A DNA stretch of 64,000 nucleotides. It comes from Bradyrhizobium yuanmingense (GTDB taxonomy: Bacteria; Pseudomonadota; Alphaproteobacteria; Rhizobiales; Xanthobacteraceae). The notes under the pieces are model-generated. The model saw only the letters and a program-made list of their open reading frames with translations. It was not told the origin of the DNA and did not search any database. This document shows positions 1 to 64,000 of the stretch, piece by piece. A program made the translations under genes and the position numbers. Position 1 is the first letter of the stretch. Each line of letters opens with the position of its first letter. The stretch is taken from assembly GCF_900094575.1 (NCBI RefSeq), contig NZ_FMAE01000008.1, forward strand, positions 1-64,000, in the 5' to 3' direction.

Positions 1-120
1 GACTTCGCCCTGGGAGGGCTTTTCCTTGGCAGTGTCGGGAATGATGATGCCGCCAGCGGTCTTCTCTTCGGCGTCGATGCGCTTGACCACGACGCGGTCG
101 TGAAGCGGACGGAATTTCAT
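1..120 (-). CDS. groES: Co-chaperonin GroES, 5' part only
   Basis: GroES is the heptameric lid of the GroEL folding chamber in the cytoplasm. Only the first 40 codons lie in the window; the rest runs off the left edge. The N-terminus begins [16 protein letters not shown] and continues with a [13 protein letters not shown] stretch containing the start of the mobile loop, which is diagnostic of the family. The ATG at 118-120 has an excellent ribosome binding site, AGGAGG, a few bases upstream on the minus strand. groEL probably follows outside the window. The CIRCE operator upstream indicates HrcA repression and heat induction. Confidence 0.95.
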
Positions 121-163
121 GCAGTCCTCCTAAGCAATTGCTCGGGTTGAGGTTTTGAGATTG

Positions 164-190
164 TTAGCAATCGTTGCCCGTGAGTGCTAG
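164..190 (-). promoter_or_regulatory. CIRCE operator (HrcA binding site) of groES
   Basis: The inverted repeat TTAGCAATC - 9 nt - GAGTGCTAG matches the CIRCE consensus TTAGCACTC-N9-GAGTGCTAA with two mismatches and the exact 9-nt spacer. It lies 44 bp upstream of the groES start codon, inside the predicted 5' untranslated leader. CIRCE is bound by the HrcA repressor and released on heat shock. The family match is clear; repression of this particular copy is inferred. Confidence 0.9.
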
Positions 191-203
191 CACGAGCGAG
201 CCT

Positions 204-232
204 GAAATAGGACAGGAATTTTCCGGGAGCAA
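204..232 (-). promoter_or_regulatory. Candidate groES promoter
   Basis: Reading the minus strand, TTGCTC (227-232) is followed after 17 bp by TATTTC (204-209). This is an imperfect sigma-70-like -35/-10 pair that would start transcription just upstream of the CIRCE element, the usual arrangement for HrcA-controlled groESL operons. The hexamers are weak matches, so the call rests mainly on position. Confidence 0.4.
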
Positions 233-519
233 GGGTTTGTAGCAGAAAAAATAGCAGCCGAAAGCGCGGACTGCCAGAAACCCTTTGCCATCGTTAACCA
301 GGGTGGGAGGCCTCTTCGAGGCCCCTTGGGCGACCGTATTAGCACGGAGTCGTCTCTGCTGCTAAAGCATTGAATTTCAACAGCTTGTTAAACTTTTGGG
401 CTTGAGATGAGTTGTCAGTTTGCGTCACATTTCTCGTCTGTGAGCGCATCGTTTCCGGGTGGCTCCCCGGGGCACGGACAAGCCACTCGCCGAATGCGCT
501 CCTGCAAAGGAGGTTTGGC

Positions 520-807
520 ATGGGACTGCGCGTTGGGGGCGTTTCCGAGGAATTCCGGAAACAGATGCTGGGCTACGGGCTGACGACGGCACAAATTCTC
601 TATCGGATGCCGGATCATCCCTCGCTGCTCCAGACCTATGTCTGGCAGAACTACGACATGTTTCCGAAATTCCCCGCGCTGACCGATTTCCTGGCGTTCT
701 GGCAGGAGAAGCTCGACGGCCCCCTCCATTCGGTCACGGTGGCGCATTGCAAGCTGATCAAGCCCGCCGAGCTCCGCGCCGTGGACGGCGTGTTTCGGTT
801 GCATTGA
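520..807 (+). CDS. usg: Usg family protein
   Basis: A 95-residue protein of unknown function, recognised as the Usg family common in alphaproteobacteria and historically named for linkage to tryptophan genes. Conserved stretches visible are GYGLTTAQILYRMPDHP (about 18-34), LQTYVWQ (about 37-43) and LDGPLHSV (about 64-71). The ATG at 520 is chosen because AAAGGAGG lies seven bases upstream; the open frame extends further 5' but without a binding site or family similarity. It has no signal peptide or membrane segment, so it is probably cytoplasmic. There are no tryptophan genes beside it here. Confidence 0.85.
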   Translation: MGLRVGGVSEEFRKQMLGYGLTTAQILYRMPDHPSLLQTYVWQNYDMFPKFPALTDFLAFWQEKLDGPLHSVTVAHCKLIKPAELRAVDGVFRLH

Positions 808-812
808 GGCCG

Positions 813-930
813 CGTAGGGTGGATTAGCCAGCGGCGGCGCGAAGCGCTGTCGCTGGTGTAATCCACCTCGTTTCTCTCCGCGTGTCGAAATAGACGTGGT
901 GGATTGCGCCTTCGGCTAATCCACCCTACG
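813..930. repeat. Palindromic intergenic element, GTAGGGTGG family, copy 1
   Basis: Long imperfect inverted repeat with outer arms CGTAGGGTGGATTAG and CTAATCCACCCTACG, and an inner arm pair GTGTAATCCACC / GGTGGATT. It sits between the convergent Usg and OGT genes. A related copy with GGGCAAAG in place of GGATTAG lies at 29481. It could fold into a cruciform or RNA hairpin and may serve as a bidirectional terminator, although no T-tract follows it. Confidence 0.85.
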
Positions 931-941
931 AGATCACGCAA

Positions 942-3071
942 TCAGACAGTGCTGTTGCAATAGCGCGTCCACATCGCGCGATAGGCCTCATCGACCGCTT
1001 GCGCATATGAGACGGGGTTGCCCGCGGCCGCGGCGTTGATCGTTGCGGGCAGTTCGCGGCGCAACTTGTCGAGCTCGCCGATCTCAGCCGCGCGGCTGGC
1101 CGCGATCTCGACATAGGCCTCCTCGCTGTCGGCGACCCAGTCCGGCAGGCCAAGCGCGGTGAGGATGGCGCCGGCAGCGCGGCCGGGCAGGCTGTTGCCG
1201 AGCTTCGCCACCACGGGCACGCCCATCTGCAGAGCTTCCCATGTGCTGACGCCGCCGTTCTGCGGGAACGGATCGAGGGCAATATCGATACGATTGAACG
1301 ATGCCAGATGCTCGTCCCGCAAGGTGGCTCCGAGCAGATCGACGCGTTCGGCCGGCAGTCGGCACGCCGCCAATCGCGCCAGCAGCTTGTCGCGGACCAG
1401 TTGGTCGTCGAGCGCAACGTCCTTGATCAGGAGGCGCGAGCCCGGCACCCGCTCGAGAATCCTGGACCAGACTGCCGCTGCCCCATCCGAGATCTTGCTG
1501 ATGCGGTTGAAGACGCCGAACGTGACGAAGCCGTTCGCGAGCGCCGGCGTCTTGCCCTGCGCAATCCCGGCCGGCAGCGGCGCCAGCGTCACAAAGCACG
1601 GCAGGTCGACCACCGTCTCTGCAAACAGATGCCGAACGTCGTGCGGAATCCCGACCGGATCCGAGAACAAATAGTCGATCGTCGGCAGCCCGGTGCCGGT
1701 GCCGTGGCCCCAGCCGTGCGCCTGGATCGGCGCCGGTTTGCGCGCAAATACGCCGAGGCGGTTTCCTCGGGTGTGGCTGGACAGGTCGATCAGAATATCG
1801 ATGCGATCGTCGCGAATCTGGGCGGCGAGACGATCGTCGCTCCATTGCGAGGCATCGCGCCAGCGATCGGCGATGCCTTGAAATTCGCGTGTCGTCGCGT
1901 CCACTTTCGCCGAGCACGAATAGCACACGATCTCGAACTGGGCCCGATCATGGTGTTGCAGGACGGGCTTGAAGATGAACGCAGCCGAATGCGCGTTGAA
2001 GTCCGACGAGACATAGCCCAGCACCAGGCGGCGATCCGGATCGCGGCCGTTGTCATGCGGTGCCGCCGCTTCTGAAGCGATTCTCGCGCCGATCCGCTCC
2101 CACCATACGCGTCGCGCCTGCTGATGCCGCTCGACGCTGGCGTCCGGCACGAAATCGAGCGTGAAGATCTTGCTCGAGATCGCGCTCTCGAGATCGGGCC
2201 TGATATCGAGGGCTCTGTCGAAACTGGCGAGGGCTTCGTCGACCCGGCCTAGTCCGGCAAGACAAAGGCCCAGCACCAGATGAGCCTGATCGGAATCGGG
2301 CGCGATCGCGAGCGCCCTCTCGCAATCGGATAGTGCCTGGGCCATCTGCCGGGTCTGGAGCAAGACATTGGCGCGCCAGAGCCATCCGTTCACGTCGTCA
2401 GGGGCGAGGGCGATTGCCCGGTTGCAATCCGCCATGGCCTCGTCGAATCGCTGCAGCTCCCGGAGTGCCACGGCGCGGTTCGCCAGCGCCGCCGCATAGT
2501 CGGGCTTGATCGCGAGCGCGCGGTTCAGGCTTGCAAGAGCCTTGTCGTAGTTGCGCAGACGGCAGAGCGTGGAGCCGCGGCCGTTGTGGGCTTCGGCGAG
2601 GTTTGCGTCGACGGCGAGCGCCCGATCGTAGCTGTCGAGCGCTTCCTGGTAGCGATCCAGGGCCGCGCTCGCGTTCCCGAGATTGGAGAGAGCGAGGGCG
2701 TAGTTGGGCCGCAAGGCGAGCGCCTTGCGATAGCTCTCGCGGGCATCATTGTGACGTTTCAGCCCGTTCAGCGCGACGCCCAGGCTCATATGGGCTTCGG
2801 CCGATCGCGGATCGACGACAACCGCCCGGCTCAGCAGGCTCTCGGCCTGCTGATAATTCCCAGCATCGGACTCCAACGCGCCGAGCATATGCAGCGCGAT
2901 GAATTGATTGGGCGCGATCTGCAGGAGCTGGCGATAGGCAGCCTTGGCCCCGGGCAGGCGGCCCTTCTTGTGCAATTCGAGCGCTTGCCCGAGCAAGGGC
3001 AGCACGTCGGCCTTTTGCCGCTTCTGAAGCCGGGCATTTTGAAATGCACGCTGACCGACATTGCTGCCCAT
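942..3071 (-). CDS. TPR protein with O-GlcNAc-transferase-like (SPINDLY) domain
   Basis: A 709-residue protein. Residues about 25-330 form a tandem array of roughly nine tetratricopeptide repeats, with recurring patterns such as AEAHMSLGVALN and ALSNLGNASAALDRYQEALDSYDRAL. Residues about 345-700 match the bacterial glycosyltransferase family 41 (OGT/SPINDLY) domain: GYVSSDF, SSHTRGNRL, GLPTIDYLFSDP, FGVFNRISKI, and DIALDPFPQNGGVSTWEALQMGVPVV. The family transfers a sugar from a UDP-sugar to Ser/Thr of proteins; bacterial members are poorly characterised and the substrate is unknown. The ATG at 3071 has GGGGGA upstream. It appears monocistronic and cytoplasmic. Confidence 0.9.
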   Translation of the reverse strand: MGSNVGQRAFQNARLQKRQKADVLPLLGQALELHKKGRLPGAKAAYRQLLQIAPNQFIALHMLGALESDAGNYQQAESLLSRAVVVDPRSAEAHMSLGVALNGLKRHNDARESYRKALALRPNYALALSNLGNASAALDRYQEALDSYDRALAVDANLAEAHNGRGSTLCRLRNYDKALASLNRALAIKPDYAAALANRAVALRELQRFDEAMADCNRAIALAPDDVNGWLWRANVLLQTRQMAQALSDCERALAIAPDSDQAHLVLGLCLAGLGRVDEALASFDRALDIRPDLESAISSKIFTLDFVPDASVERHQQARRVWWERIGARIASEAAAPHDNGRDPDRRLVLGYVSSDFNAHSAAFIFKPVLQHHDRAQFEIVCYSCSAKVDATTREFQGIADRWRDASQWSDDRLAAQIRDDRIDILIDLSSHTRGNRLGVFARKPAPIQAHGWGHGTGTGLPTIDYLFSDPVGIPHDVRHLFAETVVDLPCFVTLAPLPAGIAQGKTPALANGFVTFGVFNRISKISDGAAAVWSRILERVPGSRLLIKDVALDDQLVRDKLLARLAACRLPAERVDLLGATLRDEHLASFNRIDIALDPFPQNGGVSTWEALQMGVPVVAKLGNSLPGRAAGAILTALGLPDWVADSEEAYVEIAASRAAEIGELDKLRRELPATINAAAAGNPVSYAQAVDEAYRAMWTRYCNSTV

Positions 3072-3206
3072 GAATCAATTCCCCCGGATGTCCCGGGAGA
3101 GACTAGTTCAGCGCGAGAACGAAGACGAGACGACCCCAGCCCGACGCGCCAGCTTGGGGCAAGCTACGATCCCATACGGTGATCGCGTGATTGGCCTCAG
3201 CCTCTT

Positions 3207-3242
3207 ACCCTCCAGGGGAGGGTCCTGGAGGGGGAGGGTGAC
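3207..3242. repeat. Short G-rich palindrome
   Basis: The arms CCTCCAG (3209-3215) and CTGGAGG (3225-3231) flank GGGAGGGTC, followed by GGGGAGGGTGAC. The block resembles a common Bradyrhizobium intergenic motif of the CCCTCC / GGAGGG type. It lies in the 291-bp divergent gap between the OGT-like gene and the cupin gene, where no other feature was found. Confidence 0.4.
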
Positions 3243-3362
3243 AGCGCGGATGCGGCACTACTCAACACGACCAGCTCTGCGATTGCTGCCTCGCCCACGA
3301 CTGGATAAGCTGACCTTCAAGCCATACCGCGCGACGGCGGCTCAGAAACAGGGAGGCAGACA

Positions 3363-3890
3363 ATGGCCAAGCAAAAGGCATCGAGGCCCGCATTGAAGAC
3401 CGCGGTGAAGAAGCGGAGTGGCGCCAAGGCGGCGGCGCGATCCTCGGCACGCAAGGCCGTGAAGGCGAAGGCGCGCACTGCCGCTGCGAAAAAGCCCGCA
3501 CGTCCGAAGCAGCGCATCGCCGTCAGCCATCACCGCGAGGAAGACTTCAAGGCCGACGGCCTGCGCGCCTACGCGAAGTATCGCGATCTCGGCATCGGCG
3601 AGGCGACCCATGGCCTCGCGCAGGCGCATGTGATCCGCCTGCAAGGTCCCTGCAACCCGGCCGAGGTGTCCAAGCTCCACTATCACGACGTCGAATTCCA
3701 GATGGTCTACGTGCTCAAGGGCTGGGTGAAGACCTATATGGACGGGCAGGGCGAGACCTTGATGCAGCAAGGCAGCGCCTGGACCCAGCCGCCGAAGATC
3801 AGACACATGATCCTGGACTATTCGGACGACGTGGAGCTGCTGGAGGTGATCCTCCCCGCTGAGTTCAAGACGGTGGAGCTGAAGGCGTAA
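3363..3890 (+). CDS. Cupin-domain protein with Lys/Ala-rich N-terminal tail
   Basis: A 175-residue protein. Residues 1-48 are a histone-H1-like, very basic Ala/Lys stretch (for example KAKARTAAAKKPARPK), which suggests nucleic acid or membrane-surface contact, though this is inferred. Residues about 55-165 form a single cupin barrel: HYHDVEFQMVYVLKGWVKTY gives the first metal-binding cupin motif (two His and a Glu), and QGSAWTQPPKIRHMIL gives the second. Cupins are functionally diverse, and substrate cannot be assigned. The ATG has GGGAGG eight bases upstream. Confidence 0.8.
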   Translation: MAKQKASRPALKTAVKKRSGAKAAARSSARKAVKAKARTAAAKKPARPKQRIAVSHHREEDFKADGLRAYAKYRDLGIGEATHGLAQAHVIRLQGPCNPAEVSKLHYHDVEFQMVYVLKGWVKTYMDGQGETLMQQGSAWTQPPKIRHMILDYSDDVELLEVILPAEFKTVELKA

Positions 3891-4041
3891 GCGCAACTCT
3901 CGATCGCTAAAATGCGGTCGATCCGAGAAACCGGGCGGTCAGCAATCGGGATGATTTCGGCCGCCCCGCAAGCCTGGTGCTAACCAGTCGAAAATACCTC
4001 TCGCGTCAACTCAAGGCTGTGTCAACGCGGGAAATGCTTTC

Positions 4042-5241
4042 ATGGCGACCAACACTTTTGGCCGACGCGGCATCGTAGCGCCAGCTCCAAGAGCATCGTT
4101 TCAAGCCGCCGCCGCGCCGATCGCCATAGAGAAGCCCTCTTCCAGCGAGGAGACGCTTTTTGCCGACAACAAGCTTCTGGCCGACATCCCCTTCCTCACC
4201 ATCGGCCTGATCTTCGGTCTGCTCCTGATCTTCGTTATGCAGCGTAGTCTCGCCATCGACATCGCGCGGGACGGCGATCTCGATGTCCGCTCGCTGATCG
4301 CTCAGGGGGCGTCCGGCTACGATCTCGTCGTCGGGAGGGGAGAGTGGTGGCGAATCGGCCTTGCGCCGCTTCTGCATGGCAGCGGGTGGCACCTCGTGAG
4401 CAACTGCGTGGCGCTGTTCATCGTCGGCGTCAGGCTGGAGTCGCTGATCGGCCGCGGCTGGTTTGCTTTGATCTTCGTTGCCAGTGCATTGGCCGGAGAG
4501 GCCGGCTCGCTGCTGGGCAACGGTCCCGGCACGGTCGGCGTCGGTGCGTCCGGCGCCATCACCGGGCTGATCGCCGCGCTGTTCGTGGCGAGCTTCGATC
4601 CCGAAGCGGACGCCGATCAGACCATATCGAGGCTGAAGACGTCGCTGTTCTTCGGTGTTCCCGCACTGCTGCCAATGGCCTTTGGCGCTTCCGGCAACGT
4701 CAACTATTACGCCCACGCAGGCGGTGCGGTGGCCGGCGCCGCGCTCGCCGTCACGCCGTGGCTCGCCTTCTGGTCCTATGACAGCCTGCCGCGGAGCGCG
4801 AGCATGACCTTGCTGGCAGGATCCATCGGATCTCTCATCTGCGCCGGCTTCGCCGCCGCGCATTATTCGGCCTACATGGCCGATGCCGCGCACTATATCC
4901 GCGCCTCGGAAGTGCCGATGAAGGGCGACGAGATGGCCAGCCGGTCGCTCGATCTCGTTAGCCGCTACCCGAAAGACGCGCGGGCTCACGTCTACCGTGC
5001 TGTCTTCTTCCTGGAACAAGCGGATATCAATGCCGCCGAGAGGGAAGCGCAAACCGCCATGTCGCTCGCAGCTTCGGACGTGGCGGGTGGGCCGGTGCGC
5101 TCCGGGGCGCAGGGCTTGATAGCGGTGTTGCTGTGGGTGCAGGGGCGAACCAGCGAGGCAAAGGCCATGGCGGCCGAGCCGTGCCGTTCCAAGGTGCCTG
5201 AGGTGCGTCGCATCCTGCAGAAGTCGAAATTGTGCGGTTGA
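4042..5241 (+). CDS. Rhomboid family intramembrane serine protease
   Basis: A 399-residue polytopic membrane protein. After a soluble N-terminus of about 45 residues there are six or more hydrophobic segments (first at about 48-66). The rhomboid signature is present: LLHGSGWHLVSN (His117, Asn121) in the second segment, the nucleophile motif GASG with Ser170, and the catalytic His225 in NYYAHAGGA. Rhomboids cleave transmembrane segments of substrate proteins within the inner membrane. The C-terminal 110 residues (about 290-399) follow the last membrane segment and are helical, TPR-like, with repeated Ala/Glu helices. The substrate is unknown. Confidence 0.9.
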   Translation: MATNTFGRRGIVAPAPRASFQAAAAPIAIEKPSSSEETLFADNKLLADIPFLTIGLIFGLLLIFVMQRSLAIDIARDGDLDVRSLIAQGASGYDLVVGRGEWWRIGLAPLLHGSGWHLVSNCVALFIVGVRLESLIGRGWFALIFVASALAGEAGSLLGNGPGTVGVGASGAITGLIAALFVASFDPEADADQTISRLKTSLFFGVPALLPMAFGASGNVNYYAHAGGAVAGAALAVTPWLAFWSYDSLPRSASMTLLAGSIGSLICAGFAAAHYSAYMADAAHYIRASEVPMKGDEMASRSLDLVSRYPKDARAHVYRAVFFLEQADINAAEREAQTAMSLAASDVAGGPVRSGAQGLIAVLLWVQGRTSEAKAMAAEPCRSKVPEVRRILQKSKLCG

Positions 5242-5260
5242 GGCAAAGATTCTCGCCGCC

Positions 5261-5346
5261 GTCATTGCGAGGAGCTCTTGCGACGAAGCAATCCAGACTG
5301 TCTCCGCGGACGCATGTCTGGATTGCTTCGCTTCGCTCGCAATGAC
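5261..5346. repeat. Palindromic element, CATTGCGAGGAGC family, copy 1
   Basis: Inverted repeat beginning GTCATTGCGAGGAGC and ending GCTCGCAATGAC, with inner arms AAGCAATCCAG / CTGGATTGCTTCG around a short loop. Copies of the same family occur at 8029 and 15444. It lies between the convergent rhomboid and nucleoside-transporter genes. Confidence 0.9.
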
Positions 5347-5361
5347 GCGTGGAAAGAGAGC

Positions 5362-6612
5362 CTACGCCAACACCCCCACCACCGCTCCCATCAGGCACGT
5401 CGTGAGCGTCCCCGACACGATCGACTTCAGCCCCAGCGCGTTGATCTCCTCGCGCCGCTCCGGTGCCATCACCCCTAAGCCGCCGATCATGATGCCGAGG
5501 CTGGCGAAATTGGCGAAGCCGCACATCGCATAGAGCATGATCAGGCGCGAGCGCGGATCGAGCGTATCGGGCGGCAGCTTCGAGAAGTCGACATAGGCGA
5601 TCAATTCGTTCAGCACGGTCTTGGTGCCCATCAGGCTGCCGGCGGTGATCGCTTGATCCCACGGCAGCCCCATCAGCCAGCACACCGGCGCCATGACGAG
5701 GGCGAGCAGCCGCTGCAGCGAGATCGCGGCGCCGCCGACGTGCGGGAGCAGGCCGAGGATGGCGTTGACGAGATAGACCAGCGCCACCAGCACCAGCAGC
5801 ATCGCGACGATGTTGATCAGCAGCTCGATGCCCGCGCTGGTGCCTTTCACGATCGCGTCCATCGTGCTGGCGACCTCCATTTGCGGATCTTCCAGCGTGC
5901 CGCCGGTGCGCTTGTCGGAGGTTTCAGGGACCATGATCAGGCTGACCAGGATCGCCGCCGGCGCGCCGAGCACCGAGGCGATGACGAAATGCGCGGCGGC
6001 GTCGGGAATGAGCGGCGCCAGCAGAGTCGCATAGAGCACCAGCACGGTGCCGGCGATGCCGGCCATGCCGCCGGTCATGACCAGGAACAACTCGCTGCGC
6101 GTCATCTGTGCCAGATACGGCCGCACGAACAGCGGTGCCTCGACCATGCCGAGGAAGATATTGGCGGCGGTCGAAAGCCCGACGGCGCCGCCGACGCCGA
6201 GGGTGCGCTCCAAGAGCCAGGCCATGCCGCGGACGATCGGCGGCAGCACGCGCCAATAGAACAACAGCGTCGTGAGCACGCTCATGACCAGCACGATCGG
6301 CAGTGCCTGGAACGCCAGGATGAAGTCCGCGCCTGGCGCCTTCAGGTCGAAGGGCAGGGGTCCGCCGCCGATATAGCCGAACACGAAGGCGGAGCCGGCC
6401 CGCGAGGCCGCCGAGATCGCGCCGACCGCGTCGTTGATGGCGCCGAAGGCATGAGCGACGACCGGCAGCTTCAGCAGCACGAGGGCGGTGACGAAGGTCG
6501 CGGCGAGGCCGATCGCCGCCTGGCGCAGCGACACCGCGCGACGATTTTCCGCCAGCGCGAAGGCGATCAGCAGCAATGCGAAAATGCCGAGTGCAGATTG
6601 CAGGCGCAGCAT
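5362..6612 (-). CDS. Concentrative nucleoside transporter, NupC/CNT family
   Basis: A 416-residue inner-membrane protein, the usual length for bacterial CNT transporters, which import nucleosides with H+ or Na+. It has about ten hydrophobic segments. Signature regions are GYIGGGP (about 79-85), GLSTAANIFLGMVEAPLFVRPY (about 145-166, with the conserved Glu158-Ala-Pro substrate-site motif), LFLVMTGGMAGIAGTVL, and GTKTVLNELIAY near the C-terminus. The ATG at 6612 has GAGGG upstream. It is divergent from the MFS gene at 6772. A purine salvage gene (gpt) lies 8 kb away but is not linked as an operon. Confidence 0.92.
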   Translation of the reverse strand: MLRLQSALGIFALLLIAFALAENRRAVSLRQAAIGLAATFVTALVLLKLPVVAHAFGAINDAVGAISAASRAGSAFVFGYIGGGPLPFDLKAPGADFILAFQALPIVLVMSVLTTLLFYWRVLPPIVRGMAWLLERTLGVGGAVGLSTAANIFLGMVEAPLFVRPYLAQMTRSELFLVMTGGMAGIAGTVLVLYATLLAPLIPDAAAHFVIASVLGAPAAILVSLIMVPETSDKRTGGTLEDPQMEVASTMDAIVKGTSAGIELLINIVAMLLVLVALVYLVNAILGLLPHVGGAAISLQRLLALVMAPVCWLMGLPWDQAITAGSLMGTKTVLNELIAYVDFSKLPPDTLDPRSRLIMLYAMCGFANFASLGIMIGGLGVMAPERREEINALGLKSIVSGTLTTCLMGAVVGVLA

Positions 6613-6771
6613 GATGTCCCAAACCCTCGATGATTATGGCCGTGCCTGCGCTGCAAAGGCAATGCCGGGAGCAGCCGGGAACGACCAGTGTTGACAAGCG
6701 GGGCCACCTCGGCCACGCGGGAGGCCTTCGATATCGAGGGAAAGAGCGGTCCGAGCGTGACCGAAGAGGCG

Positions 6772-8010
6772 ATGCCAGAGCAGCCAATATCCGGACATCG
6801 ACCGGTCACCGCCGGTGAGCTCCTCCGCCATCCCGCTTTCCTGTTCTTCCTGCTCTCGCGCAGCCTGTCGCGCTTCTCCAGCCAGATCGCGGCCGTCGCG
6901 ATCGGCTGGCAGATCTACGATCTCACCGGCTCGGCGTTCGACCTCGGGATGGTTGGTCTCGTCCAGTTCCTGCCCACCGCGCTTCTGGTGTTCGTCGCCG
7001 GCCACGCCGCCGATCGCTACGAGCGCAAGCGCGTCGTCCAGCTCTGCCAGCTGGTGGAGGCCGCGACCGCGCTCTATCTCGGGGCCATCACCTATCTCGG
7101 CGCGGTCAGCGAAGTGCAGATCTTCATCGCGACTTTCCTGCTCGGAATCGCCGGCGCGTTCGAGAGCCCGACCACGGCGGCGCTGCTGCCGCTGATCGCG
7201 CCGCAGGGCTCGCTCCAGCGCGCCACTGCCGTCTCCAGTGGGGCGGCGCAGGTCGCGACCATCACGGGACCTGCGCTCGGCGGCATCGCCTATGCGGTCG
7301 CCCCGCACCTTGCCTATGCCGTGATGGTCCTGTTCTGGGTCTTGGGGATGATCTTGACCGGCTTCATCCGGCCGCGCCCGCAGGCGATCGCGAGGGAGGG
7401 GATGGACTCGGACAACATCTTCGCCGGCGTCCGCTTCATTCGCAGCAACCCGGCGATCCTCGGGACCATCTCGCTCGATTTGTTCGCCGTGCTGTTCGGC
7501 GGCGTCACGGCGCTGCTGCCGATCTATGCCCGCGACATCCTCCAGACCGGCCCGGTCGGGTTAGGCGTGCTGCGCGCCGCGCCTGCGGTCGGTGCCTTGC
7601 TGATGACCATGGTGCTGGCGCGCCACGCGATCTCCCGGCATGTGGGCCTTCGCATGTTCCAGGCCGTGATCGTGTTCGGCCTCGCCACCATCGTGTTCGC
7701 GCTGTCGTCCTGGATGTGGCTGTCGGTGCTGTCGCTTGCAATCCTCGGTGCGGCCGACACGATCAGCGTCGTGATCCGCTTCTCGCTGGTGCAGCTGTCG
7801 ACACCCGACGAGATGCGCGGCCGCGTCGGCGCGGTGAACTTCCTGTTCATCAACGCCTCGAACCAGCTCGGCCAGTTCGAGAGCGGAGTGGCAGCCGCGC
7901 TGCTCGGCGCCATGCCTGCCGCCGTGCTCGGCGGCGTCGCCACCGTCGCAGTGGCGCTGCTCTGGATGAAGCTGTTTCCAGCCCTGCGCAAGGTGGAGAG
8001 CCTGGAGTAG
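6772..8010 (+). CDS. MFS transporter, EntS-like (MFS_3) exporter
   Basis: A 412-residue protein with about 12 membrane segments. It resembles the enterobactin-exporter-type MFS family: LSRFSSQIAAVAIGWQIYDLTGSAFDLGMVGLVQF near the N-terminus and the loop motif GHAADRYERKRV. The family exports siderophores or drugs; the substrate here is unknown. I chose the ATG at 6772 because GAAGAGG lies three to nine bases upstream and the family similarity begins soon after. An in-frame GTG at 6688 would add 28 residues without family similarity and has a weaker site. Confidence 0.82.
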   Translation: MPEQPISGHRPVTAGELLRHPAFLFFLLSRSLSRFSSQIAAVAIGWQIYDLTGSAFDLGMVGLVQFLPTALLVFVAGHAADRYERKRVVQLCQLVEAATALYLGAITYLGAVSEVQIFIATFLLGIAGAFESPTTAALLPLIAPQGSLQRATAVSSGAAQVATITGPALGGIAYAVAPHLAYAVMVLFWVLGMILTGFIRPRPQAIAREGMDSDNIFAGVRFIRSNPAILGTISLDLFAVLFGGVTALLPIYARDILQTGPVGLGVLRAAPAVGALLMTMVLARHAISRHVGLRMFQAVIVFGLATIVFALSSWMWLSVLSLAILGAADTISVVIRFSLVQLSTPDEMRGRVGAVNFLFINASNQLGQFESGVAAALLGAMPAAVLGGVATVAVALLWMKLFPALRKVESLE

Positions 8011-8028
8011 GCGCTCCGCTCTCTCAAC

Positions 8029-8143
8029 GTCATTGCGAGGAGCCCGCGACAAAATTGCGTAGCAATTTTGCGCTGATGCGACGAAGCAATCCAGAATCTC
8101 ACCGCGGCGGCAGCCTGGATTGCTTCGCTGCGCTCGCAATGAC
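8029..8143. repeat. Palindromic element, CATTGCGAGGAGC family, copy 2, with nested hairpin
   Basis: Same outer arms as copy 1 (GTCATTGCGAGGAGC ... GCTCGCAATGAC). Inside the left arm is an extra insertion, CAAAATTGC-GTA-GCAATTTTG (about 8050-8070), which is itself a perfect 9-bp palindrome. It sits downstream of the MFS gene. Confidence 0.9.
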
Positions 8144-8216
8144 GATTATTGAGATGGCGTGGGGACTTAACTCGCGGGACGCCCGCAGCCCGGCAGCAGC
8201 AGGCGCCTCTTGACGC

Positions 8217-8240
8217 CTACTGTGCATGGGGTTGTTTTCG
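8217..8240 (-). repeat. Conserved 24-nt motif downstream of a gene, copy 1
   Basis: On the minus strand the motif reads AAAACAACCCCATGCACAGT (core 20 of 24 nt), preceded by AAAAAAGCGCG. It starts 12 bases after the stop codon of the SDR gene. The identical 24-mer occurs at 48148-48171, also just after the stop of a minus-strand gene. Its function is unknown. Confidence 0.75.
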
Positions 8241-8251
8241 CGCTTTTTTGT

Positions 8252-9010
8252 TCAGCCCCGCCCGACGAACGGCATCTTGGTCGCCATCACCGTCATGGTC
8301 AGCACGTTGGCATCGAGCGGCAGGCTGGCCATGTAGGCCACGGCATCGCCGACTGCTTTCGCGTCCATGCGCGGCTCGTGCTTGGTGGTGCCGTCGGGCT
8401 GCAGCACGCCGGGGCCGTTGACCATGCGGTCGGTCATCGGGGTTGCGGCATTGCCGATGTCGACCTGGCCGACGGCGATGTCGTACATGCGGCCGTCGAG
8501 ATTGCTGGCCTTGGTGAGGCCGGTGATGGCGTGCTTGGTCGAGGTGTAGGCCGCCGAGAATGGCCGCGGCGCGTGCGCCGAGATCGAGCCGTTGTTGATG
8601 ATGCGGCCGCCGCGCGGGGTCTGATCCTTCATGATGCGGAAGGCGTGCTGGGTGCACAGGAACGGGCCGGTGAGGTTGGTGTTCACCACGGCCTGCCATT
8701 GCTCGAGGCTGAGATCCTCGAAGTTGACGGCCGGCGCGCCCATGCCGGCATTGTTGAAGAGCACGTCGAGCCGGCCGTAGGTCGCCTTCACCTTGTCGAA
8801 CAGCGCGGCGATGGAGTCCGGCTTGGTCATGTCGGCGGTGACGCAGAGGCTTTTTCCCGCGGGACCGAGCTTTGCCGTCTCCTCGAGCATGTCGAGCCGG
8901 CGGCCTGTGAGCACCACGGTGAAGCCGGTGTTCATCAGCGCCAGCGACGCCGCGCGGCCGACGCCGGTGCCGGCGCCCGTCACCAATGCGATCTTTTTCG
9001 CTTCACTCAT
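8252..9010 (-). CDS. SDR family NAD(P)-dependent oxidoreductase
   Basis: A 252-residue classical short-chain dehydrogenase/reductase. Visible are the cofactor motif TGAGTGVG (11-18), NNAG (86-89), the catalytic Ser in NGSIS (about 142) and YTSTK (Tyr155, Lys159). The ATG at 9010 begins [12 protein letters not shown]; the longer open frame upstream is antisense noise over the Anbu gene. The start lies 26 bp after the stop of the Anbu gene, so it is probably the last gene of the six-gene minus-strand locus. The substrate is unknown and its link to the peptide-modification genes is inferred from position only. Confidence 0.9.
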
Positions 9011-9036
9011 CGTTTCCTGCCTTTTCTCTTCTGCTG

Positions 9037-9795
9037 TCAGGTTTTGGGTTCTTTGTCGTTCTTGTAGGGCGGGCGCGGAATGTTCTGATGCGCCGCGCGC
9101 AAGGCCGCCGACCAGCGCGAGCGCAGGTCGTGGAAATAGGGCTCGCCTGCCTCGATGCGATGGTTGAGATCGGCCTCGCAGGCATCGTTGCGCACCACCA
9201 GCACGTCGATCGGCAGCCCGACGCCGAGGTTTGAGCGCATCGTCGAATCCATCGAGATCAGGCCCGTCTTCAGCGCCTCGTAGAGCTCGACGTCGTAATG
9301 CATGGCACGGTCGAGCACCGGCTTGCCGTATTTGTGCTCGCCGATCTGCAGGTACGGCGTGTCGGTGGTGCACTCGATGAAATTGCCGGCGGTGTAGACC
9401 ATGAACAGGCGCATCCGCGCGCCCTTGATCTGGCCGCCGAACAGAAAGGAGACGTCGAAGGACACGTCCTCGGATTTCAGCGCCGGCCCTTCGGTGGCAT
9501 GCACCGCCCGGATCGCCCGGCCGATGCGCTGGGCGGCCTGGAACATGGTCGGCGCGTTCATCAGCGTCTCGATCTCGCCCGTATTGGGATCTTCGAGGCC
9601 CTCGGTCAGCGTCGACAGCACCGACTGGCTGATGGCGAGGTTGCCGGCACTGGCGATCGCCATGATGCGCTCGCCGGGCTTGGAGAAGATGTGCAGCTTG
9701 CGGAAGGTTGAGACATTGTCGAGGCCGGCATTGGTGCGGGTATCGGCGATCATCACCAGACCGTCCCGAACCAGGATTCCGCAGCAATAGGTCAT
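9037..9795 (-). CDS. Proteasome-type peptidase Anbu (ancestral beta-subunit)
   Basis: A 252-residue protein of the Ntn-hydrolase fold, matching the family called proteasome-type protease or Anbu, related to HslV and proteasome beta subunits. The start [22 protein letters not shown] places Thr2 as N-terminal nucleophile after Met removal, with Asp18 and Lys33 at the expected proteasomal active-site positions. Known Anbu proteins form open helical rings and have little demonstrated peptidase activity. It lies in a locus with ATP-grasp, alpha-E and transglutaminase genes, which is the established genomic context of Anbu. A palindromic repeat separates it from the upstream AhpD-like gene. Confidence 0.93.
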
Positions 9796-9868
9796 TTCCA
9801 GTCCCCGAACGCGTTTGCGCGGAATTACTAGCCAATTTCAAGGGCCACTCCAACCCCCGATTAAGCCC

Positions 9869-9958
9869 GTCATTCCGGGGCGCGACGAAGTCGCGAGCCC
9901 GGAATCCATCCACCAACTCTGCGACCAGATGGATTCCGGGTTCGCGCTACGGAATGAC
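9869..9958. repeat. Palindromic element, CATTCCGGGGCGCG family, copy 1
   Basis: Inverted repeat: GTCATTCCGGGGCGCGACG ... GCGAGCCCGGAATCCAT at the left, ATGGATTCCGGGTTCGCG ... GGAATGAC at the right. It lies between the Anbu and AhpD-like genes inside the six-gene locus. It could attenuate read-through or protect the 3' end of the upstream transcript. Confidence 0.9.
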
Positions 9959-9974
9959 GGTGTGAGACGGCAAG

Positions 9975-10382
9975 CTAGTCAGCTGCGTCGACCAGAAACG
10001 CCTCATCAACCGGCACGCCGAGCGCGGTGACCAGCCGGTTGGTCTCCGCGGCCATGCCGACGATGGCGAGCAGCTCGCCATATTCGGCCTCGGTCATGCC
10101 CCTCGCCCGTGCGGCGGCCGTGTGGGAGTGGATGCAATAGCTGCAGCCGTGTGCGATCGACACCGCGACGTAGAGCATTTCCTTGACCTTGGGATCGAGC
10201 GCGCCGGGAGCCATCACCTCCTTGATGCTCTCCCAGGTCCGCCGCAGCGTCTTCGGATCATGCGCCAGCGCGCGCCAGAAATTGTTGACGAAGTCCGATT
10301 TCCGCACCTTGCGGATATCGTCGAAAACGGCGCGCGCTTCGGCCGAGAGTTCATCATCCGAAAGTAGTTTCACAGTCGCCAT
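9975..10382 (-). CDS. Carboxymuconolactone decarboxylase / AhpD-like protein
   Basis: A 135-residue helical protein with the AhpD-type redox motif C-x-x-C-x3-H: Cys80, Cys83, His87 in GCSYCIHSH. AhpD-family proteins relay protons and electrons in peroxide reduction, and others are decarboxylases; the complete CxxC motif favours a thiol peroxidase-like role. The gene lies between the transglutaminase (66-bp gap) and Anbu (179-bp gap with a repeat), same strand, so co-transcription is plausible. Whether it serves the ATP-grasp/transglutaminase pathway or is a passenger cannot be told from sequence. Confidence 0.85.
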   Translation of the reverse strand: MATVKLLSDDELSAEARAVFDDIRKVRKSDFVNNFWRALAHDPKTLRRTWESIKEVMAPGALDPKVKEMLYVAVSIAHGCSYCIHSHTAAARARGMTEAEYGELLAIVGMAAETNRLVTALGVPVDEAFLVDAAD

Positions 10383-10448
10383 GGCTACCTCGCGGGTCTG
10401 ATCCGATCCCGCGATTGTAGCACGCCGAATGTGTTCGGCTGGCGGCTC

Positions 10449-11297
10449 CTAGCTCTGCCGCTGGGATTGCGATTGCGACTGCCCGCCGCGGCCGGCCTGT
10501 TCGACCTTCACCGCCACCGTCAGCGTTTCCGTGCCGCCGCCGTAGCGCGTGCCGCGCACCGGGGCCGCGCCGAGATAGTCAAGCCCGATCGCGAGGCGGA
10601 CATGCGCGTCGGTGGCGCAGATGCTGTTGGCGGGATCGAAGCCGACCCAGCCGAGATCGGGCACGTAGGCCTCTGCCCAGGCATGGCCGGCGTCCTGGTG
10701 CACCGTGTCGTCCGCACGCAGGAAATGTCCGGAGACGAAGCGCGCCGGCACGCCGCCGGCGCGGGCGCAGGCGATGAAGATGTGCGCGTAGTCCTGGCAG
10801 ACCCCGCGCTTGAGCGTGAACGCCTCCGCTGCGGACGTGCCGCTGTTGGTGGGGTCCTCGTCGAACGTCATGTGATCGGCCACCTGCGTCATCAGCGTGT
10901 GCAGGAAGCCCAGCGTGTCGCTCTCGGCCTCGCTGCGCAACTGGCGCGCGACCGCCGTCATCGCCGGATTGACCGAGGTGAGGTCGGTGACGCGCAGGAA
11001 CATGCCGGGGGGAAAACGCTCGTCGCTGCCGCGCAGCACGCCGCCGGTGTCGTGAGTCTCGATCAGCCCTTCGGCAATGATCTGGATGTCGCCGACGGGC
11101 CCGCAGGACAGCACGTGGGTGACGTTGCCGAACGCGTCCTCATGCATGTCGAGCTTGGTGTCGGTGGAGACGTCGATCTGCCATTCCGCGACGTATTGCC
11201 CGTCATGGCTGCCCGGCGTCATGCGCAGGATCTGGATCACGCTGGTGGCCGGCGGCTCGTAGCGATAGGTCGTGGTGTGCTGGATTCGCAGGCGCAT
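10449..11297 (-). CDS. Transglutaminase-like cysteine peptidase family protein
   Basis: A 282-residue protein with the N-terminal bacterial transglutaminase extension (MRLRIQHTTTYRYEPP) followed by the transglutaminase core. The catalytic triad is visible: Cys167 in RGVCQDYAH, His205 in GHAWAEAYV and Asp221 in GFDPANS. Bacterial members of this subfamily are thought to act as peptidases or amidases on isopeptide or gamma-glutamyl bonds. The ATG at 11297 is chosen because the longer frame runs back through a palindromic repeat. The C-terminus ends in an unusual Gln/Ser run (QSQSQSQRQS). It belongs to the ATP-grasp/alpha-E/Anbu locus. Confidence 0.92.
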   Translation of the reverse strand: MRLRIQHTTTYRYEPPATSVIQILRMTPGSHDGQYVAEWQIDVSTDTKLDMHEDAFGNVTHVLSCGPVGDIQIIAEGLIETHDTGGVLRGSDERFPPGMFLRVTDLTSVNPAMTAVARQLRSEAESDTLGFLHTLMTQVADHMTFDEDPTNSGTSAAEAFTLKRGVCQDYAHIFIACARAGGVPARFVSGHFLRADDTVHQDAGHAWAEAYVPDLGWVGFDPANSICATDAHVRLAIGLDYLGAAPVRGTRYGGGTETLTVAVKVEQAGRGGQSQSQSQRQS

Positions 11298-11347
11298 GGT
11301 GGACCGTGTCGTTTGTTGTAAGGCGTGACTGCCGTCGCAAAGAAGCT

Positions 11348-11465
11348 CGTCATGCCCGGGCTTGTCCCGGGCATCCACGTTCTTCCTCGTCGCGCAAAAG
11401 CAAGAACGTGGATGGCCGGGACATCTAGCGCGAAGACGCGCTTCGCGCTTTTGCCCGGCCATGAC
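11348..11465. repeat. Palindromic element, CATGCCCGGGC family
   Basis: Long inverted repeat with outer arms GTCATGCCCGGGC / GCCCGGCCATGAC and inner arms CCACGTTCTT / AAGAACGTGG around an AT-poor loop. It also contains a smaller hairpin, GCGAAGACGCGCTTCGC. It fills the 196-bp gap between the alpha-E and transglutaminase genes, so it would be transcribed as part of any polycistronic message. Confidence 0.85.
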
Positions 11466-11493
11466 AATATCCCCTGTCGTCAGTCGAGCGACA

Positions 11494-12438
11494 TTAGATC
11501 AAATACTGCTTCGTGATGATTTCGCCCAGCCTGGAATTGTCCGCGATGAATTCCTGAATGAATTCATGCACGCCATGCTGGAAAATGTCGTTCATGTTGC
11601 TGTGTTCCAGCCGGTTGCGGATGCCGCGGGCGTGGCGCTGGGCCGGGCCCTGGCGGCCATAGGCGACGCCGATCTGGTCGAGGTTGCGCACGAGGTTGCC
11701 GTAGCAGCTGGCGAGCGAGCGCGGCAGCGTGTCGTTGAGGATCAGGAGGTCCGCGATCAGCCAGGGCTTCAGCGTCTCGCGATAGACCCAGTGATAGGCC
11801 GTCAGCGCCGAGACCGAGCGCAGGATCGAGCTCCACTGGTAGAAGTCGAGAGGCCCGCCGACATGCTCCTCCTCGGGCAGCAGCACGTGATACTTCACGT
11901 CGAGGATGCGCGCGGTGTTGTCGGCGCGCTCCAGGTGCACGCCCATGCGCGAGAACCAATAGGCGTCGTTGCGCAGCATGGTCCGATAGGCCGAGCCGTC
12001 GAAGCGCAGCGAGGTCTCCTGCACGAAGCGCAGGAATTTTGCGAGGTCCTCGCGCGTCGAGGTGCCCTTGCTCCACACCGCCTGAAGCTCGATCCAGGCC
12101 GAGTTGATGGTGTCCCACATCTCGCTGGTGAGGGCCGTGCGCACCGAGCGCGAGTTCAGCCGCGCCGCTTCGATACAGTTTCGGATCGAGGACGGGTTGT
12201 TCTGGGAGAACGAGAGATACTCGACGACGTTGTGCTCGTTGGCTTCCTCATAGGCCTGATAGAAGCTCGCGGCGACCCCGGCGGTGAGCAGCGCCGAATC
12301 CCATTCATTGGTCTTGCCGATATAGGCGGCGGGAAGCGCGGTGACGCGCAGCGTCGCATCGATGGTGCGCGCGAGATATTCGGCCCGTTCGACGTAGCGG
12401 GCGAGCCAGTAGAGGTTTTCGGCGGTACGCGACAGCAT
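11494..12438 (-). CDS. Alpha-E domain-containing protein (DUF403)
   Basis: A 314-residue all-alpha protein, the usual length for the alpha-E family, beginning MLSRTAENLYWLARYVERAEYLARTID. That opening is the most conserved part of the family. Alpha-E proteins have no established activity; the family was defined by its strict association with circularly permuted ATP-grasp enzymes and transglutaminases. The ATG lies four bases after the stop of the ATP-grasp gene, so the two are almost certainly co-translated partners. No signal peptide is seen. Confidence 0.93.
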   Translation of the reverse strand: MLSRTAENLYWLARYVERAEYLARTIDATLRVTALPAAYIGKTNEWDSALLTAGVAASFYQAYEEANEHNVVEYLSFSQNNPSSIRNCIEAARLNSRSVRTALTSEMWDTINSAWIELQAVWSKGTSTREDLAKFLRFVQETSLRFDGSAYRTMLRNDAYWFSRMGVHLERADNTARILDVKYHVLLPEEEHVGGPLDFYQWSSILRSVSALTAYHWVYRETLKPWLIADLLILNDTLPRSLASCYGNLVRNLDQIGVAYGRQGPAQRHARGIRNRLEHSNMNDIFQHGVHEFIQEFIADNSRLGEIITKQYLI

Positions 12439-12442
12439 CTCT

Positions 12443-13861
12443 CTACTCGTCCAGAATCCAGGTGTCCTTGGTGCCGCCGCCCTGGCTCGAGTTCACCACC
12501 AGGGAGCCTTCCTTGAGCGCGACGCGGGTGAGCCCGCCCGGCACGATGGTCGTGCTCTTGCTGCCCGTGAGCACGAAGGGGCGAAGATCGACGTGACGTG
12601 GAGCGAGGCCGGACGCCGTGCAGGTCGGGCAGGTCGAAAGCGCCAGCGTCGGCTGGGCAATGAAACCTTCCGGCTCGCGCTTGAGCTTGTCGCGGAACGC
12701 TTCGATCGTCGCTTTGGTCGCGGCGGGGCCGATCAGCATGCCGTAGCCGCCGGAGCCGTGCACTTCCTTGACGACGAGCTCGCTTAGATTGTCCAGCACA
12801 TAAGCGAGGTCCTTTGGCTCGCGGCAGCGCCAGGTCGGCACGTTCTTCAGGATCGGCTCCTCGCCGAGATAGAATTTCACGATGTCGGGCATGTAGGAGT
12901 AGATCGCCTTGTCGTCGGCGATGCCGGTGCCGACGGCGTTGGCGAGCGTGATGTTGCCGGCCGCGTAGGCCGACATCAGTCCGGGCACGCCGAGCACCGA
13001 ATCGGGACGGAAGGTGAGGGGATCGAGGAAGTCGTCGTCGACGCGCCGATAGATCACGTCGACCCGCTTCAGCCCTTCCGTCGTCCGCATGAACACTTCG
13101 TTGTTCTTGACGATGAGGTCGCGGCCTTCGACCAGCTCGATGCCGAGCTTGTCAGCGAGGAAGGAGTGCTCGTAATAGGCCGAATTGTAGACGCCCGGGG
13201 TGAGCAGGGCGACTGTCGGCTCGCCGGAGGCGCTTTGCGGCGCGACCGAGCGGAGCGCTGCGAGCAGCTCGTCCGGATAGCGCTCGACCGGCGCCACCCG
13301 GTGGCGGGCGAACAGATCCGGAAACAGCCGCATCATGATCTCGCGGTTTTCCAGCATGTAGGACACGCCCGACGGCGTGCGGGCGTTGTCCTCCAGCACG
13401 ATGAAGTCCTCGGCGTCGACCCGGACGATGTCGATGCCGGCGATGTGCACGTAGACGTCGTGCGGCACCTGCTGGCCGTTCATCTCGGGCCGGAACACCG
13501 GGTTCTGGAAGATCAGATCGTCGGGCACGATGTCGGCGCGGAGGATGTCGCGGCCGTGATAGATGTCGCGCAGGAACATGTTGAGCGCGCGCACGCGTTG
13601 CTTCAGGCCCTTCTCCAGCCGCGCCCATTCCTTGCCGGACATGATCCGCGGAATCACGTCGAAGGGGATCAGGCGCTCGGTGGACTCGGAATCGCCGTAG
13701 ACCGCGAAGGTGATGCCGATCCGGCGAAACAGCAGCTCAGCTTCCTGGCGGCGATATTCGAGCGCCTCGGGAGGCGTCTCCTTGAGCCAGCGCGCCAGCT
13801 CCTGATAGGCGGGGCGGAGGTCCCCGCCGGGAATGTTCATTTCGTCAAACGCGACTGCCAT
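12443..13861 (-). CDS. Circularly permuted type 2 ATP-grasp protein
   Basis: A 472-residue protein of the circularly permuted ATP-grasp family (DUF404/DUF407 type). Recognised stretches include SGKEWARLEKGLKQRVRALNMFL, DIVRVDAEDFIVLEDNARTPSGVSYMLENR, TPGVYNSAYYEHSFLA, KEVHGSGGYGMLIGP and the C-terminal NSSQGGGTKDTWIL. ATP-grasp enzymes ligate a carboxylate to an amine through an acyl-phosphate; members with this context are predicted peptide amidoligases. This is the first gene of the minus-strand locus, so its promoter should lie in the 278-bp gap shared with cinA. Substrate and product are unknown. Confidence 0.94.
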   Translation of the reverse strand: MAVAFDEMNIPGGDLRPAYQELARWLKETPPEALEYRRQEAELLFRRIGITFAVYGDSESTERLIPFDVIPRIMSGKEWARLEKGLKQRVRALNMFLRDIYHGRDILRADIVPDDLIFQNPVFRPEMNGQQVPHDVYVHIAGIDIVRVDAEDFIVLEDNARTPSGVSYMLENREIMMRLFPDLFARHRVAPVERYPDELLAALRSVAPQSASGEPTVALLTPGVYNSAYYEHSFLADKLGIELVEGRDLIVKNNEVFMRTTEGLKRVDVIYRRVDDDFLDPLTFRPDSVLGVPGLMSAYAAGNITLANAVGTGIADDKAIYSYMPDIVKFYLGEEPILKNVPTWRCREPKDLAYVLDNLSELVVKEVHGSGGYGMLIGPAATKATIEAFRDKLKREPEGFIAQPTLALSTCPTCTASGLAPRHVDLRPFVLTGSKSTTIVPGGLTRVALKEGSLVVNSSQGGGTKDTWILDE

Positions 13862-14139
13862 AGATCCCGACTTGTCTCCCCAGGCGTTGCGCCATGCGCC
13901 AGTTCGCGTCGGCCTTGATGAGACCGCAACGTCCTGTGGCCATGCGTCAACAGTGCATGACTTTCATGTGGTAGCAAGGGCCGGGCCAGCGCGATAAGCA
14001 TGGAGAGGGGGCATTTGCCGGCGACGGCCGGCGGCGTGCCTGAAAAAATGGCTGAAGACTGCTTATTTCAGAAGCAAAACCGCGTGACTTCAACGCGTTA
14101 CCTCGGCAAAGTCGGCGTCACAGGTGAGGGACTTAAGGC

Positions 14140-14877
14140 ATGAGCGAGATCGTCACGGCGGGCATTCTGGTCATCGGAGACGAAATCCTGTCCGGCCGGA
14201 CCAAGGACAAGAATATCGGCTTCATCGCCGAATACCTGACCAATATCGGCATCGACCTGAAGGAGGTCCGCATCGTCTCCGACGACGAGCCGGATATCAT
14301 CGCTGCACTGGATGCATTGCGGCATCGCTACACCTACGTCTTCACCACGGGCGGCATCGGGCCGACTCATGACGACATCACCGCTGATGCCGTGGCCAAG
14401 GCGTTCGGCGTCGGGATCGACCATCACCCGGAGGTCGTCGCCCGCTTTCGCGAGCGCTGGAGCGAGCAGGACCTCAACGAGGCCCGGCTGCGCATGGCCC
14501 GCATCCCCGACGGCGCCGAGCTGATCCAGAGCGCGACCATCCTCGCCCCCGGCTTCAAGATCGGCAACGTCATCGTCATGGCCGGCGTGCCCTCGATCAT
14601 GCAGGCGATGATGGACATCGTCTCGCCCAAACTGAAGTCGGGCGTGCGCATGCTGTCGGACTCGGTCCGGGCCAATGCGCGCGAGGGCGACATCGGCGGG
14701 CCGCTGCGGGCGATCGCTGCCGCCCATCCCGACACCATCATCGGCAGCTATCCCTTCATGGACGAGGAGCAGAAGCCCAACACCAATCTGGTGGTGCGCT
14801 CGCGCGATCCCGAGAAGCTCGCGGCGGCAATGGCCGTGGTGAAGGAAATGCTGGCGGGATTGAACGTCAACCGCTAG
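14140..14877 (+). CDS. CinA-like molybdopterin-binding domain protein
   Basis: A 245-residue single-domain protein of the competence/damage-inducible protein A N-terminal (MoCF-biosynthesis fold) family. It starts SEIVTAGILVIGDEILSGRTKDKN and carries TTGGIGPTHDDITADA (69-84). It lacks the C-terminal nicotinamide-nucleotide amidase domain of full-length CinA, a common arrangement in alphaproteobacteria. The family may hydrolyse ADP-ribose or related nucleotides. The ATG has GAGGG upstream. The next gene (gpt) starts 36 bp downstream, suggesting an operon. Confidence 0.88.
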   Translation: MSEIVTAGILVIGDEILSGRTKDKNIGFIAEYLTNIGIDLKEVRIVSDDEPDIIAALDALRHRYTYVFTTGGIGPTHDDITADAVAKAFGVGIDHHPEVVARFRERWSEQDLNEARLRMARIPDGAELIQSATILAPGFKIGNVIVMAGVPSIMQAMMDIVSPKLKSGVRMLSDSVRANAREGDIGGPLRAIAAAHPDTIIGSYPFMDEEQKPNTNLVVRSRDPEKLAAAMAVVKEMLAGLNVNR

Positions 14878-14913
14878 CAGGGAATTGCCGGACGAGATTG
14901 CAGGAGACAGGCG

Positions 14914-15441
14914 ATGGCTGGTGAAGCACCGGAACTGAGTGCGCAGGAGCGGGCAGGCAAGGCCTTCCCCGTCTCGTGGGACCAGTTCCACCGGGATTGC
15001 CGGGCGCTGACCTGGCGGCTCAACGAGGTCGGTCCGTTCCATGCGGTGATTGCGATCACCCGCGGCGGCCTGGTGCCCGCCGCGATCGTGGCGCGCGAGT
15101 TAGGGGTGCGCGTCATCGATACGGTCTGCGTCGCCAGCTACGACCACAACAAGCAGGGCGAGCTCCAGGTGCTCAAGGGCATTTCCGAGGCGACCATGAC
15201 GCTCGGCGGCGGCACCGGCAAGGGCCTGTTGATCGTCGATGACCTCGTCGATACCGGCAAGACCGGCAGGATGGTGCGCGAGATGCTGCCCGATGCGCAT
15301 TTCGCCACCGTCTACGCCAAGCCGATGGGACGCCCGCTGGTCGACACTTTCATCACCGAAGTCTCGCAGGACACCTGGATCTTCTTCCCCTGGGACACAG
15401 CACTGTCCTACCACCCGCCGCTGCGCGACGGCGCGGCGTGA
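14914..15441 (+). CDS. gpt: Xanthine phosphoribosyltransferase
   Basis: A 175-residue purine salvage enzyme that transfers phosphoribose from PRPP to xanthine (and guanine) to form XMP/GMP. The phosphoribosyltransferase signature [16 protein letters not shown] (106-120) is intact, with Asp109-Asp110 and the PRPP loop. [19 protein letters not shown] (45-63) and FFPWDT near the C-terminus are typical of the Gpt family. The ATG at 14914 is 36 bp after the CinA-like gene, on the same strand. Confidence 0.92.
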
Positions 15442-15443
15442 TC

Positions 15444-15530
15444 GTCATTGCGAGCGAAGCGAAGCAATCCAGAAATGTATCCGCGGAGGCAGCCTGGATT
15501 GCTTCGTCGCGAAGGGCTCCTCGCAATGAC
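15444..15530. repeat. Palindromic element, CATTGCGAGGAGC family, copy 3, inverted
   Basis: Same family as 5261 and 8029 but in the opposite orientation: GTCATTGCGAGCGAAGCGAAGCAATCC at the left and CTGGATTGCTTCG ... GCTCCTCGCAATGAC at the right (written in parts). It separates gpt from the following hypothetical gene. Confidence 0.88.
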
Positions 15531-15544
15531 GGGCTGAGACACCG

Positions 15545-16162
15545 ATGCCGCTCCAAAACCGCGTCACCCCGACCGGCGAGATCATCTCCACGCCGCATCG
15601 CGGTCTCTTCACCGGCAATCGCGGCATCATCCACGATCCCGCGACGAAGACGCTGTTGAAGAAGCGCTGGTCGACGCCGGCCTGGATCACATGCCTGTGC
15701 GAATTCCGCGGCTGGCGGCGGCCGGTGATGGCGCGGCGGAGCTGGACCGAGCTGTTCTTTCTCGACGAAGCCACCGCCTTTGCTGCCGGACATCGCCCAT
15801 GCTTCTTCTGCCGGCGTGACGATGCCAACCGGTTTCGCGCGGCATGGGAGAGGGGAAACGGCGCAAGCAAGGTGAGCGCAAAGTCGATGGACGCAAAGCT
15901 GCACCTGGAGCGTCTGGATCACGGCCGTAAGCGCCTGCACCCACTGCGAGGGCCGCTCGCAGACTTACCCGATGGCGTGATGGTGCAGCAGGGCGAGCAG
16001 AGCTATCTTGTGACGAAAGGCCGGCCGCTGCTTTGGTCGCCAGCCGGCTATGCCCGTACCGAGCACGAACTGTCGAGTGCGATGGTGCTGACGCCTCCAT
16101 CCACATTACGGGCGTTCAGCGCCGGATATCGACCGGCGTTGCATCCGACCGCTCCGGACTAG
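15545..16162 (+). CDS. Hypothetical protein with CxxC motif
   Basis: A 205-residue protein that I do not recognise by function. It starts MPLQNRVTPTGEIISTPHRGLFTGNRG. A region near residues 85-100 reads HRPCFFCRRDDANRF, with a CxxC pair that could bind metal. It is rich in Arg and Trp, with no signal peptide or membrane segment. Codon use looks like its neighbours. It begins 14 bp after a palindromic repeat without a strong ribosome binding site, so the exact start is uncertain. Its 3' end is convergent with the MetE-type gene, 25 bp apart. Confidence 0.7.
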   Translation: MPLQNRVTPTGEIISTPHRGLFTGNRGIIHDPATKTLLKKRWSTPAWITCLCEFRGWRRPVMARRSWTELFFLDEATAFAAGHRPCFFCRRDDANRFRAAWERGNGASKVSAKSMDAKLHLERLDHGRKRLHPLRGPLADLPDGVMVQQGEQSYLVTKGRPLLWSPAGYARTEHELSSAMVLTPPSTLRAFSAGYRPALHPTAPD

Positions 16163-16187
16163 CCGAGCGACCTGCGGATCACCGCCA

Positions 16188-25593: not shown

Positions 25594-25722
25594 GTCATTC
25601 CGGGGCGCGCCCTCTTGGGCGCGAGCCCGGAATCCATCGTGCGACAGAGTCCGCGGCTAAATGGATTCTCAGGTGCGCAATTGCGCACCATAGCTCATCG
25701 CTTCGCGATGCCCCGGAATGAC
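25594..25722. repeat. Palindromic element, CATTCCGGGGCGCG family, copy 4, enlarged
   Basis: Outer arms GTCATTCCGGGGC / GCCCCGGAATGAC with the inner CCCGGAATCCAT / ATGGATTC. The right arm holds extra small palindromes, GGTGCGCAATTGCGCACC and CATCGCTTCGCGATG. It lies between the ABC ATPase stop and the MlrC start region. Confidence 0.88.
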
Positions 25723-25733
25723 AGAGGAGAGAG

Positions 25734-27383
25734 CTACAGTGTCGCCCCCACGCCCTCGGCCACCGGCCTGAAGTTCGCAAAATCCCAACCCCGCCCGGGC
25801 GCCGCATCCAGCAGCGCCTTGGTGTAGGCCTCCTTCGGATGCGTCAGCACTTCGGCGGCCGGTCCCTGTTCGACGACGCGGCCGTGCTGCATCACCACGA
25901 CCTCGTCGCAGATCTGGGCTGCGACGCGGAGGTCGTGGGTGATGAACAGGATGGCGATGCCGAGCCGCTTCTGGATCTCGTCCAGGAGCTCCAGCACCTG
26001 CGCCTGCACCGAGACGTCGAGCGCGGAGACCGCTTCATCCGCGACCAGCACGTCCGGATCGAGCGCGAGCGCCCGGGCGATCGCGATGCGCTGGCGCTGG
26101 CCGCCGGAGAATTGGTGCGGATAGCGCGACACCGCATCCGGCGGCAGGCCGACCAGCTCGAGCAACTCGCGCGCCCGCTTCATCGCGTCGGCGTGCGCCA
26201 CGCCGTAATTGACCGGGCCTTCGGCGATGCTCTCGCCGACGGTGACGCGCGGATTGAGCGAACGATAGGGATCCTGGAATACGATCTGGATCTTCTGCCG
26301 ATGCGGCTGCAGCAGGCGGCGCGAGATGTCGGCGATCTCGCGGCCGGCGAGGCGCACGCCGCCGGAGGTCGGATCGATCAGGCGCACGATGCAGCGCGCA
26401 ACCGTCGACTTGCCCGAGCCGCTTTCGCCGACGATGCCGAGCGTGCGGCCCTTGCGCAGGGTCAAGGTGACCTTGTCGGCAGCGACGACCTCGCGGCCTT
26501 TGCCGAAAAAGGCGCGCTCCTTGTAGACCTTGCTGAGCTCGTTGGCCTCCAGCACCACGGGCTCGCGGGTTTCCTCGCGCGGCGGGCGCGGCACCAGGCT
26601 CGGCACCGAGGAGAGCAGGTTGCGGGTGTATTCCATGGTCGGATTGCGCAGCACGGTCTCGAGCGGACCGGTCTCGACCAGCCGGCCCTGCCGCATCACC
26701 GCGACGCGGTCGGCGATCTCGGCGACCACGCCCATGTCGTGCGTGATGAACAGCACGGCGGTGCCGTGATCGCGCTGGAGCTCGCGGATCAGCGACAGGA
26801 TCTGCTTCTGCGTGGTGACGTCGAGCGCGGTGGTCGGCTCGTCGGCAATGAGCAGCTTCGGCTCCAGCACCAGCGCCATCGCGATCATGATGCGCTGGCG
26901 CTGGCCGCCGGAGAGACGGTGCGGGTAGGAGGCGAAGATGCGCTCGACCTGGGGCAGGTGGACCTGCTCCATCATGTCGAGAATGCGCTTCCTGCGCGCT
27001 TTGGCATCGAGTTTGGTGTGGGCGCGGAGCACCTCGTCGATCTGGCGGCCGACCGGCACCACCGGATTGAGCGCGGTCATCGGCTCCTGGAAGATCATCG
27101 CCATCTTGGTCGCGCGCAGCTGGCGCAGGCGGCGGTCGGTGGCGGTGAGCAGCTCCTCGCCGACCAGCTTCACGCTGCCGCCGGTTGGCACCAGCGTGCC
27201 CTTCGGCAACAGGCCCATGGTGGTGAGCGAGGTCACCGACTTGCCTGAGCCGCTCTCGCCGACGAGGCACAGCGTCTCGCGCTCGCGCACCTGGATCGAG
27301 ATGCCGTCGATGATGTTGGCGCCTTTCGGCTGCTTGCCGATGGAGACGACGAGGTTGTTGATGTCGAGGATGGTGTCGGTCAC
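25734..27383 (-). CDS. Peptide ABC transporter, fused double ATPase (DppD-DppF type)
   Basis: A 549-residue protein holding two complete ABC ATPase modules. Module 1 has Walker A GESGSGKSVTS, signature LSGGQRQRIMIA and Walker B LLIADEPTTALD; module 2 has GESGSGKSTVA, FSGGQRQRIAIA and VLVADEAVSALD (Ala replaces Pro). Each carries the oligopeptide-family C-terminal extension. It powers peptide uptake through the two permeases upstream. I choose the GTG at 27383: GGAGAG lies eight bases upstream, whereas the in-frame ATG at 27401 would put that site inside the gene and starts within a palindromic repeat. Confidence 0.93.
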   Translation of the reverse strand: MTDTILDINNLVVSIGKQPKGANIIDGISIQVRERETLCLVGESGSGKSVTSLTTMGLLPKGTLVPTGGSVKLVGEELLTATDRRLRQLRATKMAMIFQEPMTALNPVVPVGRQIDEVLRAHTKLDAKARRKRILDMMEQVHLPQVERIFASYPHRLSGGQRQRIMIAMALVLEPKLLIADEPTTALDVTTQKQILSLIRELQRDHGTAVLFITHDMGVVAEIADRVAVMRQGRLVETGPLETVLRNPTMEYTRNLLSSVPSLVPRPPREETREPVVLEANELSKVYKERAFFGKGREVVAADKVTLTLRKGRTLGIVGESGSGKSTVARCIVRLIDPTSGGVRLAGREIADISRRLLQPHRQKIQIVFQDPYRSLNPRVTVGESIAEGPVNYGVAHADAMKRARELLELVGLPPDAVSRYPHQFSGGQRQRIAIARALALDPDVLVADEAVSALDVSVQAQVLELLDEIQKRLGIAILFITHDLRVAAQICDEVVVMQHGRVVEQGPAAEVLTHPKEAYTKALLDAAPGRGWDFANFRPVAEGVGATL

Positions 27384-27396
27384 GTCAATTCTCTCC

Positions 27397-27499
27397 GTCA
27401 TTCCGGGGCGCGACAAAGTCGCGAGCCCGGAATCCATCGGGCCGCAGCACGCGTGGTGAAATGGATTCCGGGCTCGCGCTACGCGCGCCCCGGAATGAC
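27397..27499. repeat. Palindromic element, CATTCCGGGGCGCG family, copy 5
   Basis: Outer arms GTCATTCCGGGGCGCG / CGCGCCCCGGAATGAC and inner arms GAGCCCGGAATCCAT / ATGGATTCCGGGCTCG. It sits between the dppC-like stop and the ATPase start, inside the operon, and donates an apparent upstream ATG to the ATPase frame. Confidence 0.92.
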
Positions 27500-27512
27500 A
27501 ACGCTACTCGCA

Positions 27513-28400
27513 TCACTTCCCCTCCCGCTGCTTCATGCGCGGATCGAGGGCGTCGCGGGCGGCGTCGCCGATCAGGTTGATGCTGAGGATGGCGATGGAG
27601 AGCAGCAGGCCCGGCCAGAAGATCAGCGATGGCTTGATCTGGAAGTACTGGCGGCCCTCGGCCATGATGTTGCCCCAGGTCGGCGTCTCCGGCGAGATGC
27701 CGGCGCCGAGGAAGGAGAGGATCGCCTCGGTCAGGATGGCGCTGGCGCAGATATAGGTGCCCTGGACGATCAGCGGCGCGATCGTGTTCGGCATCAGGTG
27801 GCGCCACATGATCTTCGGCAGGCTCGAGCCGACCGAGATCGCGGCCTCGACGTAAGGCTCCTCGCGCGCCGACAGCACGACCGAGCGGACCAGGCGTGCA
27901 ACGCGCGGAATCTCGGGGATCGTGATCGCGATCAGCACGGTCCAGAGGCTGGCGCCGGACAGCGACACCACGGCGATCGCGAGCAGGATGCTCGGCATTG
28001 CCATCAGGCCGTCCATGACGCGCATCATCACGGAATCGACCAGCTTGAAGAAGCCGGAGACGAGGCCGATCGCCAGCCCGATGGCGATCGACAGGATCGC
28101 CGCACCGATGCCGATCAGAAGCGAGATGCGGCCGCCATAGATCACGCGCGACAACACGTCGCGGCCGTAGGCGTCGGTGCCGAGCAGGAACTGTGCGGAA
28201 GATGGCTTGAGCCGCTGCGACGGGGCGAGCTGGATCGGATCATGCGGCGCGATCAGCGGCGCGAGGATCGAGACTACCACGATCAAGGCGAGCAGGCACG
28301 TCGCGGTGGCGATGATCGGGGTCGAGGTGAGGAATCCGAATCGCGGCCGCAGCGGCGACGTGATCGGAATGGAGGACTGGGGAAGGGTATCGACCGACAT
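27513..28400 (-). CDS. Peptide ABC transporter permease, DppC type
   Basis: A 295-residue inner-membrane permease with about six hydrophobic segments. It starts with a soluble N-terminus followed by IIATATCLLALIVVVSILAPLIAPHDP, typical of DppC/OppC, then LLGTDAYGRDVLSRVIYGGRISL and the ATPase-coupling EAA loop EEPYVEAAISVGSS ... HLMPNTIAPLIV. It pairs with the DppB-type protein encoded 18 bp upstream on the same strand. Confidence 0.93.
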   Translation of the reverse strand: MSVDTLPQSSIPITSPLRPRFGFLTSTPIIATATCLLALIVVVSILAPLIAPHDPIQLAPSQRLKPSSAQFLLGTDAYGRDVLSRVIYGGRISLLIGIGAAILSIAIGLAIGLVSGFFKLVDSVMMRVMDGLMAMPSILLAIAVVSLSGASLWTVLIAITIPEIPRVARLVRSVVLSAREEPYVEAAISVGSSLPKIMWRHLMPNTIAPLIVQGTYICASAILTEAILSFLGAGISPETPTWGNIMAEGRQYFQIKPSLIFWPGLLLSIAILSINLIGDAARDALDPRMKQREGK

Positions 28401-28418
28401 TTTGTTCTTGTCCTTGCC

Positions 28419-29360
28419 TCAGTACCGGATCCGGGGATCGAGCAGGGTGTAGGCGACGTCGATGAGAAGATTGACGACGACGTAGATCAGCGAGGTCAGC
28501 AGGATCATCGCCTGGATCACCGGATAGTCGCGCGCCAGCACCGCATCGACGGTGAGACGCCCGATGCCGGGGATGTTGAACACGCTCTCGGTGACGACGA
28601 CGCCGGAGATCAAGAGCGCAAAGCCGGTGCCGATCACGGTGATCACGGGCACGGCGGCGTTGCGCAGAGCATGGCGCATCATCACCGCAACCTCGTTGAT
28701 GCCCTTCGCGCGCGCCGTTCGCACGTAGTCTTCGCCGAGCACGTCGAGCATCGCCGCACGCGTCATGCGCGCGATCAGTGCGACGTAGATGAAGGACAGC
28801 GCGCAGGTCGGCAGGATCATGCGCTCGAAGAACGGACCGAAGCCGTTGAAGATGCTACGGAAGCCCTGCACCGGCACCCAGCGCAGCTCGATCGCGAAGA
28901 CCTGGATGAGGACATAGCCGACCACGAAAACCGGCACCGAGAAGCCGAGCACGGACAGACCCATCACGAAACGGTCGATCCAGGTGCCGTGCTTCCACGC
29001 CGCGATCACCCCCAAGGGAACTGCGACGATGACGGCGAGGATGATGGTGCACAGCGCGATCGAGATCGACGGCTCGACGCGCTGGCCGATCATCTTCATC
29101 ACCGGCAAATTGGAGATGAGCGACGTCCCGAGGTCGCCGTGCAGCAGCTTGTTCACCCAGGTGACGAACTGCACGATCAGCGGCTCGTTGAGGCCGAGCG
29201 ATTCGCGGATGCGCTCCAGCCGTTCCGGGGTCGCGTTGTCGCCGGCGAGGATCGCGGCGGGATCGCCGGGGGTGAGGCGGAGCAGGAGGAAAACGAACAG
29301 CGCGACCACGCCCATCACGGGCACGGCGGCGAGAATTCGGCGAAGGAGATATCCGAGCAA
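28419..29360 (-). CDS. Peptide ABC transporter permease, DppB type
   Basis: A 313-residue permease starting LGYLLRRILAAVPVMGVVALFVFLLLRLTPGDPA, the classic DppB/OppB N-terminus. The EAA loop DYVRTARAKGINEVAVMMRHALRNA is present, and the C-terminus ends VAYTLLDPRIRY. The first codon is TTG at 29360; no ATG exists upstream in frame and the family start matches, but the ribosome binding site is weak. It forms the translocation channel with the DppC-type protein. Confidence 0.92.
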   Translation of the reverse strand: MLGYLLRRILAAVPVMGVVALFVFLLLRLTPGDPAAILAGDNATPERLERIRESLGLNEPLIVQFVTWVNKLLHGDLGTSLISNLPVMKMIGQRVEPSISIALCTIILAVIVAVPLGVIAAWKHGTWIDRFVMGLSVLGFSVPVFVVGYVLIQVFAIELRWVPVQGFRSIFNGFGPFFERMILPTCALSFIYVALIARMTRAAMLDVLGEDYVRTARAKGINEVAVMMRHALRNAAVPVITVIGTGFALLISGVVVTESVFNIPGIGRLTVDAVLARDYPVIQAMILLTSLIYVVVNLLIDVAYTLLDPRIRY

Positions 29361-29480
29361 GTTGGATCCGTCAGTTTAGAGTCAAATTGGGCAGGGCTCT
29401 TCGGCCAGCCTGCCATCAGCCTAACATTTCAGCAATTCCCGTGCCACGAGGGCCACAGTTTTTGCGGTGCAGCCAATCTT

Positions 29481-29567
29481 CGTAGGGTGGGCAAAGCGGA
29501 GCGTGCCCACCTGCTTTCGGTCGGGAAAACGGTGGGCACGGCGCTTTGCGCCTTTTGCCCACCTACG
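29481..29567. repeat. Palindromic intergenic element, GTAGGGTGG family, copy 2
   Basis: Outer arms CGTAGGGTGGGCAAAG / CTTTTGCCCACCTACG (imperfect), inner arms CGTGCCCACC / GGTGGGCACG. It is related to the copy at 813 by its GTAGGGTGG ends. It lies between the M20 peptidase stop and the dppB-like start. Confidence 0.85.
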
Positions 29568-29581
29568 GGATCGCTTCGCGA

Positions 29582-30712
29582 TCACTCCAGCGTCGCCAGC
29601 AGCCCCGCCATCAGCCGTCCTCGCTCAGCGAGACTCTCGACTTCGATATACTCTTCGAGCGTGTGGACATTGCCGCCGCGCACACCGAGGCCGTCGAGCG
29701 TGGGGATTCCCATCGCGCCGGTGAAGTTGCCGTCCGAGCCGCCGCCGGAGCTTGCATGCGGTAATTCCATGCCGAGAGATTTGGCAATGCCGCGGGCCTT
29801 CTCGTACAGTGCCATGGTGCCGGCATTGGGCTCCCAGACCGGCCGCGTCACGCCGCGCGTGACCTTGAAGCTGACGTCGTTGCTGGTGCCGGACAACGCC
29901 AGCATCCGCTCGACGCCGCGGTCGAGATCGGCCTGGCGCTTGGCCATGGAGAGCGCCTCGCCCGTCGCCGTGGTAGCAACGCAATTGACCCATTGGCCGC
30001 CATGCACGACGCCGACCGAGAAGGTGCAGTCCTCCGTCGTCATGGCGTCGATCGCGAGGATCTGTCGCGCCATCTCGCGGATCGCCGAGCGTCCCGAGGA
30101 CAGCGTCGCGCCGGCGTGGCTCGGCCGGCCCGTCGCTTCGAGGTTGAAGCGTGCGATGGCGTAACGTCCGGTGGTGACGCCGTTGTCGGCGCGGCCGGGC
30201 TCCGGCACCAGCACGTATTTGTTGCGCGCGGCTTCCGCCTCGATGATGTCGCGCGTGGAGGGCGTGCCGACTTCCTCATCCGGCGTGAACAGCACGGTGA
30301 TCGGCAATGGGGTCGTGAACGAGGCGCGTGCCAGCTGGCGGATGGCTTCCAGCGAGAGGTAGTTGCCGCCCTTCATGTCGTAGATGCCGGGGCCATAGCA
30401 CTTGTTGCCTTCGCGCCGCCATTTCAGCTTCTCGATGGTGCCGACCGGGTGGACGGTATCCATGTGCCCGGCGATCAGGATGCCGGGCTCGCCCTGCTTC
30501 GGATGGGGGAAACGCGCGCGGATGACCCCGCCGAAGCCCTGGCGGCCGGCGATGCGCTCGATCGTCGCACCCATGATCGCCATATCTCGCGCTGCGATAT
30601 CGAGCATGCGGTCCACGGCACCGGCATCCCAGGTGGGGCTTTCGCATTCGACCCAGCCGCGCAGGCCTTCGAGCATGGCCTCGGAATCAAAGGGAAGATT
30701 GGCAGGATTCAT
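29582..30712 (-). CDS. M20 family metallopeptidase (carboxypeptidase G2-like)
   Basis: A 376-residue M20A-type peptidase. Metal ligands are indicated by AGHMDTVHPVG, YGPGIYDMKGGNYL, FTPDEEVGTPSTRD (Glu-Glu) and PEPGRADNG. It resembles glutamate carboxypeptidase, which releases C-terminal amino acids. The ATG at 30712 begins MNPANLPFDSEAML; the longer open frame upstream reads into the promoter region and is rejected. It is same-strand with the permease genes (221-bp gap with a repeat) and divergent from the solute-binding protein. Confidence 0.9.
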   Translation of the reverse strand: MNPANLPFDSEAMLEGLRGWVECESPTWDAGAVDRMLDIAARDMAIMGATIERIAGRQGFGGVIRARFPHPKQGEPGILIAGHMDTVHPVGTIEKLKWRREGNKCYGPGIYDMKGGNYLSLEAIRQLARASFTTPLPITVLFTPDEEVGTPSTRDIIEAEAARNKYVLVPEPGRADNGVTTGRYAIARFNLEATGRPSHAGATLSSGRSAIREMARQILAIDAMTTEDCTFSVGVVHGGQWVNCVATTATGEALSMAKRQADLDRGVERMLALSGTSNDVSFKVTRGVTRPVWEPNAGTMALYEKARGIAKSLGMELPHASSGGGSDGNFTGAMGIPTLDGLGVRGGNVHTLEEYIEVESLAERGRLMAGLLATLE

Positions 30713-30979
30713 CTCAATGTCTCTCAAGCTTGGAAAGATGGAACGCGCATTGCATTGGCGCGGACGGGACAAGCGGAGGGTGTTGTAGAGCCAAACCGAT
30801 CTTTGTGGAGCCCGTGCGCGCGCCGCAAGGGCTTGCACCGAAACCGGATTGACGCGCTTCACCCTGTCTGCAAGTCTCGAAAGACGAAGGCATTGCATGA
30901 GGTTAGTTCGCCCAACGAACGAACCTCATGCTCAACCAATAACCTGCCTTTGAACAGTTTCACGTCAGGAGAACTTTCT

Positions 30980-32587
30980 ATGTTCCACTTCATGCGCCGG
31001 GGGCCTCGCGCGTTCGCCTCCACACTTGCGCTGTCGGTCGTCGCGCTTTCGACCGCGCTGGCCTCGCCGGTGCTCGCGGCCGGCAAGACTCTCACGGCGG
31101 TGCTGCATTCGGATTTGCGCATCATCGATCCGATCTTCACCACGGCCTACATCACGCGTGACCACGGCTACATGGTTTACGACACGCTGGTGGCCACCGA
31201 CTCGAATTTCAAGGTCCAGCCGCAGATGGCGGACTGGAAGGTCTCCGACGACAAGCTCACCTACACGTTCACGCTGCGCGACGGCCTGAAGTGGCATGAC
31301 GGTGCGCCGGTGACGGCGGAGGACTGCGTCGCTTCGCTGAAGCGCTGGGCTGCGGTCGACGGCATGGGACAGAAGCTCATGGACTTCACCGCCAGCATCG
31401 AGGCGACCGACCCCAAGACCATCACGCTGAAGCTGAAGGAGCCCTACGGCCTGGTGCTCGACTCCATCGGCAAGCCGTCCTCGCGCGTCGCCTTCATGAT
31501 GCCGAAGCGCCTTGCGGAGACGCCGCCGGACAAGCAGATCCCCGAGCAGATCGGCTCTGGTCCGTTCAAGTTCGTGCAGGGCGAATTCCAGCCCGGCGTG
31601 AAGGCGGTCTACGTCAGGAACACTGACTACGTGCCGCGCAAGGAGCCGGCGAGCTGGACCTCCGGCGGCAAGGTGGTGAAGGTGGACCGCGTCGAGTGGA
31701 TCACCATGCCGGACTCGCAGACCGCGGTGAACGCGCTGCAGTCGGGCGACATCGATTTCATGGAGAACCTGCCGTTCGACATGCTGCCGGTGCTGGAAGG
31801 CAACAAGGAGCTCACCATCGAGGTTCTGAACAAGTTCGGCTTCCAGACGCTCGGCCGGATGAACTTCCTGCATCCGCCGTTCGACAACGTGAAGGTGCGG
31901 CGTGCTGCCTTGCTGGCCCTGAACCAGAAGGACGTGCTCGACGCGCTGGTCGGCAACGCCAAATATCAGAAGATCTGCGGCGCGTTCTTCATTTGCGACA
32001 CGCCGTTCGCAACCGATGCGGGCTCCGAGACCCTGGTCAAGGGGAACGGCATGGCGCAAGCCAAGAAGGCGCTCGCCGAGTCCGGCTATGACGGCACGCC
32101 GATCGTGATCATGGCCCCTGGCGACGTCACGACGCTGAAGGCGCAGCCGATCGTTTCGGCCCAGCTGCTGCGCGAGGCCGGCTTCAAGGTCGACCTTCAG
32201 GCGACCGACTGGCAGACGGTGGTGAGCCGCCGCGCCAGCCAGAAGCCGCCGAAGGAAGGTGGCTGGAACATGTTCTTCACCAACTGGGTCGCGGCCGACG
32301 TGTCCAACCCGATCGCCAATCTCTCGATCGGCGGCCAGGGCAAGAAGGGCTGGTTCGGCTGGGCGGAGGACGCCAAGATCGAGCAGCTCAAGGACGCTTT
32401 CGTCCGCGCGGCCTCGGTCGACGATCAGAAGAAGATCGCCGCCGACATCCAGAAGCAGGCCTATGAGCAGGTGATCTACATTCCGCTGGGGCAGTATCTC
32501 ATCCCGAGCGGCTGGCGCAAATCGCTGACGGGCGTGCTCGACGGCCCCGCGACGCCTGTGTTCTGGAACATCGACAAGAAGGAATAA
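30980..32587 (+). CDS. Peptide ABC transporter substrate-binding protein (family 5)
   Basis: A 535-residue periplasmic binding protein of the DppA/OppA family (SBP family 5). It has a Sec signal peptide (MFHFMRRGPRAFASTLALS ... SPVLAAG, cleavage after about residue 34), then the family pattern DLRIIDPIFTTAYITRDHGYMVYDTLV and FTLRDGLKWHDGAPVTAEDCVASLKRW. The ATG at 30980 has AGGAGA upstream; the frame is open for a further kilobase upstream but that is antisense to the M20 gene. It is transcribed away from the permease/ATPase genes, so a divergent promoter lies in 30713-30979. Confidence 0.92.
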   Translation: MFHFMRRGPRAFASTLALSVVALSTALASPVLAAGKTLTAVLHSDLRIIDPIFTTAYITRDHGYMVYDTLVATDSNFKVQPQMADWKVSDDKLTYTFTLRDGLKWHDGAPVTAEDCVASLKRWAAVDGMGQKLMDFTASIEATDPKTITLKLKEPYGLVLDSIGKPSSRVAFMMPKRLAETPPDKQIPEQIGSGPFKFVQGEFQPGVKAVYVRNTDYVPRKEPASWTSGGKVVKVDRVEWITMPDSQTAVNALQSGDIDFMENLPFDMLPVLEGNKELTIEVLNKFGFQTLGRMNFLHPPFDNVKVRRAALLALNQKDVLDALVGNAKYQKICGAFFICDTPFATDAGSETLVKGNGMAQAKKALAESGYDGTPIVIMAPGDVTTLKAQPIVSAQLLREAGFKVDLQATDWQTVVSRRASQKPPKEGGWNMFFTNWVAADVSNPIANLSIGGQGKKGWFGWAEDAKIEQLKDAFVRAASVDDQKKIAADIQKQAYEQVIYIPLGQYLIPSGWRKSLTGVLDGPATPVFWNIDKKE

Positions 32588-32588
32588 A

Positions 32589-32684
32589 GCATGATCCGGA
32601 AAAGTGCGAAGCGGTTTTCCGGAAAGATCATGCGCAAACAACAACCTAAAGCGCGATGACGATCATCCGAATCTCATCGCGCTT
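32589..32684. repeat. Double palindromic element, GCATGATCCGGAAAA family
   Basis: The first palindrome, GCATGATC ... GATCATGC (32589-32633), has inner CCGGAAAA / TTTTCCGG arms. It is followed by a second, AAAGCGCGATGA / TCATCGCGCTTT (32648-32684). Both are typical Bradyrhizobium intergenic palindromes. They start two bases after the solute-binding protein stop codon. A degenerate relative of the first lies at 39506. Confidence 0.88.
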
Positions 32685-32714
32685 TACGCGCCGCGCGCCT
32701 TGCAGGTAAATACG

Positions 32715-32746
32715 AACGGCGCCGCAGTTTCCTGCGGCGCCGTTTT
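32715..32746 (+). terminator. Strong Rho-independent terminator
   Basis: A perfect 13-bp stem, AACGGCGCCGCAG / CTGCGGCGCCGTT, with a TTTC loop (728-731 within 32715-32744), followed by TTTT. It terminates the substrate-binding-protein transcript about 130 bp after its stop. There is no T-tract on the opposite strand. Confidence 0.88.
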
Positions 32747-32774
32747 CTATGAGGAGGTCTGTGATCGCGCTCGT

Positions 32775-32915
32775 CTAGCAGTGGCTGTCGCGCAGCTGCT
32801 CGAGCCCTTCACTCACGAATGCCAAGCTCGAGTCCATTCGTTCATCGGAACGAGGCTGCGAAATCGGCTGTTCGATCTCGGACGCGGGCTGATCCGATCT
32901 GGTCTCTTGTTCCAT
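32775..32915 (-). CDS. Possible small protein, 46 residues
   Basis: A short open frame, MEQETRSDQPASEIEQPISQ through EGLEQLRDSHC, with AGAGGA eight to nine bases before the ATG. It is hydrophilic, Glu/Ser/Gln-rich, with no hydrophobic segment. It lies 53 bp downstream of the Bcr/CflA-type pump gene on the same strand and could be co-transcribed. I do not recognise it; support is only the ribosome binding site and the lack of any other feature here. Confidence 0.4.
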   Translation of the reverse strand: MEQETRSDQPASEIEQPISQPRSDERMDSSLAFVSEGLEQLRDSHC

Positions 32916-32968
32916 CTCGCCAATCCTCTGAATTGCTGCAGTACAACATCGCGAGGGGCGGGAAGTTC

Positions 32969-34171
32969 CTAGCTGATCGGGCGATGATGCGGCCTGAACA
33001 GCCGCCCTTTCTCCACCACCAGCACGATCGCGAGCGCGGCGAGGGTGGACAGGAAAAAGCCGATCGAGAACGGCAGCAGCGTGCCGTCGAAGCTCTGCCC
33101 GATTGCCATGCCGACCACGATCCCGATCAGCGTGGTGATCGAGCCGTACAGCGAGGAGGCGGTGCCGGCGATGTGGCCCTGCGGTTCCATCGCCAGCGCG
33201 GTGAAGTTGGCGACCATCATGCCGAACGAGAACATCATCAGGGCCGAGAGCACCATGAACAAGGCGAGCGACAGCACGCCGAGGCTTTCCGTCAGCAGCA
33301 TCACGCCGGCCACGGCCGTGTAGAGCGTCAGCGCGCCGTGCGAGATCACGCGCATGCCGAGCCGGCCGACCAGCCTCGCATTGAGGAAGCCGGCGATGGC
33401 TGTGCCGGCGGCAATCGCGGCGAAAGCCAGCGGGAAATATTGGCCGAGATGATAGATGCCGGTGAAGACCTGCTGGGCGCAGAAGACATAGGCGAACAGC
33501 GCGCCGATGACGCTGCCGGCTGCGGTGGCATAGCCGACGGTCTGGCGATGGGTCAGGGTCTGCCGGAATGCCGAGAGCACGTCGGAGGGCGCCAGCGACC
33601 TGCGCTTCGACTCGGGAAGCGTCTCGGGCAGCCGCAGCACGCACCATGCGAGCGCGAGCAGGCCGTAGAGCATCAGCACCACGAAGATGCCGCGCCACGC
33701 CGTCACCAGCAGCACCGCCTGTCCGAACGAGGGCGCGACCACGGGCACCGCGATGAAGATCATCATGGCGAGCGACATCACGCTCGCCATGCGGCGGCCG
33801 ACATAGCAATCGCGCACGATCGAGGTCGCGATCACGCGCGTCGCCGCGGTGCCGAGCCCCTGGAGCGCACGCGCCAGCAGCAGCGTCTCGAACGAGGGGG
33901 CAATGACCGCCAGCACGCTCGCCACCGCATAGACCGCCATGCCGCCGAGCAGCACCGGTCGGCGCCCGAAGCGGTCCGACAGCGGACCCATGACGAACTG
34001 ACCGGCGCCGAAGCCGATCAGGAAGGTCGACAGCACCAGTTGCAGATGGTTCTCGACGGGAATCTTGAAGGCGGCGCCGATATTGGGCAGCGCCGGCAGC
34101 ATCATGTCCATCGCGAGCGGATTCAGCGCCATGATGGACGCGATCACGATGACGAATTCCGGAAAACCCAT
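32969..34171 (-). CDS. Multidrug efflux MFS transporter, Bcr/CflA family
   Basis: A 400-residue protein with 12 predicted membrane segments. It starts MGFPEFVIVIASIMALNPLAMDMMLPALPNIG, typical of the Bcr/CflA drug:H+ antiporters, followed by GFGAGQFVMGPLSDRFGRRPVLLGG (MFS loop motif) and LLARALQGLGTAATRVIATSIVRD. It likely exports drugs or small metabolites. I choose the ATG at 34171 because family similarity begins there; an in-frame TTG at 34240 would add 23 residues but lacks a binding site. Confidence 0.88.
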   Translation of the reverse strand: MGFPEFVIVIASIMALNPLAMDMMLPALPNIGAAFKIPVENHLQLVLSTFLIGFGAGQFVMGPLSDRFGRRPVLLGGMAVYAVASVLAVIAPSFETLLLARALQGLGTAATRVIATSIVRDCYVGRRMASVMSLAMMIFIAVPVVAPSFGQAVLLVTAWRGIFVVLMLYGLLALAWCVLRLPETLPESKRRSLAPSDVLSAFRQTLTHRQTVGYATAAGSVIGALFAYVFCAQQVFTGIYHLGQYFPLAFAAIAAGTAIAGFLNARLVGRLGMRVISHGALTLYTAVAGVMLLTESLGVLSLALFMVLSALMMFSFGMMVANFTALAMEPQGHIAGTASSLYGSITTLIGIVVGMAIGQSFDGTLLPFSIGFFLSTLAALAIVLVVEKGRLFRPHHRPIS

Positions 34172-34545
34172 TGGGCGGTGTCCCGAGGACACCCAACCGT
34201 CGGCATTGACGTCGGACAAGAAGCTTACCCCTGCAATCAAGCGAGTTATCTAGCCCCGATGCTGCGTTGCACAACCCATGTTTCGGGATGGCTGGCAGGC
34301 GGAGCAGGAGCGGTCAAAAACGGGTGAGGGCCCGTCGCCGGCCTGATGGGCCATCCGGGACCTCGTCGCCGCGCACATCGAAGCGTTTTCCAAGCCGCGT
34401 CGCCGGAGGGCTGGGCCTGCAACCAGGGATTCACCATAAGATCGGGCGCGGCACGCCGGGGAGATGAATCGGCAACCCGTCCTGTCCATTGTGGCTGGAG
34501 CGGCTGCCGCAACGGCGCCGCGAGAAGCCAAACAGGGTATCGCCC
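34172..34545. other. Divergent intergenic region, no feature recognised
   Basis: This gap of about 370 bp between the divergent efflux pump and the polytopic membrane protein holds overlapping open frames on both strands. None has a convincing start or family similarity. Promoters for both flanking genes are expected here, but I see no clear hexamers, repeat or RNA structure. Confidence 0.4.
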
Positions 34546-35922
34546 GTGTCCGACATATCAGGTGCAGCACGATGGTTGGCGCCTGCGGCCAAGGCTGCCA
34601 GGCGCAACGTCTGGCTTGCCGGCGTGGTCACGCTGACCGCGCTGCTGGTGCTCGGTAATCTCGCCAACGATGCCTCGCTCGACCTGCCCTATGGCTGGGA
34701 CGTCCGGGTCAATTGCGCGGCGGTCGATGCGCATGCCGACGGGCTCGATCCCTACTTCGTCAAGAACCTGAAGGGCACCACCTATTCTTATCCCTATCTG
34801 CCGGTGACGCTGGACGTCTTCCGTCCCCTCTGCGGGGGCGGCGTTCTGCTCGATCATTACCGAAGCATCTTTCTCGTCCTCGCCGTGCTCTGCGCGCTGC
34901 TTCTGCCCGGCCTTGGCCGGACGCGTGCCAGCGCGCGCGATGCTGGCTTGAAGGTGCTCTGCGCGCTCGGCGCGTTCGTCGGTTTCGAATTCGTGGTGGC
35001 GTCGGGGAATTTTGCGCTGCTGAGCGGAGTGCTGACCGCGATCGCGCTGAAGCTCCTGCTACGCCCGCTCGCATCCGAACAGAATTCGAACTTTTCCTGG
35101 CGCATCGCCGGCGCTGCGCTGCTCGGCCTCGTGACCTCGTTCAAGCTGGTGTTCGTCCCGGTGCTGGCGGCGCTCTATTTCCTGCCGCTGCCGCGTGGCC
35201 GCAAGCTGGCCTTGATCGCGGTGGCCGCGTTCGCCTTCGCGTTGCCGCTCGCGCTGTCGCGGTTACTCTATCCAGATCTGTTCGCGAGCTGGCTGCTCGC
35301 GATCGCAGGACAAATTCCCGGCCAGCATGCCGTCGGTCTCGTGGAGACCAATCCGTCGCTGTTGCTGCTGGCGCGCGACCTCATGGCCCAGGCCGGCTTC
35401 GGTGACGGCAAGCCGGCGATGTTGGCGGCCTATGCGTTCGCGGCACTCGCGCTCGTGCTCGTGCCGTTCGCGCTGTCCGTCCTGCGCGCGGCCGCAAGGG
35501 AATCGGTGCGGGCAGGGGCATCGCTGCTGACGCAGCTCGATCGCTGGCTGATGGATCACCCGCGCACGGCGATGCGCATCACGGTGCTTGCCATGTTCGC
35601 GCTCTATCTCAGCTCGCCGCGTCTGAAGGAATATGCCTTCTTCGAGCTCGCGCTTCTTGCCGCGATCCTCATCGTCGATCTTCCGTCCCTGGCGCTCGCC
35701 GCCATCCTCGGCATCGGCCTCGCCTTCCCGGCACTGGTCTCGCTTCTGGGCGCGCCGATCGAGGGCACCTTCATCCTCCTCGTCATCGCGCTGATCTGCT
35801 TCTGGATCGTGCTGCTCGATTTCCGCGCAGAGCCCGAGCGCCTCGAGCAAGGGTTATACAAGCTAGTGGTGCGGGCAGCCGGGGTCGAACCGGCACAGCG
35901 CTTGCGCACCGAGGGATTTTAA
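34546..35922 (+). CDS. Polytopic membrane protein, glycosyltransferase 87-like; 3' end antisense to tRNA-Leu
   Basis: A 458-residue protein with about ten hydrophobic segments. The early loop WDVRVNCAAVDAHADGLDPYFVKNLKGTTYSYPYLPV resembles the acidic, Asp-rich first periplasmic loop of polyprenyl-phosphate-dependent mannosyltransferases (DUF2029/GT87), which add sugars to lipids or glycans at the outer face of the inner membrane. I choose the GTG at 34546 (CAGGG upstream); a TTG further upstream is possible. The last 18 codons and the stop are antisense to tRNA-Leu(UAA), so the true C-terminus is a read-in of the tRNA gene. The family call is tentative. Confidence 0.7.
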   Translation: MSDISGAARWLAPAAKAARRNVWLAGVVTLTALLVLGNLANDASLDLPYGWDVRVNCAAVDAHADGLDPYFVKNLKGTTYSYPYLPVTLDVFRPLCGGGVLLDHYRSIFLVLAVLCALLLPGLGRTRASARDAGLKVLCALGAFVGFEFVVASGNFALLSGVLTAIALKLLLRPLASEQNSNFSWRIAGAALLGLVTSFKLVFVPVLAALYFLPLPRGRKLALIAVAAFAFALPLALSRLLYPDLFASWLLAIAGQIPGQHAVGLVETNPSLLLLARDLMAQAGFGDGKPAMLAAYAFAALALVLVPFALSVLRAAARESVRAGASLLTQLDRWLMDHPRTAMRITVLAMFALYLSSPRLKEYAFFELALLAAILIVDLPSLALAAILGIGLAFPALVSLLGAPIEGTFILLVIALICFWIVLLDFRAEPERLEQGLYKLVVRAAGVEPAQRLRTEGF

Positions 35923-35955
35923 GTCCCTTGCGTCTACCAATTCCGCCATGCCCGC
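35867..35955 (-). tRNA. tRNA-Leu (anticodon UAA)
   Basis: On the minus strand the sequence starts GCGGGCATGGCGGAATTGG and ends CCCCGGCTGCCCGCACCA, with the CCA tail encoded. The acceptor stem GCGGGCA pairs with TGCCCGC; the anticodon arm is AGGGA-CTTAAAA-TCCCT, giving anticodon TAA. The long variable arm (CGGTGCGCAAGCGCTG) is the class II mark of leucine tRNAs, and the T-arm is CCGG-TTCGACC-CCGG. 56 bp overlap the opposite-strand membrane-protein frame. Confidence 0.97.
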
Positions 35956-36127
35956 TTGATCCAACGAGATCAAACACTTAAGTCCGTTCCGGCGGTCTGG
36001 AATTGGCGCGTTCGCCGCCGGAGGGACGGTTCTTCCTTAAGCGAGCCGGGGGCACAAGGCAAAGCCTCAATCCGGACATCTGTTGCTGCTTTAGGCATTC
36101 TCAATCCACGGGGGCTATTCATTCGGC

Positions 36128-36550
36128 ATGGCTGCTTCGTTTTCCTTTTCGCTGCGCGGCTTTGGCGCGCTGTTCGCGCTGCTTGCGGCTGGCCTCGCGC
36201 TGTCCGGCTGCGCCGGCGTGAGCGAGACGATCGCACCGGCTTTTGCCGATCCCGCCAAATACGAATTGTACGATTGCAAGCAGCTCGAGACCGAGCGCAA
36301 GGACCTCGCCAAGCGCACCGCCGATCTGCAGAGGCTGATGGAGAAGGCCGAGACCGGGGCCGGCGGGGCCGTCGTGTCCGAACTCGCTTATCGCAACGAT
36401 TATATCGCCGTGCGCGGGCAGGTCCAATTGGCCGAGGATGCCTGGCGCCGCAACAGATGCCGGGAGACGCCGCCCGAGGCGCCGCCGCCTCCGGCATCGC
36501 CCGCGGCCAGCGCCAAATCCGCGTCGAAATCCGGCAAAGCGGCCCGCTGA
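36128..36550 (+). CDS. Small lipoprotein, unknown function
   Basis: A 140-residue protein with a lipoprotein signal peptide ending at the lipobox ALSGC (Cys28 or close to it). The mature part has a helical stretch LYDCKQLETERKDLAKRTADLQRLMEKAE, likely a short coiled coil, an Arg/Asn-rich middle, and a disordered Pro/Ala/Ser/Lys C-tail (APPPPASPAASAKSASKS). It probably sits in the outer or inner membrane facing the periplasm. No catalytic motif is seen. Its 3' end converges with the FAD monooxygenase gene, 14 bp apart. Confidence 0.78.
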   Translation: MAASFSFSLRGFGALFALLAAGLALSGCAGVSETIAPAFADPAKYELYDCKQLETERKDLAKRTADLQRLMEKAETGAGGAVVSELAYRNDYIAVRGQVQLAEDAWRRNRCRETPPEAPPPPASPAASAKSASKSGKAAR

Positions 36551-36564
36551 GGCGGCGCGCCGCA

Positions 36565-37767
36565 TCAAGGCCGCCAGCCGTAGATCCAGTCCTGTCGCGC
36601 CAGCATGCGCTGCGGGCCGAGCGCGCGGATCGCAAGATCGCGTGCGAGCGCGAGCGGCCCATTGAGATGATAGATGCGGCCCTGCTGCCGCGCGGTCCGC
36701 TGCACCCGCCGCACCCGCGCCTGGCGGGCACGGCCGTATTGCGTCAGCGCGGCGGCAACCGCTTTGCTGCTCTCGGCGGCCTCCGGGCTCAAATGCCGGG
36801 CGAGCACGGCGGCATCCTCGATCGCCATGCCGGCCCCTTGGGCTGCGAACGGCAGCATCGCGTGCACGGCATCGCCGAGCAGCGCCACCGAACCCTTGCT
36901 CCAGGGGCAGCCGTCCGGCACGCCGAACAGCGCCCATTTGCGCCAGCTGTCGACCGCGGCGAGCAGCATCCGCGCCGCCGGCGGCCAGCGCGGGCCGGCA
37001 AAGGCGTCCATCACCTCGCTGATATCGCCGGGCGTGCTCCAGCCCGGCCGGTTCCAGGTGCCGGGCAGCACCGCGATCACATTGATCTGGCGTCCGCCCG
37101 CAATGGGATAGGCGACCAGATGGGCGTTCGGTCCCATCCAGAGCTGCACCCGGCGCGCGGTATAGTCCTTCGGCAATTGCGTGGCATCGAGCGTGCCGCG
37201 CCAGGCGATCAGGCCGGAAAAGCGCGGCTGCACCTCGGGAAACAGATGCTGGCGCACCGTCGACCAGATGCCGTCGGCGCCGATCAGCGCGCTGGCGAGA
37301 TCGCTGCGGCGGATCGTGCCGCTGCGATGGACCACGGTCAGGCCCTTGGCGTGAGGCGCGACGTCCTCGAAGGTCGCGCCCAGCTTCAGGTCGATGTCGG
37401 GATGGTCGGCGACGGCGCCGGCGAGGGCCGCTTGCAGGTCGGCACGGTGCACCACCCAATAGGGCGCTCCGGCGCGCAGCGAGGCGGCTTCGCCGAGCGG
37501 CATGCGCAGCAGCTCGCCGCCGGCGCGCGCGCTCATGATCGAGAGCGCTTCCGGGGTGACGGCGCGCAGTTTGAGGCGTTCTGTGAGGCCGAGCTCGACC
37601 AGCACGCGACTGGCATTGGGCGAGAGCTGCAGGCCGGCGCCGACCTCCTCGAGGCGTTCGGCCTTCTCCAGCACGACGATGCGGAAGCCGCGGGCGGCGA
37701 GCGCGAGCGCGGCCGTCAGGCCACCGATGCCGGCACCGGCGATGACAATCGTTCGGGAGAGCGCCAC
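36565..37767 (-). CDS. FAD-dependent monooxygenase (salicylate hydroxylase-like)
   Basis: A 400-residue class A flavoprotein monooxygenase. The FAD-binding GxGxxG is AGAGIGGLTAALALAARG (11-28), followed by the Glu-containing loop EKAERLEEVGAGLQLSPNASR. The second FAD motif is GDAVHAMLPFAAQGAGMAIEDAAVLA (about 285-310). Such enzymes hydroxylate aromatic acids with NAD(P)H and O2; the substrate is not determinable. The zinc-finger gene lies 20 bp upstream on the same strand and may be co-transcribed. Confidence 0.9.
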   Translation of the reverse strand: MALSRTIVIAGAGIGGLTAALALAARGFRIVVLEKAERLEEVGAGLQLSPNASRVLVELGLTERLKLRAVTPEALSIMSARAGGELLRMPLGEAASLRAGAPYWVVHRADLQAALAGAVADHPDIDLKLGATFEDVAPHAKGLTVVHRSGTIRRSDLASALIGADGIWSTVRQHLFPEVQPRFSGLIAWRGTLDATQLPKDYTARRVQLWMGPNAHLVAYPIAGGRQINVIAVLPGTWNRPGWSTPGDISEVMDAFAGPRWPPAARMLLAAVDSWRKWALFGVPDGCPWSKGSVALLGDAVHAMLPFAAQGAGMAIEDAAVLARHLSPEAAESSKAVAAALTQYGRARQARVRRVQRTARQQGRIYHLNGPLALARDLAIRALGPQRMLARQDWIYGWRP

Positions 37768-37787
37768 CCCTTAACCGATGGACGCGG

Positions 37788-38033
37788 TCAGGCCACCTTG
37801 TCCTTCAGCACACATTCCGGCGGGCGGGCTTCGCCCGGCTTCAGGTCGGCCGCGAAGCGGTACAGCGTCGAGCAATAGGGGCAGATGATCTCGTTGTCGT
37901 TGCCGAGGTCGAGGAAGACGTGCGGATGGTCGAACGGAGGATTGGCGCCCACGCACATGAACTCTTGCGAGCCGATCTCGATGACGGGGACACCGGCATC
38001 GTTATGGAAGTGCGGGACGACATGGTCGGACAT
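37788..38033 (-). CDS. Zinc-finger domain protein, CHCC type (NDUFS6-like)
   Basis: An 81-residue protein with a Cys-His-Cys-Cys zinc site: Cys27, a His at 36 or 38 (FDHPHVF), and Cys51-x-x-Cys54 (CPYC). The fold is shared with the NDUFS6 accessory subunit of mitochondrial complex I, and alphaproteobacterial homologues are associated with NADH dehydrogenase, although no nuo genes are nearby. The ATG at 38033 begins MSDHVVPHFHNDAGV. It is small, acidic and cytoplasmic. Confidence 0.88.
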   Translation of the reverse strand: MSDHVVPHFHNDAGVPVIEIGSQEFMCVGANPPFDHPHVFLDLGNDNEIICPYCSTLYRFAADLKPGEARPPECVLKDKVA

Positions 38034-38341
38034 CGAAGTTCATCCTGGAGTGGCAATGGCGGCAGATACAATCACGAACTTACGCGGCATCTTTGAGGCG
38101 CTGCGGACCATACTGGCGGGTACAGGTGATTGCTAGTCCAGCGGAACCGAAAAGCTTCGCAAGCGCCCCATGCTCATTTGCTCATGCAAATTCGACACAA
38201 TCTTGCGCCCCTAGAGAAGCCCTTCTTTCGTCGGGGACGTTGTGTCGCAATTTTGGCATACTATCTCTGTGGTTGCGTGAAACCGGGACGAAAGACGTAG
38301 TGTTCCACGCAAGCGATCTCAGGGCATCCGGGCTTTTCCAC
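38034..38341. other. Intergenic region with a possible 26-residue open frame
   Basis: This 308-bp gap separates the zinc-finger gene from the orphan membrane-protein gene. At 38056-38136 (+) there is a tiny frame, MAADTITNLRGIFEALRTIL then AGTGDC, with GGAG five bases upstream of its ATG. It might be a real micropeptide or chance. The right part (about 38235-38270) is AT-richer, with TTGTGT and TACTAT that may belong to the promoter of the next gene, although their spacing is short. Confidence 0.35.
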
Positions 38342-39478
38342 ATGAAGTGGCTGCGAATCAGTACGGCGTTGGCGGGAATGGCCGTGTGCGGCTTCGTGCT
38401 CGCGCAGGTGGCGCCGCATGCCCGCGAGGCCGGCGCGATCCTGGCCGCCCAGGATGATCCGGTCGCGCTCTCCGAGCTGAAGCTCGATGCACTGCTCCGG
38501 CACAACGACCGCCTGGTTCAGGACAATATCGAGGCCGCGCTCGCCGCCGGCGATGCCGATCTCGCCGACAGTTTCGTCACGCTGGCGCGCGAGCGCAACA
38601 TCGCGCTCCCCGACGACCTCTTGAGCCGCGTCACTGATGCCGTGAAAGCGGAGAATTCCACCGCGCATTTCGCCAAGCGCTTCGCCACGGGTCTCGTCAC
38701 CGGCAACGCCGACGACGTCGCCAGCCTGTCCGGGACCGTGGCCGGCGATCTCTTCGTGTTCGGCGACATCAGGGACGTGGTGCGCGAAGGCAAGCACCTC
38801 GCCATGGGCGAGGACACCGACCGCCTCGTGCTCTCCCTTGCGGCGGCCGGCCTTGCGGTGACGGCGGCAACCTACATCTCCGTCGGCGGTGCCGCGCCGG
38901 TGCGCGCAGGACTGACGCTGGTGAAGGATGCGCGCAAGCTCGGACGGCTCGGCGAGGGGCTCGCCGCATGGGCCGGCCGGTCCGCGCGCGAGGTCGTCGA
39001 TGCGCCGATGCTGCGGAACGCGGTGGCATCGGGCTCGGTGCTGCGCCCAGGCCAGACCGTGAGCGCGATCAAGGCCGCGTTCCGGGCCGAGAAGGCCGGT
39101 GCGCTGGTCCGGCTCGGCAAGGACGTCACGCGCGTCGCCGGAAAGACCGGCACGCGCGGGGCCATGGATACGCTCCGCATCGCCGAGGGCCCCAAGGACG
39201 TCGCGCGCGCCGTGCGGCTTGCGGAAGCGCAAGGCGGCAAGACGCGCGCGATCATCAAGCTGCTCGGCCGCGGCGCGCTGCTGCTCGTCGGCGGCGCGTT
39301 CGATCTGGCGATGTGGCTGTTTGGCGCGGTCGTGACGCTGTTCGGCCTGCTCTCCTCCATCAAGGCGACGACCGAGCGCCTGACCCAGGCCTGGTGCGAT
39401 CGCAGGCGGGCGCGGCGGCTGCGCCGCGCGCAGATGGCGGCCGACGCTGCTTTGGCTAACGCGGCCGCGACGGCCTGA
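38342..39478 (+). CDS. Orphan membrane-associated protein, unknown function
   Basis: A 378-residue protein of unknown function. It has an N-terminal signal or anchor (LRISTALAGMAVCGFVLAQV). There is a middle region with ATGLVTGNADDVASLSGTVAGD and FVFGDIRDVVREGKHLAMGE, followed by a hydrophobic AAAGLAVTAATYISVGGAA. A second hydrophobic span near the C-terminus (GALLLVGGAFDLAMWLFGAV) precedes an Arg-rich tail. The GDIRDVVREG ... hydrophobic arrangement recalls linker regions of polymorphic-toxin-like proteins, but no toxin domain is seen. The ATG at 38342 has a weak binding site; a GTG at 38300 is an alternative. Confidence 0.72.
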   Translation: MKWLRISTALAGMAVCGFVLAQVAPHAREAGAILAAQDDPVALSELKLDALLRHNDRLVQDNIEAALAAGDADLADSFVTLARERNIALPDDLLSRVTDAVKAENSTAHFAKRFATGLVTGNADDVASLSGTVAGDLFVFGDIRDVVREGKHLAMGEDTDRLVLSLAAAGLAVTAATYISVGGAAPVRAGLTLVKDARKLGRLGEGLAAWAGRSAREVVDAPMLRNAVASGSVLRPGQTVSAIKAAFRAEKAGALVRLGKDVTRVAGKTGTRGAMDTLRIAEGPKDVARAVRLAEAQGGKTRAIIKLLGRGALLLVGGAFDLAMWLFGAVVTLFGLLSSIKATTERLTQAWCDRRRARRLRRAQMAADAALANAAATA

Positions 39479-39505
39479 GGCGCGATCCGCTTCGGGCTAT
39501 TGTTT

Positions 39506-39554
39506 GAGCATGATGTTGCCGGAAAACCGCTGCACACTTTGCCGGATCGTGCTC
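39506..39554. repeat. Degenerate palindrome of the GCATGATCCGGAAAA family
   Basis: GAGCATGAT ... GCCGGAAAACCG at the left and TTGCCGGATCGTGCTC at the right form an imperfect inverted repeat related to the element at 32589. It lies between the orphan membrane-protein gene and the alpha/beta hydrolase gene. Confidence 0.65.
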
Positions 39555-39595
39555 TAAGATCGAGCTGTCCCCCACAAGATCCCACGGAACTGCTG

Positions 39596-40351
39596 ATGCC
39601 GAGCTTTCACAACGGCGCCGTTGAAATTGCCTATCTCGACGAAGGCGAGGGCGATCCGATCATCCTGGTGCACGGCTTTGCCTCCAGCAAGAACGTGAAC
39701 TGGGTCTATCCGACCTGGGTGTCGGAGCTGCGCAAGAACGGACGCCGCGTCATCGCGCTCGACAATCGCGGCCATGGCGAGAGCGCAAAGCTCTACGAAC
39801 CCGCGCAATATTCTATACCCGTAATGGCCGGCGACGTGCTCGCACTGATGGATCACCTCGCCATCCCGCAGGCCGACATCATGGGCTATTCGATGGGCGG
39901 GCGGATGACGGCCTGGCTCTCCCTCAACGAGCCGCAGCGCCTGCGCTCGGCGATCCTCGGCGGCATCGGCATCGGCGGCCTGATCGAGGGCAGCGGTCCC
40001 GGCGAGAACGTCGCCAAGGCGCTGGAGGCGCCCGCGCTGGACGACGTCACCGATCCCGTCGGCCGCACGTTTCGCGCGTTCGCCGACCAGACCCGCTCCG
40101 ACCGCCGTGCACTCGCCGCGTGCCTGCGCGGCACGCGCGATCTCATGACGAGGCAAGAGGCCGCGCGCATCGAGGTGCCCGTGCTGATCGCGGTCGGCAG
40201 CGCCGACGATGTCGCAGGAAGTGCCAGCGCGCTCGGCGCGATCATACCGGGTTCCGAAGTGCTCGATATTCCCAATCGCGACCACATGCGTGCAGTCGGC
40301 GACAAGGTTTACAAGACCGGCGTGCTCGATTTCCTGTCACGCCGCGGCTGA
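39596..40351 (+). CDS. Alpha/beta hydrolase
   Basis: A 251-residue alpha/beta-hydrolase. The oxyanion HG motif is ILVHGFASSK (about 24-33), the nucleophile elbow is MGYSMGGRM with the catalytic Ser, the acid is probably the Asp pair of AVGSADDVAG, and the His lies in NRDHMRAVG near the C-terminus. ALDNRGHGESAK is also family-typical. Esters or C-C bonds are possible substrates. The ATG at 39596 avoids an upstream frame that runs through a repeat. It is convergent with the phosphatase gene, 16 bp apart. Confidence 0.88.
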   Translation: MPSFHNGAVEIAYLDEGEGDPIILVHGFASSKNVNWVYPTWVSELRKNGRRVIALDNRGHGESAKLYEPAQYSIPVMAGDVLALMDHLAIPQADIMGYSMGGRMTAWLSLNEPQRLRSAILGGIGIGGLIEGSGPGENVAKALEAPALDDVTDPVGRTFRAFADQTRSDRRALAACLRGTRDLMTRQEAARIEVPVLIAVGSADDVAGSASALGAIIPGSEVLDIPNRDHMRAVGDKVYKTGVLDFLSRRG

Positions 40352-40367
40352 GGCGACATTGCATGGC

Positions 40368-40880
40368 CTATCGGGTACGTGGCGCATCGCCGCGCTCCGC
40401 CTGGCCAAAGGTCATCACCCAATCGCGCTGCTCATCCGTGTCCGGCACGATCAAGCCCCGCGAAGCTCCAATCAGCTCAAGAGCTTCCTTCGCTTGGATT
40501 CCGGAACAGATCAGTGCGCAAGCTGCAATTACCGAAGATCGGCCGATCCCCGCGCGACAATGGATCGCCATAGAACGACCATCTCGCAAGCCGCTGGCTA
40601 ATAAGCGAGCGATCTGCGATGCCTCCGGTCGCGATTCTGGCAATCCCCGATCCGGAATCGGAAAAGAGATGAAGTCGATTCCGTTAGAACGACAAACCTC
40701 GTCTTCACGCTGTAACCCAAGCTCTGAAACCTCCTCGCGCTCGAGAAGGCTCACTACCAGATCGACTCGGGCGTCCTTCCACTCAATGACTTCCATCTCC
40801 AACCACTCGTCGGCGCGAGGACGCGCCATAATCGCTATTCGTCCAGCCGCTTGAATCTCGATCCAATGTAATCGGGACAT
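40368..40880 (-). CDS. Protein tyrosine phosphatase-like (dual-specificity family)
   Basis: A 170-residue cysteine-based phosphatase. The active-site loop HCRAGIGRSS has Cys108 and Arg114 in the CX5R arrangement, and the general acid is likely Asp77 in IPDRG. The N-terminus MSRLHWIEIQAAGRIAIMARPRADEWL matches bacterial homologues, supporting the ATG at 40880 (AGGG upstream) over a GTG at 40922. It may dephosphorylate Tyr/Ser/Thr residues or an unrelated phosphate ester. It is monocistronic, between a convergent hydrolase gene and a same-strand LysR gene. Confidence 0.88.
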   Translation of the reverse strand: MSRLHWIEIQAAGRIAIMARPRADEWLEMEVIEWKDARVDLVVSLLEREEVSELGLQREDEVCRSNGIDFISFPIPDRGLPESRPEASQIARLLASGLRDGRSMAIHCRAGIGRSSVIAACALICSGIQAKEALELIGASRGLIVPDTDEQRDWVMTFGQAERGDAPRTR

Positions 40881-40989
40881 CTCAAACCCTTGGTTGATGC
40901 AAGACGGGATCGCATAATCCACACCTCACCGGCAGCCGCCGCCTGGAGCTCATTTTCCTGGCGACCGAATGTCGGTGACGACTGCTGCT

Positions 40990-41925
40990 TCACACCACCT
41001 TGTCGCTGAACGCGGTGGGAAGCGTGTTGAGGAACGACATGACGCGCTGTGTGCGCAGGGGCGGGCGGCGGCCCGAGGTGCGCAGCATCCATAGGGGTTC
41101 CCCAGGCGCGCGCCAGGGCGCCAGCACTTCGACCAGCCGGCCGGCGCGAAGGTCTTCGTTCACCAGCCACGCCGGCCCCCAGCCGACACCGAACCCATTC
41201 ACGATCAAAGCGAGCGAAGCATGCGCGTCGTCGCAAATATGCTTGGGCTTGGGGGTGATGCGAATGGGTCCTTTGCCGCGCGGGTCGGCGAAGCGCCAGG
41301 TCAGGATCTGACCGCTCGCGGGATTGCGGAAGCCGACGTGCTCGTGCGCGGAAAGCTCGAAGGGAGTGGCCGGCGCGCCGCGCGCTTTCAGATAGGCAGG
41401 CGAGGCGCAAGCGATCCAGGAGAAGGTGCAAAGCCGCCGTGCCTGATGACCGGGCGCGCGATCGAGCGGCCCTGTGCGGATCGCGATGTCGACGCCTTCC
41501 GCCGCGAGATCGAGAATCTCGTTGCGGAATTTGACCTCGATCTCGATTTCCGGCCGTTCCCGCAGGAACGCGGGCAGTCGCGGCAGGATGCAGGCGCGCG
41601 CGAACGAGGCGGGGGCGGTCACGCGCACCCGTCCGCCATCGTCGCGCGCGACTTCGCCGAGCGCGGATTGGACACGGGCGAGGCTTTCGGCCAACGCGCG
41701 TCCCGCCGACATCAGCCGGTCGCCCTCTGCGGTCAGCGCCAACGAATGGGTGGAGCGATGCAAAAGTCGCAATCCGTGAGCCTGTTCGAAGCGGGCGACC
41801 GCCTTGGACATCGCCGATGTGGTCGTCCCCGCCCGCCGCGCGGCTTCGGCGAAGGAGCCTGCCTCGACGACGCGGACGAAGGCGAGGAGGCGCGAAAGAT
41901 CGGGAGGCAAAGTCGTTGTGGACAT
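40990..41925 (-). CDS. LysR family transcriptional regulator
   Basis: A 311-residue LysR-type regulator. The N-terminal winged helix-turn-helix is at about 6-65 (LLAFVRVVEAGSFAEAARRAGTTTSAMSKAVARFEQ), followed by the periplasmic-binding-protein-like effector domain (about 90-300). It is divergent from the DUF1330-like gene at 42033 with a 107-bp gap, the classic arrangement for a LysR regulator and its target. The effector is unknown. The ATG at 41925 is used; a GTG at 41934 is three codons longer. Confidence 0.9.
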   Translation of the reverse strand: MSTTTLPPDLSRLLAFVRVVEAGSFAEAARRAGTTTSAMSKAVARFEQAHGLRLLHRSTHSLALTAEGDRLMSAGRALAESLARVQSALGEVARDDGGRVRVTAPASFARACILPRLPAFLRERPEIEIEVKFRNEILDLAAEGVDIAIRTGPLDRAPGHQARRLCTFSWIACASPAYLKARGAPATPFELSAHEHVGFRNPASGQILTWRFADPRGKGPIRITPKPKHICDDAHASLALIVNGFGVGWGPAWLVNEDLRAGRLVEVLAPWRAPGEPLWMLRTSGRRPPLRTQRVMSFLNTLPTAFSDKVV

Positions 41926-42032
41926 GAAGTCCACATAGCCGTGGCCAGACGGTCACTACAAGACCCATTCGAGAACGGCTAATCGGGGAGTATCAGCACG
42001 CATTCTGCGGCGCTGGAAACGCGGGACGTCCG

Positions 42033-42446
42033 ATGAACCCTATCGAAATTACGCTGCAAGCCCTCGACGCCGCCGAGCGGGCGATTCCATCCGGCCAGCC
42101 GGTTTATATGCTCAATCTGCTGCGCTACCGCGCGCAGGCGCGTTACGAGGACGGCTTTGACGCCGCGCCCTGCTCGGGCCGTGAAGCCTTTCATGAGCGC
42201 TACAGGCCGGCTTTCCGCCGCCTCGCGGCCGGCAAGCCGATCGCGCCGACGTTTTCCGGGCCGATCCTCGCGAGCCTCGTCGGCTCGCCAAGCGAACGCT
42301 GGGACGAAGCGGCGCTCAATGAGTACGGTGACTTTGCCACCTTCCGCTCGATCGTCGACACCGAGACTTACAGGCGCGAAGTGGCGCCCCACCGGCACGC
42401 GGCGCTTGAGGATTTCCGGCTGTTCGCGCTCGCCAAGGCGATGTGA
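42033..42446 (+). CDS. DUF1330-like dimeric alpha/beta-barrel protein
   Basis: A 137-residue protein resembling the DUF1330/NIPSNAP-like ferredoxin-fold family: PVYMLNLLRYR at the start of the core, the middle FSGPILASLVG, and YRREVAPHRHAALEDFRLF near the end. The function is unknown; related proteins include small enzymes and dimeric binders. It is probably under control of the divergent LysR regulator. Confidence 0.72.
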   Translation: MNPIEITLQALDAAERAIPSGQPVYMLNLLRYRAQARYEDGFDAAPCSGREAFHERYRPAFRRLAAGKPIAPTFSGPILASLVGSPSERWDEAALNEYGDFATFRSIVDTETYRREVAPHRHAALEDFRLFALAKAM

Positions 42447-42501
42447 AACTATGGCGACAGTGCCAGGCGCCGTCGCTCAACGGCGTCACCGATCTCGGGC
42501 C

Positions 42502-42729
42502 CTATCGTTTCGGTGCTCTGATTTCCCGGACGGTGATTTCGGCCAGAGCGACAGCGTCAGTCACGCCGCGCATGTGAATGTCGATCATCCTCTTGGCGAG
42601 AAGATCACAGATCGGATCGCTTCGATCCACCAGGTCGAGCTTGCGCAAGGCATGGTTGAAGGCGAGTTCAAGAACATGTTCCTGTTCGCGGGTGAGATCC
42701 ACATTCGCAATCAGCCGTAGAATCGGCAT
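42502..42729 (-). CDS. Small hypothetical protein, 75 residues
   Basis: A 75-residue protein, MPILRLIANVDLTREQEHVL onward, ending TVREIRAPKR. It has an alternating hydrophobic/charged pattern, suggesting a mixed alpha/beta fold, and no membrane segment. The ATG at 42729 has AGGGAG about nine bases upstream. I do not recognise a family. It is convergent with the DUF1330-like gene. Confidence 0.68.
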   Translation of the reverse strand: MPILRLIANVDLTREQEHVLELAFNHALRKLDLVDRSDPICDLLAKRMIDIHMRGVTDAVALAEITVREIRAPKR

Positions 42730-42877
42730 GACGCTGCTCCCTGTTGGAGTAGGGCGGGAGCACAACCGGTCTCTCTGTCACCGATTGAAGCCACGGACCG
42801 GGCGGTGATGGAACACACTGTTCCTCAACGGCTTGGCAGTCAATGCCGTCAGAGTGCCAAGCAAGCGATATTGCAAC

Positions 42878-43033
42878 TTAATCAGCAGGGCTGCGCTTTT
42901 GAGCTTCGAGGTAGTCGGCGCGCAAACGGTATTCTTCGGCGATCTCTAGCAGCGCAGCCTTGGTGCGCCCGTCAGCCGACAGTGCTGCTTGCTCGCGGGC
43001 GGCATGTTCGAGGCGGCGGAATTCTCGGTCCAT
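42878..43033 (-). CDS. Small helical hypothetical protein, 51 residues
   Basis: A short frame, MDREFRRLEHAAREQAALSA through YLEAQKRSPAD, with CAGGTAGG about eight bases before the ATG. It is highly charged and helical (Glu/Arg/Ala), like the many small Bradyrhizobium proteins with a ...REQAALSADGRTKAALLEIAEEYRLRA... pattern. That pattern suggests a short coiled-coil or helical-hairpin protein. Function unknown. Confidence 0.7.
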   Translation of the reverse strand: MDREFRRLEHAAREQAALSADGRTKAALLEIAEEYRLRADYLEAQKRSPAD

Positions 43034-43139
43034 GCGAACAGCCTACCTGACCGAGACGGCTGCCGCATTAAACTGTGCAAATGTGTACACATCGTCCACT
43101 CCCTCAGGAGATTGGGAGCGATGAGGCTTCACCCCGATC

Positions 43140-44498
43140 TCATCCTGCTTTGCCGTCCTCGCCCAGCCGCCGCCCCACGGCCATCAGCACCACGAACGTC
43201 GCGACCCACACCATGCGCGCGCCGTAGCGGTCGTGGGGCCCTGAGATCACGCCGCAGATGAAGGCGTTGCCGAGCAGCGCCAGCGTCACCGTCCCAGCCA
43301 GCAGCGTCAGATCGTCCAGCCGGCGCCTTGCCAGCGCATGGCCGAGCAGCGCGAGCAGCGCCAGCATCGAGGCCAGCGCGACCGGGACATGCAGCCAGTT
43401 CACGACATCGAAATTGACACCCCAGTTCTGCTGCCGCGCCGCGCGCATGGCTGCGGCCTGCGCGGGGATGTAGCGCTCGATGATGCCGCGGGTGTGCGGG
43501 ATCCAGCCGTTGGTGCCTTCGCCGGTCGCCACGTGCAGCAATTGCTGTCCCATCGCGCGAAGCGCCGCGCCGGCCTGCCAGGCCGGATAATCCTTCAGCG
43601 ACTGCACGACGATGGTGCCCATCTCCTCATTCATGCCTGCGAAACGGCCGAGCGTGTTGAACACGCTCTTGCCCCACAGGAATTCGTCGGCGCTCGCCGG
43701 CAGCTCGTTGCGGTAGGGACAAAGCTTGTAACGTTCGCGCGGGCAACGGTCATTGAGATATTGCGCGACGATGCCGTCCTGCATCATGCGGCCGAAGGCG
43801 ACGCCGTAGCCGCCGGGCGTCCAGGCCAGCTTGCCGGACAGCGCATAATTCGCCGACACCAGCATCAAGCCGCCCGCGACGATGGTGAGGCTCGCCTGCA
43901 GTAGTCCGGCCAGCGGCAGGCGCGCGCCCAGAAACGGCCGCGCCATCCAGCCCGCGGCGCACAGTCCGAGCAGCACGCCGAGCGTGGCGCTGTGGGTCGC
44001 CGCGGCAAAGGCGGTGAAGACAAACAGCGAGATCTTCTCGATCGCCGAGGTGCGGTTTGCGCCGACCACCAGGAGGAACAGCGACAGCACCGCGAGCCCG
44101 GCAAAGATGTCGGTGAGCAGCATGCTCGCAAGCCAGGGCAGCGCGGTCGACAGCATCAGGGAGAGGCTGATTGCGACGAAGCGGAAGGTCTGCATCAAAC
44201 TCAACACGCGAAGAGTGAGCTGCAGCAGCCATAGCGTCGCCAGCGACTGGGCGGCGAGGTTGATCCAGAAGCCGAAACCCTCGCCATAGTGCAAATAGAG
44301 GCCGAACACCGTGGAGCGGCTGGGGACGAGATAGCCCTCGTACCAGCGCGCGAGATAGCCGCCGGTATCCCATTGCAACAGCGGATAGCCGTTCCAGACC
44401 GCCGGCGCGATCATCAGGAGGGGCAGGGCCATTGCGGCCAGCCGCAGCCAAAAAGAGCCCGCGGCGCGCGCGCGCAGTTGATCGGTGGTGATGGTCAA
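43140..44498 (-). CDS. Polytopic membrane protein, unknown function
   Basis: A 452-residue protein with about ten hydrophobic segments and a large loop at about 225-345 containing DRCPRERYKLCPYRNELPAS, with two Cys. The pattern of an early WDTGGYLARWYEGYLVPSRS loop and many spans resembles membrane glycosyltransferase-like (GT-C) proteins, but I see no certain catalytic motif. The first codon is TTG at 44498, with a G-rich site upstream; the next Met is 22 codons in. It is divergent from cysE, 274 bp apart. Confidence 0.72.
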   Translation of the reverse strand: MTITTDQLRARAAGSFWLRLAAMALPLLMIAPAVWNGYPLLQWDTGGYLARWYEGYLVPSRSTVFGLYLHYGEGFGFWINLAAQSLATLWLLQLTLRVLSLMQTFRFVAISLSLMLSTALPWLASMLLTDIFAGLAVLSLFLLVVGANRTSAIEKISLFVFTAFAAATHSATLGVLLGLCAAGWMARPFLGARLPLAGLLQASLTIVAGGLMLVSANYALSGKLAWTPGGYGVAFGRMMQDGIVAQYLNDRCPRERYKLCPYRNELPASADEFLWGKSVFNTLGRFAGMNEEMGTIVVQSLKDYPAWQAGAALRAMGQQLLHVATGEGTNGWIPHTRGIIERYIPAQAAAMRAARQQNWGVNFDVVNWLHVPVALASMLALLALLGHALARRRLDDLTLLAGTVTLALLGNAFICGVISGPHDRYGARMVWVATFVVLMAVGRRLGEDGKAG

Positions 44499-44772
44499 AT
44501 CGGCTCTGCCCCCGCTCGGATCATGCCCGCAATAACGGTTGGAGGCGAATTCACCAATAGTTTGACGCCGCCCGGCTTGAATTTGGCGAAACTCTGACCA
44601 CCTTGAGCCGACCTTGCCGCTCGGGGCGTCAGAAGAAGGCCTTGTTTATCAATGCTTTGGCTTGCTATCCGAGGCAAGGCACTGTTCACTCTCAGGCAAG
44701 CCCGTCAGGACTTTGTCGCCTAGACTGTGCTATAGAGCCAACAAAATCAGCCAATTCGAAAGAGCAGATCCC

Positions 44773-45597
44773 ATGGCAGTGCATCAGGTCAATCCGGGAG
44801 GAAAGCTCGCATCGCTCGATCCGATCTGGGACCGGATCCGCAGCGAAGCGGAGGACATCGTCCGCCGCGAGCCGGAGCTTGCGACCTTCATCTATTCGTC
44901 GGTGCTGCATCACGGCCGGCTGGAGGATTCGGTGGTCCACCGCGTCGCCGAGCGGCTCGATCATTCCGCGCTGTCGGGCGACCTGGTGCGTCAGGCCTAT
45001 ATGGACGCGCTGCGCGACGACCCTGATCTCGGCAACGCCTTCCGCGCCGACCTCGTTGCCGTCTACGACCGCGATCCCGCGACGTCGCGCTTCATCGATC
45101 CTTTGCTCTACTTCAAGGGCTTTCATGCCATCCAGACCCATCGCCTCGCGCACTGGCTCTATCTGAAGGGCCGCAAGGATTTCGCCTATTACCTTCAGAG
45201 CCGATCCTCGGCGGTGTTCCAGACCGACATCAATCCCGCCGCGCGCATCGGCCGCGGCATCTTCCTCGACCACGCCACCGGCTTCGTCTGCGGCGAGACG
45301 GCTGTGATCGAGGACGACGTCTCGATCCTGCACGGCGTCACGCTCGGCGGCACCGGCAAGGAGAACGAGGACCGTCACCCCAAGATCCGCCACGGTGTGC
45401 TGATCGGCGCCGGCGCAAAAATTCTCGGCAATATCGAGATCGGCCATTGCGCGCGCATCGCCGCCGGTTCGGTCGTCGTCAAGCCGGTGCCGCACAACGT
45501 CACGGTTGCGGGCGTGCCGGCCAAGATCGTCGGCGAGGCCGGCTGCGCCGAGCCGTCGCGCACCATGGACCAGATGATCAACGCGATGGGGCTCTGA
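44773..45597 (+). CDS. cysE: Serine O-acetyltransferase
   Basis: A 274-residue enzyme that acetylates L-serine with acetyl-CoA, the first step of cysteine synthesis. The N-terminal helical domain (WDRIRSEAEDIVRREPELATFIYSSVLHH) is followed by the left-handed beta-helix: INPAARIGRGIFLDHATGFVCGE, VSILHGVTLGGTGKE and DRHPKIRHGVLIGAGAKILGN. Catalytic His and Asp residues lie in LDHATG and GVTLGG regions. Family members are usually feedback-inhibited by cysteine. A strong terminator follows, so the DUF3126 gene may be separately expressed. Confidence 0.95.
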   Translation: MAVHQVNPGGKLASLDPIWDRIRSEAEDIVRREPELATFIYSSVLHHGRLEDSVVHRVAERLDHSALSGDLVRQAYMDALRDDPDLGNAFRADLVAVYDRDPATSRFIDPLLYFKGFHAIQTHRLAHWLYLKGRKDFAYYLQSRSSAVFQTDINPAARIGRGIFLDHATGFVCGETAVIEDDVSILHGVTLGGTGKENEDRHPKIRHGVLIGAGAKILGNIEIGHCARIAAGSVVVKPVPHNVTVAGVPAKIVGEAGCAEPSRTMDQMINAMGL

Positions 45598-45616
45598 GCG
45601 GGCTCTTGATGCTGCG

Positions 45617-45642
45617 AAGGGCCGGGTTTTTCCGGCCCTTTT
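45617..45642 (+). terminator. Rho-independent terminator after cysE
   Basis: A perfect 9-bp stem, AAGGGCCGG (45617-45625) / CCGGCCCTT (45632-45640), with a GTTTTT loop and a tail extending to TTTT. It lies 20 bp after the cysE stop codon. Confidence 0.9.
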
Positions 45643-45729
45643 CGTCCCTAAATTCTTTGACAATTCGTGCTGGCGGTTCGCCGCATCTCGTCCTAAAACC
45701 CGCCGACCATTTTCGATCGGAGACTTGCC

Positions 45730-45948
45730 GTGGACGTCAAAGAAGTCAGAAAGTTAGATGCGTATCTGAAGCGCGTATTCGGCAATCCCAAGATCCGCGT
45801 CGTGCCGCGGCCGAAGAAGGACGATTCCGCCGAGGTCTATATCGGCGAGGAATTCATCGGCGTGCTCTTCGTCGACGACGAGGACGACGATCGCTCGTTC
45901 CAGTTCCAGATGGCGATCCTCGAGGACGATTTGGTGGATCAGGAATAG
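45730..45948 (+). CDS. DUF3126 family protein
   Basis: A 72-residue acidic protein, MDVKEVRKLDAYLKRVFGNP onward, ending DDEDDDRSFQFQMAILEDDL plus a short tail. It matches DUF3126, a small alphaproteobacterial family that is normally found directly after cysE, as here. Function unknown; the constant linkage suggests a role around cysteine or sulfur metabolism, but that is inference from context. Confidence 0.87.
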   Translation: MDVKEVRKLDAYLKRVFGNPKIRVVPRPKKDDSAEVYIGEEFIGVLFVDDEDDDRSFQFQMAILEDDLVDQE

Positions 45949-46004
45949 TTTTCGACGTCGTCATCGCGATGGAAGCGGATCTTCGCCTCGCGTAGCATTC
46001 TCTC

Positions 46005-46055
46005 GTATCCCGGACGCCCTGCAGCGCCGTCAGCGTTGCAGGGCCGAGCCGGGAC
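46005..46055. repeat. Palindrome of the TCCCGGACGC type
   Basis: Inverted repeat ATCCCGGACGCCCTGCAGCG / CGTTGCAGGGC...CCGGGA, a further bradyrhizobial intergenic palindrome family. It lies between the convergent DUF3126 and caspase genes and may act as a transcript end. Confidence 0.6.
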
Positions 46056-46137
46056 CCAGAAGCCAAACGGCCGTCATTGCAAGCGCAGCATAGCAGTGCC
46101 AGCATTGCTTGAGCACACCCTGACGAGCTTTACGTGC

Positions 46138-47949
46138 TCAATTGCAGACTTCGACGTTGGTTGAATTCTTTTGCTCAAGCCGACAGCCGGGGCGAACAGG
46201 GCGACAACCACCAATTCCCACGCCGCAAACTATCTGCCCACTCGTCTGAGGCTTCGCAGGCCTGGATTCAACCTGCTTCCGTTCGGCGTCTCGCTTGTTG
46301 GCATCCTCGCGGGTCGCGACCGGCTTCTTGTCCTGCACCTTCTCGCACTCATTGTCGTCGTTGACGCGATAGCCGGCGCGGCAGGTGATCTTGACGCAAG
46401 TATCGCCGTCCGCCTTGAAGCCGCGATTGCAGACCAGCGGGCAGACGCGCCCCGGCTTGGCCTTGACGGCATCGAGCGCTTCGAAGCTCGCGAATTTGGC
46501 GTCGAACTTCGTGCCGGCATATTTGTTGAAGAGGCTGAGCGAACGCTGCGAGGTCGCATTCCAGTCGCCGTCCGCATTGCTCGCGAGACAGCCGACGCGG
46601 CGGAGTTCTGACTGCACCAGCTTGGCTGTCTCCTGCGGCGACAGACTCGGCGGCGATTGGGTGGGGGCCACGGCCGCGACCTTCTGCTCAGCGTCACGCT
46701 GAGCCTTCTCTTTAGCGGCTAGCTCAGCCGCTGCTTTTTCGCTGGCGATCCTCTCGGCCAGCGCCTTTTCGGCAGCCTGCTTGTCGGCCAGTGCCTTGGC
46801 AGCTGCTTCTGCATCTTTCCTGCGCTGCTCGGCGGCCGCCGCCTTGGCCTCTTCGATCTGCTTGGCCTTCTCCGCGGCGATCCGAGCATCTTCGGCAGCC
46901 TTGGCCGCTGCTGCGGCTTTCTCCTGTTCGGCCTTCTTGGCCCGTTCGGCGGCAAGCTTTGCCTTCTCCTCCTCGGCCGCCCGCGCCTTCTCGGCCGCTG
47001 CAGCGCGGGCGTCTTCGGCAGAAATCCGGTTGAGTTGAGCCTTGGCGAGATCGGTATAGAAGCCGCTGGGATAACGATTGAGGAATGCGGTCCAAACGTC
47101 GCGCGTGCCGAGTTGGAGCGCCAGTTCGTAGTCGCGCCGGATTTCGCTGTCCGGGTTCGCCTGCGGTCCGGTCGCGACCGGCTTGGCCGGAACCAGGGCC
47201 ACGTCGTCGCCGCCGAGCGAGCCGTACACAAATGGCTCCTGCTTGTAGCCGGTATTCTTGAGCACGTCGTCGCGCACGAAGCCGAACGCCTTGCGCAGAT
47301 CGAGCCCGGGCGTCGGCAGACGTTCGACGAGTGCCGCCGCGAACGGGCTATTCTTGGAGTCGCCGTCGGACGCCGTCGAGCCCGCTTTCGCCGCGAACGC
47401 GATCATCGTATTCGGGCTGGTTGGCTCCACCTTGGCGAGGCCGCGGCCGATGGCACGCGAGGCGATGGTACGCTTCATCGCCTTGGCAAACGGGTTGTCG
47501 CGACATGCATCGAGGATGATCAGGCGCAGCTGCTTTGCAGGTTCGACCGCGAACAGCGCGCGGTCCAGCGCGATCGTTTCGTCCAGCACGTCGCTGTCGG
47601 TCTCCAGCGTCGCGTCGGTCGGGATCAGATAGTTGACGCCGTCCAGTTCAATGCCATGACCGGCGTAATAAACCACCGCGACCCCAGCATCCCGCGCCTT
47701 GCCGCCGAAGTCACGCAGCGCCCGGCGCATCTCCGAACCGTTGAGGTCGAGCTTGATGTCGACGGTATCGAACCCGGCCTTCCTGAACATGCCGCCGACC
47801 AGGGTGGCATCGTTCGCGGGGTTCGCCAGCCGCGCCACGTTCTTGTAGGCCGAGTTGCCCATCACCAGCGCGACGCGCTTCTCGGCCAGCGCCGGTCCGG
47901 CTCCCACGCAGATCGCAAATATCAACAAAACAAACAGCCGAAGCCGCAT
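46138..47949 (-). CDS. Secreted caspase-like (peptidase C14) protein
   Basis: A 603-residue protein. Signal peptide 1-22 (LRLFVLLIFAICVGAGPALA). The caspase p20 domain at about 24-250 has the catalytic His98 (YYAGHGIE) and Cys149 (LDACRDNP). Residues about 265-310 may be a TPR-like linker; about 310-430 form a long Ala/Glu/Lys-rich coiled coil. Then comes a domain of about 60 residues (SPQETAKLVQSELRRVGCLA) and a Cys-rich tail (VCPLVCNRGFKADGDTC, ITCRAGYRVNDDNEC). Bacterial members are orthocaspases that cleave after Arg/Lys. The start is ATG 47949 with GGGGGCTGGA upstream. Confidence 0.9.
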   Translation of the reverse strand: MRLRLFVLLIFAICVGAGPALAEKRVALVMGNSAYKNVARLANPANDATLVGGMFRKAGFDTVDIKLDLNGSEMRRALRDFGGKARDAGVAVVYYAGHGIELDGVNYLIPTDATLETDSDVLDETIALDRALFAVEPAKQLRLIILDACRDNPFAKAMKRTIASRAIGRGLAKVEPTSPNTMIAFAAKAGSTASDGDSKNSPFAAALVERLPTPGLDLRKAFGFVRDDVLKNTGYKQEPFVYGSLGGDDVALVPAKPVATGPQANPDSEIRRDYELALQLGTRDVWTAFLNRYPSGFYTDLAKAQLNRISAEDARAAAAEKARAAEEEKAKLAAERAKKAEQEKAAAAAKAAEDARIAAEKAKQIEEAKAAAAEQRRKDAEAAAKALADKQAAEKALAERIASEKAAAELAAKEKAQRDAEQKVAAVAPTQSPPSLSPQETAKLVQSELRRVGCLASNADGDWNATSQRSLSLFNKYAGTKFDAKFASFEALDAVKAKPGRVCPLVCNRGFKADGDTCVKITCRAGYRVNDDNECEKVQDKKPVATREDANKRDAERKQVESRPAKPQTSGQIVCGVGIGGCRPVRPGCRLEQKNSTNVEVCN

Positions 47950-48147
47950 TCCAGCCCCCGAATGCAATAGCGTCAGATTATTCGCCGCATGGCCAATCGC
48001 AATCTATGCTAAGTGATATCAGTCACACATCCATGCGCCATCCGGGCAACCCCGTGCCCCGCATCACGGCCATCATGCCCTGTTTTGGCCCGATGGGTCA
48101 ATCATTATTCGAAAAAAACGAAAAGACTCGATGCTGCCAACGCTTGG

Positions 48148-48171
48148 CTACTGTGCATGGGGTTGTTTTCG
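48148..48171 (-). repeat. Conserved 24-nt motif downstream of a gene, copy 2
   Basis: Identical 24-mer to the one at 8217, reading AAAACAACCCCATGCACAGT (core) on the minus strand, again preceded by an A-rich run. It lies 45 bp after the stop of the minus-strand gene at 48216. No inverted repeat is embedded in it, so it is not a simple terminator hairpin. Confidence 0.75.
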
Positions 48172-48215
48172 ATTTTTTGGTTTGGAGGCTCCAGCCGACA
48201 GTAAGCCGACCGCCC

Positions 48216-49040
48216 TTAGCCCCGCGGCCCGCGCAGCTGCGCGGTCAGCCTCTCCATCGCCTCCGCCACCTCGCGCCACTGCGACAGCCAGCTGCGTGGA
48301 AAGCGGAAGGTGAGGTCGGCGCCGCCGACGCGGCGCTCGGAGAGGCACATGCCGGGGGTGGCGGCATCGCGCGTGCAGCGCGCGGTGAGCGCGGGGCTCG
48401 CAGCCGAATAGAGGTCCTCGCTGCCGTAGGGCGTGTCGGTGCGGAACATGCGCATCGTCAGGCCGTCCGCCGGGCTTGCCGCGGCCGGGTCGAGATAGCG
48501 CGGATAGATCGTGGCCGTGCGCTGCTCGGGCGAGAGCGCATCGTGATGGGCCGCGATCGACAGGAAGACGCGGTCGATCGACTGCAGCGCCGCTTCCGCC
48601 GTGTCGGAGGTGACGTGCTTGGGCGCGCCGGGCGGCTCCAGCGAGGGATAGAGGAAGTCGAGATCGATGCGCTCCTGCGGCCCCGAGTGCCGCTGGATCT
48701 TCATCCGGATCGCGGTCACCGGCAGGTTGAACAACGTGCCGCCGACGCTCACCGGCAGCTTGTCCGGCGCGTTCGCGCCCCGGCTGCCCCAGGTCGGCCA
48801 CAGCAGGTAGGCGACGAGCGCGACCGCAGCGACCGCCGCCACGCCGCCGAGCACGATCGGCACGACATGCGCCCGGGTGCGCGTGCGGGGGGACCTGAGG
48901 GGAGCTGCCGAGAACAATGTCATGAATTGCGCGAGGTCGACCGGAGGTCGGCCGATGGCCGACGAATCAGCGCGAATATGCCATGCGACGGCGCTTTCGC
49001 GCAGCGTTCCCGGCCGCTTGGATCGGGACGGCCCCTGCAT
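48216..49040 (-). CDS. Single-span membrane-anchored hypothetical protein
   Basis: A 274-residue protein with a cytoplasmic N-terminus of about 58 residues, one membrane segment (HVVPIVLGGVAAVAAVALVAYLLW, about 58-81) and a periplasmic domain of about 190 residues. The periplasmic part includes PERIDLDFLYPSLEP-like and SIAAHHDALSPEQRTATIYPR stretches. No known catalytic motif is recognised. The start is uncertain: ATG at 49040 or an internal ATG at 48923, neither with a strong binding site. Confidence 0.65.
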   Translation of the reverse strand: MQGPSRSKRPGTLRESAVAWHIRADSSAIGRPPVDLAQFMTLFSAAPLRSPRTRTRAHVVPIVLGGVAAVAAVALVAYLLWPTWGSRGANAPDKLPVSVGGTLFNLPVTAIRMKIQRHSGPQERIDLDFLYPSLEPPGAPKHVTSDTAEAALQSIDRVFLSIAAHHDALSPEQRTATIYPRYLDPAAASPADGLTMRMFRTDTPYGSEDLYSAASPALTARCTRDAATPGMCLSERRVGGADLTFRFPRSWLSQWREVAEAMERLTAQLRGPRG

Positions 49041-49144
49041 GGGACGGCCGGCCGCGTTAACCTTTCCTTAAGGATAATGTAGCGTTAACGGGCTCTGTTT
49101 GTCACAGGAAGGCACGCGCGTTGTGTAAGGGCGGAGCACTTCCG

Positions 49145-49474
49145 ATGACACCTGAAGCTCTCAACACCTTCTTCTCGATCGGCATCGGTTTCGCGCTCGC
49201 GGGCGCGCTCGTGAACGGATACCAGGCGCTGGCGCAGCGGCCCGCCGGCTTCGGCCTGCTGCAGGACGGCGTGGCCCCGAAAACCTTCGCGGCGGTTCCC
49301 TTCCTGGTGTTCGCCGCGCCCTTCATCATCATGCGCAACACGCTGCGCGGCGTGCGGGTGGAAAGCCGCCGCATGGAATTCGTGATGATGGCAACCGTCA
49401 TCGCCGCCTTTTGGAGCATGATGAGCGGCACTTTCTTCCTGATGACGCTGCGCGCCGCCGGCCTTCTGGTCTGA
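49145..49474 (+). CDS. Small integral membrane protein, two to three spans
   Basis: A 109-residue protein, MTPEALNTFFSIGIGFALAG onward, with three hydrophobic segments (about 8-28, 45-65, 78-102). It belongs to a conserved alphaproteobacterial family of unknown function by general look. The ATG at 49145 has GGGCGGAG upstream. It is 85 bp before the gamma-carbonic anhydrase gene on the same strand and may be co-transcribed. Confidence 0.75.
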   Translation: MTPEALNTFFSIGIGFALAGALVNGYQALAQRPAGFGLLQDGVAPKTFAAVPFLVFAAPFIIMRNTLRGVRVESRRMEFVMMATVIAAFWSMMSGTFFLMTLRAAGLLV

Positions 49475-49558
49475 TCCGAAGTGCCTCGAGCGCGGCCGGC
49501 CTTTGCGTCGCGGCTGCCGTTTGGCTATGCCAATCGTCAACGCGACAGGAGACAGCCA

Positions 49559-50089
49559 ATGGCCATCTACGAGCTCGACGGGCAGGCGCCCGACCTTCCC
49601 GCCGACGGCAATTATTTCATCGCCGAGACCGCGACCGTGATCGGCCGGGTGCGCTTGAAGCCGGGCGCGAGCGTCTGGTTCGGCGCGGTGCTGCGCGGCG
49701 ACAATGAGTGGATCGAGGTCGGCGAGGGCGCCAATGTGCAGGACGGCTCGACCTGCCACACCGATCTCGGCTTTCCGCTTGTCATCGGCAGGAACTGCAC
49801 GGTCGGCCACAACGTCATCCTGCACGGCTGCACCATCGAGGAGGGCGCGCTGATCGGCATGGGCTCGATCGTGATGAACGGGGCAAAGATCGGCCGCAAC
49901 AGCATCGTCGGCGCGGGCTCCGTCATGACCGAGGGCAAGGAGTTCCCCGAGCGCTCGCTGATCATCGGCTCGCCCGCGCGCGTGATCCGCACGCTCGACG
50001 ACGCCCAGGTGCAGAAGATGGGGAGCGCGGCCCGGTTCTACGTGGCCAACGGTCCGCGCTTCAAGCAGGGCTTGAAGCGGATCGGCTGA
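49559..50089 (+). CDS. Gamma-class carbonic anhydrase family protein
   Basis: A 176-residue left-handed beta-helix protein. Zinc ligands are His67 (STCHTDLG), His84 and His89 (VGHNVILHG), in the spacing of Cam/CamH and related PaaY proteins. Hexapeptide repeats (IGRVRLKPGASVW, VIGRNCTVGHNVI) run through residues 25-130. Such proteins hydrate CO2 or act as thioesterase accessories; the activity here is unknown. It lacks the long acidic loop of archaeal Cam, as most bacterial CamH proteins do. Confidence 0.92.
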   Translation: MAIYELDGQAPDLPADGNYFIAETATVIGRVRLKPGASVWFGAVLRGDNEWIEVGEGANVQDGSTCHTDLGFPLVIGRNCTVGHNVILHGCTIEEGALIGMGSIVMNGAKIGRNSIVGAGSVMTEGKEFPERSLIIGSPARVIRTLDDAQVQKMGSAARFYVANGPRFKQGLKRIG

Positions 50090-50222
50090 CCGGCCCGCCC
50101 GGCCGCGCTTCGCCTAAGCCGTGCCACGGCTCCATACCGTAAAAATACAGCCTGACGCCTTAATCCTCTGCTAGCGCGATCACGCTTATCATCCAGCGTT
50201 TTCAACCAGGAGGAGCGGCGCC

Positions 50223-51917
50223 ATGGGAGCTGCGGCGCTGGAATCCGGCTTCAGTGCCGGAACCAAATTCTTGAAGAAATTGGTCCGTTTCGTGCGCGGC
50301 GCCGACACGCTGACGGTCGCGGAGAAGGTCTACAGCATCGCCGCCTTCCTGGCGATCGTCACCACTTTCCTGCTGGTGATGTCGGTCCAGTCAGTGCGCC
50401 TGCAGACGACGTATCGCCACCTGCATGCCACCTCCGCCGACGCGGCGGTCGGCGTCGGGCGCATCAACGCCCTGATCTACGCCGTCGTGATGGAATCGCG
50501 CGGCATCTACATGTCCGCCGATCGTGCCGCGATGAAGCAGTTCGCGGACGGGCTGGTGCGGCGCAACCGCGAGCTCGCCGAGGCCGTGAAGAGCATGGAG
50601 CGCACGGTGGGCGACGACGACGCCGAGCTGTTCTCTTCCTTCCGCCAGCGCATCCAGCAATTCATCGACTTCCGCCAGGAGCTGGTGCGCCGCGGCGTCG
50701 AGATCAGCCCGGCCGCGGCCCGCGAGTGGGGCGACAACGACGCCAATCGCACCCTGCGCAGCAAGCTCAACAGCGATCTCGAAGCGCTCGAGCGCATCTA
50801 CGAACAGCGCGCCCGCGAGGCGGACGAACTCGCCGACAGCCACCGCTACGCAGCCGCCTATCTGTTCGCGCTGGGGCTCGCGGCGCTGATGCTCGCGGCG
50901 TTGAACGTCGTCGTCATGCGGAACTCGGTGATCGGCGCGCTCGCCGATATCACGCAGGCGACCGACCGGATCGCGCAGGGCGACGTCAAGAGCGAGGTGC
51001 CGCATCTGCGCCGTCACGACGAGATCGGGCGCCTTGCACGCGCGGTGCAGAATTTCCGTGACGCGGTGGCGCGCATCTTCGAGCTCGAGGAGCTCGAGCT
51101 CGGCACTGCGCAGGCGCGCGACGCGGCGATGACCGAGCGCGACAAGTTCAACGACAAGTACCAGGCCAAGAAGTGGCAGCTTTCGGCAGCGATCAACAAC
51201 ATGCCGCAGGGGCTGATCATGCTCGACGGCAAGGCCAATGTGGTCGCGATGAACGCCAATTACCGCAGGATCTACAATCTGCCTGAGACGATCCAGACCG
51301 GGTCGAGTCTCGAGGAGATCCTCCAGCACAGGGTCGAGAGCGGATTGTTCAGCGGCGACGTCACGAAATACGTCGCGGCGGTGCTCGACCGCATCGCCAA
51401 ACGCCAGCCGACGTCGTACGAGATCGCGCTGAACGACGGCCGCATCATCAAGATCTACGAGCGCCCGATGGACGGCGGCGGCTGGGTGTCGGTGCAGGAG
51501 GACGTCACGGAACAGCGCCACCGCGAACGCATTCTCGAACGGATGGAGCGCTTTCTCGCCACCATCATCGAGAACGTGGCCGAGGGCATCATCGCCAAGG
51601 ACGCGCGCAATCTGCGCTACGTCTTCGTCAACAAGGCCGCCGAGAAGATGATCGGCATGTCGCGCGGCGAGATCATCGGCAAGACGGCGCGGGAATTGTT
51701 CTCCGTGGAGGCTGCCGAATTGATCGAGCGGCGCGACCAGCAGTTGCTCGCACAGCGGCAGCAGCTCGAGCCGATCATCGATACCATCGATAATCCCGTC
51801 CGCGGGCGCCGCGTCATCTGCGCCCGCCGCATCCAGGTGGGGGGCGCCGGTGAGGAGTCCCACATGTTCGTGACCATGGTCGAGGATCGGACCGAACGGC
51901 CGGCAGCGGCGGCATAG
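50223..51917 (+). CDS. HAMP-PAS-PAS sensor protein without output domain
   Basis: A 564-residue membrane protein. First span about 36-56; a periplasmic helical sensor at about 57-210 rich in Arg/Glu; second span about 212-234; HAMP domain at about 236-285 (DITQATDRIAQGDVKSEVPHLRRHDEIGRLARAVQNFRDA). Then come a coiled-coil linker and two PAS domains at about 325-425 and 435-550 (NMPQGLIMLDGKANVVAMN; ENVAEGIIAKDARNLRYVFVN). No histidine kinase, GGDEF, EAL, MCP or phosphatase domain follows. It must signal through a partner, or the partner was lost. Confidence 0.87.
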   Translation: MGAAALESGFSAGTKFLKKLVRFVRGADTLTVAEKVYSIAAFLAIVTTFLLVMSVQSVRLQTTYRHLHATSADAAVGVGRINALIYAVVMESRGIYMSADRAAMKQFADGLVRRNRELAEAVKSMERTVGDDDAELFSSFRQRIQQFIDFRQELVRRGVEISPAAAREWGDNDANRTLRSKLNSDLEALERIYEQRAREADELADSHRYAAAYLFALGLAALMLAALNVVVMRNSVIGALADITQATDRIAQGDVKSEVPHLRRHDEIGRLARAVQNFRDAVARIFELEELELGTAQARDAAMTERDKFNDKYQAKKWQLSAAINNMPQGLIMLDGKANVVAMNANYRRIYNLPETIQTGSSLEEILQHRVESGLFSGDVTKYVAAVLDRIAKRQPTSYEIALNDGRIIKIYERPMDGGGWVSVQEDVTEQRHRERILERMERFLATIIENVAEGIIAKDARNLRYVFVNKAAEKMIGMSRGEIIGKTARELFSVEAAELIERRDQQLLAQRQQLEPIIDTIDNPVRGRRVICARRIQVGGAGEESHMFVTMVEDRTERPAAAA

Positions 51918-52058
51918 CGGCCGGCGGCAGCTCGCATCTGCCGCGGGCTGCCGATGCTCGCGCGGAAGTGAGACAGTGTGGCTGTCACGAATGACCGACT
52001 GACGGTAGCTTGGTCCTGCTTTGAAGCGTGGAGCGACCTCCACGCGGAGGATCGAGTG

Positions 52059-52427
52059 ATGTTACGCAGGATGATGATGACGGCGCTGGCCGTGGCGGCG
52101 GTCGGGCTGTCGGCGCCACAAAAGGCCGAGGCGGGCGGCGGTTTCGGACGTGGTGGAGGCTTTCACGGCGGTGGCTTCCATGGTGGCGGCTTCCATGGCT
52201 GGGGGCACCGTCATTGGCATGGCGGCGGCTTCTGGCCAGGGATCGGGATCGGGGTGGGTCTCGCCGGCGCCGGCCTGTACGGCGGCTATTACGGCTATCC
52301 CTATTACGCCGTCCCCGACGACTATGGCCCTGCCTACAACGATGGCTATGGCGGCTGCTACGTCGTGCGCAAGCGCGTCATGACCCCGTCGGGCTGGCGC
52401 TACCGCCAAGTCGACGTCTGCGAGTGA
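52059..52427 (+). CDS. Gly/His-rich exported protein
   Basis: A 122-residue protein with a signal peptide (LRRMMMTALAVAAVGLSAPQKAEA) and then GGGFGRGGGFHGGGFHGGGFHGWGHRHWHGGG, an array of GGGFH units. A hydrophobic Gly-rich stretch and a Tyr-rich region (YGGYYGYPYYAVPDDYGPAYNDGYGG) follow. The C-terminus has two conserved Cys (CYVVRKRV, VDVCE). Such proteins are common in the rhizobial envelope; a metal-binding or structural role is possible, but only by composition. GGAGG precedes the ATG. Confidence 0.78.
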   Translation: MLRRMMMTALAVAAVGLSAPQKAEAGGGFGRGGGFHGGGFHGGGFHGWGHRHWHGGGFWPGIGIGVGLAGAGLYGGYYGYPYYAVPDDYGPAYNDGYGGCYVVRKRVMTPSGWRYRQVDVCE

Positions 52428-52442
52428 GGCGAAATAGCTGTT

Positions 52443-52484
52443 AAAAAACAAGGTCGTTGACGCAGTATACCGTCAACGACCTTG
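52443..52484 (-). terminator. Rho-independent terminator for the 52608 gene
   Basis: A 14-bp stem, CAAGGTCGTTGACG (52449-52462) / CGTCAACGACCTTG (52471-52484), with an 8-nt loop and, on the minus strand, a TTTTTTAA tail. It lies about 125 bp downstream of the stop of the minus-strand coiled-coil gene, and it also ends close to the plus-strand Gly-rich gene. Confidence 0.85.
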
Positions 52485-52607
52485 CCAGCCCCGGATATTG
52501 AAATCGGCTCACGCCATCCGGTAACGGCGAACATCGCGCGGAATCATACCGGCGAATGTGATCCAGTTCACAAGTGGCGAAAATAAAGTTCCCGCACCGT
52601 GACCGGC

Positions 52608-53099
52608 TCAGCCGCCCGAGCGCTTGCGGGCGCTGGCGTGGACGCGCCGCGCTGGTTTCCTGCGGGTAACCGATGGAGTCTCGACCTCGGTCGCCCGTGC
52701 ACTGGCAAAGGACTGCCGCAAGCCGTCGATGGATTCGTTCAAGGCCGTAACCTGCTCCGACAGGCGCTTGGTGTCGGCCTGTTGCGCCGCCAGCAGCCGC
52801 TTCATCGTCTGAAGCTGGTCCTGCACCACCTGGAGCTGGTCGATCGATTCCTGCTGGGTCGCCTCCAGCCCCTTGGTCTTCTCGACCAGCTGCTCGGAGG
52901 CCTGGGCGGTGCGGGCCTGAAGCTGCCGCGAGGCCACCACCCGGTCGCTCTCGGGGGCGGCACCGGTATAGGCCCGCCAGATTGCGATCGACGTCACGCC
53001 CGCGATCAGCAGCAGGAGGGCTGCAGCAGCCAGCGCGATCGGCTGGGCGCCAAGGCGAAGGAGGGTGTTGGACGGCCTGTCCTGGGCGAGATCGATCAT
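52608..53099 (-). CDS. Membrane-anchored coiled-coil protein
   Basis: A 163-residue protein with one membrane span (IALAAAALLLLIAGVTSIAIW, about 21-41) near the N-terminus. A long parallel coiled coil at about 65-140 (QLQARTAQASEQLVEKTKGLEATQQESIDQLQVVQDQLQTMKRLL) follows, and the tail is Arg/Lys-rich (RRKPARRVHASARKR). It resembles small envelope organisers of unknown function. The ATG at 53099 begins MIDLAQDRPSNTLLRL. No catalytic motif is present. Confidence 0.75.
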   Translation of the reverse strand: MIDLAQDRPSNTLLRLGAQPIALAAAALLLLIAGVTSIAIWRAYTGAAPESDRVVASRQLQARTAQASEQLVEKTKGLEATQQESIDQLQVVQDQLQTMKRLLAAQQADTKRLSEQVTALNESIDGLRQSFASARATEVETPSVTRRKPARRVHASARKRSGG

Positions 53100-53279
53100 C
53101 GCTGACAAAACCCAAATTGAAACTTGGTGAGTGGCGAAGACCGGCAACCCAGAGGGGTCACCGGGGCGTCCCGAAAGCCTTACGTTTCGGCAAGGAATGG
53201 GACCAAAAAGAGGCTGAGCGGCAAAAAACCAGTGATCAGCGGCTCTTGCAGCCCGGGAGCGCCGCGCAGCGGGCAGGGA

Positions 53280-54011
53280 TCAAGGCTGAAATTGCGAGAA
53301 CGGCCCGGAATAGCTCTTTGCGCGCGGTGCCGCATAGGGCCCGAGCCGGGAGGTCTTCAGTCCAAGTCGCACCAGTGATTCCGCCAGCGTCACCGCGGCC
53401 GCGACGCCGTCGATCACGGGCAGGCCGTGCGCGGCGGCGAGCTCGCCTGCGAGATCGGCCATGCCGGCGCAGCCGAGCACGATCGCTTCTGCCCGGTCGT
53501 CACGGACGGCGGCGGTGATCTCCGCTGAGATCTTGCCGAGCGCATCAATGTTGCGCTCTTCCAGCGCCAGCACCGGGACCTCGGCGGCACGGACGCGGGC
53601 GCAGCGTTCGGCCAGGCCGTACTTGCGCAGATTGTGCTCGAGCGGCACGATGGAGACGCCGAGCGTGGTCACCACGGCAAAGCGCGCCGCGATCAGGCTC
53701 GCGAGGTGGAAGCCGGCCTCGCCGATGCCGATCACCGGCGCCTTGGCGGCGGCACGCGCGGCATCCAGGCCGGTGTCGTCGAAGCAGGCGATGATGTGTG
53801 CGTCCGCGCCGTCGCGATCGGCCTCGCGGATGCAGCCGAGCATGCCGGGCACCGCGAAAGCTTCGTCGTAAAACCCCTCGATCGAGACCGGGCCCATCGC
53901 CGGCTGACGCGCATCGATCACGGTGTCGGCGAGCGCAACGCTGCGCGCGGCAGCGGCGATCTTCGCCGTCATCGACGCCGTTGTGTTGGGGTTGACGACG
54001 TGAAGCCGCAT
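53280..54011 (-). CDS. Aspartate/glutamate or hydantoin racemase family protein
   Basis: A 243-residue racemase with the paired catalytic cysteines Cys76 (IIACFDDTGLDAAR) and Cys181 (VLGCAGMADLAGE), as in hydantoin racemases. The start VNPNTTASMT is the family N-terminus. It interconverts enantiomers of amino acids, hydantoins or arylmalonates without cofactor. It is the last gene of the polyamine-type ABC operon, 21 bp after the permease stop, so its substrate is probably what the transporter imports. Confidence 0.88.
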   Translation of the reverse strand: MRLHVVNPNTTASMTAKIAAAARSVALADTVIDARQPAMGPVSIEGFYDEAFAVPGMLGCIREADRDGADAHIIACFDDTGLDAARAAAKAPVIGIGEAGFHLASLIAARFAVVTTLGVSIVPLEHNLRKYGLAERCARVRAAEVPVLALEERNIDALGKISAEITAAVRDDRAEAIVLGCAGMADLAGELAAAHGLPVIDGVAAAVTLAESLVRLGLKTSRLGPYAAPRAKSYSGPFSQFQP

Positions 54012-54032
54012 TGGAACAGACGAGTCCTTATC

Positions 54033-54911
54033 TCAGACGAGTCCCTTGCCGGCGTCCGAGCCCTTGGCCGCCTGCCGCTTGTTGAGCACGTGAATGGTGC
54101 CGAGCGCAAGCGTGATGACCGTGAACGAGACCGCCGAGATCACGGTGCCGAGCGCGTAGATGTCGGGGTTGGTCACGGTGGTGGTGAGGCCTTGAAGATC
54201 CAGCGGCAACGTGTTCACGGCGCCGATCGCCTGGCTGGAGCGTGCGAGCTCGTCCCAGGACAGCGTGAAGCCGAACAGGCCGATGCCGATCACCGAGGGC
54301 AGGATGATCGGCAGCACGACATGGCGGAACGTCTGCCACGGTGTCGCGCCGAGATCGCGCGCGGCTTCTTCCAGCCGCGGGTCGAAGCGGTTGAAGATCG
54401 CGAACATGATGAGCAGCCCGAATGGCAGTGTCCAGGTCAGGTGCGCGCCCAGCCCGGACGTGAGCAGGCCCATCGAGGTCTCGAAATTCTCGTTCCAATG
54501 CGCCTTGATCAGGTCGTCGATGATGCGGAACTCGAGCGAGATGCCGAGCGAGGTGATGATCGAAGGCACGATGAGGCTGGCGATCGCCGAGTAGAACAGG
54601 ATGCTCTGCGCCTTGAACTTGCGCCGGAACGCCATGCCGGCGGCGACCGACAGCACGACGGTGACGATCATCACGACGATGCCGAGCAGCAGCGAGCGGC
54701 GGAAGGCGGCACCGAGATCGACGATGCCGGTGCCCTGGAACAATTTTGCGATCCAGAAGGTCGATACGCCGTTCATCGGGAAGGTGAGGCCGCCCTGCGG
54801 CCCCTGGAACGACAGCACGTAGATCGCGATCATCGGCCCATAGAGAAACAGCACATAGGCCGCGAAGAAGATCGCGAGCACGTAGAACGAGCGCGGGCGT
54901 CCTTCCTTCAT
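54033..54911 (-). CDS. ABC transporter permease, PotC type
   Basis: A 292-residue inner-membrane permease with six hydrophobic segments: YVLAIFFAAYVLFLYGPMIAIYVLSF at the N-terminus and the EAA coupling loop FDPRLEEAARDLGATPWQTFRHVVLPIILPS (about 170-200). It belongs to the spermidine/putrescine-type group. It pairs with the PotB-type permease, whose stop codon lies three bases upstream. Confidence 0.93.
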   Translation of the reverse strand: MKEGRPRSFYVLAIFFAAYVLFLYGPMIAIYVLSFQGPQGGLTFPMNGVSTFWIAKLFQGTGIVDLGAAFRRSLLLGIVVMIVTVVLSVAAGMAFRRKFKAQSILFYSAIASLIVPSIITSLGISLEFRIIDDLIKAHWNENFETSMGLLTSGLGAHLTWTLPFGLLIMFAIFNRFDPRLEEAARDLGATPWQTFRHVVLPIILPSVIGIGLFGFTLSWDELARSSQAIGAVNTLPLDLQGLTTTVTNPDIYALGTVISAVSFTVITLALGTIHVLNKRQAAKGSDAGKGLV

Positions 54912-54914
54912 GCT

Positions 54915-55868
54915 CTAGAGCTCCTTCTTGATGTCGACGATGCGCGACATCATGGTGATGATCAGGAAGGTGATTGCGAGGAGGATCACGGCATTGGCCG
55001 CGGCGGCGGGGAATTGCAGCGCGTTGACCCGCGTCTCGATGATCTTGCCGGCGGCGGCGATCTGCTGGCCGCCCATCACGCCGATGGTGATGAAGTCGCC
55101 CATCACGATGGTGATGACGAAGATCGAGCCGATCACGATGCCGGGCTTGGCCAGCGGAATGATGACGTTGACGAGGGTCTGGAAACCGCTGGCGCCGGCA
55201 TCATAGGCGGCCTCGATCAGCGACTTGTCGATGCGCACCATCGAGTTGAAGATCGGCACCACCATGAAGAAGGTGAAGAGGTGCACCAGTGCCAGCACCA
55301 CGGAGAATTCGGAGAACAGCAGCCATTCCACGGGATGGTTGATCAGGCCCGTCTTCATCAGGCCGGTGTTCACGAGGCCGTTGCGGCCGAGCAGCGGGAT
55401 CCAGGCGATCATGCGGATCACGTTGGAGGTCCAGAACGGGATCGTGCAGAGCAGCGACAAGCCCATCTGCCAGGTCTTGGACTTGACGTGGAAGGCGAGG
55501 AAGTAGGCGACCCAGAAGCCGATGAAGAGGGTGATGGCCCAGACCAGGAAGCAGAGTTTCAGCGTCTTCAGATAGGTCTTGGCGATGGTGCAGAGCTCAG
55601 GGAGCTGCGCAATGCAGCCTTCGAACGTGTCGGTGTAGCCGCGGCCGGAGAAAGCCGGCAGCAGCTGGTATTCGTTGTAGTCCCAGAACGAGACGATGAC
55701 GACGAAGACGAGCGGAATGAGGAAGAACGCGAGAAACACCAGCATCATCGGCCCGGCCTGGAGCCAGGAGATGAAGGACGGCGACAGGCGCGTCGGCTTT
55801 GCGGCGCGCGCTGTGCCCGACCCCGGGATCAAGCCCGGGGCTGCCTGTTGCAGGACCTCTTCCGACAT
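54915..55868 (-). CDS. ABC transporter permease, PotB type
   Basis: A 317-residue permease with a Pro/Ala-rich N-terminus of about 35 residues and six spans. The EAA loop is SLIEAAYDAGASGFQTLVNVIIPLAKPG (about 220-247). The first large periplasmic loop (GYTDTFEGCIAQLPELCTIAKTY) has two Cys. The ATG at 55868 begins MSEEVLQQAAPG and lies five bases after the substrate-binding-protein stop; the longer upstream frame is rejected. Confidence 0.93.
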   Translation of the reverse strand: MSEEVLQQAAPGLIPGSGTARAAKPTRLSPSFISWLQAGPMMLVFLAFFLIPLVFVVIVSFWDYNEYQLLPAFSGRGYTDTFEGCIAQLPELCTIAKTYLKTLKLCFLVWAITLFIGFWVAYFLAFHVKSKTWQMGLSLLCTIPFWTSNVIRMIAWIPLLGRNGLVNTGLMKTGLINHPVEWLLFSEFSVVLALVHLFTFFMVVPIFNSMVRIDKSLIEAAYDAGASGFQTLVNVIIPLAKPGIVIGSIFVITIVMGDFITIGVMGGQQIAAAGKIIETRVNALQFPAAAANAVILLAITFLIITMMSRIVDIKKEL

Positions 55869-55873
55869 GTCCG

Positions 55874-57163
55874 TTACGCCGCGATGAACTCGTTCCACTT
55901 GCGGACCATGTAGTCGTTCTCGTCCATCACGGCGTTCCAGCACGCGACCCCGCCCATGCGATCCTCGTAGGAGCCGCCGTCACGCACCGCGCCGGCCTTT
56001 TCAAGCAGCGAGCCGTCGGGCGCCTTGATGTCCTTCTCGGCCGGTTTGCCTTCCATCCAGTAGGCCCATTCGTAGGGCTCCATGTGCGCCTTCGCAGTGG
56101 AGAGCACGGCGGAGTAATAGCCCTGGCGGTTGAGATAGGCGCCGGCAAAGCCCGACAGGAACCAGTTCACGAATTCATAGGCCCATTCGAGCTTGGCACC
56201 CGAGACACCCTTGGACACGCAGAAGCCGGAAGCCCAGGACCGGTAGCCTTCCTTCAGCGGCTGGAAGGTGCAGGGGATGCCCATCGAGCGCACCTTGGTG
56301 ACCGCCGGTGACCACATCGACTGAATCACGGTCTCGCCCGAGGCCATCAGGTTGACGCTCTCGTTGAAGTCCTTCCAGAAGGCGCGGAACTGGCCGGCCT
56401 TCTTGGCCTCGGTCATCACCTTCATGGTGAGATCGATCTCTTCCTTGGTCATGTTGCCCTTGTCGGCATATTTGTACTTGCCGGAGGCTTCCACGACCAT
56501 CGCGGCATCCATGATGCCGATCGAGGGGATGTTGAGGATCGAGGCCTTGCCCTTGAACTCGGGGTTGAGCAGCTCGGCCCAGGTGGTGATCGGACGCTTG
56601 ATCAGGTCGGGGCGGATGCCGAGCGTGTCGGCGTTGTAGACGGTCGGGATCAGCGTGACGAATTCGGTCGCCGACGTCGCGAACTTCTTGGAGTCCTTGC
56701 CTTCGAGATAGAGCACCTTCCAGGGCGCGGTGCCCTGGCCGCCGATCTTCTTGCCGCCGGGCGTCTCGCCCTTGGTGAAGACGGGCGTGATGTTGCCGAA
56801 CTCCTTGATCTTCTTGGCGTCGAGCGCAAGGATGTTGCCCGACGGCACCAGCTTCTTCAGCGAGAAATATTCGGTATCCAGCACGTCGAAGGAATTCGGC
56901 TGGGTCATCACGCGCTTGGTGACGTCGTCCGTGGTTGCGGTGATGTATTCGATCTTGATACCAGTGTCCTTCAGACATTGCTTGGCGATGTCGTCGCCCT
57001 CGTTCACGGCCGTGCCGAGATAGCGCAGTACCTTCGCATCGGCCGACTTCACGTAAGGAAAGCCGGTGATCGCGCCGGAGCCGGCGGCGAGGCCGGCGAG
57101 ACCCGCGGTGCCCTTCAATAGCGTGCGGCGGCTGACGCCGGTCTTCCTGGTCGTCTCGGTCAT
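55874..57163 (-). CDS. Polyamine-type ABC substrate-binding protein, Tat-exported
   Basis: A 429-residue periplasmic protein, longer than typical PotD (about 350). A twin-arginine signal RRTLLKGTAGLAGLAAGSGAITG (12-34) means it is folded before export. The mature part contains KVLRYLGTAVNEGDDIAKQ, DVLDTEYFSLKKLV, TAPWKVLYLEGKD and NADTLGIRPDLI, matching the PotD/PotF-like SBP family. The long insert before the C-terminus suggests a different ligand. ATG 57163 with GAGGAG upstream; 44 bp from the ATPase gene. Confidence 0.92.
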   Translation of the reverse strand: MTETTRKTGVSRRTLLKGTAGLAGLAAGSGAITGFPYVKSADAKVLRYLGTAVNEGDDIAKQCLKDTGIKIEYITATTDDVTKRVMTQPNSFDVLDTEYFSLKKLVPSGNILALDAKKIKEFGNITPVFTKGETPGGKKIGGQGTAPWKVLYLEGKDSKKFATSATEFVTLIPTVYNADTLGIRPDLIKRPITTWAELLNPEFKGKASILNIPSIGIMDAAMVVEASGKYKYADKGNMTKEEIDLTMKVMTEAKKAGQFRAFWKDFNESVNLMASGETVIQSMWSPAVTKVRSMGIPCTFQPLKEGYRSWASGFCVSKGVSGAKLEWAYEFVNWFLSGFAGAYLNRQGYYSAVLSTAKAHMEPYEWAYWMEGKPAEKDIKAPDGSLLEKAGAVRDGGSYEDRMGGVACWNAVMDENDYMVRKWNEFIAA

Positions 57164-57207
57164 TTCGCTCACTCCTCTGTGTTGCGCATTTTCCGTGGTG
57201 AAGGGTG

Positions 57208-58194
57208 CTATTGCAGGCGTTGTGCCTTGGCGGGATCCCAGGTCGCCAGCACGCGATCGCCCGGGCGGAACGGATGCACGTCGAAGGCGGCCTCGGGAAC
57301 GTGGGAGAACAGGGCGGTGCCGTCGTCGAGCGTGAGCGAGACGGCGATGTAGGAGCCCTGGTATTCGGTCTGGGTCAGCAGCGCCGGCGCGCCGAAGGCG
57401 CCGTCGGCGAACGGCACGATGCCGAGCTGATCGGCGCGAACGGCGATGAGATTGCCGGCGTCGCTGAGCACGTTGTGTCCGCCGATGAATCGGGCCACGA
57501 ATTCGGTGCGGGGACGATGGAAGATGTCGCGCGCCGTGCCCTGCTGCTCGATCCTGCCGTGGTTCATCACCACGATGTGGTCGGCGAGGGCCATCGCCTC
57601 TTCCTGGCCGTGGGTAACCTGGATGAAGCTGATGCCGAGCTCGCGCTGCAGCCGCTTCAGCTCGCCGCGCATCTTGACGCGCAGGAACGGATCGAGCGCC
57701 GAGAGCGGCTCGTCGAGCAGGAGGATCTGCGGCTCGGTGATCAGCGCGCGCGCGAGCGCTACGCGCTGCTGCTGGCCGCCCGAGAGCTGCGCCGGAAGAC
57801 GGCCTGCATATTGGCTCATCGCGACCAGCTCGAGCAATTCGCCGGCGCGCTTGTGCCGCGTCGGCTTGTCGATGCCGCGCATCTTCAGGGCGAAGGCGAC
57901 GTTGTCGAGCACGGTCAGGTGCGGAAACAGAGCGTAGGACTGGAACATCATCGCGGTGCCGCGCTTGGCGGGCTCGAGGTCGGTGACGTTCTGCGCGCCG
58001 AGGATGATGTCGCCTTCGCTGACCGCCTCGTGACCTGCGATCATGCGCAGCGTCGAGGTCTTGCCGCAGCCGGAGGGGCCGAGCAGGCAGCAATAGGTGC
58101 CGGCCGGGATCTTCAGGTTGACGTTGTCAACGGCCAGCGTGGCGTCGTAGCGCTTGGTGACGGCGACCAGTTCGAGAGCGGCGGGAATGGCCAT
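57208..58194 (-). CDS. ABC transporter ATP-binding protein, PotA type
   Basis: A 328-residue ATPase with Walker A GPSGCGKTST (40-49), signature LSGGQQQRVALARAL, Walker B ILLLDEPLSALD, and the C-terminal TOBE-like domain (about 240-328) of polyamine/iron-type ATPases. ATP hydrolysis drives uptake through the two permeases encoded downstream. It is the first gene of the operon and is divergent from the GntR gene, so the promoter lies in 58195-58449. Confidence 0.94.
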   Translation of the reverse strand: MAIPAALELVAVTKRYDATLAVDNVNLKIPAGTYCCLLGPSGCGKTSTLRMIAGHEAVSEGDIILGAQNVTDLEPAKRGTAMMFQSYALFPHLTVLDNVAFALKMRGIDKPTRHKRAGELLELVAMSQYAGRLPAQLSGGQQQRVALARALITEPQILLLDEPLSALDPFLRVKMRGELKRLQRELGISFIQVTHGQEEAMALADHIVVMNHGRIEQQGTARDIFHRPRTEFVARFIGGHNVLSDAGNLIAVRADQLGIVPFADGAFGAPALLTQTEYQGSYIAVSLTLDDGTALFSHVPEAAFDVHPFRPGDRVLATWDPAKAQRLQ

Positions 58195-58334
58195 GGCGTG
58201 TCCGAGGAGGGGCGTTGCGTCCCGCCTCTCTCCGCAAGGTCCGTGCCAACAGCCCGCGACGATGCGAATTTCAGAAACTGTGCAGCGGAGTCAGATCGTT
58301 AGATCGATTCCGGCCCAATGTCGGGCCGTCACCC

Positions 58335-58397
58335 GTGCAGCCAGCTGCACACAAAACGGGCGAAGATTGTATGAAGTTTCGCCTGTGATTGGATACA
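58335..58397. promoter_or_regulatory. Candidate operator dyads between the ABC operon and the GntR gene
   Basis: Two dyads lie in the 255-bp divergent gap: GTGCAG-CCAG-CTGCAC (58335-58350) and TGTAT (58368-58372) ... ATACA (58393-58397), with a 20-bp spacer. Either could be the site of the FCD-type GntR regulator, whose operators are commonly short dyads in the divergent promoter region. This is position and symmetry only; neither matches a defined consensus closely. Confidence 0.35.
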
Positions 58398-58449
58398 GCT
58401 CGTCGACTAACATTGCAGGCCGAACGTTCGTCGATCGAGCCTCACAATC

Positions 58450-59157
58450 ATGGCCGCCAAGACCCGCCAGAAACCCGATGCGCCAGACGCGAGCGATCGC
58501 GTCAGCCGTATCCGGGAGGGTGTGACTGCCGCGATCCTCGAGCATCGCCTGCTGCCCGGCACCAAGCTCGGGGAGGACGAGATCGGCGACATCTACGGCG
58601 CAAGCCGGACGCTGGTGCGCTCAGCGCTGCAGCAGCTTGCGCATGAGGGCATCGTCAATATCGAGAAGAATCGCGGCGCTTTCGTTGCGCGCCCGACGCC
58701 GGCTGATGCCCGCGAGGTGTTCGAGGCGCGGCGCCTGATCGAGCCCAGCATCGTGGACCGCGCCATTGACGCGGTCTCGCCGGCCTGGCTCGATCGCCTG
58801 CAGCACCATCTCACGGAAGAACGCGAGGCCGAGTTGCGCGGCGATGCCCGCGCCTCGGTGCGGCTCTCCGGCGAGTTTCATCGTCTCGTCGCCGAGATGA
58901 GCGGCCACAGCATCTATCTCGGCTTCCTGAAGGAGCTGATCGCGCGCTCCTCGCTCATCATCCTGCTGTACCGCCGTCACGACACGCCCGCGTGCGGCAC
59001 CGATCATCACGCCGGGATCGCCGCCGCGATCCGCAAGCGCGACAAGGCGCGCGCCGGCGCCTTGATGCTGTCGCACCTGAACGAGATCGAGGCGGAGCTG
59101 TTCCTGAAGGATCCCGCCGCCGATGAATTGCGGCTGGCGGACGTGCTGGGGGCGTGA
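58450..59157 (+). CDS. GntR family transcriptional regulator (FCD type)
   Basis: A 235-residue FadR/VanR-type regulator. The winged helix-turn-helix at about 15-80 contains GTKLGEDEIGDIYGASRTLVRSALQQLAHEG, and the C-terminal FCD domain at about 90-215 contains the metal/ligand-binding Asp and His residues (GEFHRLVAEMSGHSI; DHHAGIAAAIRKRDKARAGALMLSHL). It is divergent from the polyamine-type ABC operon and probably represses it, with the ligand likely to be the transported compound or a derivative. That link is inferred from orientation. Confidence 0.92.
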   Translation: MAAKTRQKPDAPDASDRVSRIREGVTAAILEHRLLPGTKLGEDEIGDIYGASRTLVRSALQQLAHEGIVNIEKNRGAFVARPTPADAREVFEARRLIEPSIVDRAIDAVSPAWLDRLQHHLTEEREAELRGDARASVRLSGEFHRLVAEMSGHSIYLGFLKELIARSSLIILLYRRHDTPACGTDHHAGIAAAIRKRDKARAGALMLSHLNEIEAELFLKDPAADELRLADVLGA

Positions 59158-59197
59158 GAAGGGCGTCGCCAGCGCACGGGATCGGCGGGTCCGGACG

Positions 59198-60175
59198 CTA
59201 TTGTGGCTCCAATCCGAGATTCTTGATCGATTCCAGCCAGACCGGCCCTTCTTTTTCGTAGAGGGCGACCGAGGATGCGCGGTCCATTGCCGGCGCATCG
59301 ACCCCGAAGGCCTCCAGCAGCTTCTGGACACGCTCGGTCTTGCCGCCTTCGACCATCAGCTTGGCGAGCAGCTCGATCCGGTCGGTCGGCGTCGCAGCGG
59401 GCGCCACCAGGGTCGTGAAGCTGGTCAGCTGGAAGACCTTGCCGGTGACCCCCTGCTCGGTGAACGTCTTGGTGTCCGGCAGCTTCTTCATGCGAACCAG
59501 TGACGGAACAGCGATCGCGCGGCCGACGCCGGTATCAAGGACCGGAAGCGCGGCTTGGTAGCTGCCGGTCGCGGCCTGGATGACGCCGGCCGCCAGGTCC
59601 TGCCACATCGGCGCTTCGCCGCGGTAATGCACGATGGAGATGTCGAGGCCGTATTGGCGATTGAGCTCGGCGATCGCGATGTGCGCGAACGAACCGATCC
59701 CATACGACCCGGCCGTGACCTTGTTGCGGCGCGCATAGGCGACGAAATCTTCGATGGACTTTGCACCGGTAGCGGAATGGACGACCAGCGGCAGATGACC
59801 CGATGGCGTCATCGCGACGATCGTGAAATCCTTGTCCGGATCGTAGGCGAGCGACTTCAGCAGCAGCCGGTTTCCGAGCAGCGTGGACGAGATCGTGTAC
59901 ATCAGCGTATGGCCGTCCGCCGGCGAATCCTTGACCGATTGGGCTGCCAGCGCGCCGCTCGCTCCCGTCTTGTTTTCGACGACGACCGGCTGTCCGAGCT
60001 TCTGAGAGATGTAATCGCCATAGGCGCGGGCGAACGCATCGGTGATGCCGCCGGCGGGCGTCGACACGACGATCTTGATTGCTTTGGTCGGCCAGGCTTC
60101 GGCCGCAGCCCCGTCAGCCGTGGCCAGCACCAGGCCTGCAATTGCAGCGCCCAGCATTGCGACGAATGTCCTCAC
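59198..60175 (-). CDS. Tripartite tricarboxylate transporter substrate-binding protein (Bug family), orphan
   Basis: A 325-residue periplasmic binding protein of the TctC/Bug family. Signal peptide about 1-25 (TFVAMLGAAIAGLVLATADGAAA); the Bug core begins WPTKAIKIVVSTPAGGITDAFAR with the ligand-loop GGITD, then YTISSTLLGN and HYRGEAPMWQDLAAGVIQ. It has no TctA/TctB membrane partners in this window, so it is an orphan receptor. I choose the GTG at 60175 because GGAGGGG lies four bases upstream; the longer frame upstream is noise. An IclR regulator gene lies upstream on the same strand. Confidence 0.9.
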   Translation of the reverse strand: MRTFVAMLGAAIAGLVLATADGAAAEAWPTKAIKIVVSTPAGGITDAFARAYGDYISQKLGQPVVVENKTGASGALAAQSVKDSPADGHTLMYTISSTLLGNRLLLKSLAYDPDKDFTIVAMTPSGHLPLVVHSATGAKSIEDFVAYARRNKVTAGSYGIGSFAHIAIAELNRQYGLDISIVHYRGEAPMWQDLAAGVIQAATGSYQAALPVLDTGVGRAIAVPSLVRMKKLPDTKTFTEQGVTGKVFQLTSFTTLVAPAATPTDRIELLAKLMVEGGKTERVQKLLEAFGVDAPAMDRASSVALYEKEGPVWLESIKNLGLEPQ

Positions 60176-60279
60176 TTGCCCCTCCGGTTTTGTTGCGTCT
60201 TTGGGCGCCCTTTGGCCGCCGGGCAGAGATGTCACACGAGCAGAGTCAAATAGAAACAACATTTCATTGTGTGAAATGG

Positions 60280-61095
60280 CTAGCTCTTGGCGGCCGCGGA
60301 CGGGCCGGCCGCAGCAAGCCTGGCGCTGAGCGTCTCGGCCAGTGCGGAGGCGACTTTCTTCATCTGAGGCACGAAGCGCCTGAGACCTTCCTCGGTGCTG
60401 ACGGCCTCGCGCAGCATCATCACGTTCATGCTTGCGAACAGGCGGTTCGGAACAGCGACGGGAACGCCGATCGCCCAGACGGCGCCGCCGAAGATGCGGC
60501 GGCTGTAGCTCTCGTCCATCACTGCGAATCCGGCTTTCCGGATCGCGCGCAGCACCTTGGTGAGTTTGGCGGGATTGCGGGCGAGGTCGTTCCAGGGCTC
60601 CGGGCTGAGGGCAAGGCGCGCCGCGATGCGCTCCTGCTCGGCCGGTTCGCAAAACGCCAAATAGGCGCGCCCCATCGAGGTGCCCAGCACGGGAAAGCGA
60701 AAACCCGGCGGACGGTAGAAGAGCAGCGAACCGCCGATCCGGGTCGTATGCGCGATCACCATGGATTCCTCGTCGAGCACGGCCACGTCCGAGGGCCACT
60801 GAATCTGTTGGCGAAACTTGTTGAGCATCGGTTCGGCGATACCGCCGATCCAATTGGGTTCGTCGTAGCCGGCGCTGAGCAGGAGCGCCCGCCCGGTCGG
60901 GGCATAGCTGGGCGGCTCGGCGCGCCGCACCACATATCCTTCATGCTCCAGCGTTTCGAGCATGCGGACGATTGTAGCCTTGTTGAGGCCCGTCGCCTTA
61001 TGCAGCGAGCCTACGGTCGATTGCCGTTCCTGGTTGATGACGCGCAGGACCTCGAGGCCTCTCGACAACGCGATAACGGGACGGAACGAGGGCAT
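60280..61095 (-). CDS. IclR family transcriptional regulator
   Basis: A 271-residue IclR-type regulator: N-terminal winged helix (VIALSRGLEVLRVINQERQSTVGSLHKATGLNKATIVRMLETLEHEGYVV, about 8-57) and a C-terminal effector-binding domain (about 80-255, with YFAFCE- and SMNVMMLR-like stretches). It lies 104 bp upstream of the Bug receptor gene on the same strand and probably controls it. The effector is unknown; IclR regulators commonly sense aromatic or organic acids. Confidence 0.9.
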   Translation of the reverse strand: MPSFRPVIALSRGLEVLRVINQERQSTVGSLHKATGLNKATIVRMLETLEHEGYVVRRAEPPSYAPTGRALLLSAGYDEPNWIGGIAEPMLNKFRQQIQWPSDVAVLDEESMVIAHTTRIGGSLLFYRPPGFRFPVLGTSMGRAYLAFCEPAEQERIAARLALSPEPWNDLARNPAKLTKVLRAIRKAGFAVMDESYSRRIFGGAVWAIGVPVAVPNRLFASMNVMMLREAVSTEEGLRRFVPQMKKVASALAETLSARLAAAGPSAAAKS

Positions 61096-61197
61096 GGCAG
61101 CTCTTTGTGAGGACCGTGCCGCTAGTCAATGATGTAATCGCCGGATCAGTCAACAGGCCCGACTCCCGGCCGGGAATTGGACGGTGCCGCATCGACC

Positions 61198-61425
61198 TCA
61201 GCGACCGATTTCGCTTTCGGCGGCAAGCTGCCCCTCTGCCGTGATCTCGTATTCGCCGTCGTGCTTGGTCATCCATCCTGACCTGACCATTTCTCGTGCA
61301 AGCTGTATCGAGCAGATCGGATGATTGCCGCCCGGGTGATACAGCCTGTCGTTGCGGACGAGCAGGTGCCCGTACAATCGCGCCTGGCGCAGCGCCCTGC
61401 GCATCCCCGGTGATGGACTTTTCAT
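61198..61425 (-). CDS. Small hypothetical protein, 75 residues
   Basis: A 75-residue protein, MKSPSPGMRRALRQARLYGH onward, ending AEGQLAAESEIGR. It has a possible helix-turn-helix-like middle (AREMVRSGWMTKHDGEYEITAEGQ) resembling short winged-helix proteins that read an end-of-domain beta hairpin. This is weak; I do not recognise a named family. It lies between the IclR gene and the divergent DadA-Rieske gene, with its start at 61425 supported by GAACCGG-type purines only. Confidence 0.6.
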   Translation of the reverse strand: MKSPSPGMRRALRQARLYGHLLVRNDRLYHPGGNHPICSIQLAREMVRSGWMTKHDGEYEITAEGQLAAESEIGR

Positions 61426-61551
61426 GCCGGTTCAAGCGCGAGCACGATGAAGGTTCCTAATGAATGCGGCCATCTCATCGGCGTTTCGTTCGATAGCGCA
61501 CATAGGAACCGTCATTCTGCTGCATCGTTTGTTCTTCCGAGGAGTAGCGCC

Positions 61552-63099
61552 ATGAATGTACGGGATGAGCACACGTGGTCCCTCTGGATGGACGTATCTG
61601 TCGCCGAAGCTCCGGTGCTGTCGCGCACGGTCGGCGTGGACGTTGCCGTGGTCGGCTCCGGAATAGCCGGGCTTTCGGTCGCATATGAACTTGCTTGCCA
61701 TGGACGTTCGGTTGCAGTCATCGATCGCGGCCGCATCGGCAGCGGGATGACGGCGCGCACCACGGCGCATCTGGCGACCGCACTTGATGATGGTTACGAT
61801 GCGCTCGCGCGAGTCCGCGGCCCTGACTGTGCGCGGCGTTACTATCAGAGCGTCGCTGCCGCGATCGATCGCGTCGAGGCCATCCAAGGCGCCGAGCACA
61901 TCGATTGCGGTTTTAAGCGCGTCGATGGCTACTGGGTACTGGCATCCGGAACGTCCGCATCCGAGCTGGATAGTGAATTGGATTGCTGTCGCAAGCTGCA
62001 GATTCCTGTCGAAAATTGCATTAATCCGACACCATTCCATGACAGGGGTCAGACGCGTTCGCTGCGCTTTCCGCGCCAGGCGCGCCTGCATCCGACTAAA
62101 TATCTCGCCGGTCTGGCGAGCGCACTGCAGCGCCGGGGCGCCCAGCTCTATGCTGACACCTGCGTCGAGAGCATCCAGCAACGCCAGGGTAGCATGGTCG
62201 TCACCACCGCCTCAGGCTACGAGGTTCACGCCGCCGACGTGGTGGTTGCGACCAACTCGCCCGTCAATGTTCAGGTGGCGATCCACACCAAGCAGGCGCC
62301 TTACCGCACTTATGCACTCGCCGCGAAGATTGCGGCCGGCGCCGTGGAGGATGCGCTCTATTGGGACACGCTCGATCCTTATCATTATGTCCGCCTCCAC
62401 CCGTTATCTGCCGACGAGGACATCGTGATCATCGGCGGCGAAGATCACAAGTCGGGTGAGGCGAATGATGGCGCACAGCGCCTTGACGCGCTTGAGCGCT
62501 GGGCGCGCGAGCGATTGCCGGATTTGCGCGAGGTCACCCATCGGTGGTCGGGTCAGGTGTTGGAGCCGGTCGATTTCGCCGGCTTCATCGGCCGCAGCCC
62601 CGGCGAGGAGCATGTATTCGTTGTCAGCGGCGACTCCGGGCAGGGGATCACCAACGGGCTCGTGGCCGGCATGCTGATCGCGGATCTCATCACCAGCGGC
62701 GCAAGTGCCTGGGAGGACGTCTACGCTCCGTCGCGGAAGATTCAAAGGAACATCGGCGAGTTCATCAGCGAGAACATCACCCCTATCAAGAATTTCGCGG
62801 AGTATCTCACCGCAAGTGAAATCGCGAGCGCTGAACAACTGCGGCCCGGCGAGGGGCGCCTCTTCCGAAGCGGCCTGAAGAAGATCGCGGCGTGCCGGGA
62901 CCGAAGCGGACATTTGCATTTGCATTCGGCGAGCTGCACCCATTTGGGCTGCGTCGTGCACTGGAACTCACTCGAACAGTGCTGGGACTGCCCATGTCAC
63001 GGATCGCAGTTTGCACCCGATGGCACCGCGCTCAACGGCCCGGCGGTTTCCCCGCTCGGCGAGGCTGATAAGCCGGCCAATCTTGAAGCGGCAGAATGA
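61552..63099 (+). CDS. FAD-dependent oxidoreductase with C-terminal Rieske domain
   Basis: A 515-residue fusion. Residues about 28-400 are a DadA-like FAD amine/amino-acid oxidase: VVGSGIAGLSVAYELACHG (34-52), the second FAD motif ending GDSGQGITNGLVAGM (about 363-377). Residues about 430-500 are a Rieske 2Fe-2S domain with Cys462/His464 (CTHLGC) and Cys480/His483 (CPCH), spaced canonically. The flavin probably oxidises an amine and passes electrons to the cluster; the substrate is unknown. ATG 61552 with AGGAG upstream; the 5' extension is rejected. Confidence 0.9.
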   Translation: MNVRDEHTWSLWMDVSVAEAPVLSRTVGVDVAVVGSGIAGLSVAYELACHGRSVAVIDRGRIGSGMTARTTAHLATALDDGYDALARVRGPDCARRYYQSVAAAIDRVEAIQGAEHIDCGFKRVDGYWVLASGTSASELDSELDCCRKLQIPVENCINPTPFHDRGQTRSLRFPRQARLHPTKYLAGLASALQRRGAQLYADTCVESIQQRQGSMVVTTASGYEVHAADVVVATNSPVNVQVAIHTKQAPYRTYALAAKIAAGAVEDALYWDTLDPYHYVRLHPLSADEDIVIIGGEDHKSGEANDGAQRLDALERWARERLPDLREVTHRWSGQVLEPVDFAGFIGRSPGEEHVFVVSGDSGQGITNGLVAGMLIADLITSGASAWEDVYAPSRKIQRNIGEFISENITPIKNFAEYLTASEIASAEQLRPGEGRLFRSGLKKIAACRDRSGHLHLHSASCTHLGCVVHWNSLEQCWDCPCHGSQFAPDGTALNGPAVSPLGEADKPANLEAAE

Positions 63100-63249
63100 C
63101 CGGCATCCCTCGGCGTGTTGTGGTCAGGCTTTGAAGGGGTATGCGCTGACGGCTGCAGCTTTTATGTGACGCGTTACGTGTGAATCATGATCGCACGGCG
63201 ATCTGATGTGACTAGTCCTCGCAGGCTGTACAGGCTATATCCTGTCGCC

Positions 63250-63267
63250 TTGTCATCGAACTGTCAT
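63250..63267 (+). promoter_or_regulatory. Candidate PHO box (PhoB site)
   Basis: Two direct repeats, TTGTCAT (63250-63256) and CTGTCAT (63261-63267), are separated by CGAA, exactly 11 bp apart start to start. This matches the PhoB box consensus of CTGTCAT-N4-CTGTCAT repeats. About ten bases downstream, TG-C-TAAAGT (63279-63287) could be an extended -10 element, placing the transcription start near 63292. A third, imperfect CTGTC lies at 63242. Confidence 0.6.
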
Positions 63268-63340
63268 GTTACCGCAAATGCTAAAGTCAGATGCTGCGCC
63301 GGCTCGCAAGACTCCGGGCGCGCCGGAAGCCAATCCTGCT

Positions 63341-64000
63341 GTGAACACCAAGAGAACGCAGCTCCTCACCGGCTTCCCGGGGCAACGCGAGGACGTCAGC
63401 GTGGAACCCGCGACGGTCGAGGAGCGCACTGCCATTGAGCAGACGCCATCGCAGGACGTGACGCCCGCGCCGAGCCCAACCCAGCCCGCATCTCCCGTTG
63501 GCGAAATCGAGCTCAAGCTGCTCGTCGGTGCCGATCGCATGGCGCATTTCGGCGCAGCGCCCGTGATCGCGGCGAACGCACGCAACAAGGGCACGCGCAA
63601 ACGTCTCAAGTCCGTCTACTACGACACGCCCGAGCGGGCGCTTCGTCGTGCCGGCCTGAGCTTGCGCGTCCGCCAGAGCGGCACGCGTTTCGTGCAGACC
63701 GTGAAGACCGAGGTTGCGGACGATCCGTTGCGTCGCGGCGAATGGGAAGCAAGCGTGCCTTCGCTTGCGCCCGATCTCGCTTTGGCGATGCCGTTCATTC
63801 CCGAGCAGATTCGCGAGCGACTCAAAGCGCAGCCGCTCGAAGCGGTGTTCACGGCCGATGTGCATCGTCACACGCGCATCATAGACCTGCCATCCGGCAC
63901 GGTCGAGGTCGCCTGCGACCAGGGCGAGCTGACGGCCGGCGACCGGTCGGTTCCTGTCAGCGAGATCGAGCTGGAGCTGAAGAGCGGCAGCACGAGCGCG
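63341..64000 (+). CDS. CYTH domain protein, 3' end outside window
   Basis: At least 220 codons are visible, running off the right edge. After a Pro/Ala/Gln-rich lead-in of about 55 residues, the CYTH (triphosphate tunnel) domain begins at VGEIELKLLVGADRM, with the ExExK-type start EIELK. KRLKSVYYDTPERALRRAGLSLRVR and RFVQTVKTE follow, typical of inorganic triphosphatases and CYTH-CHAD proteins. If a CHAD domain follows outside the window, it would bind polyphosphate. Start choice: a PHO-box-like site ends at 63267, so the upstream ATGs at 63266 and 63278 fall in the promoter; GTG 63341 with GGAAG upstream is preferred. Confidence 0.78.
   Translation, partial: MNTKRTQLLTGFPGQREDVSVEPATVEERTAIEQTPSQDVTPAPSPTQPASPVGEIELKLLVGADRMAHFGAAPVIAANARNKGTRKRLKSVYYDTPERALRRAGLSLRVRQSGTRFVQTVKTEVADDPLRRGEWEASVPSLAPDLALAMPFIPEQIRERLKAQPLEAVFTADVHRHTRIIDLPSGTVEVACDQGELTAGDRSVPVSEIELELKSGSTSA

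Follow-up and report, generated by a model that had tools for sequence, protein, structure and literature searches.

The gene for a CYTH-CHAD protein that begins near the end of the window (the whole 64,000-nucleotide stretch of Bradyrhizobium yuanmingense DNA analyzed here) is predicted from its sequence to be a member of the PhoB regulon in Bradyrhizobium, through a single PHO box. The half-sites of this box are in phase, the box is conserved at orthologues, and the genome carries both the same motif at pstS and a phoB gene. In the most likely reading, to which we give about an even chance, the gene is a PhoB target repressed from a box that lies between the promoter and the start codon. The sign of regulation, down in phosphate starvation, would then be the opposite of how a PHO box is usually read.

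The box, TGTCATCGAACTGTCAT, occupies positions 63251-63267 of the forward strand and matches TGTCAT-N5-TGTCAT exactly, with two half-sites (63251-63256 and 63262-63267) in 11-bp phase around the spacer CGAAC. A PhoB-type box of TGTCAT direct repeats at this phase had been proposed in a preliminary description of the same DNA, and it is borne out both by the exact match and by the identity of the motif with that at pstS. PHO boxes have been defined as two copies of CTGTCAT with a 4-nt spacer (PMC3131613). This is the sole exact occurrence of the pattern in the 64-kb window, where 0.01 were expected (mean of 100 dinucleotide shuffles), and one of two in the 8.2 Mb genome (108 contigs), in which the reversed control pattern is absent. 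When up to two mismatches were allowed, the window held one match against 1.99 expected from the shuffles, which is no excess, and the significance of the box therefore lies in its exactness and its conservation.

Conservation was assessed in 117 Bradyrhizobium genomes, of which 115 gave some match and 56 had an orthologue (57% identity or above). Reading the DNA upstream of each of these 56 genes showed the box at the same place in every one of them, exactly in 31 and with one, two, or three mismatches in 16, six, and three, respectively. Alignment of 53 of these loci gave zero to three mismatches in 31, 15, 6, and 1 rows; the remaining three (L057, L058, and L059, the last also in a longer form, L251) were read separately and had one, three, and three. 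Mean column identity reached 0.92 for the half-sites and 0.75 for the spacer, compared with 0.48 for the columns that separate the box from the ATG and 0.44 for 47 columns farther upstream (63165-63211). Each locus was aligned by its best box, with preference given to one that has an ATG no more than 23 nt after it, a procedure that favors both box and ATG, but homology at the protein level, which is independent of the anchoring, starts at query residue 1-4 throughout the 30 loci L004-L033. All orthologue counts ignore the kinship among sequences and are to be taken as contrasts rather than tests.

Beyond the genus, a family-level search covered 100 genomes, and the upstream DNA was read at 18 of the loci returned. 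The sole close orthologue among them (L196, 81% identity) carries an exact box. As for the 17 distant loci (at most 41% identity), a match with one mismatch was found at L204, L205, and L206, L211 has a two-mismatch match together with an exact match on the opposite strand, and the other 13 have no match with two or fewer mismatches on either strand. A second clade of CYTH-CHAD genes within Bradyrhizobium (39-42% identity) is represented in 15 genomes among the matches listed. Thirteen of these were read (L060-L072), and a two-mismatch match was found in 12 of them within the stretch read, L071 having none in that stretch. Loci of this clade carry TGTCATGAAACCTTCAT or TGTCATAAAATATTCAT upstream, which resemble the second and third half-sites at pstS. 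L073 (34% identity) also has a two-mismatch match, in a context that looks unrelated.

The gene downstream of the box continues beyond the window, which forms the first part of a 376-kb contig (C32), to position 65035 and would encode 589 amino acids from the ATG at 63266 or 585 from the ATG at 63278. Assignment to the CYTH family, made previously from the letters, is upheld for the window part and, in the full-length protein, by a Pfam CYTH domain above the curated cut-off (2.2e-19, 70.4 bits, cut-off 23.2), which extends from 63503 through the end of the window to about 64072. Reading on to 65035 also recovered the CHAD domain that had been foreseen past 64000, at about 64169-64875 (2.1e-50, 172.3 bits, cut-off 25.6). 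No NCBIfam model matched the protein at 0.001. The tunnel motifs of the CYTH domain (ExExK and the basic and acidic residues) are intact, as EIELK (63503-63517), LRVR (63662-63673), and EIELELK (63962-63982). Among solved structures, the protein matched a CHAD domain (6qv5, 2.4e-35) and Escherichia coli YgiF (5a60, 2.1e-19), a CYTH-CHAD inorganic triphosphatase with the same domain order to which residues 113-286 (589-aa numbering) align; the CHAD half of the Bradyrhizobium protein is matched better by 6qv5. In YgiF, one metal is reported to be bound by glutamates 4, 6, and 162 and a second by glutamate 160, with catalysis also requiring arginine 56 (PMC4641920). In our reading of the alignment, the residues of the three motifs would be equivalent to these. 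By analogy with its family (PMC4641920, PMC10892726), the protein is probably a tripolyphosphatase that also carries a domain for binding polyphosphate. Attachment to polyphosphate granules is described for CHAD domains, and any activity of CHAD proteins beyond this attachment is called unknown in the same source (PMC10892726). The main text of one paper on PhoB binding in E. coli does not mention ygiF (PMC3465305). The upstream neighbor of the gene (61552-63099, forward strand) encodes a DAO-type FAD oxidoreductase fused to a C-terminal Rieske domain.

We conclude from the comparison of orthologues that translation starts at the ATG at 63278, 10 nt past the box. This ATG is present in 53 of the 53 aligned orthologues, at 8-11 nt from the box, whereas the ATG at 63266-63268, which overlaps the second half-site, is intact and in frame in only 33 of the 53 and was rejected as the start. 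A true start downstream of the box had been anticipated, and on this point the preliminary description was right. In the 34 closest orthologues, the second codon specifies leucine in all 34 through five different codons, and codons 3, 4, and 5 each keep their residue (K, S, and D) in 33. Within the five codons that follow the ATG, pairwise single-nucleotide codon differences were synonymous in 961 cases and not in 176, as opposed to 352/795 and 81/1002 in the other two frames of the same stretch. Two further candidates were also rejected, namely a start at the GTG at 63341, which is GTG in two of the 34 close orthologues, and a leaderless mRNA from the ATG at 63278, for which no -10 was seen by eye at the required distance. 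Inspection by eye found no Shine-Dalgarno sequence ahead of the ATG at 63278. In L034 and L036, a stop precedes the CYTH domain in the frame of this ATG, with single-base gaps between the two, which either speaks against this start in those two genomes or reflects sequencing error. The conserved ATG and the mainly synonymous codon variation together identify TGCTAAAGT (63279-63287, forward strand) as coding sequence. Proposed earlier as an extended -10 element, its letters are indeed present, but they belong to conserved codons 1-4 and the promoter role assigned to them is not supported.

A candidate promoter precedes the box. The -10-like hexamer CTATAT (63235-63240, forward strand) is separated from the box by 10 nt in 45 of the 53 rows; its TATA (63236-63239) is found in 50 and absent in three, and the G at 63234 is found in 51. 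The hexamer is identical to the -10 of the Sinorhizobium meliloti promoter consensus CTTGAC-N17-CTATAT (PMC2873474) and also matches the extended -10 GCTATA of Bradyrhizobium japonicum (PMC4842269). Located 17 nt before it is a weak -35-like element, CTAGTC (63212-63217, forward strand; CTnnTC in relatives), with C, T, T, and C in 50, 53, 51, and 50 of the 53 rows and a spacing of 17 nt in 50 rows and 16 in three. It bears a weak resemblance to CTTGAC and may act as part of the promoter. When the 53 rows were scored against TATAAT, the upstream TATA had a mean of 3.60 (at least four of six matches in 42 rows), and the position proposed earlier, 14 nt past the box, had 3.28 (25 rows). The two half-sites themselves scored as high as the upstream TATA, with means of 3.74 and 3.72, and the promoter was therefore assigned on conservation and spacing rather than on score. 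A -10 within the box would likewise be expected to be covered by bound PhoB. We also considered, and rejected, a longer PhoB array in which the TATA would serve as an A/T-rich spacer, since in the half-site that this requires at 63229-63234 the column identities are 0.27-0.58 over the first five positions (63229-63233) and reach 0.93 at 63234 alone. At the distance found at pstS (9 nt past the box), just one of the 53 rows has at least four TATAAT matches (mean 2.25); with an ATG only 8-11 nt past the box, this is not the layout of a canonical PhoB-activated promoter.

The pstS genes of the genus offer a direct comparison. All 28 loci scored (of 30, L137 and L146 having been dropped) have a box with zero to two mismatches, in the same orientation and phase as at the CYTH-CHAD gene. 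GTAAAA or ATAAAA follows 9 nt past the box in 27 of them; across the 28, the ATG lies 77-107 nt past the box, and no TATA occurs 10 nt before it. On the one hand, therefore, the CYTH-CHAD box resembles rhizobial pstS-type boxes in its TGTCAT direct repeats, its 11-bp phase, and its orientation toward the gene. On the other hand, the -10-like hexamer follows the box at pstS, with the start codon far away, and here the TATA precedes the box and the ATG is close. The CYTH-CHAD site is thus the pstS motif in a different place. The gene for PhoB lies near pstS (TIGR02154, above cut-off); the PhoR candidate scored below its own cut-off.

Boxes of this kind also precede other genes. Upstream of ppk1, the box TGTCATCGAAACGTCAT carries one mismatch at each of the 29 loci scored (of 30, L182 having been dropped) and is conserved at 64-75 nt before the query start (reverse strand, G000:C48:529140-529156 in L077; also L165-L194). 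A conserved CTTGAC lies there 17 nt before a CATCAA that abuts the box. At the DUF47-pit operon (PF01865 and PF01384), all 30 genus loci were scored and have a reversed box (reverse strand, L104:2362-2378; also L105-L134), with zero, one, two, and three mismatches in 3, 13, 9, and 5 of them; it overlaps a CTATGA element. In the genome of the window, a box is also found at a pair of genes for a phosphonate transferase (TIGR03308) and phnM, with the ATG 57 nt on. A scan of this genome at two or fewer mismatches returned 230 places against 34 for the reversed control pattern, from which nothing is concluded because the two patterns differ in dinucleotides. At zero or one mismatch there were 17 places (flanks read at all, an ORF translated at 10), and a phosphate or polyphosphate gene adjoins four of them (CYTH-CHAD, phn, pit, and ppk1). 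The other exact box of the genome (C99:7749-7765, L002:1501-1517) precedes a gene for an Orn/Lys/Arg decarboxylase (PF01276).

With the -10-like TATA ahead of the box and the ATG close behind it, the CYTH-CHAD gene departs from the layout of pstS, and its own layout predicts repression rather than induction. As a general rule, transcription starts about 7 nt past the -10 hexamer. A sigma-70 promoter at 63212-63240 would accordingly start the mRNA near 63247; the box would then span about +5 to +21, and the ATG at 63278 would lie at about +32. PhoB, phosphorylated in phosphate starvation, would bind the box and block transcription, since a protein bound between promoter and start codon should hinder it. 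The CYTH-CHAD protein would then be made in plentiful phosphate and turned down in starvation. Induction by phosphate starvation, as first envisaged for this gene, is not supported, as a -10 at the pstS-like distance is missing.

Repression linked to PhoB has a precedent in rhizobia. In S. meliloti, it has been reported in phosphate starvation for orfA-pit, whose box shortly precedes the translation start (PMC3131613), and pit1 ranked with the most strongly repressed genes (PMC8829014). The CYTH-CHAD gene is similar in having a box near the start codon, but it is a different gene, and the orfA-pit box was grouped with boxes that lie farther upstream of start sites (PMC3616915). Because of this grouping, the precedent supports PhoB repression in rhizobia and not the exact geometry proposed here. 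The DUF47-pit box of Bradyrhizobium itself differs from the CYTH-CHAD box in its reversed orientation and in its distance of 42-49 nt to the query start. Caution is also advisable in carrying the sign of regulation over to polyphosphate genes, as Caulobacter ppk1 is reported to be induced in starvation without PhoB (PMC11208175).

Among the alternatives, canonical activation by PhoB is the strongest, and we regard it as unlikely. Here the box would replace the -35, TGCTAAAGT would act as the -10, and translation would begin at a later codon. The motif, orientation, and phase are those of pstS, nearly half of the rows have at least four of six TATAAT matches 14 nt past the box, and most PHO boxes activate (PMC3131613). 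However, the letters of the supposed -10 are conserved codons, and the pstS distance of 9 nt is occupied by a comparable hexamer in the single row mentioned above. In the stretch from codon 5 to the catalytic ExExK, 15 of the 53 rows offer a later ATG in frame, and nine have no ATG, GTG, or TTG at all. In S. meliloti, 16 of 33 genes have boxes that fit activation, which precede the start site by 22-25 nt (PMC3616915), and this spacing applied here would put the start near 63290, within the conserved reading frame.

Two promoters, an arrangement that we hold to be somewhat less probable again, would combine basal transcription from 63212-63240, yielding the full protein, with a PhoB-driven start within the reading frame in starvation, yielding an N-terminally shortened CYTH-CHAD protein in those species that have a later start codon. 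The upstream TATA would fit this arrangement, as would the downstream hexamer in 25 rows and the fact that 44 of the 53 have an ATG, GTG, or TTG at some later point ahead of the catalytic motif. Nevertheless, the rows have no later start codon in common, as the rarity of the GTG at 63341 illustrates, and constraint on this stretch at the protein level would explain the downstream hexamer.

Other response regulators of the OmpR family bind direct repeats in 11-bp phase, and one of these could occupy the box instead of PhoB. We deem this improbable: the motif is the one found before pstS in the genus, and the same genome also has boxes ahead of its phosphonate, Pit, and ppk1 genes. Finally, a chance repeat without function, toward which the lack of excess at two mismatches and the count of four in 17 places adjoining a recognized phosphate or polyphosphate gene might point, is highly implausible against an exact match conserved in 56 of 56 orthologues.

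Our search of titles and abstract openings, chiefly in the openly available literature, found no paper that names this CYTH-CHAD gene as a PhoB target. A genome-wide prediction of PHO boxes in proteobacteria from 2006 reportedly includes Bradyrhizobium, and the CYTH-CHAD box may therefore already be contained in it. More tentatively than repression itself, we propose that in Bradyrhizobium one phosphate signal may govern both sides of polyphosphate metabolism, with conserved PHO boxes at ppk1 (synthesis) and at the CYTH-CHAD gene (short-chain binding and hydrolysis) and with PhoB acting past the promoter of the CYTH-CHAD gene to repress it. A PhoB site on a CHAD gene throughout the genus would link phosphate sensing to the proteins of polyphosphate granules. 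If the predicted sign is true, starvation would shut off a granule-bound triphosphatase.
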